From Pneumocystis sp. 'macacae' (Eukaryota > Ascomycota > Pneumocystomycetes > Pneumocystales > Pneumocystaceae): DNA of 64,000 bases. The stretch covers positions 62,001-126,000 of the forward strand of contig CM030735.1 of NCBI GenBank assembly GCA_018127085.1, in the 5' to 3' direction. The translations under genes and the position numbers were made by a program. Under the pieces are notes generated by a model. That model saw only the letters and a program-made list of their open reading frames with translations, searched no databases and was not told the DNA's origin. Shown one piece after another: positions 1 to 64,000 of the stretch. How positions within the stretch are numbered: position 1 is the stretch's first letter; each line of letters opens with the position of its first letter.

Positions 1-2273
<2,273 letters not shown>

Positions 2274-3556
2274 AAATAATTCCTAGAAATATTTCAGATT
2301 CTACAGACAATAATACCTCTAAATTATACAAAAGACTAAAGACTATATATTTCAAAAACAAATAATATAAAATATTATGTCAATAACGTTTTTTATATTT
2401 AAAAAATTTATACGTAAAAAATATTTAAAATTAAAAATATTAATAAATATAAAAACAAATCAAACAGAAATTATTAAAATCAATGTTACTAACACCTATT
2501 AAAACTTATTAAGTTTTTATATTTCCTATTGCAAAATTAAATTAATAAATACAGTAATTGATATTAATATATTACATATTATTTATAGAAAAACTTTTTA
2601 TTAAAACTTTCTATAAACAAATAAATTAAAAAATATTAAAAATGATTATTAACTTCTAATGTTACATAATTTTCAATTTTACAAATAAACATTCCAATAA
2701 AACAATATTAACAATTCTATTATAATTATAAAATACCTAAATACAAATTTTTTTTCAGAACTAAATTTATACAGTAAATCTCAAGTCCCCGGTCGGATTT
2801 GAACCAACGATCTTAGGATCTGCAATCCCACGCCTTAACCACTTGGCCACGGAGACAGACTAATACACTAATCTCCCCCCAATATAAATCTTATAAATCA
2901 ACTCAATCTTAGACCTCAATTTTTACAATATCAAAAATGATTATCATCATAATTATATCACTAATATTAAAATATTTTAACTTTTTTAAAACATACTATT
3001 TTAATATATTTATATTTTATTAGACATACAAATATTCTATAATTTATATATTAAAATACATTTCAAAAAAGTCATAAATTTAAAACAAAAATTTACATTC
3101 ATAATTATAAAAAATACTTTATATAATATAATATATAATAAAACTTTATTAATATTTTATATATAACAAAATATAGACTAAAAATTACAAATTATTCTAT
3201 TAAAAAATCAGATATTTTTAATAATTATTAAAATATAAACATAATAGTTTATAATTAAATAAAAAATAAAATCACCAACTAAATTATAATTATTAAAACA
3301 GATTCCTAATAAATTTATATAAATATTTTTGCTAAAAATATATTATAATTTTATTATTAAATTATAATATTTTCAAAATGAAATTTCTTAAAATTATATA
3401 AATCAAATATACAGTAATTTTATTTATTTATACATTAAATATTATTTTTTTAAACATATTTTTCTAATACTTAATATTTTATAATATTCATATAATTAAT
3501 GCTCAAATATGCTTTTTTAAAGTGTTTAAAATTTTATAATTCGAAACTCAAAATTA
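2274..3556. other. AT-rich intergenic region containing the tRNA-Cys gene
   Basis: Apart from the tRNA at 2784-2856 this 1.3 kb between the enolase start and the RPT4 start is extremely AT-rich low-complexity DNA. I see no conserved reading frame, repeat array or second RNA gene in it. It must hold the two divergent promoters of enolase and RPT4. Confidence 0.7.
2784..2856 (-). tRNA. tRNA-Cys (anticodon GCA)
   Basis: The reverse strand folds as a 73-base cloverleaf without intron. The acceptor arms GTCTCCG and CGGGGAC pair with one G-U, the D stem is GCC/GGC, and the anticodon stem TGGGA/TCCTA holds the loop TTGCAGA with anticodon GCA. The T arm is GTTGG-TTCAAAT-CCGAC. The discriminator base is U, the well known identity element of tRNA-Cys, which supports the anticodon reading. 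The surrounding DNA is much poorer in G and C, so the gene stands out. No CCA is encoded, as expected for a eukaryotic nuclear tRNA. Confidence 0.95.
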
Positions 3557-4956
3557 ATGTTAGAAAATACAGAACAAAAAGAAGAAATAATAAATACGCT
3601 TAGACAAAAGCTTATAGAACATAAAGAATGGGATTCCAAACTAAAAGAATGTAAAATTTCCCTGAAAAGAACTAGAATATTAAAAAACAACTAATTAAAA
3701 CAAGTGCGTAAGACAATTGGAGAACAAAAAAAAACTTATGCAAAAACAGAAGAAGATATTAAAGCATTACAATCTGTTGGACAGATAATTGGTGAAGTTC
3801 TAAAGCAACTAGATGAAGGTAAATAACATAAATTCTATATATATTATTAATATAAACAGAACGTTTTATTGTAAAAGCATCTAGTGGACCACGATATGTT
3901 GTTAGTTGTAGAACAAGTGTATGTAAGGACAAATTGAAGCAAGGTGTTCGAGTTTCTCTTGATATGACAACTCTTACTATTATGCGTATATTACCACGTG
4001 AAGTAGATCCTCTTGTTTATAATATGTCACTTGAAGATCCTGGTAAGATGAATTTTACTAGTATTGGGGGGCTTAGTGAACAAATTCGAAAACTAAGAGA
4101 GGTTTTCTTCTTCTATTTAATCAAAATTTAAATTTAATTTTAGGTTATTGAATTACCACTTAAAAACCCAGAGCTTTTTCTCAGAGTCGGTATTAAACCA
4201 CCTAAGGGTGTTTTATTGTACGGTCCTCCAGGAACAGGAAAAACATTGCTTGCTAGAGCTGTAGCATCATCATTAGGAACAAATTTCTTAAAAGTTGTAT
4301 CATCAGCTATTGTTGATAAATATATTGGTGAGTCATCACGTTTAATCAGAGAAATGTTTGGATATGCAAAAGAGCATGAACCGTGCATTATTTTTATGGA
4401 TGAAATTGATGCTATTGGCGGTCGTCGATTTTCAGAAGGTACATCTGCTGATCGAGAAATTCAGCGAACTCTTATGGAACTTTTAAATTGCATGGATGGA
4501 TTTGACTATCTTGGTGCATCATTCTAAGTTAAAATTATATATTATTAATATATTACAGGACAAACAAAAATAATTATGGCTACTAATCGTCCCGATACTC
4601 TTGATCCCGCTTTACTTCGACCTGGTCGTCTAGACCGTAAAATTGAAATACCTCTTCCTAATGAACAAGGGCGTTTTGAAATTCTTAAAATTCACGCACA
4701 AAATATTCAAAAACAAGGTGAAATAGACTACGAAGCTATTGTAAAATTATCAGGTACTTTTTTTTTTTTTAATTTTCATTTATATAGTATAGATTCTTTT
4801 AATGGAGCAGATCTTCGTAATGTCATCACAGAGGCGGGATTTTTTGCTATTCGTGATGATAGAGACTTCATCATTCAAAATGATCTTATGAAAGCTGTTC
4901 GTAAGGTTGCAGAAGCCAAACGCCTTGAAGATAAATTAGAATATAAAAAAATCTAG
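3557..4956 (+). CDS. RPT4: 26S proteasome regulatory ATPase subunit Rpt4
   Basis: Rpt4 is one of six AAA-ATPases in the base of the 19S particle, which unfolds ubiquitinated proteins. Six exons (introns 3651-3704, 3819-3859, 4102-4143, 4514-4558, 4754-4792) give 392 residues, the normal length. The amino end is a coiled coil rich in E and K. This is followed by the OB region with [21 protein letters not shown] and RYVV, Walker A GPPGTGKT, Walker [11 protein letters not shown], and the arginine-finger segment [16 protein letters not shown]. The sequence [21 protein letters not shown] is characteristic of Rpt4 rather than the other Rpt subunits. The start ATG at 3557 opens the coiled coil directly. 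Each intron was placed where the frame would otherwise hit a stop or lose homology. Confidence 0.95.
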
Positions 4957-6298
4957 CATGTTATGTTTTTTAAACATTTTGTATAACTATTGGTTTAATT
5001 TTTTAAACCTATTTAATTTTTAAAACATAGATATTTATTTTCCACTCAAAAAATAAAACTACATATAAAAATCAAATTTTATTAATTATATTATACATAA
5101 AATAAAATTATAGAATTATATACCGCTTTAAATACACATATCTAATAAACTAAAAAATAAAAATATTTCTGTTAAATTTCCAATAAAAACCATTATAAGT
5201 GATTATTAAACAGTATATAGAATCAACATAAAAATGTCAAATAAAACTAAATGTATTATACATTAAATCCAATATGAATATTTTATCATAAAACTGAGCA
5301 TTCAAAGTCTCGCTTATATTTATATTATAACGAAACCTATTAAACTTCCAATAAAGCTCTCTAAACGTTTTCGACCAAAAGTTTTCACTAATTGATTTTG
5401 CAAAATTAAAAATACCATTATCAATTTCAAACAAATTCTTGTTATTATTCATAAAGCTAACATTTATTAAATTAATATTAAAACTAGTATTAACATCAGA
5501 AACGATAAAAGCAGATAAAGTAATATAAAAAAACACGTATAAAAAGTGAATTTTTAAAACAAATAATTTTTTTCTAAACTATAAAGTATTCTCTTAATTA
5601 AAAATTAACTTCTTATTTATAAAACATTTATATACTTTTTCATATTAAATAAAATGCATATAATTAAAATATATCCATATTTAGTATATACTTTTCTTAT
5701 TATAGCCTAATTACTATCTTTTTTTAATAAATCCTCATTAAAATAACCTAATTAAACCGCTGTTTCTTAAAATAGTAAATCAGACACAAATATAAACATT
5801 TTAATTTTCTTTTTAAACATAATTTTTTAATGTTCTTTTTTTTACGTTGATTAATTTAAATACTCAATGATAATATATTTATTAGCATATAAAGACTTAT
5901 ATAACTATTTTATACCATAACAAAATTCCCCTTTTAGAAAATATCTCACAGAAAACCACTGAAATTTGTCAAATAATTCAAAAAATTAAATATTAATTTC
6001 CATAGTTAAAGAGAAAACCAAACATTAATTTACTAATATTCAGACATGTGTCCGAATATAACATCCTTATTGATCTAATCTAAAAAAAATATAACACTAA
6101 ATATAAAAAACCATAAAAATCAAACGATGGTTCCTTAGTAAATCCATTTAAACCATACCTTTTATACAGATAAATACATTTTTTATTATATATCTTTTTT
6201 TGTATTTTTCAATCCTTATTTTTTCGCAATATTTCATTATTAATCTAATTACTTTTAATATATTTTTGTGTATCTAACGAAATTTTGTGATTTTTAAG
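4957..6298. other. AT-rich intergenic region with one weak open frame
   Basis: Between RPT4 and the PRA1 gene lie 1.3 kb of AT-rich DNA. The only sizeable open frame is on the minus strand (about 5237-5578), roughly 100 codons with a hydrophobic opening stretch that could be a signal peptide. It lacks an upstream ATG, its first in-frame ATG is internal, and I recognise no family. It could be an exon of a lineage-specific secreted protein or chance. Nothing else is visible. Confidence 0.4.
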
Positions 6299-6974
6299 AT
6301 GAATATCTTTAAAGATCATATAAGAGGTCTTCAAAATTTTCAAGTATGTTCTTATTTTTACTATTTATAATTTTATAAACTTAATTCTTAGAAAGACCGA
6401 TTTATTAATCTTCATTCCTTCAAAGGTATCTTAATGTTTTTTACCTACAGAACTTTATATATATGCACATAGAATTCCTTGATTTCCGAAGACTTACATG
6501 GCCAAGGGACATTATTGATGTACAGCAGGTAATTTTTCTTTTATATCATACTCTAACATTATAAACACTATTAATAGCGTATGCGTTGTAACCTTTCTCG
6601 ATTTTCATCAAATTATTCTATTTGTTTTGGTCTAATTGTTCTTTATTTTCTACTCACTAATCCATTATTACTCTTTGTACTTCTATTTACTACAGGAGGG
6701 TTCTTTGGAATAAGTCGTCTTAATGGTCAAAACCTTCATATAGGATCATTTCATTTAACACCTTCACAACTTTACACAGGCACATATTTTTTTAATCTCA
6801 TGTTTTTTAATAACATTTAAAGCTTTACTTATTATTACTATCCCTCTTGGCTTTATTGCATCTCCTATATCAACAATTCTTTCAATTATTGGAGCAAGCA
6901 GTATAATTATTATAGGCCATTCCATTCTTCTTGAACCTCCAATAACATGCACTTTTGAAGATGGAGATGCTTAA
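6299..6974 (+). CDS. PRA1/Yip3 family membrane protein
   Basis: PRA1 (prenylated Rab acceptor) proteins are small ER/Golgi membrane proteins that act on Rab GTPases in vesicle traffic. Five exons give 162 residues, a normal size. The spliced protein has the family pattern LDFRRLTWPRDIIDVQQRMRCNLSRFSSNY, followed by two pairs of hydrophobic helices (around LIVLYFLLTNPLLLFVLL and ALLIITIPLGFIASPIST). Introns are 6344-6391, 6426-6472, 6529-6577 and 6780-6822. The last has no GT at all in the needed place and must start with GC (AG then GCACAT), because reading through meets a stop and the joined frame continues perfectly. The ATG at 6299 is the first in frame after a long stop-filled leader. Confidence 0.85.
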
Positions 6975-7711
6975 AGAAGTAAATGTGTAAATCGGTAATT
7001 TTTACATAAAACACTCATATGTCAATCAATTATTAACTAATATTATTATGTCCATTGTAATTTTTCATACTATTATATTTTCTTAATTCTAGGCTAAAAT
7101 TATTATTATACAGTAAAATTATAATTTTTTTTATAGACTCACTATAACATCAAATAAAAGCATTATTATAATATACTAAAATACATATATATAACATGAC
7201 CAATATAAATATTCATATTTAATATCATTTCTATAAGTATAAATAAAAAAATAATATTATAAAACAATTTTTAAAAAGTAAAAAATAAAAAATAAACAAA
7301 AATTAATTTTATCAGAAATTTATTTCCTTCAACTTTATAAAAATTTTAATATGTTAAAAAATTAAAATTATACTATAAAATTCTTAAACATTATTATATT
7401 TAAAATATATTAAAAAAATATAAAACAATTCAGAATTTAATTTTTTTTATCAACCTTATATTTCATCAAATTCCATAAATTTAACTTCAAAAAAACGATA
7501 GTTTCTAAATTAAAAATATGACCGAAAAATCATAGTTACTAATATTTAAATAAAAACTTTTAAAACAATATAAAATGTTTTTTATTTTACAAATCAAATC
7601 ATTATTAAAATTTTTCAAAAAATAATAGAAATAACATAATAAACATTTATCAAAATATTTACGTAACCGATTTTTTTATTTTCAAAATTAATATCAAAAA
7701 TATTTAAAAAT
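6975..7711. other. AT-rich intergenic region
   Basis: This 0.7 kb is very AT-rich, and I see no gene, tRNA or repeat array in it. It carries the 3' region of the PRA1 gene and the promoter of the ERJ5-like gene. Confidence 0.7.
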
Positions 7712-8654
7712 ATGAAGATTTGCTTATATAAGATTTTCTTAATTCATTCAATTTATATCTCAAAAGTAGCCTCTGAATGGTCTACTACTGATTATGAAAT
7801 CTTTGATATTGTATCTGCTTTAGAATCCACAGAAGGAAAAGGAACAACCTTTTATTCTTTTTTAAATCTTGAAAAAGGTCCAAACTCTAGACTTGATGAA
7901 ATAAACAAAGCATATCGTCAGAAGGCATTAGAACTACAGTAATTTCACCTCTAAAGTTATAAATATTTAAAATACTGTTTATAACTTTTAAAGTTCTTAA
8001 TCTAATTTAAATATTAGTCCAGATAAAATTAAAGATAAAAAGTTGCACAAAATTTCACAAGAAAGATTTTCCAGACTTGGGTTGATTGCAAATATTCTAA
8101 GAAATGATGAAACCAAAAAGAGATATGATTTTTTCTATAAAAATGGTTTTCCAAAATGGTATAAATCTACATCTATTAAATAGATCTTAATCTTTTTTAA
8201 TTTCAGGAAAGGAAGTGGATATTATTATTCTAGATATAGGCCTAGTTTCGGTTTTGTTTTACTAATTCTTCTTATAATATCGTCGTGTTTACAATATATA
8301 TCTTTCAGATTAAATGCCACACGGAATAGGAACCGTATAAAACATTATATTTTATCAGCAATATACGCAGCAAGAGGTCCTAATACAGCTTCTCAACGCA
8401 ATTCAGGGAGAAAAAAAATAATAGACCAAGAAACCGGACGTTCATTTATTGTAGAACCAGATAATTCAGTATATTTTGTTGATACTGATGGATCAAAATG
8501 CCACTTAGATATTAATAATGTGCCTCCTGCGCAATTCAAGAACATTTTTGTTTTCGTTTTTCTCAAATTTCTTTGGAAACATAGCTTTAAAAAACTTTAC
8601 CAAATACTTTTACAAAAACCAGAACACAAATCCAAACTTAATAACAAAATATAA
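7712..8654 (+). CDS. ER membrane J-domain protein (ERJ5-like)
   Basis: This is a membrane J-protein, a co-chaperone for the ER Hsp70. Three exons (introns 7939-8017 and 8159-8206) give 271 residues. A signal peptide occupies residues 1-21. The J-domain follows, with [10 protein letters not shown], the invariant HPD motif formed exactly across the first splice site ([11 protein letters not shown]), and [27 protein letters not shown] transmembrane helix ([18 protein letters not shown]) comes next, then a positively charged tail. This order (signal, J-domain, helix, tail) matches fungal Erj5 and animal DNAJC1-like proteins. The first intron is longer than usual (79 bases). Assignment to Erj5 is by architecture; the J-domain itself is certain. 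Confidence 0.85.
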
Positions 8655-9128
8655 AAAATATGAACAATACTGGAGCATGAATTTTCCAGAATCCTCGAAA
8701 TCATAATACATAATATTATATTTATATAAAATATACGCTATAAAACTTTATTTTTTCAAAATTTCCCTAAATTTATTTGATTTAATAATTGAAAATAATA
8801 TATATATATAGCCTATAAATGTTCTTGCATACTCTTAAATATTATGTAATAATAATATATACAATTAAGAATTAAGCTTTTTTCCAATCTAATATCTTGA
8901 AAAAAGCTCACCCATCTCTAATTGCTCATTCTAATGAATGTTATATCTTCAATCATACTACGACCACAATTCTCTTTAGTACAATATGCATTTTAGCATA
9001 TAAAACTTCAAGAGGGTGCTTTTTCAGATTGTTTTATCAAACGTTAATTTTTTTCTAAAACCTTCGATATTTTTTTTTAAAATATATTTAATATCGAAAT
9101 ATTATAAAGTTATTCTACTCTAAAATCA
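8655..9128. other. Intergenic region upstream of ADE17
   Basis: Here lie 0.5 kb with one less AT-rich patch at about 8880-9040 (including CTCACCCATCTCTAATTGCTC). I could not match this patch to a tRNA, snRNA or protein. It may be promoter or a small RNA, and nothing firm can be said. Confidence 0.5.
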
Positions 9129-11363
9129 ATGATAGAACAAACAAAATTAGGTATAAAAATATCATTTATTTTTACTAAATAAAAAATATTTTAGCAATTT
9201 TAAGCGTTTATGATAAAACAGGACTTTTAAACCTCGTTAAAGGATTAGTACAACATGTATATTTAAACAACTCATGAAACGTACTAATTTTTTTCAGAAT
9301 GTCAAATTATTAGGAACAGGTGGTACATCGAAAGTAATACGTGAAGCAGGATATGATATTAGGTAATGCCATAAATAAATTTAAAAAGCATTATTTAGTA
9401 AATTATAATAATAAGTGAAGTAAGCTCAGTGACCAACGAACCAGAAATTCTTGAAGGACGAGTAAAAACACTTCACCCGTATATACATGGAGGTATTTTT
9501 ATAATAAAATATAATTTTCTTCTATATATTTAAGGTATTCTTGCACGCAATCTTGAATCAGACAAAAAAGAACTAGAATCTCTTAATATTAATAAAATTG
9601 ACTATGTTATATGTAACTTATATCCCTTCAAGGAAAAAATTTCAGAAAAAAACGTGACAATTGCAGAAGCAGTAGAAGAAATCGACATTGGTGGAGTAAC
9701 ATTACTCAGAGCAGCAGCTAAAAATCATATCAGAGTTACAGTATTAAGTGACCCAGATGATTACAGCTACTTCCTAGAAGAGTTAAAAAAAGGGGAAATT
9801 TCTCAAGAATGTCGTAATAAATTTGCATTAAAGGTATAAAACTTTTATATATATATTCGTGATTATTTTAATATAAAAAATATACAGGCCTTTTCTTATA
9901 CATCTGAATATGATACTACTATTTCTGACTATTTTAGAAAACAATATGCATCTAACCAAATGCAATTGTCTCTTCGTTATGGAACAAATCCATATCAAAC
10001 ACATGCTCAAGCATTTGTTCAGTCCGGAAATATTCCTTTTAAAGGTTTTTAATAAAACCTATAAACTAAATACATCTAATATTTTTCGAGTACTTTGTGG
10101 ATCTCCAGGATATATAAATCTTCTTGATGCATTAAATTCTTGGCCTCTTGTAAAAGAAATGAATGAAGCTCTTAATTTACCAGCAGCAGCATCATTTAAA
10201 CATGTATCGCCAGCAGGAGCTGCTGTAGGTATCATGCTCTCCGAAATAGAAAAAAAAGTATATTTCGTCGAAGATATACCAAATTTGTCATCTTTAGCAT
10301 GCGCTTATGCTCGTGCAAGGGGTATTTTAACTGTTAATTTTATTTAGCAATTAAAATTTATAGGGGCAGATAGAATGAGTAGTTTTGGAGATTGGATTGC
10401 TTTGTCAAATAAAGTAGACTTGCCAACAGCCAAAATAATTTCTAGAGAAGTGTCTGATGGAATTATTGCACCAGATTACGAAAAAGAGGCCTTAGAAGTT
10501 CTTAAAAAAAAAAAGAACGGAAAATACTGTATATTGCAGATGGACAATAAATACGAACCCCCATCAATTGAAACTCGTCAAGTTTATGGAATATCATTAC
10601 AACAATGCCGTAATAATATTAGAATTAATAGTCAAACATTTAAAAATATTGTAAGCAAAAATAAAATACTTCCTGAAGAAGCTCTAATTGATTTAATTGT
10701 TGCTACAATTACTTTAAAATATACACAAAGCAATTCTATTAGCTATGCAAAAAATGGAATGATTATAGGTTTAGGCGCAGGACAACAAAGTAGAATCCAT
10801 TGTACTAGACTAGCAGGAGCTAAAGCTGAAAACTGGTATTATTATAATTTTTTAATATTTTAAATAATTAACATAATTAAAGGTGGTTAAGGCATCATCC
10901 TAAAATTCTTAAATTTGACTTTTTTCCACATATAAAACGTCCAGAGAAATCCAATGCTATAGATTCTTATATTCTAAATAGAATTCCAAATTCTAAACTA
11001 GAAAGGAAACAATGGGAATCATTATTTACAACAATACCAAAACCATTATTAGACAAAGAAAAGTCAGAATTTATAAAAAAACTAACTAATATTGCATGTG
11101 CAAGTGATGCTTTTTTCCCTGTAAATATTTTTAATAAATATTCTACTAATCTATTAACTAATTTTTTAGTTTGCAGATAATATCAATGAACTTGCTAAAC
11201 ATAATGTCAAATATATAAGCGCACCTAGTGGTAGCATTAAAGATAAGGAAATATTTGAAACAGCAGACCAATTTGGAATGGTTTTCATTGATACAAAGTT
11301 GCCTAAATTTAGTTTATATTTCATAATTCTAATATACATAGTCTACGACTTTTTCATCATTAA
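9129..11363 (+). CDS. ADE17: Bifunctional AICAR transformylase / IMP cyclohydrolase
   Basis: This enzyme catalyses the last two steps of de novo IMP synthesis in the cytosol. Eleven exons splice to 590 residues, as in yeast Ade16/Ade17. The amino part is the MGS-like cyclohydrolase domain ([51 protein letters not shown]). The carboxy part is the AICAR transformylase domain ([76 protein letters not shown]). The first exon is 22 coding bases and the last is also 22 bases (LRLFHH then stop, 11342-11363), recovered by a splice at 11298-11341. Introns are 9151-9194, 9257-9297, 9363-9415, 9493-9534, 9834-9887, 10045-10090, 10322-10363, 10836-10882, 11121-11169 and 11298-11341. The cyclohydrolase/transformylase order is complete. 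Confidence 0.95.
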
Positions 11364-12128
11364 TATAACTAATCATATTTTATATACTGTTTATTAATGT
11401 TTATGATGTATTCTAAAAACATAACATAGGATTTCTATGTTAAAACAATTTATCAATAAACTTTCAATGATCGTCAAAACGATTAAGCATGTTCGAATCT
11501 TGATGATCATATATTTATATATATTTCACTCTAAAGACTAGTCGGAATTGAGTTATCTCCAAAATAGGAGTGCTGCACATTGCACTTAAAGACATTATTG
11601 CATCTAATCCTCGCAACCGACCTCTCAAAGCTATATAACTATAAAGTTCAAGCTGTATCTTTCTAATGCAGTTGCAAGCACATACTAGCGCTAGGCTCTT
11701 CACGAGCAATAATTGAGGATGATTCTCCGACCTTAACCCTTCGTTTTTGTATGTTTTTTCTTAAAACATCGTATGTTAACGAAGAAGTGCAGCGTTAAAG
11801 AGTGTCATATCACATAAACATATAAATCAAATGATTCTGTGAAAAAACATGCTTATTCCTCCCTACGATCAAATTTAAAAAACTATTCTATAATTTTTTA
11901 AAAATCTAATATAACTTTTTTATATTAAAATAGCATAAACTTTATAATAAAAACAAAAAACTTACCTTTAAACTATAAAATATAAACCATATATTTAAAA
12001 CAAAGCCATAGTTAAATTCCCTTAATAATATACATTTTGATTCGTATTTTTTAATTTTTTAAATCGAAACGACTTTAAAACAAAAAAACATCAAAAAAAT
12101 TATATAATAAAAACTAGAATATATTTTA
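11364..12128. other. Intergenic region between ADE17 and PRE10, holding an ncRNA candidate
   Basis: This 0.77 kb contains the GC-elevated segment annotated separately (11420-11830). The remainder (11840-12128) is ordinary AT-rich promoter DNA. No protein frame with recognisable homology exists here. Confidence 0.6.
11420..11830. ncRNA. Candidate structured non-coding RNA gene
   Basis: In a background of 15-20% G+C this 0.4 kb has markedly more balanced composition without a conserved frame on either strand. It shows local pairings: CTCC-AAAATA-GGAG at 11557-11570, a possible long-range pair GTCGGA (11541-11546) with TCCGAC (11726-11731), and a C-box-like TTGATGATC at about 11500. A run of T follows at 11743-11758. 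In AT-rich genomes such islands often mark RNA genes. I could not match it to U1-U6, U3, SRP RNA, RNase P/MRP or telomerase RNA, and the strand is unknown. It may be nothing. Confidence 0.25.
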
Positions 12129-13209
12129 ATGGTTTAGATATCTCTAGCCTTAATTAATATTTTCTAACATTTTCATTTTTTAGACATCTATAGGTGATTG
12201 CCTTAATTGAAATAAAATTAAATAATTCTGATTATTTAAAAGGCACAGGATACGATTTAAGTAATTCAACTTTTAGCCCAGATGGACGAATATTTCAAGT
12301 AGAATATGCATGTAAAGCTATAGAAAACTCTGGGTATTATTTTTGAATTCTAAAATACTCTTAATTACTGAAGTCAAACTCAGAACAGCTCTAGGAATTA
12401 AAGTAAAAGATGGTGTTGTTTTAGCCGTTGAACATTTAATACAATCAAAACTGCTTATTCCAGGATCCAATAAAAGGATTTATACTGTAGATGAGCACAT
12501 TGGAATCGTTAGTACCTATATATCTACCTATTACTGAAATTTAATATCTACTTTTAAAGGCAATAGCAGGTTTAAATACAGATGGAAAACATTTTATCGA
12601 CCGTGCCAGAGAAGAAGCAAGGAACTGGAGAGATATATATAGAACACCTATTCTATCATCTGTATCATATTCCTTTATCATGATTATTTAAATTAATATA
12701 CTAGTCTTTAACCGATCGTATGGCAAATTACATGCAATTATATACTCTTTATTCATCAGTAAGGCCTTTTGGAATATCTTGTATTATTGCATCTATAGAA
12801 GATAATATTCCAAAACTTTATATGATTGAACCAAGTGGAAGCTATTGGGTAATTTGCGTAACTATTTTTATAAATTTAATTTAAATTCAGGGTTATAATG
12901 GTGTTGGAATAGGAAAATCTCATTCCGAAATAAAAAATGAAATTGAAAAATTGAAATTGGGGGAAATGTCTCTTTATGATGCCGTAAAAGCAGCCGTCGA
13001 AATGTATGAATTTTAAAACTATAAAAAAATATATTAAAATACATAGTATTCGTTCTACTCATAATGAATCAAAAGAAAAAGAATATGAGATTGAAGTATC
13101 GTGGATCAGTCTTTCAGAAACTAAAGGTAAACATCAGTTAGTTCCAAAAAGTTTTATAAATTCTATAATAACAGAACTTAAAAACTCTGAAGAAATGGTC
13201 GAAGATTGA
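12129..13209 (+). CDS. PRE10: 20S proteasome alpha-type subunit (alpha7, PSMA3/Pre10)
   Basis: A structural alpha-ring subunit of the 20S core. The spliced protein of 249 residues opens with [30 protein letters not shown], the alpha-subunit signature, and continues [63 protein letters not shown]. The SxSTFSPDG version and overall order match alpha7 (PSMA3) best. Eight exons are needed. The first holds only the ATG (12129-12131), and the second is a 10-base micro-exon (12184-12193) between introns 12132-12183 and 12194-12242. Later introns are 12334-12383, 12508-12559, 12662-12704, 12849-12890 and 13004-13046. The tail lacks the acidic stretch found in yeast Pre10. Confidence 0.92.
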
Positions 13210-13483
13210 TTTAAAACCATTTAATTGCATTTTATTTTTAATATATAATGTATAACTTAAAAATAAATACTAGATTTAAGTCTTCAATGTTTTACTTTAA
13301 AAACCCTAATTTTTCTAAAAACAACTTATCATTAAGAATTATACTAGCATTTTTAAATATTAAAAAACATAGAATCTCAAACAATAATAATTTTTTTTAA
13401 AACTTATAAGTATATATCTTTAAATAATTTATCTTTTCTAAAAACCAAACATCACATTTATAAATACCAATTTCTACTAGAAA

Positions 13484-15257
<1,774 letters not shown>

Positions 15258-15543
15258 TTCACAAATATAATCCTTCAATATCCTCTAATCATCTATTTCT
15301 TCATCCAAATACTCTACGTTAATAAATTACTACAAGAAACTAAACAATAAATCTTTAAAAATGCACAAGGATAATAGACATTTTCATTCTAAAAACAAAA
15401 AATATTCATCATTCTATATACTATAATTCTAAAGAATACAAAAATCAATATCAATTATATGCATATCTCTAAAGGATAAAAATATTCATATTAGATTTCA
15501 TATATATTTCAGTCAACAAAAACATTCATATAAATTGCTCTTA

Positions 15544-15760
15544 TTAATCGATAGGTCGTCCAAGCCATGAAATCCAACGTTCATTAACTAAACGTGCATG
15601 TTTGGAATCATCATTAGGTAGCTTATAACTATTTTCCTAAACTCTCTCAATATTAAGATAATTCTATTTAAAAACTTACATATTTATATAAAGAATCTAT
15701 ATTTAAAGCAAAAACGCTTAAACCAAACAATCCCACAAGAAATGTTGCAATAAAACGCAT
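15544..15760 (-). CDS. Small 57-residue membrane or secreted protein
   Basis: Two exons, 15680-15760 and 15544-15636, are joined by a 43-base GT-AG intron. The protein starts MRFIATFLVGLFGLSVFAL, a hydrophobic segment that could be a signal peptide or a membrane anchor, and ends in the polar tail KHARLVNERWISWLGRPID. It is too short for standard gene finders. The clean splice sites, in-frame junction and lower AT content than the neighbouring DNA argue that it is real. Size and single-helix layout resemble small mitochondrial inner membrane subunits (respiratory complex or assembly factors), but I do not recognise a family. Confidence 0.55.
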
Positions 15761-16223
15761 TTTGCTAATCACTTAAAGACAAGCAATAATAAAGACAAAA
15801 TAACTATATATAATTAAGATTGCAGAAGTGCAGAAACAAATTCTTAATCTCCATAAGAGCGAAGAAAGCCTATTTTATATTTTCGTTTCTTTACTTAAAC
15901 ACTATCAATTTCTTTCAATTCAAAAAATTTTTTAAACCCCTCATCTTTAATTTTTTTTAACTTATTCAAACAATTCAAGTTAGATATAGACCAGGTCGAT
16001 CGTTATTCAACGTACACATTCGGAAATTTTAGGGAAAAATTAAGCTCTTTAAAAACTACATTTTTATCGAAACCAAGTTAGCTCAAAATATAATAAATTA
16101 ATCCTCATTACTAAGAACAATGAATTTACAATAAAACGTTAAGTGTATACTCTACCTGCACATATATGTGCATATTTTATAAAATAGTTTATTTTTTTCT
16201 TTATTATCTACATGCATATCATT
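15761..16223. other. Intergenic region
   Basis: About 0.46 kb between the start of the small membrane protein gene and the stop of CWC2. No gene or RNA was recognised. Confidence 0.6.
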
Positions 16224-17435
16224 TTAGAGATCTTCATCACTAGCGTAAGCTACAAGCCCTGACGAATTATCTACATTAGAATCGAATGATTGTATTGTAT
16301 ATACAGTATTAAGTGATCTAAGCGTATCCAATGCAGCACTTGAAAATATTCTATTTATTTCAGTATCAGAGGCTTGTGTCGTTAATGGATCAAAAGAAGA
16401 TTCAATTCTTTTTGTTTCAATAGAATTCTGCACTGTTCTTCCTGCAGGATTCACCGCACCTGCACATCTTGCATACCATATATCATCTGGGACATCATAA
16501 CCATCTAAACCAAAATCATCGCGTTTGATTTTTTTCCCCCGTCCTTCAAGTTCAGCAATAAACTCTTTAGGAAGAGCACGTCGAATAGCCTCTGCAGCCT
16601 GTTCTTCAACCCTTTTAACATCACGTGCCTGAGAAACTGGATTAGGGTCTTGTGTAGCCCAACGTACATTCAACACTTCATTATTTTCAAGTGATTGATG
16701 TGCCATCGCTTCCTTAGCAAATTGGGCATTTGCTTCATTGACATAAGTAATAAACGCTACTCCTCTTGAATTAAGTACTCGAACTAAAACATCAAAAAGT
16801 AGAATCTTAACATGTCATGCTTACTGCGTTCAACTTCTCCCCATTCAGAAAAATGACGTGCAACAATTTCTTCAATATCATCTGTTACGTGAATACGCCC
16901 GCAATATAACGTATGATTTTGTCGCATAAAGCTACCAACACCTCCCATATCATCTCTATAATCAGAATGCTTATCTCGGCCAAAACAATCAACATTAGGC
17001 GAATATATATCATGAACATTTGGCAAGCGATGTAAAAATGTACAATCAGGTCCATCACTACAACTTCCTCTCGCAAAAAATAAGCAAAAGTAAGAACCTT
17101 TTATTTTATCTCCCTTAGTATATCCCGAATCCCGTTTAATATTACATCTTGTTTCACTTTTATTTTTATTTATATATTTATCTTCTTTATCTCCACCCGC
17201 CCATTTTCCATACCAAATCTATATAGAAAAAACATTCGAAAACATACAAAGAAACAATTAAACTTACATTAAAAACCTGTCCTGTCTGTGGTGGCATTAA
17301 TTCTCCTGTTTTTTCACGACCTTCTACTTGACGACGTGCTGGTCTTCGTTTCCGCTTTTTTTCAGTCCCAGTTTTTTCTTCCTCAGGATTTAAAGATACA
17401 CTATCGACATTCCCTATAACAGACAACTGATCCAT
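16224..17435 (-). CDS. CWC2: Pre-mRNA splicing factor Cwc2/Cwf2
   Basis: Cwc2 is an RNA-binding member of the Prp19-associated (NineTeen) complex that contacts U6 snRNA in the catalytic spliceosome. Three exons (introns 16784-16824 and 17219-17267) give 373 residues. A basic amino tail is followed by VFNIWYGKWAGGD, a CCCH zinc finger (CLFFARGSCSDGPDCTFLHR) and the Torus region PNVHDIYSPNVDCFGRDKHSDYRDDMGGVGSF. The RRM with TLYCGRIHV and GVAFITYVNEANAQFAKEAM follows. The start at 17435 (MDQLSVIGN) is the first ATG; upstream codons in the same frame lack one. A splicing factor fits the intron-dense genome, but that is only context. Confidence 0.92.
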
Positions 17436-17651
17436 CTCTTTTACAGTCAAAATAAAAAAAAAAAACTTTTAAACTCTTAATTCCTAACTAAATATATAAC
17501 TCTCGAAAACCTAAACCAAATATGAAAAAATCACAACACCTCTAAAAATACTAAATACAAATAAAAGTAATATATATTATCCAAAAATAATTATAATAGA
17601 ATATTATTTACTGGATAATTATATATTTTCTATATAATTTTAAATAAAGTC

Positions 17652-17659
17652 CGGTCACA
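17652..17659 (+). promoter_or_regulatory. HomolD-like ribosomal protein promoter box
   Basis: CGGTCACA lies 33 bases before the RPL20 start codon. It differs by one base from the fission yeast HomolD box CAGTCACA, which acts as the core promoter element of most ribosomal protein genes there. It sits in a short G+C-richer patch in otherwise AT-rich DNA. Confidence 0.45.
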
Positions 17660-17692
17660 AGCTGTCGACAAAAAATATATTTTTTAGAAAAA

Positions 17693-18369
17693 ATGACAAT
17701 AAAACCTCATTTGACTGAATATCAAGTAATAGTAGCATCAAAACAAAATATTTCAGTATTAACAAACACAACAGATCATTGGAAGACGGCTCCCAAGTGA
17801 AAAAGAACCGACACCAAAATTATATCGCATGCGAATCTTTGCCCCAAATACAGTTGTAGCAAAATCTCGCTTTTGGTATTTTTTAAGAAAACTCCGTAAA
17901 ATTAAAAAAACAGCAGGAGAAATTGTTTCTTTAAATGTGGTATGTATTTTTTTTTTGACTTTTACAAATATTAATTAAAAAGATTTATGAACAACGACCT
18001 TTTAAAATAAAAAATTTTGGGATTTGGCTTCGCTTTGAATCGCGCTCAGGAGTACATAATATGTACAAAGAATATAGGGAAGCTTCCCGTGCAGCAGCAG
18101 TAGAAGCTCTTTATCGAGACATGGCATCCCGTCATCGCTCACGTTTTCGATCTATTCATGTATAATTTAACTTAATTTTTTATCATTTCTTTTAACCTTT
18201 TTTCTAGATTCTTCGTGTTGTTGAGCTCGAAAAAACAAGTGATATAAAACGATCATATATTCGTCAATTTATCAATTCAAAAATTAAATTTCCATTACCT
18301 CATCGCTATCCCAAGTCCTTTATTAAAAGGAAAGTGTTTATGGCTAAAAGGCCATCAACATTTTACTAA
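17693..18369 (+). CDS. RPL20: 60S ribosomal protein eL20 (L18a)
   Basis: A large-subunit ribosomal protein. Four exons (introns 17726-17774, 17940-17982, 18160-18207) give 178 residues, the usual size. Family blocks are [81 protein letters not shown], and the tail [26 protein letters not shown]. An early intron just after the start region is typical of fungal RP genes. The first donor could lie three codons later (a two-fold GT choice), which would add V and I. Confidence 0.94.
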
Positions 18370-19119
18370 GTCAATTTTATGTAGATTAAAAATATATTAT
18401 TAATTCTCTATACTTAAATAATGGAATTTATTTATATTATATTAATCATGTATATTTTTATTTTCCTATTTCATTTTTTATTAGAAATCATCAAAATCAA
18501 TTTTGGGACCATCCTAAAACTTAATATTATCAAAAATCTACTGAAAATGTATCTAAAAACAATTGCTAATTTTGTAATTCTAAGTTTAAAGTTTTTAACA
18601 TACAAATAAAACATTTTTCAACATATTTTAACACCCATTCTAATAAACTATCTATATAAGAAAACCTTAGAATTATAGTTAATAAATAAAATTTTTCAGT
18701 AATTGCATCAAAAAGTTCATTTTAGAATTTAATTATCAAAAACAAAAAAACCAACAAAACTAATAATATTTCAAATAATCTCAAATATTTTGTACAATAA
18801 ATTAATGAATCACTTTAAATACTTCTAAAATATATTTATTTTAAACATTTATTCCAATCAGTAAATTAAAATATTAACATAAATAATGAACAATTTACAA
18901 CTTAGTATTTCTAAAAATAAACAAAAAACAGACAGCAATTTCAATCATAAAATATTAAAAAAAAATCATAATAATGCTACATAATATAAATATTCATAAA
19001 TTCAAAAATAATAACAAACTATATATATTTTCATTATTGAATCCAATAAAACCTATACATTAATTTACTACCAATACTTCTAAATAATAAAGAAAATTAA
19101 TATTTCATATAAAACCCTT
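18370..19119. other. AT-rich intergenic region
   Basis: This 0.75 kb between the converging RPL20 and RRN5-like genes is extremely AT-rich. Short open frames in it have no recognisable content. Confidence 0.7.
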
Positions 19120-20861
19120 CTAAAATGAAAAGGCATTTGATTTATTTTTTAACTCGTATTCATTAATTTTAAATAAAAGAGGATGTAAATCAAATGTCAA
19201 AACTCTGTCTTGATAGATTTCTTTCATATTCATATAACGTGTCTGGATGGATTTTGGCGGTATAATCTTTTCTAATGAAGAAAACCGATTAGATAACAAA
19301 GAAATATCAAATTTTCCAAACTTATAAAAATGTGATAATTTTCTCCAAAGTTTGCGCTCATTAATCACACTTCTTTTAGTATCTAAGACCTCTAAAAATT
19401 CATCTTCTACATTTATCGACATATCATCAGTTTCATTATCAGAATTTTCTAAGATATCTAGAGACAAATTGTCACAATTATCATTAAAAATAGTATTCTT
19501 TTGAATACTATTTAACAAAGATAATTCTGAGATACTAGAATTGCCCAAATCCCCTTCAACATTTTCATTATTATTAACTTGAGAATTATCTGTTATAGAA
19601 AACGCTACAGAAAAATTATTCTCAAAATCAACATGTTTATCGTTAGTAAAAGAAAAATTATCATACAAAGACATTTCTTTTCCACGTCTTCGAAGAATAC
19701 TTAAAGGCATCTTAGAAAGTTTATTTTCTACTTGATCAAAATTTAACTTTTGACCATTTCCATCTAATACTGTCATTTTAATTCTCCTTGGAAGATTAAT
19801 CCAATAATTGTCAGAATTTTTACTAAGCCTAAGAATATTTACAGCTATCTGCACATCTTTTGAACGTACAACGTATTGAGAATGAAAATTAGATGAGCTT
19901 TCTGCACGAAGCCTAGAAAGAACTATAAAGTATACAGTTTGCACAAGTCGCCTTGTTAGCCTTCGTGCAAGTTCATACATATGCATCAAAGTTGTTCTAT
20001 ATAAAACAATTTCTTTAGAAGGAATCTCTATATCTCTATTAAAAAACAATCTATTAAAATATTATAAATAATTATAAAAAAGAATGAAGATTACTTTTCT
20101 GATAATTCAATAAATGACTTTGGACGCAAAAAACATATTTCAGGAGAAACTTTAAATAAAGGTTCTTGAATTGAAACAAATGACTCATTAACAAAATTCC
20201 ATGTTGTTTCTATCTCATCACTTTTTCTATTTTCCAAAAAAGACCACTCCGGACCCCACATTATTTTCTCTTGATGTTCCTGAAGCCTATCGACCCATTC
20301 CTGTATCTTCTTAGCTTCTTGTTCTTCAACATTGACCCATTCATCACTCATTTCCATTGCTGCAGGAACATCTCGGAGACTAAAAATATCCCCACTACAC
20401 CTCTTATTAGAAAGACGAAGCATTCGAGACCCTTCCTCTAACATATTCATATACCCTATAACTTGTACAACACTTTTACTACCCACATCTCTTGCAATAT
20501 CTTCAGGATTATGGCGACTTCTACGAGATAAACTCTTAAAAAACTTCTCTTTTTCAAATGAAGACCACATATTGCCACAAACTATCGATGAACATAAATT
20601 ATCCCTAATCTCTAAATCCACATCAGCAGCTGTTTCTCTAATCATTTGATTCAAAAGCTGAAAATATACAAAATTGAATGGCCAAGAAACTAAAGAGCGG
20701 CGTTTTAAACGAAATTTGCGGAGCATAGATATGCGACGAATCAATCTTTTAAGTCGTGACAGTGCATTTATCTTTTCTTGATGAACCATAAATTTATCAG
20801 AAATCAATAGTTTTTCTCTTTTAGGTAATTTTTCATTAAAAAGAATGGATTCTTCAGTCAT
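19120..20861 (-). CDS. RRN5: RNA polymerase I upstream activation factor subunit Rrn5-like (SANT domain)
   Basis: Two exons joined by intron 20051-20094 give a protein of about 565 residues. The first exon carries a SANT/Myb-like block (MWSSFEKEKFFKSLSRRSRHNPEDIARDVGSKSVVQVIGYMNML) and then VPAAMEMSDEWVNVEEQEA, a pattern I associate with Rrn5, the UAF component that activates rDNA transcription. The second exon has a basic helical block (LARRLTRRLVQTVYFIVLSRLRAESSS), a histone-fold-like SKDVQIAVNILRLSKNSDNYW stretch and an acidic tail. The upstream in-frame TTG at 20873 is not used; ATG at 20861 is the first. SANT identity is clear, the Rrn5 name is probable. Confidence 0.7.
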
Positions 20862-21062
20862 ATCATACTCCAATACTCAACATAGAAAAACTCAGGATTT
20901 TTTTAACAATATTATCATTTTTTAAATTAATTGGATTTATCAATTTTTATCGTTAATTCTAAAATAGCCACGAGAAATAGCTATAAAAAAATTAAAACAA
21001 TATTCGTAAGAAACATAGATTAAATATTTAACACAAAAAAAAACATAATCAACAAACCAATT

Positions 21063-23815
<2,753 letters not shown>

Positions 23816-24204
23816 CATTAATTACACCGTTATTTTTTATACGCATTATATATTCTTTTTATTGCAACCAAAAATCCTATATTATTAATAAAATATATGT
23901 ATACCCACAATATAAAAATTTTTTTAAGTATACTATTATTCCGAATTTCTTCGTAAAATACAAAAATAAAAAATCACAATAAAGAACGAATTACAAGAAA
24001 AAAAATTTAATCTATGACTATGAGGAGAAATATTTAAAAAAACATTAATATTACCTGCAAAAAAGATATTTTCTACCAAAAAAGTCCCGTCTTGTAAAAA
24101 CCCGAACCCTCGAAAATCTCAGCCGAAGCAAACAATTAATATAATTAACTATTACGCATACACAACATTACGTCTAACACGTTTCAGACTTTAACAAAGT
24201 CTAG
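23816..24204. other. Intergenic region
   Basis: About 0.39 kb between the cullin gene and the SWIRM protein gene. It becomes G+C-richer (GTCCCGTCTTGTAAAAACCC, ACGTCTAACACG) toward the downstream start, probably a promoter. No gene seen. Confidence 0.6.
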
Positions 24205-26090
24205 ATGGCTTCGGAAACAGCAGGAAACGCAAACATAACAAATACACCTCTTGCAGATCCTCTTGAAATTGTAAAAACCGAAGATCCAGAAGTAGGACGT
24301 AAACGTCTAGAAGACGCAGCTCGTGCATTTCTTGTAGAACAAACACATGAAGTTATTATTCCCTCATATGCAGCATGGTTCGATATGTCAGTAATTAACG
24401 AAATTGAAAAAAAGTCTCTACCAGAGTTTTTTAATAACAGAAACCGTTCAAAAACACCATCAGTTTATAAAGATTATCGGGACTTTATGATCAACATCTA
24501 TCGATTAAATCCAATCGAATATTTAACAGTTACTGCGTGTCGGAGAAACCTTGCAGGTGATGTCTGTGCTATTATGCGAGTACACGCTTTTCTAGAACAA
24601 TGGGGATTAATTAATTACCAGGTTTAAATAAGTTCTGTATTAAACGTAAACTGACAATTTCTCAGATTGATCTTGAAACACGTCCATCAAGCATGGGGCC
24701 ACCATTTACAGGGCATTTTCGTGTAATTGCAGATACACCACGAGGACTTCAGCCATTTCAACCAGGACCAGGGTCAATGACATCACATGGAAGACCTCTT
24801 GCAGAATCTCCATCAACTCAGCCAAAAACAAGCTATCACTTAGAACTTCGGAAAGAATCATATAATTCGATTTATGGGAAATCAGATAATACATTAATTA
24901 ACAGTGGTATACAATCAGAAGATACACCAGACAATAAAAAACAATGTTATTGTTTTACATGTGGTGTCGAGTGCAGTCGACTATTTTATCATAGTTTGAA
25001 AACAAAAAAATTTGAACTTTGTTCAAATTGCTATCTAGAAGGACGCTTTCCAGCAGGATTTTTTAGTGGAGACTTTGTCAAAATGGAAGAGGCACCAATC
25101 AAAACGAGCAAAGAAGATTGGTCTGATCAGGAAACACTTTTACTTCTAGAAGGATTAGAAATGTTTGATGATGATTGGAATTTAGTAGCAGAACATGTTG
25201 GTACACGAACACGTGAACAATGTGTTCTTCGATTTCTTCAATTACCAATTCAAGATCCATATTTAGAATCCAGGACAGAAGATCTAGGTCCATTACAGTA
25301 TAATCGTATTCCATTTTCACAAGCAGATAACCCTATCATGAGTGTTGTTGCTTTTCTTGCCAGTGTAGTCAATCCAAATATTGCAGCTGCAGCAGCACAA
25401 TCGTCATTTGAAGAATTAACCCATTCATTAAAAAAAAGTATTGATAAACATTCAAATAATGATAAAGATTCATCTAACATTACTTTAAAAAATGATTCAC
25501 AAGAGCCGACAAAAATTAAACAGGAACCTATAGAACATTATCGTCAAAGTCAAATCACTAATTCTGAAGAAATGGACATTGATGAACATAAAGACCCTGA
25601 CTCCACAAAAATATCTAAAAATACAAATACATTGCCATCAAATACTATTGAAAAAGCAGCATCCATTGCATTAGGCGCAGCAGCAGCAAAAGCACGCATT
25701 CTAGTATCTCATGAAGAACGAGAAATATCTCGACTTGTTTCAGAAGTTGTAAGATTACAACTATCTAAACTCGAATTAAAATTGCAACAATTTAATGAAC
25801 TTGAACAAATTCTTGAAGCAGAACGGCGGGAACTAGAAAAAAATAGACAGCAACTTTATTTAGATAGACTTTCGATGAAAAAACAAATCTTCATAGTCCA
25901 GGAACAACTTAATCAAGCTATTTCAATAGGTGGAGAAGAAGGGTTATCAATCATAAAAAAAATAGATGAATTAGGCTGTGAAGGTCCAAAACTTGAATTC
26001 AAATCTTCTACAAATCAAGATAATTTACATGCCTCGACAATTCCTTTAAGTCAAGAAAATCCATCAAATTATACATCTTATCAACTATAA
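24205..26090 (+). CDS. SWI/SNF or RSC complex subunit (SWIRM-ZZ-SANT; Rsc8/Swi3/Ssr type)
   Basis: Core scaffold of a chromatin remodelling complex. Two exons (intron 24622-24665) give 613 residues. Order of domains: SWIRM (about residues 40-140; [62 protein letters not shown]), a ZZ-type zinc finger ([16 protein letters not shown] with [11 protein letters not shown]), SANT ([37 protein letters not shown]), a spacer with [10 protein letters not shown], and a long carboxy coiled coil (about residues 495-580) used for dimerisation. Presence of the ZZ finger and length favour the Rsc8/Ssr2 branch over the larger Swi3. The start ATG follows a leader with stops. Confidence 0.93.
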
Positions 26091-26667
26091 ATTATATTTT
26101 TACAATCCATTTAAAATGATTTTTGTATATAAAATGTAAAAATAATTTAATGTTGTTTAATTATAAATATTAATTATAATTTAGTATTTCAATTTTTTAA
26201 TACGTCGTCTAGCAAACTAAAATTATCTTTAAAATTGAAACCTAACAGAATATTTATTACATACACTTATTTATATACAATTCAAGAGCTTTTTTGAACT
26301 TTACATTTAAAAACAAAAGATTTAAGCAAATTATTTGAACCTTAAGATTCTTAATTAGCAAATAGAACAATAAGAAGTCAACACATTTTAAACTATTATT
26401 TTTCATAAACCAAACTGTTTTAACGTCCAAACATCAAAAATTTTATAATGTATACTTAAATGTTTATCGATATATTGTACACTATTAAAATAATATTACA
26501 TATATACACTAGAATGCCATTAAAATGATTCAACTTATATTTGTAGATTTAGTCTCATTATTATAAATAGATGAATGATCAAATAAATTATATTCTTCCG
26601 ATAGCAAACCAATACGATATTTAAGAGACCTAAATAACAAATTAAAAACGATAAAATATGAAAAACC
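26091..26667. other. AT-rich intergenic region
   Basis: Convergent spacer of 0.58 kb between the SWIRM gene and EPL1. AT-rich, no feature recognised. Confidence 0.7.
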
Positions 26668-28486
26668 CTACAAATCATTCATATCATCTATTTCAATTTC
26701 AGAATCAAAATCATCATTATCATATTTATGCCGATCAACAACCAACGGGTCTAATAATGAATCATGCATATAACGAACAATATTTTTCCTATCAATCATA
26801 ATCCGGCCACCTCTACCAATACGTTGTCTATAAGAAAGTCTTCCAGTACTAAATTTAGTAGATTGTGACAAAACGGGAAATGAGTCATAAGTTAAAGAAG
26901 GATATTCGTCTTTAGCAGGTAAATCCAATGACGTCTTTTTAGCATTTAAACAATACGACGCAGTAATAGTCCTGAAAAAAGTAAGAGGGTATAATTTCGG
27001 ATAAGGACAATATGGATTCTAGTAACAATTAGATAACAATAAACTTAATTAGACACAGTACGTCTGTAATATCTTTCCAACCAACATTTGAAAGCTGTTT
27101 TTGACGAAGAGCTTCCTCAACAACAGCACGAGATGCAGCAGTCTTTTCTGATTGATAATCTTCCAAAAGAAAAAGAGCATCGCCTTCATTAGAACTAACA
27201 GTCTGAGAAACCGAAATATGCACAGTAGAACTGCTAGAGTCATGTACTTTTTTCCTCTATACTAATATTAATACAATCATACATATATAAATATATACAC
27301 CTTATGTGAAACTAGATCATCATCTTCATCTTTAATTCCAAGCTTACGTTTTATTTCTTTTACATGACAACGTTGATTAAAAATACGTTGTTCCAAAAGT
27401 AAAGATTCCTTTTTTAGTTGTTCTCTTCGAACAACTAACTCTATTAAATTATAAGCTTGTTCCATTTCAGAACGAAGTTTCCGCAGCTTTTCAGAACTTT
27501 GAGCATCAGATCTTCTCGTCTTACGAGTTTGTCGTATTTCCCGTCTCCGGAAACATACATATGGATCATTGTCATCCTTTTCATTTTCTTCAAACTATTT
27601 TATTCAAAATCAAACCAAATCCCAACTTTAAAACACTTTTTTACCCGTAAAGAAGGCATAAGCTGCTTCCCATTATTAAAAATTCGTCTATGCTTCCAAT
27701 ATGGAAAAATCTGCTTTGCAAAATGCTTATAAGATGCAAGGTGAGAATTAGTAAATATAGATTCAAATTGGGAAAAATCAGCAATCTGTAAAACATCCTA
27801 GAAACATAAGTAATAGCACAAAAGGTAAAAAACAGATAAACCGAATAAAAACATGTCTGTTTTTCATTCGCAAAAAGTTCAAATTGATTCATAATAAGCT
27901 CGAATACATCTTCTGAGCAATAATTATCTTTCGAACGTTTATTAGCATTAAATTTCAAAAGCCAGTCACTATCTTCCTCATTCATACTATAAGAACATCC
28001 TTCACAATCCTCCACAGTTGTTGAAAAACGAATAAACGTTGAGGGTTCTATAAATGTCTTTTTATATAGTTTTTCATAATCATCAACAATTTTAGAAGCA
28101 TCTGGTGTCGGAATGTAGACTTGTTTCGAACTAAGTGACATTTGGGAAGCAATAGCCGTGCGTAAATGATGTTCCTAAAGGAACAAACCCATCAGTTATC
28201 CAAAAAACATCATTTTTTAATAAAAAAGAAACAAAAAATATAGAAAAAAAGAAAAAATAAAACTTACATCTTCTTCATCTTTATCCACACCCTATAAAAG
28301 AATCAGTTTATACATTTTTTTAAAAATATCCTAAAAACGCATATATACCGTCTCGACGAGAGGAACACTCCGCTGAAGCGATATTTCTTCATCTAAATCT
28401 GGAATATCTGCCGCTCTATAAATTTGTAACGGAGCTTTGATAGAAATTTTCCGCTGCCTGAAGCGAGCGCCTGTAGCCTTTGTCAT
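26668..28486 (-). CDS. EPL1: Enhancer of polycomb-like protein Epl1 (NuA4 complex)
   Basis: Epl1 tethers the catalytic module of the NuA4 histone acetyltransferase to nucleosomes. The amino end, MTKATGARFRQRKISIKAPLQIYR, with DIPDLDEE and RSVPLVETGVDKDEEDEHHL, is highly diagnostic. Further blocks are VYIPTPDASKIVDDYEKLYKKTFIEPSTFIRFSTTVEDCEGCSYSMNEEDSDWL (EPcA region), [46 protein letters not shown], and a coiled coil with ELVVRREQLKKESLLLEQ. Several short introns interrupt it (for example around 27243-27300, 27595-27640 and 28175-28350). The tail ends DDMNDL at 26668. Start at 28486 is the conserved MTKATG. Confidence 0.92.
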
Positions 28487-28932
28487 AATTTACTGTGATA
28501 TAGCCACCACAATGGTCTATTCATAAACGACACAAAAATATGGACAGTCAAATGCTACCAAATACAAAACAAAACAGGCGTGTAACGGCCAAATAAATGC
28601 GTTCCCGCGTCCTAAATACCTTCCCCTATACACCTAAAACCTTGTATTAGCTATTTTTCACATTTTTTTATACAAACCTTCAAAAAAAATAAATAATCCA
28701 CACGTTCTAGATCGCTAGGCACATGCCAAGCCTGTAAATGTCCTTAAAACACGCTTTATCAACTATTCTATCCCTAAACCACGCTCCTTTACCGTCTTTT
28801 TATTCTTTTCAAAACATGTTTCTTCACGGTGCAAAATTTTTCAACGATCAATAGGGCCGGGGTGATACCAGATCACATGACCATTGTCAAGTAAAAAAAT
28901 CAATATTATATAAAAATTTATAGTTCATTCAA
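28487..28932. other. Intergenic region upstream of EPL1
   Basis: 0.45 kb between the CBS stop and the EPL1 start (both on the minus strand). It is richer in G and C than typical spacers here, with GTTCCCGCGTCC and GGGCCGGGGTGATACC followed by TCACATGA. It is likely the EPL1 promoter; I cannot name the sites and see no gene. Confidence 0.5.
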
Positions 28933-30777
28933 TCAAAAGAAAGTAGACATGAAACTTAGAACACTAAGCCGACCAACCACATGAGTTGGCTTAATAATAC
29001 CGATATCAGAGGATATATCTACAATAATAGCAAATGCTTTATAATCAAAAAATTTTAAAAGCAAAACAATCGGTGTATCAAGTGTAATAATAACAAATCT
29101 ATCATCATAATGATATGAAGCAGAATCAGACTGCTCAGAAAGCCATTCTGAAATGTTAACAGATGATTGAAGATATTGCTCAAGATTCTGAATTACGGTA
29201 ATAATTGGATCAGAAAAAGTTACAAGACGCTGAACTATAAACGAAAAAATTCTTCCTACATTTCAGTTTAAAGCCATATCTTAACATCATTTAAAATCTT
29301 ACCAGAAGAAACAATGCCGATTAGACCCTTTGATATAGGATTTACAACAGGCAATAAATCAAATGAATTATTTTTCATTGTTTTCAGAACGAAAGAGCAT
29401 GACATAGAAGGTTCGATAAGCACAATTTCCTTAAGATCCATTGACCTAATAGTAGCCACATCCAAACTCAGAAGTTTTCTAGGATTATCAATAAACGAAT
29501 GTTCAAGCATCCAATTATCATCCAAGAATTTAGTAATATAATTCCTAATAGAGTCTGGAAGAATGACAACGCATATTTTCCCCTTTTCCAATTCTTTTGC
29601 TACCTTCATTGCAGCAACAACAGCACTACCACTACTTCCACCACATAATAGCCCCTCTTCTGCAATTAGTCGTCTAGCCATAAGAAATGACTCTTTGTCT
29701 GATGTTTTGACCCATACATCAACAAGAGATCGATCAAGGACATCTAAATTTATCAGAATAAACAATGGATTTCTCAAAAAAAACCTGGAACAAAATCATA
29801 GCCAATACCCTCAACATGATAAATACCTACTCCTGTATTTAAAGATTCTGGCAAAGCAAGAATAGACCCTACAGGATCCACACCAACAATCTATAGCTTA
29901 TTAAAAGTATGAAGAAAAAATGCAAAAAAAACCTTAATATCTTTATTATGTTTTTTCAACGCTCGTGCAATACCCGTGATTGTACCTCCTGTACCAACAC
30001 CAGCTACAAGCATGTCTATCTTCCCACCGGTCTGCTCCAAAATCTCTAAAGCGGTATACAACTCATGTGCATTTGGATTGTTGGCATTTCTATATTGATC
30101 AAGAATAACTGAGCCAGGAATCTCATCCCGTAAACGATTCGCAACCCCAATATGTGACTCTGCAGAGTCAAATGGTGCTTCAGTTGGAGTACGGACAATC
30201 TCAGCACCCAACGCTTTCATAACAAAAACTTTTTCTGCAGACATTTTCTGCAACCTGTCAATAACATTCATTGACAACTTCTAGTCACCTCTGGAAGCGT
30301 AATAATTGTACGGTATCCTTTAACAGCAGACACTAAAGCCAACCCAATACCTGTGTTCCCACTGCATAAAATATTTAACAACCAATATTATTTTTTTACT
30401 AATCCATTTTACCTTGTCGGCTCAATAAGCGTTGAATTAGAATTTAATATTCCTTCTCGCTCTGCTTCTTCAACCATCAACTTGGCAATCCTTATTCCAA
30501 TCATCAGATACTACTTTAACAACCATTTTGGAAACCTGTCTTTAGCGCTTCCACCTGCATTGAAAAATTCACATTTTGCCACTAGAATAAATCAAAATAA
30601 TATAAAAAATAAAAACAACCATACACACAGTACACTCAATGTTCTCCTGTCTAGGGATCCGATTTAATCGAATCATTGGTGTTTTTCCAATATGTTGTAA
30701 AACATTTTCAGAAACTTTCAAACAAAAATATCAACTATAAAAAATACAAATAAACGCTTACCTCCTTCTAACACCAT
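28933..30777 (-). CDS. CYS4: Cystathionine beta-synthase
   Basis: A PLP enzyme condensing serine and homocysteine to cystathionine (transsulfuration). Nine or so exons. The first codes only MVLEG (30762-30777, 16 bases), followed by [21 protein letters not shown]. The PLP lysine sits in [14 protein letters not shown]; other blocks are [86 protein letters not shown] and [13 protein letters not shown]. Introns include 30715-30761 and 30582-30624, and near 29237-29301 the donor after SSG restores [10 protein letters not shown]. The carboxy part carries a Bateman (CBS) regulatory region ([43 protein letters not shown]). Retention of this enzyme is informative about sulfur amino acid metabolism. 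Confidence 0.93.
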
Positions 30778-30928
30778 CCACTAATATCACGTAAATAACC
30801 AACAATAACACACCCTATCTATTCATTCAACTTTTTTTCCGAAATAAATTCGTTAATCGAACACAGAAAACCTTAACATCAGTAAAACTCTATATTTCTA
30901 TTTTATTATCCTAATATCCTATTTAAGA

Positions 30929-31837
30929 ATGGGACATAAAAATTCGAAAATCCTCGACACAATACCCGATTTACCAAACTGTGAATACCACTGATGTATT
31001 TTTATATAAGTTAATAAGTAAACAGTCACACCAGAAGAAATCGAAAAAATATATAAACGTTTTGTTAAAATAGATACAGATAATTCAGGGTCTATTGATT
31101 GTAGGGAATTTTTATCAATCCCACAAATTTCCAAGAACCCGTTGGCTGCACGTCTTTTTGCTGTAGTTGATAAAGACGGAAACGGTAGCATGGATTTTAA
31201 TGAACTATTACAAAGCCTTAGTCTTTTTTCCACTAAAGGTCATAAAAAAGAAAAACTAAGATGTCAGTTACTCTTTACAAGCGCATAAACTTTACTAAGT
31301 GCGCTATATATGTATCCCCAAATATGTTAATTATGTAGTTGCTTTTAAGATATACGATATAGACCGTGACGGATACATTTCGAATGGCGAGCTTTTTCTT
31401 GTCCTTAAGATGATGACCGGAAATAACCTTAAAGACCAACAACTTCAACAGGTACTCAAAATTACAACAAAATCATAACCGAAGTATAGTGCAAAAATTA
31501 CAGAAACATAATATAAATACAACTATAGCGAGATCACACACCTCCATCATCTATTTTAACTTAATACATATCTAACTTAATACATATCTTAAAAATTCAT
31601 TCTTCAAATACTAATTTTTATCTATAGATTGTCGACAAGGTGAAAGTAGTAACAGTAACTCCGCAAAATTAATCGATAACAGACAATTATGGAAGCAGAC
31701 AAAGATAACGATGGAAAAATCAGCTTCGACGAATTTACTAAAATGGTTATTGATACTGTATTGTTATTCCCTAGAATCACCAAAAACTAACCATATAGGA
31801 TCTTACTGACATGGCCCTTGACTCAAATGCCTACTAG
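30929..31837 (+). CDS. CNB1: Calcineurin regulatory subunit B
   Basis: The EF-hand subunit of the calcium/calmodulin phosphatase. Six exons (introns 30981-31025, 31263-31338, 31452-31627, 31640-31682, 31758-31798) give 175 residues, the expected size. Four EF-hands are visible: [39 protein letters not shown] and [13 protein letters not shown]. The linker [26 protein letters not shown] is nearly invariant in CNB. Exon 4 is a 12-base micro-exon (31628-31639, IVDK), preceded by the longest intron of the gene (176 bases), which contains a perfect tandem duplication. The opening MGHKNSK keeps the glycine for N-myristoylation. The gene starts 151 bases from the divergent CBS start. Confidence 0.95.
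31558..31589. repeat. Perfect 16-bp tandem duplication inside CNB1 intron 3
   Basis: The unit AACTTAATACATATCT occurs twice head to tail (31558-31573 and 31574-31589) in the unusually long third intron of CNB1. It looks like a recent slippage duplication that partly explains the intron length. Confidence 0.9.
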
Positions 31838-32628
31838 TTGTAGTACCTAATCATTGCTATAGCACTACAGTTCCATTAAAAACACCAGTTATTATCAAGA
31901 AACGATACACCAATGCAATACAATGTTAATCGATTTAATGAAACATTTGTTGATTCAACGTACTAACCAACAAATCAAACGCAAAGTCAAATACCAAACA
32001 AAATACCAAATCATACTTTCTTTATTTGAATATTAAATTAAATACCAGACAGAAACTTCACACTTTTACTCGCTTTCGAACCTTACTACACTCATCCCAC
32101 TTTTCAAAACATATTTACAGTATTATCTAACCAGGGTTCCTAACCACTAAAGCTGTACTTCTCTGCGCTTTAAGGAGTGTCAGCGCATGACGCATCACTA
32201 AAAAAATCAGAATCTTTTCAAATATTAAACATGAGAAAACTATTGTGCAATACACTTAAAGCATCATCCAGAGTATTACTTGAAACCTCATTCAAAACCA
32301 TACTTAAAGTAATATCTAAAAAAATACTTAAAAACCCTATGTGCATTTGAAGTATTATAATATCAAAAATATTAGAGCATTCAAAATGCACCTTCAATCC
32401 GAAAAAATGCTTTATAACAACCATTGCAACAATAACTTTTCTATATTCAAAACCACACCACTATGTGCATAGTTACAAATTGTTTCATCTGAAATTTATC
32501 AAAGTATCAAACATGTTTAAAACATATACACAGTAGTGTTTCTGTAGTTCAAATTCTCCAAATTCTTTTTATATAAAAATATACAGTTTTAAAACAATAC
32601 TTTTTCACACAATTTAATAAATATTTGG
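31838..32628. other. Intergenic region
   Basis: 0.79 kb convergent spacer between CNB1 and the 141-residue orphan. Moderately AT-rich with scattered G+C (GGAGTGTCAGCGCATGACGC at about 32172). Short open frames carry no recognised content. Confidence 0.6.
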
Positions 32629-33200
32629 TTACATACTTTCAAGAATACGCTCTTCCCACAGTCCTCTTTCATAATCAACAAGACCATACTTTTCAAGCTG
32701 ATCACACCATCCAATCATTTCGCGAGCAAGAAACTCCAACTGAACCTCTGTTATCAACGGTACTTCTCCTATATTGGCTCGAATCTCCTCACGAGTCCGA
32801 TATAAAAAATATAGCCATGCTTCGTTCAAACATTGCCATGCTGTCAGACTCACATCTACTGCTTCCCCTACAAAGTTAACAATTCTCGCTCAACCATTAA
32901 AACAATGCTCAAGAAAAAAACAAAAATAGAACAACAAAGAAACATAAAATAACATTCTATCCCCCCTGTTGTATTCTTCTATTCTATTTTTGCTTATCTT
33001 TACTCCTTCTAACCTTCATGAACGATATGGACTACAAGCCAATTGGTGACACTCCAAAGAAGACGAATAGTTTCAGGCCAACGACTACTTACAACATCTG
33101 CTGCTGCCTTAAGCATCATTGCCTGAATTCGATCACCCATTGCCATCGAAATATCACCAGAAACACTCAATACTCGTTCTTCCTGAAGAGTTTGCTCCAT
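32629..33200 (-). CDS. Unrecognised 141-residue helical protein
   Basis: Two exons, 33014-33200 and 32629-32867, are joined across a long 146-base intron (GTTAGAAG ... TTTGTAG). The frame is kept with phase 1, and codon use is clearly coding, less AT-biased than spacer DNA. The protein is alpha-helical and rich in W (SRWPETIRLLWSVTNWLV, SLTAWQCLNEAWLYFLYRTREEI, EFLAREMIGWCDQLEKYG, GLWEERILESM), without signal peptide, membrane helix or catalytic motif. An in-frame GTG lies upstream but the first ATG is at 33200. I do not recognise a family; it may be lineage-specific. It shares a divergent promoter region with the AT-hook zinc-finger gene that contains MluI-type boxes. Confidence 0.6.
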
Positions 33201-33962
33201 CAATTCCTCCACTATTCCTCAAAACTTATAATCCCATTCAGTATTGCAAATACGTATATTCAATAAAAAATACAGCTAATTGACAAAAATATCCCTATTC
33301 AATAACAAATACGTGTTTCAAGTGTAAACACGTATTTCAAGTATAAATATGTATATTCAATATATTCAATAGTAAACACGCCTGTTTAATAATAAATATA
33401 CCTATTTAGAAATAAACACCTTTTTAACGGTAATTATTCATTCTTTTACTCACAATATTAACACTTAAACTTAATAAATACAAAAACAGAAAATATTACT
33501 ATTCTATTACATCCAGATGACAGTAATAAAACGCGACGCGACGCGTTGACCCCTCAGATGTCAAAGAGTATATACTGTACAAATATATATATAAAACAGT
33601 CTATCTACACCAAAGAATAGCTAGTTTTTCCTTAAAACATACAAAACCAACTTCTAACTACATATACATAATATATAGAACATTCACTAACACTACAAAG
33701 TATGTATATATCGGATGAGCCAAACAAAATGTGTGCACATAGCGCTCATTATCGTACATGCTCTTAGATTATTGAAATATATGTTAAAATATATATATAA
33801 AAATATTATACACTATAAGTACGATCCAATACAACATCAAACTAACTCCTATTGCCTATTGTATTGCCTACATTCTTTGCAGCCGCACTACAGCCCCTCC
33901 TGCCACTGTACCGCCTTTTTTTAAATTCTCGATAATACACCTTGGCCCTCGAAACAACCAAT
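33201..33962. other. Divergent promoter region with degenerate repeats and cell cycle boxes
   Basis: 0.76 kb between two divergent genes. The part 33240-33420 is a run of degenerate copies of a motif like AATAAACACGTATTTCAA. At 33531-33546 lies the MluI-type box cluster annotated separately. No coding sequence was recognised. Confidence 0.6.
33531..33546 (+). promoter_or_regulatory. Cluster of overlapping MluI cell cycle box-like motifs
   Basis: ACGCGACGCGACGCGT contains a full ACGCGT (the MCB recognised by the Res/Mbp-Cdc10/Swi6 factor MBF) and two more overlapping CGCGA units. CG-rich words are very rare in this AT-rich genome, so the cluster is unlikely by chance. It sits 331 bases before the orphan start and 417 bases before the zinc-finger gene start. 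Confidence 0.55.
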
Positions 33963-35429
33963 ATGCGACGAAAAATGCGTAGCAAAACAGCAATACGCCG
34001 TGGACTACGTCCTACAAAGTAATTAATCCCTCAGAAACAATAGTTTTCTCATACTGTACAGCTTGCAGACTAACCCATTGTCTACATCATCAACAATGCC
34101 ACCAACAGCACCGCGGAAACGCGGACGGCCTTCAAAAAAACCACCCGTACCAATCAACACACCACCACGTTCAGCAATAGAGGTCCATCCTCCGCCACGC
34201 CCAGCATATATCGAGACAAATGATGCACATACAGTGTTACCAGGGACGCATACAATTACAGAAATGGCGCATATATCTCCTTCAGAGACATGTCAACTCC
34301 ATCTAACTCATCCTACAAATTCCTGGACGCATACAACCGATGCATTGGGTTATCCACTAATCATTCCTACAACAATTACGCCCGTGACAATACCAAATGC
34401 AGCAATAACGACCCCTCCTCGCCGCAATCGCGGATTGAGTGTAAATCTTGTTGTGGGAGAAAGCGGCATTGCCCGCGTTATACAGAGCGAGCTTCCGCAA
34501 ATCGAATTGCAACAAGCACAGAAAATACAGCAGACAAAATACGCAAAAGATACAGAAGAGGGGGTATATGCATCTGTATATTCATCTTTAAATAAACAAA
34601 ACGAGGTATATGCGCACTCATTCGAAGCTTCTGACCCACAACACGGAATGTATGCGCTCAATACACCACTAGGAACACCTCTGAATGAGCGGGCATGGAC
34701 TGGAGGGCGGACAGGAAACGATTGTCTAGCATTTGTGACGAGTCGCCAAGGTTTTGTGCGTGTAGAGCCTTTACATGGACGGTGGTCACCAAACTTAGCT
34801 GATTTTGGTGTACAATTAAGCCCAGAAAGCTTATGGGAAAGTTCAGGTGAAGAGGCAACAGACGATGAAAATGTTATGGATGCACGTATAGCAATGAAAC
34901 GACTTGTTGAGCGCCGCCGCACTGTTGGATTAGGTTAGTTTTCTGAATGCTGAAGCAGTATAATATAGAAGTATTGGATAGGAATATGCAAGAAAGGAAA
35001 AATAGTTGTGTGTAAATATTCATTTGAAGCTTCAGTGGATTATTTTTGTATTTTGGACAATTCTAATTGTAGCAACAGGCTTAGATGAATGCTTAGGAGA
35101 AGTATGGAGTACACCATCATTTCGAGCAGGAAAGCGACAGCGACGATTGTGCTGTAAAGCATGTCATATGACATTTCGACAGTTTTGGATATTACAGGCT
35201 CATGAAAAAAAATGTAATGTTAAGGTAAAGCACTAGAAATATTAAATAGTGTATAACTAACAAACACGAGCAAACACCATTTCTTTCGTCAGATTATTTC
35301 GACGATACCGTAGAAGATTGTATTCCATATTTTCACGAAGATACACGTTCAGAGCACAGCATTTCATCTCCTATGTTAATAGAGTCGTTATCAAAGCATC
35401 TAAGTACTCCGCGTAAAAGCACCATATAA
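33963..35429 (+). CDS. AT-hook and C2HC zinc-finger protein, probable DNA-binding regulator
   Basis: Four exons (introns 34019-34061, 34934-35078, 35225-35270) give 410 residues. An arginine-rich opening (MRRKMRSKTAIRRGLRP) is followed by an AT-hook (APRKRGRPSKKPP, about residues 32-44) and a low-complexity T/P/H-rich region. A block that looks structured follows (RTGNDCLAFVTSRQGFVRVEPLHGRWSPNLADFG). The third exon has a zinc-finger-like CCKACHMTFRQFWILQAHEKKC with Cys-X2-Cys and His-X4-Cys. The whole resembles a transcriptional or chromatin regulator, but I cannot name a family. Its codon use is less AT-rich than neighbours. A nearby MCB cluster suggests G1/S control. Confidence 0.65.
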
Positions 35430-35832
35430 TAAAGTGCATAAAACTACACAATATAATAGGTTAAATCGTATAGTAACAAATCATACGACATAATAAATAT
35501 GAATTTCATATTAGTACAATGTATCGGCCAAGCATTATAAATATAAACCGATGTATATGAAGATAAGCTAGAATATGAAGTAGAGTATAAAAATGGGTCA
35601 AGGCATAAATATTTCATTCTTTTTTCGTGGAAGTAGATAGCATTTTTTATATTTTTATTTGTACAGAGTTTCAAAACAAATAGTTCAGCATTTACACTTC
35701 ACTATTACATATTTTTCAGATACAAAAAAGTCTTTATACATAGACATTTGAATCCAAAACAATATTTATGCAAACTTTGCCATTGCATAAATATATATGT
35801 TCTCTTGGTATCACTTTGATTATTCCTATAGA
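35430..35832. other. Intergenic region
   Basis: Convergent spacer of 0.4 kb between the zinc-finger gene and the UPF0538 gene. The minus-strand frame at 35444-35674 looks like chance. Nothing recognised. Confidence 0.6.
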
Positions 35833-36412
35833 ACTACCACCTTTCTTCAGGCGCTATTTTAAACTGCTCATAATCACTCCTCCGAAAAAACGACAATTCT
35901 GTTTCATGTTCTACATATTATCATAACCCATCATGTTTATAATGAGTTAACCTACGCACACCATAGGCTAAAAGGGTCATAGATGGATCAAGCAAGATCC
36001 ATTCCTCATGATCTAAATTAATAACACGGTTTGATGTCTAAATATCAATTAACGTCTGTTAAAATAGAACATGTATTAAACTTTCGATCCATGAGCATGA
36101 GCATAAATCTTAAGCGTATCTAATATATCGTTAAAAACAACCCAAAATCATTCTGCAGGTATGCTGCTTTAACTAAAACAAACCAAAGGGGAACGTAGAA
36201 TACGATTGAAATGTTAGTCTTTTACTAATTTCTTAAAATATCAACATTAAATATAACTAAATCATTTAATTCATCTCCAAACCTTTCTGAATACGTTGCT
36301 GTAATTCAAAAACTGTTGTTTTCTCAAGATCAACATCATGAAGAACCAAATATTTAATTGTCCTGTGTACAAACGACTTGATCAACCTAATTGTCAAAAC
36401 TGCAGAAGACAT
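35833..36412 (-). CDS. UPF0538 family protein (C2orf76 homologue)
   Basis: The amino exon starts at 36412 with SAVLTIRLIKSFVHRTIKYLVLHDVDLEKTT, the beginning of the UPF0538 family of unknown function. Downstream exons give DTLKIYAHAHGSKTSNRVINLDHEEWILLDPSMTLLAYGVQHETELSFF and a tail FKIAPEERW, again family hallmarks. The last two junctions are clear (KAAA... to ACATCA, and GTGC/GTAGGT). The middle is unclear: joining exon 1 straight to DTLKIY keeps the frame but leaves an intron of about 200 bases and drops some 15 residues that other members have. A short extra exon around 36150-36175 may exist but I could not place it without a stop. Confidence 0.7.
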
Positions 36413-37011
36413 TGAAAATGGGACAGAAACTGCATTCTGAAGGTGCTCTAAAACTTTTATACCGTTTCTATTATCTACAGTATTTTCAAGATCTGTAGAA
36501 AAAAGATTAAATGCTAACGAACTTGAATACTAAAAATCTTAAATCTTATAAAAAATTAAAAAAATATTAAAAAATATTAAGAATTAAAATTTAATACTAA
36601 ATTAAAGCTAAAGTACTAAAAATTAATTAGAAATAAAAATTAAACAAATCAAAAATAAAAATCAAGTTTCTAAAAACTAAATATATCGAAACTTTCCGGT
36701 TTAAATCTCTTAGAAATAATTAAATTTTTAATTAGACTCTTTTTATACACTTCTATTTCTATTAAAAACACTGAAGTTCAATATAAGACTTAGTATTGAG
36801 CAAAAAAAGAATAAAAGTAGTGAAACAAACAAACAATTTAATCAACAAATTGTTAATAATTAAACTTCAGTAATTAAGCTATATATATCATAACAAAAGA
36901 TTTTGATAAAAGAAAGACTCTCATACCAATAAAATTAAATAAAACATTTAAAATAACATAAACAATTAATTTTATCAAAAAATCAACAAAGATTTAAAAA
37001 TTAAATTAAAA
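36413..37011. other. AT-rich intergenic region
   Basis: 0.6 kb divergent spacer between the UPF0538 gene and the RING gene. AT-rich, no feature recognised. Confidence 0.65.
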
Positions 37012-37436
37012 ATGTTTACAACAGAAACCAGATCTAGAACTAAGGCTAAGACTAGAACTGAAGAGCGTATTGTTATTGATTTAACAGAAGACAATACATC
37101 CAAAGTAACTGACAACAATTCATTATTAAAAGCCACATCAGAAGATTCAAGTAATACTTCTTTAAATGAAAAGTCTTGCAATATTTCAAGTGGTTTAGGA
37201 CTTGCAAACGTTTACTGTGCAATATGTTTAGAAGCACCTACAGATCTAAGTGCAACTCCATGTGGTAATTCTAGACAGTACAAATAACTTTACTAATATA
37301 TAAAGGTCATTTATTTTGTCTTTCATGTATCCATAGAGCACTCAGTCGTACAACGTGCCCTATTTGTAGACAGCACGTTAATCGACAACGTATACTTCCA
37401 CTTGAAGTAATGCTTGCACCAAATAAAAGTAAATAA
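37012..37436 (+). CDS. SUMO-targeted ubiquitin ligase, RNF4/Rfp/Slx8-type RING protein
   Basis: Two exons (intron 37265-37305) give only 127 residues. The amino part has a textbook SUMO-interaction motif, RIVIDLTED (hydrophobic core followed by acids). The carboxy part is a C3HC4 RING: CAICLEAPTDLSATPCGHLFC, then CLSCIHRALSRTTCPICRQHV, ending with RILPLEV as in Slx8 and RNF4. SIM plus RING define STUbLs, which ubiquitinate poly-SUMO proteins in the nucleus for DNA repair and genome stability. Fission yeast Rfp1/Rfp2 bring the SIM and Slx8 supplies the active RING; this compact protein carries both signatures. Which orthologue it is remains open. Confidence 0.8.
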
Positions 37437-40172
37437 AACAAGGATAGAAACTTTATAATAATTCTATTAAAGTAATTTTATACATTTTTTTATAAAACAG
37501 TGCGTAGGAATAGCTTTTGTATAATTTTTATCTAACTTATCTACAGTTTTTCCTTTTATTTACAACGTAATTATAACTCGAATGAAATAATTTATATGCA
37601 ATAAGTTTTACAAAATAACTTTCAAATGATGATTTATAAGACACGTTCAAAACACTAAAAAGCTTATTTAGGATTTATTTTAACTTATTTATAAAATATT
37701 TTATACTTCGGATTACGTACTTTAGCGCATCTTTAACATAAATAAAATAATAAAAAAAAGTAAATAATTTAGACTAATATTTAATAACTCAAAAAGCAAA
37801 AGCTATATATTCTGTAATAACATTAGCTACAAATGTTTAAATGCAGTAATAAATTCAAAATCAAAAATCGCAAATATTAAACAATTCATAAACAAGTCAT
37901 TTAAAGCAACTCGATAATATTATAGTTATTTCCTCCAGAAATAATAGTAGTTTGCAGTATTAAAAAAACGAAATTATTATTTTCGATTTTACATGCTAAA
38001 CAAATAATATATATAATATATTGGTCAAAAAAGTATAATGTAACAAGATACATTTTAAGCAATAGAAACAATTGCAATTATTAAAAGAAAAATTTATCAT
38101 TAATTAATTATTAATAAAATTCATTAAAGCGTTTTATGTAGTAAATGATTCAACAGATAATATTGAAGAAATTATCAGACTCTATCAAGATATTAAGTGT
38201 AACTTTTTTATATTAACAACCATGTACAAAACAACCTAAATATAAAAGAATATGTATAATATGTTGAATTTCTAAATCATATTAATTCTAATAAAAGTTA
38301 TAAACAAAAATAACAATTAATATAATCGCGATGTATAAAAATAAATATCTATAAACTAAAATTCTTTAGAATATAATTTCATTGAATTAGATTTATAGAA
38401 ATCATATTAAAAATCATATACTCGTAACTTCTTTCATTGTAATACTAAATAAAAGATTATATTTTTAAAAATGGTCTAACCATTTACGAAAAGGCTTTTT
38501 TATGATATTCATAAAATTAAAGCAAAAAATAAAACTTTTATAAAATAATTTATTAATTATATCAAATTATGAAGTAAGAAACGTTAATGAATAAAAAAAT
38601 TAAATATATTACTATATTAATATATAATCAGTAAATACTTTATAATGAAAAATCAATTAATCAAAGAAAAATAAAATAGAAAAAATTATATTTCATAAAT
38701 ATATATTAATCACGTTTAATTATAATAAACAAAGATAATAAATTACTAATGACTAACTTAAAGCACTTATTAAAACGATAATCTATCAGTTTTATCAAAA
38801 AAATACAATATCTTTAAGTTAAATATGAATATACTCGTCATAGAAATATATTTTATATCATAGTTCCAGTTTTAAAATAAATTAATAATGCATCAAAAAA
38901 CAGTTGGATAGTAATAAATAATAAATTAACTAAATTTTAACCAAATTCTAAATAATCAAAAAAGAAGAAATATGACTAAAAATACAAAATTTTTTCCCTA
39001 AAACTTATAAATTCGTATTTTTCAATTATTCATTCAAAACACACCTAATACAATCATTTGACAAAATGATTCATATCACCAGTAGACATTTAAATTTTCA
39101 AAAAATAAATCCACAAAAATATTATTCACAAAAATGCACCCTCATCCCCTAAAAATATAAACTGAACATTTTCTGACCTTACCAACAAAAATTCTCATTA
39201 TCCAATATTCATGATTAATAACATCTCCCATGACGAGTCAAATACCCTATCCTTTTAACATTCTTATATTTTATACTAAGCTAAATTTATTTCATTATAT
39301 ATATACTTTATTGTATACATTTATTCAAATTTAAATTTAAACTTAAATTTTAAATTCTAAATTCAAGTATTTTCAATTAATATCTAGCACTAACACTATT
39401 ATATCTATAAAACTGAATTAATAAATTATCATAATATTAGTAAAACGAAGAAACCACAAATAAACAAATAATACAAAAATAATATATATATATTTTTCAA
39501 GTTAATAACAATTCTATTAATTAATATAAATTTTAAAAACCTTAATCTATTTTCTTCACTTTTCTACTGTTTTTCTAATATCTATTATATTTACAAACTT
39601 AACGCACAAGCCTTATTTTGCAAAAAACAACTAAATAGTACTTAGTAAATATGTAGTATCTATTTAATACTAGTTTAGTAATAATTAAATCTACAGCTTA
39701 ATAATAATTTAAAAAAATATCTAAAAAGTCTTAAACCGAAAAAATAACGTAAAACTAAAAGATGTACTTATACCAGCTTAACCTTAACAATATCTAAATT
39801 AGAAAAAAAACTTATGCCAAATTTATAGGAATAGATGTCACTAAATAACATCAGTGTCACTAAATTTCACTATACATTCAAGATATTAAATAATGTCAAT
39901 CTGAATATTTTTAATATTTATCAATGGATGTCAGTATTTACTACTATTTACCAGGACCTGTCTGGAATATAAGTTGAGCTAAACGTGGATAGTGATGAAA
40001 TGACGTACAGACTGCGGGGGTATCGCTGAAGATAACCTAGACGTCCAAGTCTTATCAAAAAGGATGTCTCCGGTTTAAAAACCAGACTCTCAAGGACGGG
40101 GCGCCAGGTCAAGCAGCTGCCGCATCCTCGTTTTCTTACAACTCTGCTTTGAATTCCTCGGGGATTCCCTGA
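37437..40172. other. Long AT-rich gene-free stretch
   Basis: 2.7 kb, the largest gap in the window. Up to about 39,900 it is almost pure A/T with short homopolymers and no open frame of note, no tRNA and no repeat array. The last 220 bases (39,950-40,170) become G+C-balanced (GGACGGGGCGCCAGGTC) and form the leader of the DUF8032 gene; an in-frame stop directly precedes its ATG. Long upstream regulatory DNA or a structural chromosome element are both possible. Confidence 0.6.
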
Positions 40173-42103
40173 ATGGAGACTTTTCATCCAGGAGTCAGTG
40201 TTCTTAATACGCCATCCAATCTACAACCTGGAATTGATAGTGGCAAATGGGTTTCTGTTTATCATTGGCCAACTACCGGATATACCGTTTCTCCATTACA
40301 TGATACAGATATGAAATGGGCTCTTCATACAGGCATACCAGTAACAATACCATCAACTATATCTACAATACCATCAAGTATATCACCAATATCTACCTCA
40401 ATACCAACTACTATATCTACACCAATACCGACTACTATATCTACATCATTACCATCAACAGTATCTGCAACAGTACCTTCAGCCATGTCTACAACTATAT
40501 CTACGCCTTTTGGACCAGATACAACAATACCTTCAGCTGATACACATGATACATATGCTTATTCTGTATGGACACCATCAACAAATCATTCAACAGTTCC
40601 GTCAACTATACAAACATCAGCTGTACAAGCTGTACAAGCTATGCAAGCTGTTCAAACAGTTTGCACATATTCTCCTGCACTAACACAATCAACACTAACG
40701 CAACCAGCATTAACAACATTAGCATCATTAACACCCTCCTCACTAACAACGTCTACGCTTCCGTCAGAATGGACATCCTTTGGACGTAAAGAAAAACCAA
40801 CAGGTCATAGTACAGTAAGTAGTGGACCAATTCCTGCTAATCCATTACGTATTTATAAAGATGCAAATGGTGTAGATTGGATTAGTTTTGCATACAGTAG
40901 AGAACGTATTCGTACAGAATATACTATTCGTGGTGATGTTGAAACGATTGATCTTGATACACTTCCTGAAGAATTTAAACAACAGAATTGTGTAAGTAAA
41001 ATAAAACAAAATATAAGGAGAAATAGAAACACTGTAAAAAACAATAACATAAAAGAAAATGTTTTAAAAAGACATAATATTTCAAGCATATCCTTGCTAC
41101 TATGAACATATCTTATTACATTTACACATCTGCTTCATATATTTAGAATTGCTTTTAGCAAGCAATCTTGCCTAGGTAACATTATATATAGGCAAACCTA
41201 GCAGTAGCAATGTTCGAATGTGTAAATAAGTGTTTTCTTCTCCTTTTTTCATACTTTTTTACCAGAATTTTTACTGAAATTTTATAGATCTATCCGCGTG
41301 CACGTGTACCACCAGAACAATATACAGGTACACGACATCGCTATGAAACTGAATGTAATTCAATCGGATGGGCACTTGCAAAATTAAACCCATGTCTACG
41401 CAATAAACGTGGACTAATACAGCGTGCAGTTGATTCATGGCGTAACAAAGAACCAAGTTTACGTAGTCGGCGGATTAGACGAATGGTTGCACTTAATGAT
41501 TTGCATTGCACGCGAGAAAGTGACATAATACACGAAAATACAAATACATTAGGCGTGCTTGACACTTCACTTGTATGTATGTCATCCAATGTGTCACCAT
41601 TGCCACCACAATTCCGACAAGTAGCTTCATATAATGTAGCAGCAGACACATTGCATACACTACATGAAATAGGAAAAAAGACAGGAAAATCAGAAAACGC
41701 AGAAGAAACAGTATTAAAAAAGCCGAAATATATTCTTTTGGATGATAATAGAAAGGGAACACGTGTACGAGTACGTGTTAGTTTAGATGAAGTAAGTTTA
41801 GAAGAAATTCCAGACGCATTTCGACGAGATCATTGTGTATTTCCACGGCGGTTTGTATCAATACATGCATCATATAAGGAATCAGAAGTAGAATCTGAGC
41901 AAACAGAAGAAACAAAAAAAGAACAAGCAATAAATGAAATTGGATGGAAACTTGCTTGGCTTAATATGCGATTATTTGCAAATCGACCAAGTTTTTTACA
42001 ACGCGCAGTCGATGCATATAGAAATAAAATTGAACTAATTACATGTGAGGAAAAATGGGGGACACGCAAAGGACGAAAAGCATGGCTCAGTAAAACAAAT
42101 TAA
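40173..42103 (+). CDS. Protein with two DUF8032 domains, probable fungal regulator
   Basis: Two exons around a long 296-base intron (40992-41287) give 544 residues. The amino 200 residues are low-complexity S/T/P-rich repeats (STIPTTISTPIPTTIS). Then come two copies of one domain. The first spans VDWISFAYSRERIRTEYTIRGDVETIDLDTLPEEFKQQNC-IYPRARVPPEQYTGTRHRYETECNSIGWALAKLNPCLRNKRGLIQRAVDSWRN. The second runs from KYILLDDNRKGTRVRVRVSLDEVSLEEIPDAFRRDHC to GWKLAWLNMRLFANRPSFLQRAVDAYRNK. I recognise this as the fungal DUF8032 family, of unknown role. The intron falls inside the first domain exactly between C and IYP. ATG 40173 follows a stop codon. Confidence 0.75.
41168..41195. repeat. Inverted repeat in the long DUF8032 intron
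   Basis: TTGCCTA (41168-41174) and TAGGCAA (41189-41195) form a perfect 7-bp stem with a 14-base loop. The surrounding intron is also more G+C-rich than other introns here. It could fold in the pre-mRNA or be a protein-binding site. Confidence 0.5.
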
Positions 42104-42532
42104 TAAAACATATATACAAAGAATCCATAAAAAGGGCATCTTTACCTCTTTATATACATCTCTCTACGTTTATATTCTCTTTACGTATCTATCTACCTAT
42201 CTATAAATATATATATACATAATATATACTTATGGCATTTTTTCCCTACTGGACAAAATAAAATAACTAATATTTGGAAAAGAATTATTATAAAACGGAA
42301 AACCATTTCTTTTTTAACGTCTAATTCAATATCTTACAAAATGCCATTTTTTTAATACTATTTATTAAATGCATAAATTTAAATAACTCAAATCTTCATA
42401 AATCACATTATATCCTGTTTTTGAATTAATAGCATGTCATAATCATATACAAGAGCAAAACATAGTTTTATAGTTTCATAGTATAATATATTCATCAAAT
42501 ATAAAACAAGATCTTATCAATATTCAAAAAGT
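42104..42532. other. AT-rich intergenic region
   Basis: 0.43 kb convergent spacer between the DUF8032 gene and the AMPK beta gene, with a short CTATCTA-type run near 42180. No gene. Confidence 0.65.
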
Positions 42533-43752
42533 TTATACAGAAATCGGTCTATATAAAATAGTCGTAACATACTTATTTTATTAGATATATTATCTATATA
42601 ATTGTATTCTTACTTTACTTCGAAACCGTGTGGTTACACTGACAGCAAGAACACCATTTCGAATTGAACAGGCGGCCAAATGATTTAAAACTACATGATT
42701 TGGATTCGGAAGAACACTTTGATCATCTTTCATTGTCGAATTAGAATTCAAAATAACTTTCTCCAAATGAGGTGGAAGAGAAGGAGGTATATATGATTCT
42801 GGAAGCATGCAATGAGCATTATTTTCTAGTGCTATATGAAGAAAAGCAGGAATCTTGCTCGTATACGTTTCAGGAGGTTTATTAACTCGGTGGTCTAAAA
42901 TGCATAAGAAAAAACTAAATATTTTAAAAGTTATATACCCGTTAATGTTGACTGTTTATCATTTTGAAGCACAGACGATAAACATGTTTCGCTTACTTCT
43001 ATGTAATTAAAAAGATTCCCAGAAGAATCAGTAGCAGTTGCCAGTTCATCAGAGCATTTCCATTCATTGTCTACAAAAAACTTGAATTTATGTGTTCCTT
43101 TTGGGAGATTAATCAGCACAGTAAAATCATTTGTGCTATAATTCTCAGGCAAACTTTTAATTAATACTCAGTATTTTACCTCTTGTTTAATGGTATTTTT
43201 TTCCCCCAGCCCGTAAATGTACCTGTTACATATACATTATGATTATCACCTTTCCAACGAAGAAATACGGGTACAGTATCCCCTAATGCTTTTCTAAGCA
43301 CAGAATATCTAAGGGCTTAATTAAAATAACCTTTATCTTGCTTAATATCAAGAGTAATATTTTCATAATCAGGCAAAATTGTAAAATGATCTTTAATATC
43401 ATGATCTTTATTCTCATATTTAGCACCTGAATAGTCATTAAATGAATAAGGTTGATTATTTTCAAAATCAATTTTATTTATATCTTCTAAAGAATGAATA
43501 TCAAGCGGTTCTCTTTCTGTCTCAGAATTAACACTAGAAGAATCATCTTCTACATCAGAATGCTGAATTTTTTGAGAATTCACTTGCAACTTGGGTCTAC
43601 TTTCTCTAGAAACATCATTCTTATGACCTGAATTCTGCGATATAGAATCTTTATCTAATATAAAAACATATTAACGTTTGACATTCTTTCATAAAACAAA
43701 ATGAAGAATTCATACCGTATCTTAAATTTTCTTGCGAATATGTATTTCCCAT
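42533..43752 (-). CDS. AMPK/SNF1 kinase beta subunit (Gal83/Sip2/Amk2 type)
   Basis: The beta subunit scaffolds the energy-sensing SNF1 kinase. The start MGNTYSQENLR keeps the glycine-2 myristoylation context. After an acidic linker comes the CBM48 glycogen-binding domain (VPVFLRWKGDNHNVYVTGTFTGWGKKIPLNK, LINLPKGTHKFKFFVDNEWKCSDELATATDSSGNLFNYIEV). The ASC domain follows (LPPHLEKVILN, LPNPNHVVLNHLAACSIRNGVLAVSVTTRFRSK). The last exon, after an intron with donor GTAAGAAT, restores the expected tail KYVTTILYRPI, placing the stop at 42533. Without it the frame would end in RIQLYR. Several other short introns occur, for example near 43160-43195 and 43660-43715. Confidence 0.93.
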
Positions 43753-44497
43753 TTTTCTAATACGTCCTTTAGTAACAAATGAGATTCAAATAAAAAGTTT
43801 TTGTATTTATTTAAAAGATAAAAAATTTCATTTAATCAACATTTAAAATTAATCGCCGATCTTTATCCGTTAAGAATTTTATAAATCTTAAGATAAAACA
43901 AAAAAATGTGCAAAACGTGAACTAAAATAAAAATATTCATCTTTTCTAATTTTATATAGCATATTGTGTTTTTTATTCAAAATAACCAATCATCTACAAT
44001 TTTAACTAACAAAACATTGAAAAAAATTATATAAATGATCTTACTAACTTTAACATAATTTTATCATTTTAAATAATAATATTGAATCTTATCTTTAATT
44101 TCTAAATATATATTTTTTTCATAAATACTTTAAAAACCAATTTATACAAAACAATTAATTATGATCATTTATTCTATTATACATAAAAATGTACATTTTA
44201 TTTTACATTTAATATAAATATTTTTTTCTAATATATATTTGTAATAATTTTAAATATCTATATAATCAAAAAGATAAATATTACATTTAAAAATCCAAAA
44301 TAAAAAAAATACCCTTTAATAAAAAAAATTAATAATTAATTTATTCTAAAAACCAATATTTCTTAAAAATGCATTAAATTATTTCGAAAACAAACATAAA
44401 TAAAACAAAATCACACGCATAATTTTATGTTTTTAACTTAGGTAATTACAACTTACTATTAAAAGATTTATTCATTTAAAAAAACATAGACCATGAC
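43753..44497. other. AT-rich intergenic region
   Basis: 0.75 kb between two divergent genes; extremely AT-rich with poly-A and poly-T runs. Nothing recognised. Confidence 0.7.
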
Positions 44498-45088
44498 ATG
44501 CAAAGTAACAGGAAGTATATATACCTATCTAACATATACATTATTTTATTGGAAAAATTATACAAATATTTTAAAAACAAATCCTATCTATTGTCAAAAT
44601 CGTTAAGCTCTTCTCTATTTTATACATTTATTTATATAATTCTAGGATTAGAAATAAATAAAAGTAGTAATATAGCGAATGATTCAATACATACCTATAA
44701 TAAACGCCATTCTCACCTCCAACAATTTAGTGCAGGATGTCTTACAGGATTTTTATCTGGGATTTTAACTAAACGTCTTGGAAAAATAGCTATAATAGTA
44801 TTCATCTGTATTTATATTCTTTCCAAAGTTTGTCCTAATCTTATATTTATCCATTAACTTATATTCAAGACAAAATCCTTTTATCACCTTATAAAACCTT
44901 GGAATATACTTCTACATTTTTCTCGAACAATTTGGCCTAAAAAAAGAAATGGAACAAAAACAATAATTACGGACCTTTTTTTCAAGAACTTAATATTCAA
45001 AGTAAAAGATTATCTATATTTATTTAATACTAACAGCATCAAGTCATCATTTGCAGCTACATTCGGATTCGGTTTTTTATATTCATAA
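44498..45088 (+). CDS. FUN14-domain membrane protein
   Basis: Two exons (intron 44828-44869) give 182 residues. The family signature is FSAGCLTGFLSGILTKRLGKIAIIVFICIYILSK, a glycine-patterned helix pair, and the second exon ends with AATFGFGFLYS, the usual final glycine-rich helix. FUN14 proteins sit in the mitochondrial outer membrane, where the animal member FUNDC1 is a mitophagy receptor. The amino region here (about 70 residues) is basic and hydrophobic and not conserved. I see no clear LC3/Atg8-interacting motif at the very amino end. The gene converges with SARAF, 41 bases apart. Confidence 0.75.
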
Positions 45089-45129
45089 AGTCCATGCATA
45101 TTAGAAAATCATCTAGATTTCTAAACCTA

Positions 45130-46226
45130 TTATCTCCGTCTTGTTCTTCCAAAACCTGTTGATGTTCTCATCGTATACGCAGATGTATTATCTATCATAT
45201 CTCTATAATTATCTCTATACTCATCATTCATAAATTCATGACGGTAAAACATTCCATTTGGACGCGTATAGCGCTCTCTTGAACCACGAATCATATAGCT
45301 TAAAGCAGCCCCTCCTAGAAGACCACTCCAAAATCCAGGTGTCCATGTAAATCTTGATGAATGATGCATTTTATCATAATACGGCCCAGAATAAGGAGGC
45401 GGAGGACCTCTTGGATGATCATTTCCGCCACCACCAAACCAATTCCATGGAAACCTGTAATTTGTAGGTTACTCGTAAAAATTATACATGTTTTATAAAT
45501 TTACCAATTCTGTGGAGATATTCTGTACCTTTTAAAAAACAAATAAATAACATAAATAGCAAAAAGAAAGAGAAAAAAATACAAAAGCAAACTCATCCAT
45601 ACATCAATATTATTTTTTGACGTAAAAAACCGAAAAATATCATTTTTATAGTACAGTCGTCCTTCTTCAGTCAAATGAAGAGTATATTCTACAAAACAGC
45701 TTCCTTTAAGAACGTATTTACTATCAGAACTACCATATCTCTATAAAACATTAAAATAAAAAGTCTCACTTGAAACTACAAATTACTTCACAAACAACAT
45801 CTGTTCTTCCAAGTCTATAAAAAGATGGCAAAATAGACTATTGCTTTTCAAAAAAACAAACAAAAATTCAAAATATGAACATACAGAACAACTCCATTGA
45901 ATATCTTCTAAATCATAATCCCCCCCCATGTTTTTACATTGTATTACACTTGGCTCATATAAACCCTTGAATAAAATAAAAAATATCCAATTTTTTTTTT
46001 TAAATTACCTTTGCATCACCACCTACACAAACTATCTGGGAAGAAGGAGAAAACCTCATAGATCTTGTGTATTTTTCCTATATTTTATTTATTCATAAAT
46101 AACATTTAAATAGCAAAATACCTTATAAAAGGTAAGAGCTCGAACCTTAGAAAGCAATACTTTATCATTCTGCTGAAAACAATCCGCAGCAGTAAATAAT
46201 AGTAAAAACGAAACAATTTTCAACAT
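45130..46226 (-). CDS. SARAF-like ER membrane protein (store-operated calcium entry regulator)
   Basis: Five to six exons. A signal peptide (MLKIVSFLLLFTAADC) is followed by the luminal SARAF block DKVLLSKVRALTFYKEKYTRSMRFSPSSQIVCVGGDAK, QCKNMGGDYDLEDIQWSC, RLGRTDVVCE and SCFVEYTLHLTEEG. One transmembrane helix follows (WMSLLLYFFLFLFAIYVIYLFF), then a cytosolic P/G/R-rich tail (GGGGNDHPRGPPPPY, PGFWSGLLGGAALSYMIRGSRERY). In animals SARAF damps STIM/Orai calcium entry. Fungi carry this family although STIM/Orai are missing in most, so the fungal role is unclear. Signal, cysteine spacing and tail all match the family. Confidence 0.85.
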
Positions 46227-46371
46227 ATCTTTTACACAATCATTAAAACATTTATAATTACAAATCAAACGTATCTAATTTTTTTTTTTTAAAAAAACAA
46301 ACAATATAATATCAAAACCCAAAGCAAAACGTATACACTCAAATCAAAACACAATTACCATTTAGCCATGC

Positions 46372-47610
46372 TCATGTAGAACTTAAACCCGTAATAGACA
46401 AATTTTTAACTTTTTGAAGTATTTCATCTATTCTTTGATCTAAATCACCACTAGTATATTGATTTCGTACTTGTGACGTAAAATATTGCTGAACTTTTGA
46501 CATACGGTCATATCTAGTTCTTTCAGAAGCTTGAATATAATTAATTCTTTTTATACCCATCATAACAAAATTGATACTGTATTTTTACCAATGCTTCAAA
46601 TGAAGCGTCCAAATATGGAACTCTTAAATCAATAAACTGTGGTAACTCCTCAAGAAGCTGATTATTCAATGTAGTATAAATATCTTTTAATGCAGACGCC
46701 TCTCTTTCAACCTTTTACTTTATTAATATCCTTATTCGTAAAAAGATGCACTTACCATAGGCAATTTTTTGATATCATCCGACGGTTTATCAGTTAGACG
46801 CCTAACCTTTGCACGTATTGCATCATAATCAATTAATTTGTGATTTCTCTTTGTAATAGCAGCGTTTATCTCCGGAAAATACATACAAAACTTAGAAATA
46901 GGATCCAAGACTGTTATACGATAAATTTCATCCTTTTCAGATCTATCAATACATCATACATAATACTAAAGACACACACCAATTCCTTAATTGTCCGCGT
47001 GTCAAAATCTTCCACCGCATGCGTATAATGCTTACTGGCACGCTCTTTATGATGAGCATCCATGTAAAACTCATCCATCGCTTCTGCAATCCGCAATTGA
47101 GATGCTGACATAGCTATATATCATTTAAAAACACATGAAAATAAAAATCCAAATTCCATTACACCGAAGAGAATCCAAATAACCCTTTGCCTCACGTTGT
47201 AACCTCTGTACGGCCTGTTCTAACCTGAAAAAGAGTAAACATAAATCCTCGTCCATGTTATTAGTTTTACGCGCGATAACGCCGCTCTTCAATGTCGAAG
47301 TCACGATCCACCGTCTAAATAGATTATTTAAAGAATCACATTCTAAGAAACTCGCCTTTTCCACTTGTCCTGCCTTAATCATCATCTATAAATAATGATA
47401 TTAGAAAATGCCATAAGACAAAAAAACAACAAAAAAATGATGCCCAAACACAAAAAACATATAAACATATCAAAGTAGGTATTTAAGTAAAAATAATCAA
47501 ATTTATTCTCTTTTTTTACTTACATGAGTACCTGCCCGGTTAACAGCTTTTTTAAAACCAGTCCTTAAAAATTAAATTTATCTCTAAAAACTTATAACAA
47601 ACCAGCTCAT
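46372..47610 (-). CDS. RVS161: BAR-domain protein Rvs161/Hob3 (amphiphysin-like)
   Basis: An N-BAR protein that bends membranes in endocytosis and actin patches. Recovered start: MSW at 47610, then a splice to TGFKKAVNRAGTH, then MMIKAGQVEKTVDRDFDIEERRYRALEQAVQRLQREAKGYLDSLR, AMSASQLRIAEAMDEFYMD, YRITVLDPISKFCMYFPEINAAITKRNHKLIDYDAIRAK, and FEALVKIQYQFCYDG with a tail VQQYFTSQVRNQYTSGDLDQRIDEILQKV. It has no SH3 domain, as in Rvs161/Hob3. The intron 47315-47355 must use a GC donor (AAG then GCGAGT). The last intron (about 37 bases) after YDG is tentative. Many exons are under 150 bases. Confidence 0.92.
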
Positions 47611-47940
47611 TGCGTAAATACTTTATCCAAAGATAAAAAAATCTCTAATCTAATACTAATATTAAATAATATATTCTTAAATATCTAAACAAAGCCTGGT
47701 TCTGAAAAACTAATACATGATCGATGATATTTTATCAATTTAAAGGTAAAAAAACACATGCAAAAATAATTAAATATATAATATTTAAAATATATTAGTC
47801 AAACAAAATATTATAGAAGACAAAAGCACTAATATATATATACCATGAATCGGTAATATAAAAACAAATGATAAATATGAAAAAGTGATCCAACATGCAA
47901 AAAAATAAAATATTACCAATAATAAAATGCAGAATTTCAC
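47611..47940. other. AT-rich intergenic region
   Basis: 0.33 kb between the RVS161 start and the HAL4-like stop, both on the minus strand. AT-rich, no feature seen; it presumably holds the RVS161 promoter. Confidence 0.6.
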
Positions 47941-49848
47941 TCAAAACCCTAAAATAAAGATCAAGAGAGTGAAGGAAGTGTAAAAAAACTTACCAATCTC
48001 TCCTGCCTTGCAGACCAAAATTTCTTTTCCCCACTCAGTACGAAGAACATGTTTAGCTGAAATACGACGTTCAGGTAAAGGATTAAGGATAGAATAAATA
48101 ACATCCCGACAATGGGGCTATAAATCAGAAAAAAATTAAAAAAAAAAACAAAAGATCAACATACTCTTTGCAAAGATTCAATAGGCTCATAACCTGCCTT
48201 ATTTTTCCTTTCTTCAAGATATTTGTTATAAAAATCATCTTCATCCTGCTTAGCTACTCGCCATAAATGGCGTCCTGTACGCATTGCCATATAAATCACA
48301 CCCGTTGCCCATACATCTACAGCGCGAGGATCAAATTCCTTATCTGTATATTCTTCTGGAGCAATATATGGAATAGACCCACAAAGCCCGCATGTTAAAT
48401 GTGCTTTTTTTTCCCATGCCATTCTAAAACATTCTCCATTTCCAAAATCAGTAATCTTAAGAGCACCATTATGCGTTAAAAGAAGATTTTCAGGCTTTAA
48501 ATCTCTTAAATATATTAATACAAATAACAAAAACATTACAAACAAAAAACATATACCTATGTGCAACACCCATCTCATGCATATACTCTACACCTCGCAT
48601 TAATTGTTTAAAATAACAATCAGCCTCTATCATATCAAGTTTCCCAGATGCGAGAATTAAAGAATACAAATCGCCACCCGCACAAAATTCCATAACTTCA
48701 CAATAATCCCCTTTAGAATCCTGTAAAAGATCAAGGGTATGAATAACATTCGGATGCCGTAAAGAAGAAGAAATACAAAATTCAGAAGTCAAGCGTTTAG
48801 TATACTTTTTCGTAGATTCCGAAGGACGTCGACGAAACTCCTTAATAGCATACAATTGTTCAGCATGTGCGTTCTCGGGATCTGCCTTGTGGGAAATACG
48901 CACCACACCAAATGCACCTAATCTGTTTAACACTTTTTTCATAAAAAAATAAACAACAAAAACACCTCTTCCTATCACTTCATGACATTTTCCATACTTT
49001 TGAACCAAACTAGAACTTGTATTTACATAATCTTTCTCCTTTCTAGGCAAATCTGATCTCTCCGATTTCATTTTATCCACGCAACCATTGATAAGACTTA
49101 AGTTATTTGCTTGTGGAACATTATCAAGAACACACGCACGCGCCTCTTTCTTGGTATTTCCACCAAGAAAATCACGAAGCATTGAACGAAGTTTTTCTTC
49201 ACGCCGAGCCTTTCGAAGAGTATGAAAATGTGTACCATCTATTAATAAAGTAAAACGATCAGAAACAGTCCGCATAACCCGATCACTAATTGTTTTCAAA
49301 GAATCTTGGTTCTCATTTCCATCTGCTTCAGACATCTTTAAAAACATAGATGTCTTGTCATTTGTATCAGTTGCTTTACCATTAGACTCAACTTTATCCT
49401 TTTCATATTTCTTTAGTTTATGAGATTCAGAATCCTTCTCAGAAGACATAAATATACGATTAAACAGCAACATACCACGCTTAGACTGCATAGGCGTAGA
49501 TAAAAGCGGAGAAAATGCTTGATTGTCTGAACTAGATATATCACTCTGACCACTCAAATCTATAGCTCCATCCATTTTATTTTGTTTCTCTATACTATCC
49601 AAATCTTCCTTAACTTGAGAAACATGCAAGAAATCCTTGTGATTCTTAGAGTTATCTTTTGACACTTTTTCACCCTCATTTTCATCTAAAGGAGCAGCTA
49701 TTGTAGAATGTGCTGAATGCATTGCCGAAGAAGATGGAGGAACCCAACTAACAACAGAAATATTTTTAACGTAGGAAAAAGACAAATCCTGAGCCTCTAT
49801 TAATCCACAAGTGCTTTCTTGACCTCTTTTTGCAACATTAACTCCCAT
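47941..49848 (-). CDS. HAL4/SAT4-type serine/threonine protein kinase
   Basis: Fungal-specific kinase group (budding yeast Hal4/Sat4, Hal5; fission yeast Oca2) that stabilises plasma membrane transporters and affects potassium uptake. A long regulatory amino part (about 270 residues, S/T/K-rich, starting MGVNVAKRG) precedes the kinase domain: HEVIGRG-AFGVVRISHK, LYAIKEFRRRPSESTKKYTKRLTSEFCI, YCEVMEFCAGGDLYSLI, GVAHRDLKPENLLLT, ITDFGNGECFRM, GSIPYIAPEEY, DVWATGVIYMAMRTGRHLW. The segment RRPSESTKKYxKRLTSEFCI is a hallmark of this group. Introns split the glycine loop and HRD-LKPEN; the last exon adds only GF before the stop at 47941. Confidence 0.9.
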
Positions 49849-50317
49849 GTTTTAAAAACAAAAAAAAACTAAAAACATCAATATAGAATAACCAAAACCT
49901 AAAACTCTCACAAAAATAAAAAATAATAACCAAAAATACACTACTTCAATGCCTATTTCACATATGTAGGCATATATAGAAGAGTAGCAGAATGCTAGGA
50001 TTTTATACAAGAAAACGTTCGATAACCTGTTGCGGGCTAAAACAGCAAAACGAAAGTTGTCTAAAAAATAAATTAAAACTACTAAATAATGTATTAATAT
50101 TTATGTGTATTAATATTTATGTGTATTAATATTTATGTGGCTATAAAAACAATGTCTGAAAATAGAATGAAACATAAAAAGCTATATTACGTTGTTTTTA
50201 ATACTATATAAAGATGATAAATTATAAAATAAAAGAAGCAGTAAACATCATTTATATAAATCATAATTAATAGGAAACATTTCTAAATATTTGAACAAGA
50301 CTTATCTTTTATATGTA
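49849..50317. other. Intergenic region with a short tandem repeat
   Basis: 0.47 kb between two minus-strand kinase genes. It holds the three-copy repeat annotated at 50091-50138. A possible extra 3' exon of the upstream kinase could lie here. Nothing else recognised. Confidence 0.6.
50091..50138. repeat. Three perfect copies of a 16-bp tandem repeat
   Basis: The unit GTATTAATATTTATGT is repeated three times without mismatch (50091-50106, 50107-50122, 50123-50138) in the spacer between the two kinase genes. Perfect copies imply a recent or still variable minisatellite. Confidence 0.95.
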
Positions 50318-51892
50318 TTATATATATTTGAAGTCATAAAGGATAAATCTCACCTTATTAACTGCTTTTTGAATCGTAGAAATCATCGTCTTAAAATCTT
50401 TGTTAGAAGTCTCTTGAAGTAGACCCATCGTATTCTCCTCATATGAAATCATTGGATCCTGACCATTGAGAGTTACCCAGTCGTGTTGCTTTAAAGTCAA
50501 TTAAAAAAAAATGTTTAAATTAAGAACCAACCCGTAAATCATTCATTTTAATTCTTTTTTCAGGATCTTTTTCAAGAATTCTCTCAAACAAGTCCCTTAG
50601 CTCAGGGGAAGCATGATTAGGTACTATTGGTCTAAATCTGTAAACAATTATGTCATCAAAAACAATAAGCACGTTACTTCTGAGTCTTAATCGTATCATA
50701 CAATTTCATAATATCAGACTCATTAAAAGGTAAATATCCAAATACCAAACACCACAATGTAATACCCATAGACCAAATATCAGCTGCTTTACACGAAACG
50801 ACATAATCAAAAACGCACAATTCCTATATACTAAATCACAATTATAAAAAAACTAAGTACGTACAGGAGCCATAAATGCAGGTGTTCCCTTTATTCTATA
50901 AAATGAATCGTTGTCTCCAGTAAACATCTTTGAAATACCGAAATCAGAAATTTTCAATGTTCCATCTTTAGAAATTAACAAATTTTCCGGTTTAATATCA
51001 CAATGACATATTCCATGAGCATGAACTAAAAAAATTAATAACAAATGTAAAACGTTTAAATAATACATACGATATTCAATGCCTAATATTAAATCGCGAA
51101 ACCATTTTCGGCACTCATTTTCACTATATGGACTGATTACATTGTTCACATCCATATCCATAACAGAACCTTTTTCACACAACTCTAAAACTTTATTTGC
51201 TATTAATAAATACCAAAACGATAATTAATCTTACCCATATATAAAGAATCCCCATGAGGATCGTCCAACACTTCAATCATAGTAACTATATTTTTATGAT
51301 TTATTTTTTTCATAATATTAATCTCCTTTTCAATAAAACAAAGTGGGTTATCGCTTTCTATATGATTGCATAAATTCCGATAAAATGGAACTTTATCAGA
51401 AACAAACGAGCCAGATTCAAGTTTAGGATACTGAAAACGTGAGCACTCATGAACTTTCCGCAATTGAATCTTTGAAAAATCTTTAATAGCCTAAGTCTTT
51501 ATTAATTTAGAAACAAAAAACCAATGATCGATGCACATATTCTTTACCCGTTAATGTATCAATACACCAATTAACAGTACCAAAAGAGCCCTTTCCAATC
51601 TTCTGTTTAATAAGATACTGATTAAGCATTTTACATCCATCATCATCCTCTGTTGTAACTGCATCTAAAGTCTCCTAAATCTATTCATTTTATCTCTAAT
51701 ATTTTACTACAAAATACCTTAAAATGAGACTTATTAGAAGAAAAAGTATCAGATTTTTCCTTAGAAAACAATGAACGACATTCAAATGGAAAAACAGAGG
51801 ACGTTTTTCCTTTCTTTTTCATATTACTCTCCAAACATATATCTGACAAACTTTGCATAAAATAAAGACGCCTTTCATCCATTTTTAACACA
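50318..51892 (-). CDS. CaMKK/Ssp1-type protein kinase (upstream kinase of SNF1/AMPK)
   Basis: About eight exons. The order is a short amino part (MDERRLYFMQSLSDICLE) and the kinase core [139 protein letters not shown] and ILEKDPEKRIKMNDLR-QHDWVT. The AIKxxSKxxLRK block and long insert before the B-helix match CaM-kinase kinases (fission yeast Ssp1; Tos3/Sak1/Elm1). The catalytic loop reads HCD instead of HRD, an unusual change. The carboxy end is uncertain: the frame stops at 50318 but a further exon may follow GTGAGATT. Confidence 0.85.
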
Positions 51893-52069
51893 AAAAACAC
51901 CAATAAGCATCAAAAAAAATAAAAATAGAAAACAGTTAAACTTTAGTATTCTTAACTTCCTAGTTCCAAAATAGTACTTCTCATTTTTTATCTATGCATA
52001 TAATGTTTGCAGATCGAGACCCAAGAGATTTACTGAAATCTTCGATTAGCAATCTCAAAAAATTAATCT
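51893..52069. promoter_or_regulatory. Short divergent promoter region between the Ssp1-type kinase and BET5
   Basis: Only 177 bases separate the two divergent starts, so both core promoters must lie here. Composition is AT-rich and I cannot name any site. Confidence 0.4.
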
Positions 52070-52613
52070 ATGACTATTTATAAATTATTTATATTCAATC
52101 GTTCATGTATGCTTCTATTTAAACTTTCTGTACTTATTGTTCCAGGCAAATCTATCTACAGAAAAACTTGGAATAATAGCCGATATCTTGAAAATGAAAA
52201 TGATAATTCACTACATCATCCGAGACACGACACATTGAGCCCAGATGACGAAGCAAAACTTATATTTGGAGTGCTTTATTCACTGCGCCGTATCAGTAAA
52301 AAGCTTTCAGGGCAGTGAGTGTACATGCATACATGTCCAATTTAATAATAGATATAGAGACAAGTCATTTATTTCATATCGCACTGCAGAATACAAACTA
52401 CACCATTATGAAACAGCAAGTGGACTTCGATTTGTTCTATTAACAGATCCTAATTGCAACAATTTGCTACATGTACTTCATCAAATCTATGTTAGTCTTT
52501 ATGTAGAATTTGTTGTAAAAAATTCTCTTGGTAATCCTGATTGTCCTAAAGATGATGTGGAAGTTGAGCTGTTTGAACTAGCATTAGACCAGTTTATACG
52601 ATCGCTTAAGTAA
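52070..52613 (+). CDS. BET5: TRAPP complex subunit Bet5 (TRAPPC1)
   Basis: A small longin-like subunit of the TRAPP Rab-GEF that tethers ER-derived vesicles at the Golgi. Three exons (introns 52107-52145 and 52315-52357) give 153 residues, close to yeast Bet5. The opening MTIYKLFIFNRSCKSIYRKTW matches the first longin strand pair. Later blocks are DDEAKLIFGVLYSLRRISKKLSGQ, FISYRTAEYKLHHYETASGLRFVLLTDPN, and LHQIYVSLYVEFVVKNSL. The acceptor at 52145 was chosen because the next AG would create a stop. Confidence 0.92.
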
Positions 52614-53119
52614 GATTGCATTTGTGTATCTGTACTACTTATTTCAAATAGTGAGTTTTAAGCAACAGTACCAAAAAATACGCAAATAAATATGAAAAAT
52701 GCAGCTATATAAAAAGGAGATAAACAGTTTACACATAAATACTAAATATATGAATTAGAATACTAATTATAGATACTTCAAAGTAAAAGTATCTAGAAAA
52801 ATCAAAGTATATATTAAAACAAGACTATACCATAAAAACTTAATTGTAAGTTACAAAAATAAACAATGCACAAAAATTCTATATATACTATATGTATCTA
52901 CAAACACTCAATATATATTTCAAAACTGAATTATATACCCAGGAAATTTTTATATATCTAAAACACCACGAATCCTCTTTAGGATTACGTTATATGCATT
53001 TCTGGACTCAATATTATGTATTTCAAGGCTTATATGAATAAATAATATATAAAAAATTCTGAATTTACACTCACGGCATACTAACGATAGTTAATAACAA
53101 ATAAATATATTAACTCTAA
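52614..53119. other. AT-rich intergenic region
   Basis: 0.5 kb between two plus-strand genes. AT-rich with no recognised element. It holds the FAP7 promoter. Confidence 0.65.
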
Positions 53120-53852
53120 ATGCCAAATGTTCAAAATTTTGTAGAGATTTCGGACTTTTCGAAGCAACTAAAAGCAGATTTTAACCCATGTAACTCGCAA
53201 AATTCTGTTAATAATACATCATCAATTACTCGATGTCGTCCCAATATTCTTATCTGTGGCACGCCAGGCACAGGCAAAACAACACATGCATTACGACTAC
53301 GTTCACTTTATGACTTACATCACCTATCAGTGGGAGATATTGTCAAAAAAAATAAATGTCATGAAGGTAAAAATAAGACTTGGGATGCATATATTGTAGA
53401 CGAAACAAAGGTATTTTTTTATCATTAAAGCGTATTTTTTAATATTTTTGAGACAGCTCTTAAACCATTTAGAGAAGGATATACAACGAGGCGGAGTAAT
53501 AATTGATTGGCATACATGTAATATTTTTCCTGTACATTGGGTAGATCTTGTTGTAGTATTACGTACACAACATACACTACTTTGGGATCGGCTACTTGAA
53601 AGGTAAATATTGTTTGATTATAACAATTACAAAAATAACAGGTAATTTAGGAAATACACACTTCGAAAAATACAAGAGAACAATGAAGCAGAAATTATGC
53701 AAATTGTATTAGATGAAGCAGTAACATCATTTGGATCCGAACGAGTAATGGAGTTAACAAGCGATATATTAGAACAAGTAGATAACAATATAATAAAAAT
53801 AGGTGAATGGATTAAACAGTGGCAATATAGTAATAAGTCTGAAAATAAATAA
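53120..53852 (+). CDS. FAP7: Adenylate kinase isoenzyme 6 / ribosome assembly factor Fap7
   Basis: Fap7 is an atypical adenylate kinase/ATPase needed for 18S rRNA maturation with Rps14. Three exons (introns 53411-53456 and 53603-53650) give 212 residues. The core has PNILICGTPGTGKTTHA (P-loop), HHLSVGDIVKKNKCHEG, NHLEKDIQRGGVIIDWHTCNIFPVHWVDLVVVLRTQHTLLWDRLLER, KIQENNEAEIMQIVLDEA and IGEWIKQW, all family blocks. Unlike most members, which begin directly with PNILITGTPG, this one has about 40 extra residues before the P-loop. An internal start is not obvious because the P-loop is not preceded by a suitable ATG. The extension may be real or include an unrecognised upstream intron. Confidence 0.92.
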
Positions 53853-53955
53853 CGACTGTATTTTATACAATATTCATCATATTAATTGTGCACTCTAAAC
53901 CAATTTCTGCCCTTACTGATACATTTTTTCATATTGGAAACAATACTTGCATCTA

Positions 53956-54940
53956 TTAAGAAGAATCTTTATTTTCATTTCTTATAATATTTTTTAAGAA
54001 TGATAAAAGCTTCATCAACGCTTTTGTACGATGACTTAACATACACTTTAAAGAACAATCCATTTCAGCATATCTAGAACATTATTATTAAAGTTCAAAC
54101 AACATATAACGTACGTTTGATGACTATTAAATGGCTATCATCGTACAAATAGGATTAGAAATGTTTTGGTTAAAAATATTTCATTTTTACCTGAAAAATT
54201 GGATCCCTAAAAATCATTAATAGGATTAAGAGGAATGTCAACTCAACATACCATCCAAATACACTAGGACCACGAGCAGACACAATAGTCCCCTGGAAGT
54301 GTAAGTATGATAGTCCCGAATTCCTAATTACCTGTGTTTTTCCTTCAAAAATATGTACATCATGTCCGGGTCCTTCACAATATGCAAATATGCACACAGC
54401 CTCTGCTGTTTTATCAGAAAAAGGTATCAGAATACGCACAAGTCCTTGTGTTGTGAATTAGTTTACAGTTACAATTAAATGTATATTACATACCATCAAG
54501 CCCAAGACTGGATAAAAACCACTTTCTGTATCGATTTAAAAAAATTATAAAATCTTTTAAAACCTACATATATGGCCCAGGAAGTCCATTAAGTGCTATA
54601 AAAAAAAGACTTGTATCTTCAACAATGACAGGCTTTTTAACCTATTGAAACATGTCAAGATAGTTCCATATATATTTCTTAATATACAATATCAGCTGCC
54701 CTTTTGCATTTATCTATTACTATTTCATGTAACTCTCCTTGTATTTCAGGTACTTCGAGACTAATCAACATCTTTTACATGTTTAATAAAAACATACGCT
54801 CTAAAAAAACACATGTCAATTCGAATTCTATATCACAAATTGCTTTAATTTCTTCAGCCTTTTTCACATTTCCTGTAACAAAAACTGAAAATTAGATATT
54901 TTATCAAAAACTTTATCTCTTTTCTACCTATTTCTTGCAT
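53956..54940 (-). CDS. HAM1: Inosine triphosphate pyrophosphatase (Ham1)
   Basis: Removes non-canonical ITP/XTP from the nucleotide pool. Around eight very short exons. Start MQEI (13 bases, then an intron), followed by VFVTGNVKKAEEIKAI, EIQGELHEIVIDKCKRAADIV, KKPVIVEDTSLFFIALNGLPGPY, KWFLSSLG, AEAVCIFAYCEGPGHDVHIFEGKTQ, GTIVSARGPSVFGW, DPIFQ, PFNSHQTYAEMD and a closing SHRTKALMKLLSFL. Each splice restores the family order, for example GKTQ to GTIV and FGW to DPIF, the latter a 15-base coding exon between two introns. All substrate-binding blocks (TGN, EDTSL, FGWDP, SHR) are present. Confidence 0.9.
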
Positions 54941-55207
54941 TTTTTTTAACAATAGAAGTAAACCAAAAACAAAAAAATATAAAACATCAAAATATTTAAA
55001 CAAAACCACAAATACATTACTTATATATCACAAAAACATTTTATCTATTTATATATAAAAAATAAGCTATATGTATACGAAAAACCTTTAATGAGAAAAA
55101 CATATTATTTTATATAAATAAAACATATTTTATAAATTTTCATAAAATATCATTCTCAAAAGATTCTTTAAAATACTAATTTTGTATATTTTCGAAAAGA
55201 TACGCGC

Positions 55208-56853
55208 TTAGATTTTCCTAGATGTACTATTCCTAGGCAAAGTTCTAGTAAAAGGGAGGAAGGTTTTCCCGCCCATATAACTCTGCAAAGGTTCAGGAAT
55301 GTTTACACCCTAAAAACATTAATTATTATAATAAATGGAAGAATAAACAACATCTGGTGTTTGATAATTTTCTAATATACAACATAATGTTCTAGTCACT
55401 GCACAAAGAGTAGCATTTAAACAATGCACATATTTCTTTTCTTTATCTCCTAAACGCTTGATACCACAACGAATCTCAAGATTTCTAGACTGATAATCTG
55501 TACAGTTTGAACAACTTACTAACTCCTTGTATTCTCCTTGAAACGGAAACCAAGCTTCTAAATCATATTTTTTTGAAGCAGCATTATTTAATGCACCAGA
55601 AACAATAGAAACAATTCGATAGGGAAGATTGAGAGACATATAAAACTCTTCAGCAGTAGAAATCATTTCTTCAAACATAATCCAAGAAGATTCAGGAGAA
55701 GTAATCAAAAATTGCTCAATCTAAAACAATTAACCAATAAACTAAGAGAAAAAAGGGAAAAGACCTTATCAAATTGATGAACCCTAAATATTCCCCACGT
55801 ATCTTTTCCATGTGCACCTGCTTCTCTTCGGTAACAAGCACTAATTCCAGCATATCTTCGAAAATAAACATATTTTCCATTAAAAGATATATACTTACTT
55901 AATAGGAAGTTGTTCGTTAGGCGTTTCAAACCACTCATTAGAATGGAAAGCAGAAATCGGCTGTTCAGATGTTGCAATAAGATATTTTTCATCATCTCCA
56001 TCTATGACCTAAGAAATAAATAAAATATAATACAAAAACAATACAAACCTTATAAAGTTGTTGATCGAAATCATCCAATTCCGCTGTCTTACTCATTATA
56101 TCTTTGTTCATCATATGTGGTGTCTGTAAAACGATATAACCTCTTTCTATAAGAAAATTCAAAGAATAATTGATCAACGCCTGACTAAGAAGAACAGCAC
56201 ATCCTTTTAGAAAATAACCTCTATGTCCAGCTACTTTAACACCTCTTTCTGGATCATAACCATCTAGTCTTAGCAAAACCTCGTGATGTGATAAACAATC
56301 CTTTTTTTCAGCAATACTTCCTGGGGACCATGTACGAATCACCTCGTTATCGTCCTTACACCGGTTTTTCTCTGAAAAAAAAAAATCAAAATACTCACCT
56401 CGTTATTACTTACTGGAACAGAATCATGAACAATATTTCCCACCATTTTGAGTGTCTGCCTTAATGCTCGCTCCTTCTCAGACTCCAATACTTCTACTTC
56501 CTTGCGTTTGAGCTGTAACTCCTGCTTCTTAACAAGTAGAGGAAGCACATCCTCTTTGGACTGAAAAAATTAACAATATCATCATTTTATATATGAAAAA
56601 CCTTAATTTTGGCAGATATTTCTTTCTGAAGAGTATTCATCTCTCGATTTAACGAATCAAGAACAAACCTCTCTAAAACACAAAACTAAGCTTTTTGTTT
56701 TGAAAAAACAGTATCTGCACCTGCCGTCCATGATTTATATAAAACAAGAATTTGATCAACAATTTCAACTGAAGAGCCCCGTTTTTTTTGAGATTCTTTG
56801 ATCTTCTCCGGATCACCCCCCTTTTCCGACAGAAAAAGATAAATATCAAGCAT
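55208..56853 (-). CDS. SES1: Seryl-tRNA synthetase, cytosolic
   Basis: Class II synthetase. The amino half is the tRNA-binding coiled coil ([80 protein letters not shown]). The catalytic domain has [80 protein letters not shown], motif 2 [66 protein letters not shown] and motif 3 region [23 protein letters not shown]. The last exon gives [14 protein letters not shown]. At least six short introns. Start ATG 56853 fits family length. Confidence 0.94.
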
Positions 56854-56975
56854 TGTTTAAAGCAATTTAACCTTTTAACGGGCTTATTAATCCTTATCTT
56901 TTTTTATCGTTAGATAGAACTGTGCCGTTGCCATAACAGAAACCTAAAATCAACGACTTCTTTTACCATAGACAA

Positions 56976-57284
56976 ATGAAAACATCTAGTGGTATACATT
57001 TCCACCCTCCAACAAAGGTGAATATATTATTCAAAACTCCAAAGCTTACTATTAGGTTCATACTATACTTTCTCAAATTCTTGGGGCATCTATGTGGTTT
57101 TTCATACTTTATAGAATGAAACAAGATGGGCCTGTTATTTTGGTAAAAATATTCCTTAGATACTATTGTTCCGTTCTTACAGTAGATTAGGGCATTAAGC
57201 ATCCTTGGGAAGTGCGTATTTCCCTTATTTTGTGTTTCAACCGTTAATTTTTACAAGGACCATAAATCAGATGAAAAACACTAA
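56976..57284 (+). CDS. Tiny mitochondrial complex I accessory subunit (NDUFB2-like)
   Basis: Four exons (56976-57017, 57056-57142, 57191-57211, 57258-57284) splice to 58 residues. The protein has a histidine-rich start (GIHFHPP), one membrane helix with VHTILSQILGASMWFFILYRMKQDGPVILG, and IKHPWEDH. The AMWFWxxYRxxxDGPVxLG-HPW pattern is what I know from fungal NDUFB2-type (AGGG) subunits of NADH:ubiquinone oxidoreductase. All junctions are GT-AG and frame-preserving. The gene is too fragmented for ordinary ORF finding and overlaps a meaningless minus-strand frame. It diverges from SES1 with 122 bases between starts. Family assignment is from memory and moderately sure. Confidence 0.6.
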
Positions 57285-58053
57285 AAATAATTGTCTATCA
57301 ACAAATAAAATGCGTAAAGAAATACTAAAATACGTACCATGCACGCTTTGTCGGATGGGAATGCACAAGTGAACACGTGGAGAATCGTAGCAGTACAATA
57401 CATGCTTTTTCAATCTATTTACAAAACCAATCGCCATCATCTGTTATATCTAGACACACATTAGACACACGTTAAACATAACCTAAATACATATTAAATA
57501 CACACTAATTCACTCAATATAGATGTAAAATTCTAAAAAGTGTTTATGTAATTTGCATAGCTAAGCATCTGTCAAATCAAATATACATTAAAAATCCATC
57601 CATGTTTATTGACTATTTTTGATATCTATAATTAAACATTGTCCGTTGTAAAAATACATTGACTGTAAAAAAACAAATAATAGTTATTGTGTATTAAATC
57701 TTATTAAGCAGAATGTTTAAATAACATGGCATTTTTTCAGAAATTAAAGAATTTGGCACTACATTCTATTTTAAATAAAATACTAGTAGATTGTTATTCA
57801 TTTCAAGACGTTTTGTTATATTTACCCAGCTGTAGAAATGGAGCCTATCGTAAAAACGAATTAAAATTTTAAAAATATCAAAATATTTTAAAAGAGACAA
57901 TAGCTACACCGAATCTACATATTTACTCATTTTAAAAAACCCCGCTTCTCTGCTTGCGGGAACTACAATGGTCTTGCGGCTTTTTCAAAACCTTCAACAC
58001 TTTCTAACAGTATTCTAGATCAAGTTAATCTACATGTTTTTATCACAAAGGAC
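57285..58053. other. Intergenic region at the left edge of the GC island
   Basis: 0.77 kb. The first part is AT-rich; at 57,950-57,980 the stem CCCGC ... GCGGG (around CCCGCTTCTCTGCTTGCGGG) marks the beginning of rising G+C. No gene identified; the short frame beginning ATGGTCTTG at about 57,968 ends after 16 codons. Confidence 0.55.
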
Positions 58054-59044
58054 ATGCTAAATAGACATTTGTGCAGCAAAGAGGGCCCGGATATGCCCAA
58101 AGACAGCAGCCCAGAATCTCCTCGCGGCACAGATGTTTTCATAAACCCAGCAACTAGACAAGGCATCCATTTGGAAGCACTTTCTCCGGAAAAAATGGAG
58201 TATTTGATAAAAAAGGCACAGGAAAACCTCGATGCTCTTTCAAAAACATCCCCTGCGTCCAAAGAAGCGGACCATCGCGAAAACACCACACAAAACACCA
58301 GGCAAAAGTAAAAATCTGCCAATGCCATACCTGCTCTAAAAAAACAGCGCTTCTGAATCAAGCAGCTACCACTTCACCCCTGCCTACATATCAAAAACCG
58401 GATGCATCTCCTCTATAAACCCACTGGTCTTCGAGAAAAACTACAAAGTAATTAATGACGATATAAACCGCCCTCTCGACTACAACCCTCCACTCAGTCG
58501 CAAGCAAAGACAAAAAGTAAGTCCCCCACCCCTCAGCTACCATGATGAAAAGCCTTTTCAAAGCAAGCACTGGCATCTGTCTGCTTGCTGTGCAGAATAG
58601 CGTCATAGTTACACTGATACACCCTCCCTTACTGCCCCTCTTCCTGCCCCTCTTCCCCGCACTAACCCCTACTAGAAACAAAAAGAAACCGCTGGCAAGG
58701 ACTGGTTCCACCTCCCCAGGCCCGAACTCACACAGGCCCTCAAGACCGAGCTCCAGCTGCTCAAAATGAGAAACGTCCTCGACCCCAAGCGCCACTACAA
58801 AAAAGACAACCACAGACCCCCTCCACACTACTTCCACATAGGAACCCTCGTCGACGACGTCCTCAACACCCCCTTCCAGGACTTTTCCACAAAAAAAACC
58901 TCCTCCATTCTCGACGAGATCCTCCTCGACCACGACCGCCGCCGCTACTTCAAGGACAGGTATGCCGACATCCAGAGCACCAAGATGTCCGGCAGGAAGG
59001 CCTTCTATGCCGCACTCAAGCAGCGCCGCACCTCCCTCCGCTGA
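58054..59044 (+). CDS. FCF2: rRNA processing protein Fcf2
   Basis: Nucleolar factor required for early pre-rRNA cleavage in 18S maturation. Three exons (introns 58308-58347 and 58517-58675) give 263 residues. Visible family blocks are the carboxy half: KQKETAGKDWFHLPRPELTQALKTELQLLKMRNVLDPKRHYKKD, PPHYFHIGTLVDD and the tail RRRYFKDRYADIQSTKMSGRKAFY. The third exon begins exactly where GKDWFHLPRPE is needed. The start could also be the ATG at 58093 (MPKDSSPE). Base composition rises along the gene: 45% G+C by count at 58441-58500 and 63% at 58921-58980. The second intron is GC-rich and long for this genome. Confidence 0.9.
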
Positions 59045-59349
59045 GCCGCCCTCAGCCAGACCCCCACCCCCGGCACCCGTGTACACACGTGTGTCCGGTT
59101 ACACCGGACACGCCGCCCGCGATTCAACACCGTTGCCGCGCACACCTGTATCCGCCATCTGCATCTACTGCTATATACACTACATGCACTGTATGCCTGC
59201 TAATATACCCACTATGTACATCTGCCACCACACCCCTCTGCTTGCCACATGTACACCTACCGTGCGCAACTGCCATACACGTCGCCCACACTCCGCACAC
59301 CCGCATATACTCCGCACACCCGGACACCCACATGCCCTCTCCCGCTGCT
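59045..59349. other. Convergent spacer in the GC island
   Basis: 0.3 kb between the FCF2 and YOP1 stops. GC- and CA-rich (CACACCCG runs). It contains a perfect 9-bp inverted repeat at 59091-59111. Long open frames here on both strands are chance products of the low number of stops in GC-rich DNA. Confidence 0.6.
59091..59111. repeat. Perfect 9-bp inverted repeat between two gene ends
   Basis: GTGTCCGGT (59091-59099) and ACCGGACAC (59103-59111) flank the 3-base loop TAC. It lies 47 bases after the FCF2 stop, between convergent genes, and could act in 3' end formation. Confidence 0.7.
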
Positions 59350-60057
59350 CTACTCTGCACGCACATGCCCCGCCCCCACACACCGCGCATACACCGGATG
59401 CACCACCGCCCAGTAGATCCTCTCCGCCCCCCGGAACTGCGGCAGCGCCAGATACACAATAAACACCGACTTGGCAAAGTAGTAGCATGCTGCCCCGTCA
59501 GCCTCGCTCCCCCCTGCCACACCTACGCATCCAGTACAGCACCGCCTCCTCATAGTGCTCAACCAGCACCAGCCATGCATAGATCACCCTGTCCCGTCAG
59601 CCCCCCTTCGCGCTGCCCCGGCAACACTCTATGGCAACCCCATGGCAACCCTTCCCACGCTACCCCACACTACCCCGCACTCCTGCCCAAAACAGAAGAG
59701 TGTCCCGCACCCACTCACCAGTATGCAAGCCACTGCGTGCTCCCCGCCCTGCTTGCCTCCTCCACCGCCCTGACCGACCAGTATGCCGCCGGCACACACC
59801 CGAGCACATTCGACAGCAGCCGTCCCCCGACATTTGCAAAGACAAGCACACTGTACACTGCCGCTGCCGCACCCATGACATACACCTGTCGTCAGCACAC
59901 ACCAGTGCCGCGACATACCTTGTTGACTCCCGCCTGCCGCTCAAGACTGTTGAGACAGCCATAGCGGCTGAGCTGCACCGTCAGCCTGCACCACCACTCC
60001 ACATACCTCGCGGTCCAAACGCGAAATCTGCGCCTGCAGTCTGTCCTGGAACGACAT
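59350..60057 (-). CDS. YOP1: ER-shaping TB2/DP1/HVA22 family protein Yop1 (REEP)
   Basis: Yop1 curves tubular ER through hairpin membrane helices. Five exons on the minus strand (60007-60057, 59919-59972, 59719-59885, 59527-59588, 59350-59489) splice to 157 residues. The protein opens MSFQDRLQAQISRLDRE, then LSRYGCLNSLERQAGVNK and VYVMGAAAAVYSVLVFANVGGRLLSNVLGCVPAAYWSVRAVEEASRAGSTQWLAYW, VIYAWLVLVEHYEEAVLYWM and YYFAKSVFIVYLALPQFRGAERIYWAVVHPVYAR, matching the family throughout (NxGG, PAAYxSxRA, LPQFRGAxxIY). Introns are GC-rich, 33-37 bases except one of 130. All donors are GT and acceptors CAG. Codons are strongly GC-ending. It is easily missed because each exon is short. Confidence 0.9.
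59612..59625. promoter_or_regulatory. Near-perfect X-box (RFX site) in YOP1 intron 3
   Basis: GCTGCC-CC-GGCAAC matches the RFX consensus GTNRCC-N(0-3)-RGYAAC in 11 of 12 defined positions. Two further GGCAAC half-sites follow at 59633-59638 and 59644-59649, all within the only long YOP1 intron (59589-59718), about 0.45-0.5 kb from the RFX start. Confidence 0.5.
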
Positions 60058-60113
60058 GCGGGCGCGGAGCACCGCCCGCGCTTAAGAGGGCTTTGCCCTC
60101 GGAGGCGCAGGCA
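60058..60113. promoter_or_regulatory. 56-bp divergent intergenic region of YOP1 and the RFX gene
   Basis: Only 56 bases separate the start codons of YOP1 (60057) and the RFX gene (60114). It includes the perfect hairpin GAGGGC-TTT-GCCCTC at 60086-60100 and CG-rich flanks, with no TATA. Both 5' untranslated leaders must overlap the other gene unless starts lie further inside. Confidence 0.7.
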
Positions 60114-61909
60114 ATGATGCGCTATGGGTTTGGCGAAGACTCGTTTGGCGACCGGGGAGTCGACGCAGATGCAGACCACCAGGAGCTGCGGCGGGTGACA
60201 CTTGAGAATCTGTCGCTGTCGATGGAGGAGCTTGCAGGCAAGGTGCGGGAGGAGGAGTGTGGTGCACAGGCAGAGAAGTATCGGCAGGTCTTTGGGATTA
60301 GCTGGTGGGTTGAGGAGCGGGGGACAGGCTGACAGACAGGCTGATGCGGCACTGCGAGGCAATCCCAGACGTAGCAGTGCCGCGGAACAGGATCTATGCG
60401 CACTATGTTGCAGTCTGTGCAGGAGAGCGGATCAAGCCGCTGAACCCGGCGTCGTTTGGGAAGCTGGTCCGGATGGTCTATCCCGACATCAAGACGCGGC
60501 GGCTGGGGGTCCGGGGGCAGTCCAAGTACCACTACTGCGGGATGAAGCTGCGGGACGAGGCGGGGGCAGAGCAGGGCGAGCGGGGAGAGCGGGGGTTTCT
60601 CAAGGGCCTGGAGCCGCTGCTGGAGGACAAGGGCGATGGGGGAGAGGCACGGGGGGGGCGGGAGGGGTGCGTGGAGTTTGTCTTCAAGTCAAAGCACCTG
60701 CACTTCCCGGCACAGGGCGCAGACCGGGACCGGGGGGCGTTTGCGCTGCCGGGGATCGAGGAGTATGTGGGGAGCGAGGTTGACGGGGACACAAAGAACA
60801 CGCTGACGTCGCTGTACACGTCGCACTGCAGCTCGCTGATTGAGTCGGTGCGGTACATGCGGCTGAAGCAGGTGGGTGTGTGGTTGCCGGGGCAACGCTG
60901 AATGTGCAGTTTCTGACAATGACGGGGTCGTTCCACAGCTCGCTGACGGGGGCGGTGCAGGAGCTGCTTGCGTCGGAACAGGTGGCGAAGTGGGTGCAGA
61001 AGGCGGACTTTGAGATGTACAGGGTGGGTGTGTGTGGGGGCGAGGGGGGGCTGACGGGGACAGGAGATTGTGCGGCTGCTGTCGCCGCTGGCGCTGCAGG
61101 TGGTGCCGCCGCAGATCCTGTCGTCGCTGCGGGTGCTGTCGTCGACGCTGATCAGCCACCTGACGCACACGCTGTCGATGCAGCCGGGACACTTTGTGCG
61201 GGCGAAGGTGGTGCCGGCGGTGGCGTTTTCGGCGCTGCTGTCGCGGCTGCTGCGGGTAAACGACACGGCCCATGCAGCGGCGCGGTTTCTGACGAATCCG
61301 GCGGACCGGGAGCTGATGAAGAACGACTGGGTGCGGTATATTGATGCACGGGCGATCGTGAACCGGGAGCTGCCGTGCAGGGAGGATGAGGCGGTCCGGA
61401 TCCTCAACGACATTATCCAGCTGCTGTATGGGGCGGGACAGGGCAAGGGGGAGAAGGGGGAGGAGGGCCGGGAGGGGGGGAGCGGCCTGGACGGGGCGCT
61501 GAACCGGTGGGCAGACTATTTTTCGGCGCTGCCGAGCCGGTTCCCGAATGTGTCGCCGAAGCTGTTTCTGCTGTGTGCGGGGACGGTTGAGACGGCGATT
61601 CTGCGGGAGATCACGGTGGCGGGGGGGGAGTCGTTTGGGGCGTGGTGGGTTGTGCGGTGCTGGATCGACGAGTGGATGTGCTGGATCAGCGAGCGCGGGG
61701 GGTTTCTGGAGATCCAGCTGATGGACCAGATCGGGCTTGTGCCCGACAAGGCGGGCGACGCGCCGGTGCTGCCTGAGGATGCAGGGGCGACGCTTGCAGC
61801 GGCACTGTGCATGGACCCGGGAGCGGCGAATGGGGCGATTGAGCCGCACGCCGACACGAAGAACGACGACTATCTCAGCATGGTTTTTGATGCGAACGGC
61901 AGCACATAG
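60114..61909 (+). CDS. RFX-family winged-helix transcription factor (Sak1/Rfx1 type)
   Basis: Four exons (introns 60305-60339, 60872-60909, 61024-61063) give 560 residues. The RFX DNA-binding domain starts near residue 55: EKYRQVFGISWLMRHCEAIPDVAVPRNRIYAHYVAVCAGERIKPLNPASFGKLVRMVYPDIKTRRLGVRGQSKYHYCGMKL, with all contacts for the X-box recognisable. The carboxy part includes the conserved B/C and dimerisation regions (LQVVPPQILSSLRVLSSTLISHLTHTLS, AHAAARFLTNPADRELMKNDW, LNRWADYFSALPSRFPNVSPKLFLLCAGTVETAILREI). Fission yeast Sak1 and budding yeast Rfx1/Crt1 are relatives; Crt1 represses DNA damage genes and its own gene. The amino part is very short. Codons end almost only in G or C. Confidence 0.93.
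60883..60896 (+). promoter_or_regulatory. Perfect X-box inside intron 2 of the RFX gene
   Basis: GTTGCC-GG-GGCAAC agrees with the RFX consensus GTNRCC-N(0-3)-RGYAAC at every defined position and is a full inverted repeat. It lies entirely within a 38-base intron of the RFX gene itself (60872-60909), so it is free of coding constraint. Confidence 0.65.
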
Positions 61910-61920
61910 CAGATGCCTGT

Positions 61921-61944
61921 GCGGCACGCCGTGCGGCACGCCGT
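61921..61944. repeat. 12-bp tandem duplication upstream of the DnaJ gene
   Basis: GCGGCACGCCGT occurs twice directly adjacent, right after the RFX stop codon. A nearby GGCAAC half X-box lies at about 61,963. Confidence 0.85.
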
Positions 61945-61980
61945 GGTTCAGGCACCCTTGGCAACCGCAGCAGCAACGGG

Positions 61981-61998
61981 TCACGTGTGTGCACGTGA
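61981..61998. promoter_or_regulatory. Paired CACGTG boxes in an interrupted palindrome
   Basis: TCACGTG and CACGTGA face each other across a 4-base spacer (61981-61998). CACGTG is the classic bHLH site (Cbf1/Pho4 type). It is located about 170 bases before the DnaJ start codon. Confidence 0.5.
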
Positions 61999-62012
61999 GC
62001 AAACCACGAGCA

Positions 62013-62025
62013 GAAGCTTCTCGAA
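62013..62025 (+). promoter_or_regulatory. Heat shock element upstream of the DnaJ gene
   Basis: GAAGCTTCTCGAA is a perfect three-unit HSE (GAA-nn-TTC-nn-GAA), the binding site of trimeric heat shock factor. It sits 144 bases before the start of a SIS1/psi1-like Hsp40 gene, a known HSF target class. Confidence 0.75.
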
Positions 62026-62168
62026 CGTTTGTCGTTTATCGGCCGAAGGCCAAAGATATAAAAGGCCGACGTCCCGCTCAGGCAGGCAAGAGAAGCCGTC
62101 AAGAAGAGGTCGAGAGGAGAGAGCGAGAGGACGGAGAGGCGGGCAGACGGATGGGAAATCAGTAGAAA

Positions 62169-63351
62169 ATGGTCAAAGATCAGAAGCTTTATCGGTTTCT
62201 GGAGATTGGGCCGGATGCAGACGAAAACGCGATCCGGAAGGCGTACCGGAAGCTGGCGCTTAAGTACCATCCGGACAAGAATCCGGCGGGGGCGGAGCGG
62301 TTTAAAGGTGCAGGAAGGATGGGCGTTTGGGCGTGTCTGATGTTTTGGCGCAGAAATTAGTCTTGCGTATGAGATCTTGAGTGACCCGAAGCGGCGACAG
62401 CTATACGACCAGTATGGGCTGACGGAGGGCCAGCCGCAGCCCGATGCGGGGTTTCCGGGGGGGCCGGGGGGGTTCCATGGGTTTTCGACGCGGATGGGCA
62501 ATGGACAGTCGTTTTTCTTTTCAACCGGGGGGCCGGACGGGGGATCGCGGTTTAATCCGTCGTCGGCACACGATGTCTTTGCATCGTTTATGAAGAATTT
62601 TGGAAGCAGCTTTGGTGCCGGCGATGCCGACGATTTCAACATGGGGGATATGTCAGGGGGCTTTGGACGCTTCTTCAATATAGGGGGGGGCGGGGGGATG
62701 CATGGTGCGCGTATGGGCGATGCTGCAATGAAGCGGGACAGTGCCGCCGAGCGGGAGATTGTTACCAAGCCGCTTCCGCTGACACTCGAAGAGTAAGTGC
62801 TGCTTGCCCGGTGTTTTGCACGCGCTGCTTTTTCGTGCCGCGTCTGACCCGTTCGCAGATTATTCAAGGGCACAACCAAGCGTATGAAGATTAAGCGCAA
62901 GGTCTGTGCTGGCGGGACGATGCGCCAGGAAGAACGCATTCTCGAGGTCCAGGTCAAGCCCGGCTGGAAACCCGGCACCAAGATCAAGTTTTCCCGAGAA
63001 GGCGATGAAAAGCCCAATGGCACCGTGCAAGATGTACACTTTATCGTCGAGGAAAAGCCGCATCCTCTCTTCAAAAGAATAGGCGATAATCTGATCACCG
63101 ACTTGGAGCTTACATTAGTCGAAGCGCTTACCGGGTTCTCGAAAACCGTTACTACTATCGATGGAAAGCATTTGAAGATTACAAGTACGAATCCAGTACA
63201 GCCGAACCACGAAATATCCTATCCTGGTCATGGCATGCCTCATTCCAAAGATCCTTCTGTACGTGGAGATCTAGTCGTTGTCTGCAAAGTCACCTTCCCG
63301 TTAACCATCTCGCCTGAAAAAAAAGCAGCACTTAAGCAAATATTTACGTAG
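62169..63351 (+). CDS. SIS1: Type II DnaJ (Hsp40) chaperone, Sis1/Psi1
   Basis: Cytosolic/nuclear Hsp70 co-chaperone. Three exons (introns 62308-62353 and 62793-62858) give 356 residues. The J-domain ([34 protein letters not shown], with HPD) is followed by a G/F-rich region ([29 protein letters not shown]) and the two carboxy peptide-binding domains ([81 protein letters not shown]). No zinc-finger cysteine repeats, so type II. Within its last exon G+C drops from 33 of 60 bases at 62881-62940 to 21 of 60 at 63301-63360, marking the right edge of the GC island. An HSE precedes it. Confidence 0.95.
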
Positions 63352-63561
63352 AATCAGCATGATATACATATATATTATAGCAATCCGATTTCGAATTCCC
63401 ATTAAATATCGTATATATGGCAACTGTGTATAATAAATAGATGTGGTTTTTTCAGCGAAAGAGCAAAAAATTAAATGCTTGGCTGATGTTTTAAATTTTC
63501 ATATTACGCATAAAATGTACATATAAACATTTGAAATACCATATTTAAAATAACAACTCGT

Positions 63562-64000
63562 TCATTTTTCTTTCTTTTTTTCTACCTTTCTCTTCTTTTC
63601 CACACTCTTTGAACCCTTTGTCTCGCTATCCTTTACATCCTTTTTCCTTTTTTTATCTTTTGTTTTCTCAGGGATTATGATATTATCTTGAGCATTTAAT
63701 TCTTTAGGGATCTGAGTAGGCTGTTGTCCGGACGGCAAATTATAATCTACATAAGTAGACTTCCATTCTTCAGGTGTTGTATCGGTAATTCTTCCATATT
63801 TCTAAGAGAATTAAAAAAAATAAAAACAAAAAAGAACAAACATCGAGCTTTCCCTCTTTTTTCAAAATCTTTTTCTTCATACTTTGAGGACCTAAACCCC
63901 ATCTTCGAGGATACGTGTCTCTTTCCATAATACATCGTTTAATTTTCGCCACAACACCATGATCACATGTTGACAATTCTACAGTCGACATTTGAGCAAT
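63562..64000 (-). CDS. CBF5: H/ACA snoRNP pseudouridine synthase Cbf5/dyskerin (C-terminal part, cut by window end)
   Basis: Two exons joined by intron 63802-63841 cover the carboxy third. [38 protein letters not shown] is the PUA-linked block of dyskerin, followed by [27 protein letters not shown] and the lysine-rich tail typical of eukaryotic Cbf5. Cbf5 is the catalytic subunit that modifies rRNA and snRNA and supports 18S processing. The catalytic TruB domain lies beyond the window. It converges on the DnaJ gene with a 210-base gap and has returned to AT-rich codon use. Confidence 0.93.

What the first reader, a model, noticed from the sequence alone, without database searches (positions are those of the whole stretch)
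58054..63351. Sharp GC-rich island with compositional ramps inside genes in an AT-rich genome
About 5 kb containing FCF2, YOP1, an RFX factor and a DnaJ gene is strongly GC-rich in coding, intron and spacer sequence alike, with almost only GC-ending codons, while everything on both sides is 10-35% G+C. By direct count 61741-61800 has 45 of 60 G/C. The change is not a junction: G+C rises along FCF2 and falls inside the last DnaJ exon (33/60 at 62881, 21/60 at 63301). Smooth ramps within intact genes of conserved families argue against a chimeric assembly or a horizontal insert with sharp ends. They fit GC-biased gene conversion at a long-lived recombination hotspot, or some other local mutational regime.
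Basis: partly seen in the sequence, partly recalled or inferred. Interest (0 to 1): 0.9.

Follow-up and report, generated by a model that had tools for sequence, protein, structure and literature searches.

The report
Strand-polarised GC islands in Pneumocystis macacae
The GC-rich patch is one of dozens of similar 3-5 kb islands in the AT-rich genome of the macaque lung fungus Pneumocystis macacae, each C-rich on one side and G-rich on the other, a pattern best read as the scar of long-lived meiotic break sites.

Summary
The island is real: about 58.2-63.1 kb, up to 67% G+C per kb against 29% around it, in exons, introns and spacers alike, with ramps. The genome is Pneumocystis 'macacae' and the genes are native. 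Two things go beyond the finding. (1) It is not unique: pattern hits form 63 clusters genome-wide, 37 with two or more hits, and the 11 internal islands I could read share one anatomy. (2) Each is strand-polarised: the + strand is C-rich left of the centre and G-rich right of it. At fourfold sites 300-1800 bp out, the strand whose 3' end points to the centre is 69% C, 15% T, 11% G, 6% A, nearly regardless of gene direction (30 of 33 segments). In unread clusters the order holds in 51 of 51 opposed pairs, 11 of 11 clusters. This argues against transfer, chimera and transcription, and is not the strand-symmetric outcome of ordinary GC-biased gene conversion. Best reading: long-lived meiotic double-strand-break hotspots, often at promoters, where repair of the resected 3' tail favours C. 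Recombination itself was not measured. New variant of a known kind.

The parts
58233..63110 (.). GC island (301-bp windows of 47% G+C or more); ramps at both ends
60046..60046 (.). centre: position where cumulative GC skew turns from falling to rising; 11 bp inside the YOP1 start, 68 bp from the first RFX ATG
   Evidence: position; start codons
58233..60045 (.). left arm, C-rich on the + strand: G+C 0.57, GC skew -0.40
60046..63110 (.). right arm, G-rich on the + strand: G+C 0.62, GC skew +0.25
58676..59044 (+). last exon of FCF2; runs TOWARDS the centre; GC3 0.80, fourfold skew -0.96 (C-ending codons)
   Evidence: Pfam PF08698
59390..60057 (-). YOP1-like gene, running away from the centre; approximate extent, identity recalled and not confirmed by Pfam
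   Evidence: translation; negative
60114..61909 (+). RFX transcription factor, four exons with 35-44-bp GC-rich introns; runs away from the centre; GC3 0.84-0.85, fourfold skew +0.69 to +0.84 (G-ending codons)
62169..63351 (+). DnaJ gene; G+C falls from 0.59 in exon 2 to 0.48 in exon 3, and the skew ends there
59270..59400 (.). region with a copy of the 11-bp-type repeat (CGCATACAC and CGCATATAC at about -660 and -744 from the centre)

Best explanation
The islands are the evolutionary footprint of a fixed set of meiotic double-strand-break hotspots, often at promoters. Shown: 3-5 kb peaks of G+C at many unique loci; strand polarity that flips at the centre, is weakest at the centre itself, strong from about 400 to 1800 bp and gone by about 3 kb; near independence from gene direction; GC-driven, faster protein change in this species at the loci compared. 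Inferred: Spo11 cuts at the centre, the 5' strands are resected for 1-2 kb, and the surviving 3' tail (the + strand on the left, the - strand on the right) pairs with the homologue. Correction of mismatches in that heteroduplex replaces weak bases by strong ones and rarely removes a C from the tail (poor repair of C-C and C-T mismatches, a recalled property of mismatch repair, would do this), so over many meioses the tail strand is driven towards C.
For: Anatomy in 11 of 11 islands read, also about a midpoint chosen without skew; 51 of 51 opposed pairs in 11 of 11 unread clusters; reach and central dip resemble the strand-asymmetric zone of human hotspots (PMC7615360); fourfold composition C 0.685, T 0.147, G 0.107, A 0.062; sign set by side in 30 of 33 gene segments, with UCH changing sign inside one gene; centres 10, 70 and 148 bp from the LSD1, Mon2 and H3 start codons and at the YOP1/RFX starts; Mon2 identity to P. 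jirovecii 64% in the island part, 83% outside; a Spo11-type domain in the genome. Mating and meiosis genes are reported as present and transcribed in three other Pneumocystis species (PMC4764891, passages).
Against: No direct measure of breaks, crossovers or polymorphism. Human break-associated mutations remove C from the single strand, the opposite sign for C. Centres of L026 and L027 fall inside genes (RPS23, UCH), not at a known start codon. Three of 33 segments miss the sign (RPS23 both halves, close to the centre; DnaJ last exon, 2.8-3.3 kb out). The repair step rests on recall. Telomere-like and 11-bp repeats are not explained. If the flip point is chosen freely, single control windows reach 0.64, within the range of the islands (0.36 minimum, 0.65 median).
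Confidence: 0.66

Rival explanations
1. Break-associated mutagenesis, not biased conversion: breaks recur at these sites and an error-prone step puts C on the tail strand (or G on its complement) as new mutations.
For: Human hotspots show strand-asymmetric new mutations in the flanking 2 kb, absent in the central 100 bp (PMC7615360, section 4); same geometry as here. A is also the rarest base on this strand, as loss of A would give.
Against: The human spectrum removes C and A from the forward strand, whereas C is gained here; deamination of single-stranded C would also lower C (recalled).
Confidence: 0.17
2. The islands are replication origins and the polarity is leading/lagging-strand bias.
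For: The sign (negative to positive skew, left to right) is that of a bidirectional origin with a G-rich leading strand; promoter positions suit fungal origins (recalled).
Against: Polarity ends within 3 kb, not over a replicon. Outside the window's island the skew is negative on both sides, -0.18 left and -0.15 right. Replication bias does not by itself double G+C. Long-range skew was examined at this one locus only.
Confidence: 0.1
3. Transcription or R-loop asymmetry at divergent promoters, or codon choice.
For: Many genes run away from the centre (22 of 33 segments).
Against: Of 11 segments that run towards the centre, 10 have the sign of their side, against their direction; UCH changes sign within one gene. 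Introns and spacers follow the side too, except DnaJ intron 2, which has no skew.
Confidence: 0.03
4. Horizontal insert or chimeric assembly.
For: Sharp composition contrast.
Against: Ramps inside intact genes; named close relatives of RFX, Mon2 and LSD1 are all Pneumocystis; Mon2 passes from GC-driven to ordinary composition within one open frame; same anatomy at 11 of 11 loci read; an unnamed relative, P0002, from another source has an equally GC-driven RFX.
Confidence: 0.01

Closest known systems
GC-biased gene conversion at stable promoter hotspots in species without PRDM9 (birds, dogs, budding yeast; recalled)
   Same: Local G+C peak over kilobases, in all site classes, often at gene starts, in a lineage where hotspots can persist.
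   Different: Recalled cases shift G+C far less and without near-complete separation of C and G by strand.
Runaway GC evolution in gerbils (PMC7403616, passages seen)
   Same: Extreme local G+C with faster protein change, attributed to recombination.
   Different: Passages use 'GC skew' for GC bias, not strand asymmetry; a few large regions or gene clusters in an animal, not many mirror-image islands of 3-5 kb.
Strand-asymmetric mutation in human meiotic hotspots (PMC7615360, section 4 read)
   Same: Asymmetry over about 2 kb on each side, absent in the central 100 bp, off-centre peaks at 700-800 bp for some classes.
   Different: Human data are rare variants, with loss of C and A on the forward strand; here C is gained, as fixed composition.
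Strand asymmetries around human CpG islands (Polak and Arndt; recalled, paper not seen)
   Same: Asymmetry changing sign at GC-rich promoters.
   Different: Recalled as weak and long-range; here near saturation at neutral sites and confined to about 3 kb.
Mis12 ChIP peaks in P. macacae (PMC10327204, section 9 read)
   Same: 4-6 peaks per chromosome that 'tend to occur in GC rich regions', in this species.
   Different: That section neither describes nor explains the GC-rich regions; whether they are these islands was not tested here.

Membership tests
GC-biased gene conversion hotspot | local G+C raised at coding, intron and spacer sites | tested here: met
   (window island); GC3 of genes in 10 islands
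GC-biased gene conversion hotspot | peak tapering over conversion-tract distances (kilobases) | tested here: met
GC-biased gene conversion hotspot | G and C gained alike on each strand (plain form of the model) | tested here: not met
GC-biased gene conversion hotspot | faster, GC-driven protein change | tested here: met
   Mon2; LSD1 weaker; RFX composition
GC-biased gene conversion hotspot | elevated crossover or conversion rate | not testable with these tools
   no pedigree, population or break data held
GC-biased gene conversion hotspot | excess of W-to-S alleles in transmission or polymorphism | not testable with these tools
   no population data held
Meiotic break hotspot at promoters | centre at a promoter | tested here: inconclusive
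   near start codons in 4 of the 4 islands where a start codon was placed; inside genes in L026 and L027; not placed in the other 5
Meiotic break hotspot at promoters | break machinery present (Spo11) | tested here: met
   PF04406 on C12, E 4.0e-13
Replication origin with leading/lagging skew | skew changes from negative to positive | tested here: met
Replication origin with leading/lagging skew | skew persists over replicon distances | tested here: not met
   polarity 0.03 at 2.8 kb over 11 islands; one locus checked further out
Transcription or R-loop skew | sign follows gene direction | tested here: not met
   10 of 11 towards-running segments have the opposite sign
Horizontally acquired island | genes closer to another lineage | tested here: not met
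   (RFX); for two other islands; similarity ranking only, no tree built

The most novel reading that the evidence does not exclude
Gene conversion can be strand-polarised: repair in meiotic heteroduplex spares C on the invading 3' tail, so each long-lived break site becomes a mirror-image C|G island. The base sequence of this fungus then records the position and reach of its meiotic breaks, and composition at neutral sites reads out repair preferences for the different mismatches.
Probability: 0.45. Interest if true: 0.92.

Novelty: new variant of a known kind. Interest (0 to 1): 0.86.

Why it matters
Strand polarity of conversion is hard to see where hotspots move or breaks are diffuse. Here discrete, long-lived sites have come close to saturation, so the polarity shows in plain sequence. 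If the reading is right, it gives a break map for a fungus that cannot be reproducibly cultured, a neutral-site measure of which mismatches escape repair, and evidence on how Pneumocystis meiosis is organised. It also warns that gene models, protein comparisons and ChIP peaks in these islands may be distorted. The question whether GC bias comes from mismatch repair or base-excision repair becomes testable, since the two predict different strand patterns (inference).

Tried and rejected
Telomere healing of broken ends as the source of the telomere-like repeats: rejected on orientation. A healed left fragment would carry TTAGGG on the + strand; in the 11 islands 15 of 17 CCCTAACCC copies on the + strand lie left and 9 of 9 on the - strand lie right, the two exceptions being in L027. 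A shared motif at the centres: only a whole-island 9-mer search was done; among the k-mers listed the two repeat families and C/G-runs stand out, and no centre-only search was made. Calling genes by GC3 and amino-acid scores was unreliable, so frames were taken from Pfam. Human-type mutagenesis as sole cause: wrong sign for C. Dating the islands from proteins: partial only, since P. jirovecii models lack stretches there.

Dropped before counts: L028, L029 and L036 (subtelomeric stretches of C4 and C3, and the 10.8-kb contig C19) were read but not used as islands or controls. L030 was picked as a control and turned out to hold an island, cut at its right edge; I counted it as an island. Control windows came from L017, L018, L031-L035 and window 1-56000; L017 itself has a small bump (see Noticed in passing).
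Full report
What was checked. The window is C16:62001-126000 of an 8.27-Mb, 19-contig genome. The best match of the island's RFX protein is PMAC_001560 of Pneumocystis 'macacae' on a 345,501-bp contig, the length of C16. Mon2 and LSD1 from other islands match PMAC_002103 and PMAC_002240 on contigs of 571,200 and 561,248 bp, the lengths of C3 and C4. The organism is therefore the macaque Pneumocystis. PMC7940399 (passages seen) says that it was sequenced with Nanopore and Illumina, in 16 scaffolds; the copy held here has 19 contigs.

It is one of many. An S16 pattern has 235 forward hits in the genome. Runs of S bounded by W number 33 of 18 or more, 21 of 17, 16 of 16 and 30 of 15; some are subtelomeric or pure G runs. 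I fetched 20 stretches of 10 kb. Nine internal S16 places on C1-C5 (L019-L027) all hold an island; L030, meant as a control, holds a tenth at its edge; the window's is the eleventh. L018 and L031-L035 hold none. Width is 3.2-5.2 kb in the ten complete islands, and the peak in 301-bp windows is 69-77% G+C in the eleven. With the repeat described below, 168 hits form 63 clusters, 37 of them with two or more hits; single hits need not be islands.

Polarity. In 11 of 11 islands the + strand has negative GC skew left and positive right, about the flip (-0.18 to -0.42, +0.18 to +0.41) and about a midpoint chosen without skew, although the cut island L030 has only +0.03 on its right there. The difference at the midpoint has median 0.48 and minimum 0.35; 4000 control windows have a 99th percentile of 0.33 and a maximum of 0.38. 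With the flip chosen freely, control windows have a 99th percentile of 0.49 and a maximum of 0.64, and islands a minimum of 0.36 and a median of 0.65, so single islands overlap controls on that measure. The strongest test is on places I had not read: all 51 pairs of opposed hits have the C-rich one on the left, in 11 of 11 such clusters. Among the fetched places with opposed pairs, 27 pairs are right and 3 wrong, the 3 in L027.

Not transcription, not codon choice. Of 33 gene segments in 10 islands (frames from Pfam hits; parts of some frames extend beyond the hit, and several segments share a gene), 30 have the fourfold-site sign set by side: 10 of 11 running towards the centre and 20 of 22 running away. 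The misses are the two halves of RPS23, within 200 bp of the centre, and the DnaJ last exon, 2.8-3.3 kb out. UCH in L027 straddles the centre and changes sign within itself. At 1650 fourfold sites 300-1800 bp out, the strand pointing its 3' end at the centre is C 0.685, T 0.147, G 0.107, A 0.062. In the window's island spacers and introns follow the side, except DnaJ intron 2 with no skew. L030 had no Pfam hit in the two frames tested and is not in the 33.

Geometry. Folded over 11 islands, G+C is 0.66 at the centre, 0.45 at 2.0 kb and 0.30 at 3.4 kb; polarity is 0.18 in the first 200 bp, about 0.34 at 400-1000 bp, 0.26 at 1.8 kb and 0.03 at 2.8 kb. This is the reach of resected tails and heteroduplex. 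In human hotspots asymmetry likewise spans 2 kb, is absent in the central 100 bp and peaks at 700-800 bp for some classes (PMC7615360, section 4). But there C and A are lost on the forward strand, and here C is gained, so the parallel is in geometry, not in spectrum.

History. RFX: the ratio of GARP to FYMINK residues is 1.59 here and 1.65 in P0002, an unnamed relative with 78% identity, but 0.89 in P. canis, 0.84 in P. murina and 0.97 in the P. oryctolagi piece; outside the genus values range from 0.97 to 2.38 in the eight compared. Mon2: in the first 150 residues macacae 3.22, jirovecii 1.78, oryctolagi 1.76, canis 0.40, carinii 0.69, wakefieldiae 0.73; past residue 600 all six lie at 0.18-0.37. 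Identity macacae-jirovecii is 64% in the island part and 83% beyond; canis-carinii 66% and 65%; other pairs without macacae drop by at most 7 points. LSD1 shows the same, more weakly. So at Mon2 traces are shared with P. jirovecii and P. oryctolagi and the effect is strongest in P. macacae. P. jirovecii models lack stretches there, which limits the comparison.

Mechanism. Shown: position-set polarity, reach, G+C gain, faster protein change at Mon2, a Spo11-type domain in the genome. Inferred: breaks at the centre; the tail as the favoured strand; repair that spares C on the tail. That last step rests on recalled mismatch-repair preferences and is the weakest link. Two loci of the uracil-glycosylase family exist, so a base-excision route stays open. 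Centres fall 10, 70 and 148 bp from the LSD1, Mon2 and H3 start codons and at the divergent YOP1/RFX starts, but inside RPS23 and UCH in L026 and L027.

Replication was a main rival: the sign is right, but the polarity ends within 3 kb, and outside the window's island the skew is negative on both sides (-0.18 over 40 kb left, -0.15 over about 10 kb right).

Repeats. Islands hold CCCTAACCC far above a second-order Markov expectation (24 against 0.1, in 7 of 11) and CGCATACAC (29 against 1.5, in 7 of 11), the latter from tandem arrays with an 11-bp unit near GCATACACCGC. Genome-wide, CCCTAACCCT has 134+80 hits (telomere ends included) against 5+3 for the pattern read backwards, and GCGCATACACC 16+17 against 0. 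Orientation is opposite to telomere healing. Unexplained.

In print. PMC10327204 (section 9 read) says that Mis12 peaks in P. macacae, about 4-6 per chromosome, tend to occur in GC-rich regions and may be artefacts; its main text has no 'GC skew' and no 'recombination'. Searches for Pneumocystis with GC-biased and gene conversion (2 papers), with GC skew (2 papers), with GC-rich, genome assembly and recombination (1 paper) and with hotspot, isochore and related terms (20 of 578 listed, none of the 20 holding 'Pneumocystis') listed none that by its title describes such islands. Only listings were seen there, and the library lacks most subscription journals, so absence from print is not established.

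Noticed in passing
islands L019, L022, L023, L025, L026, L027, L030: Degenerate telomere-strand motif CCCTAACCC, mostly on the + strand left of the centre and on the - strand right of it; 24 in the island cores against 0.1 expected. Orientation is opposite to telomere healing. Unexplained.
   Followed up: partly
L019 +1496, L020 +882..+992, L021 +1086..+1193, L022 +383..+857, L024 +550..+766, L025 -769..-637 (from each centre): Minisatellite-like arrays with an 11-bp unit near GCATACACCGC recur in unrelated islands, in both orientations.
   Followed up: partly
window 60114-61909 and protein P0001: The public gene model PMAC_001560 (511 aa) lacks stretches of the RFX protein that the window encodes (560 aa by my joining of exons), including part of the DNA-binding domain. 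Models in islands seem unreliable; P. jirovecii Mon2 and LSD1 also lack stretches there.
   Followed up: partly
protein P0002 (unnamed source, 2751-bp contig): An RFX protein 78% identical to the window's and just as GC-driven (ratio 1.65): probably a second Pneumocystis lineage with this island, species unknown.
   Followed up: no
L017:7001-8000 (C16:133001-134000): A small G+C bump (40 and 47% per 500 bp) with skew -0.2 then +0.2: perhaps a weak or young island 13 kb from the window's.
   Followed up: no
C3:306, C4:553169, C8:480287, C10:472864, C13:6509, C15:374631, C16:10593, C16:338686: The same GC run CCGCCCGCGCCGCCCCCC (or its complement) recurs near contig ends: a subtelomeric repeat, different from the internal islands.
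   Followed up: no
C6:520751, C10:306591, C10:17583, C12:166683, C12:445201, C2:14234, C5:13245, C13:16012, C14:19666: Isolated runs of 15 to 18 or more G or C in the AT-rich genome, several within 20-25 kb of a contig end.
   Followed up: no
window 34027-34935, 40173-41102, 41288-42100 (+): Three long open frames without a Pfam match; the first lies on a modest G+C bump (45% per kb) without the arms of an island.
   Followed up: partly
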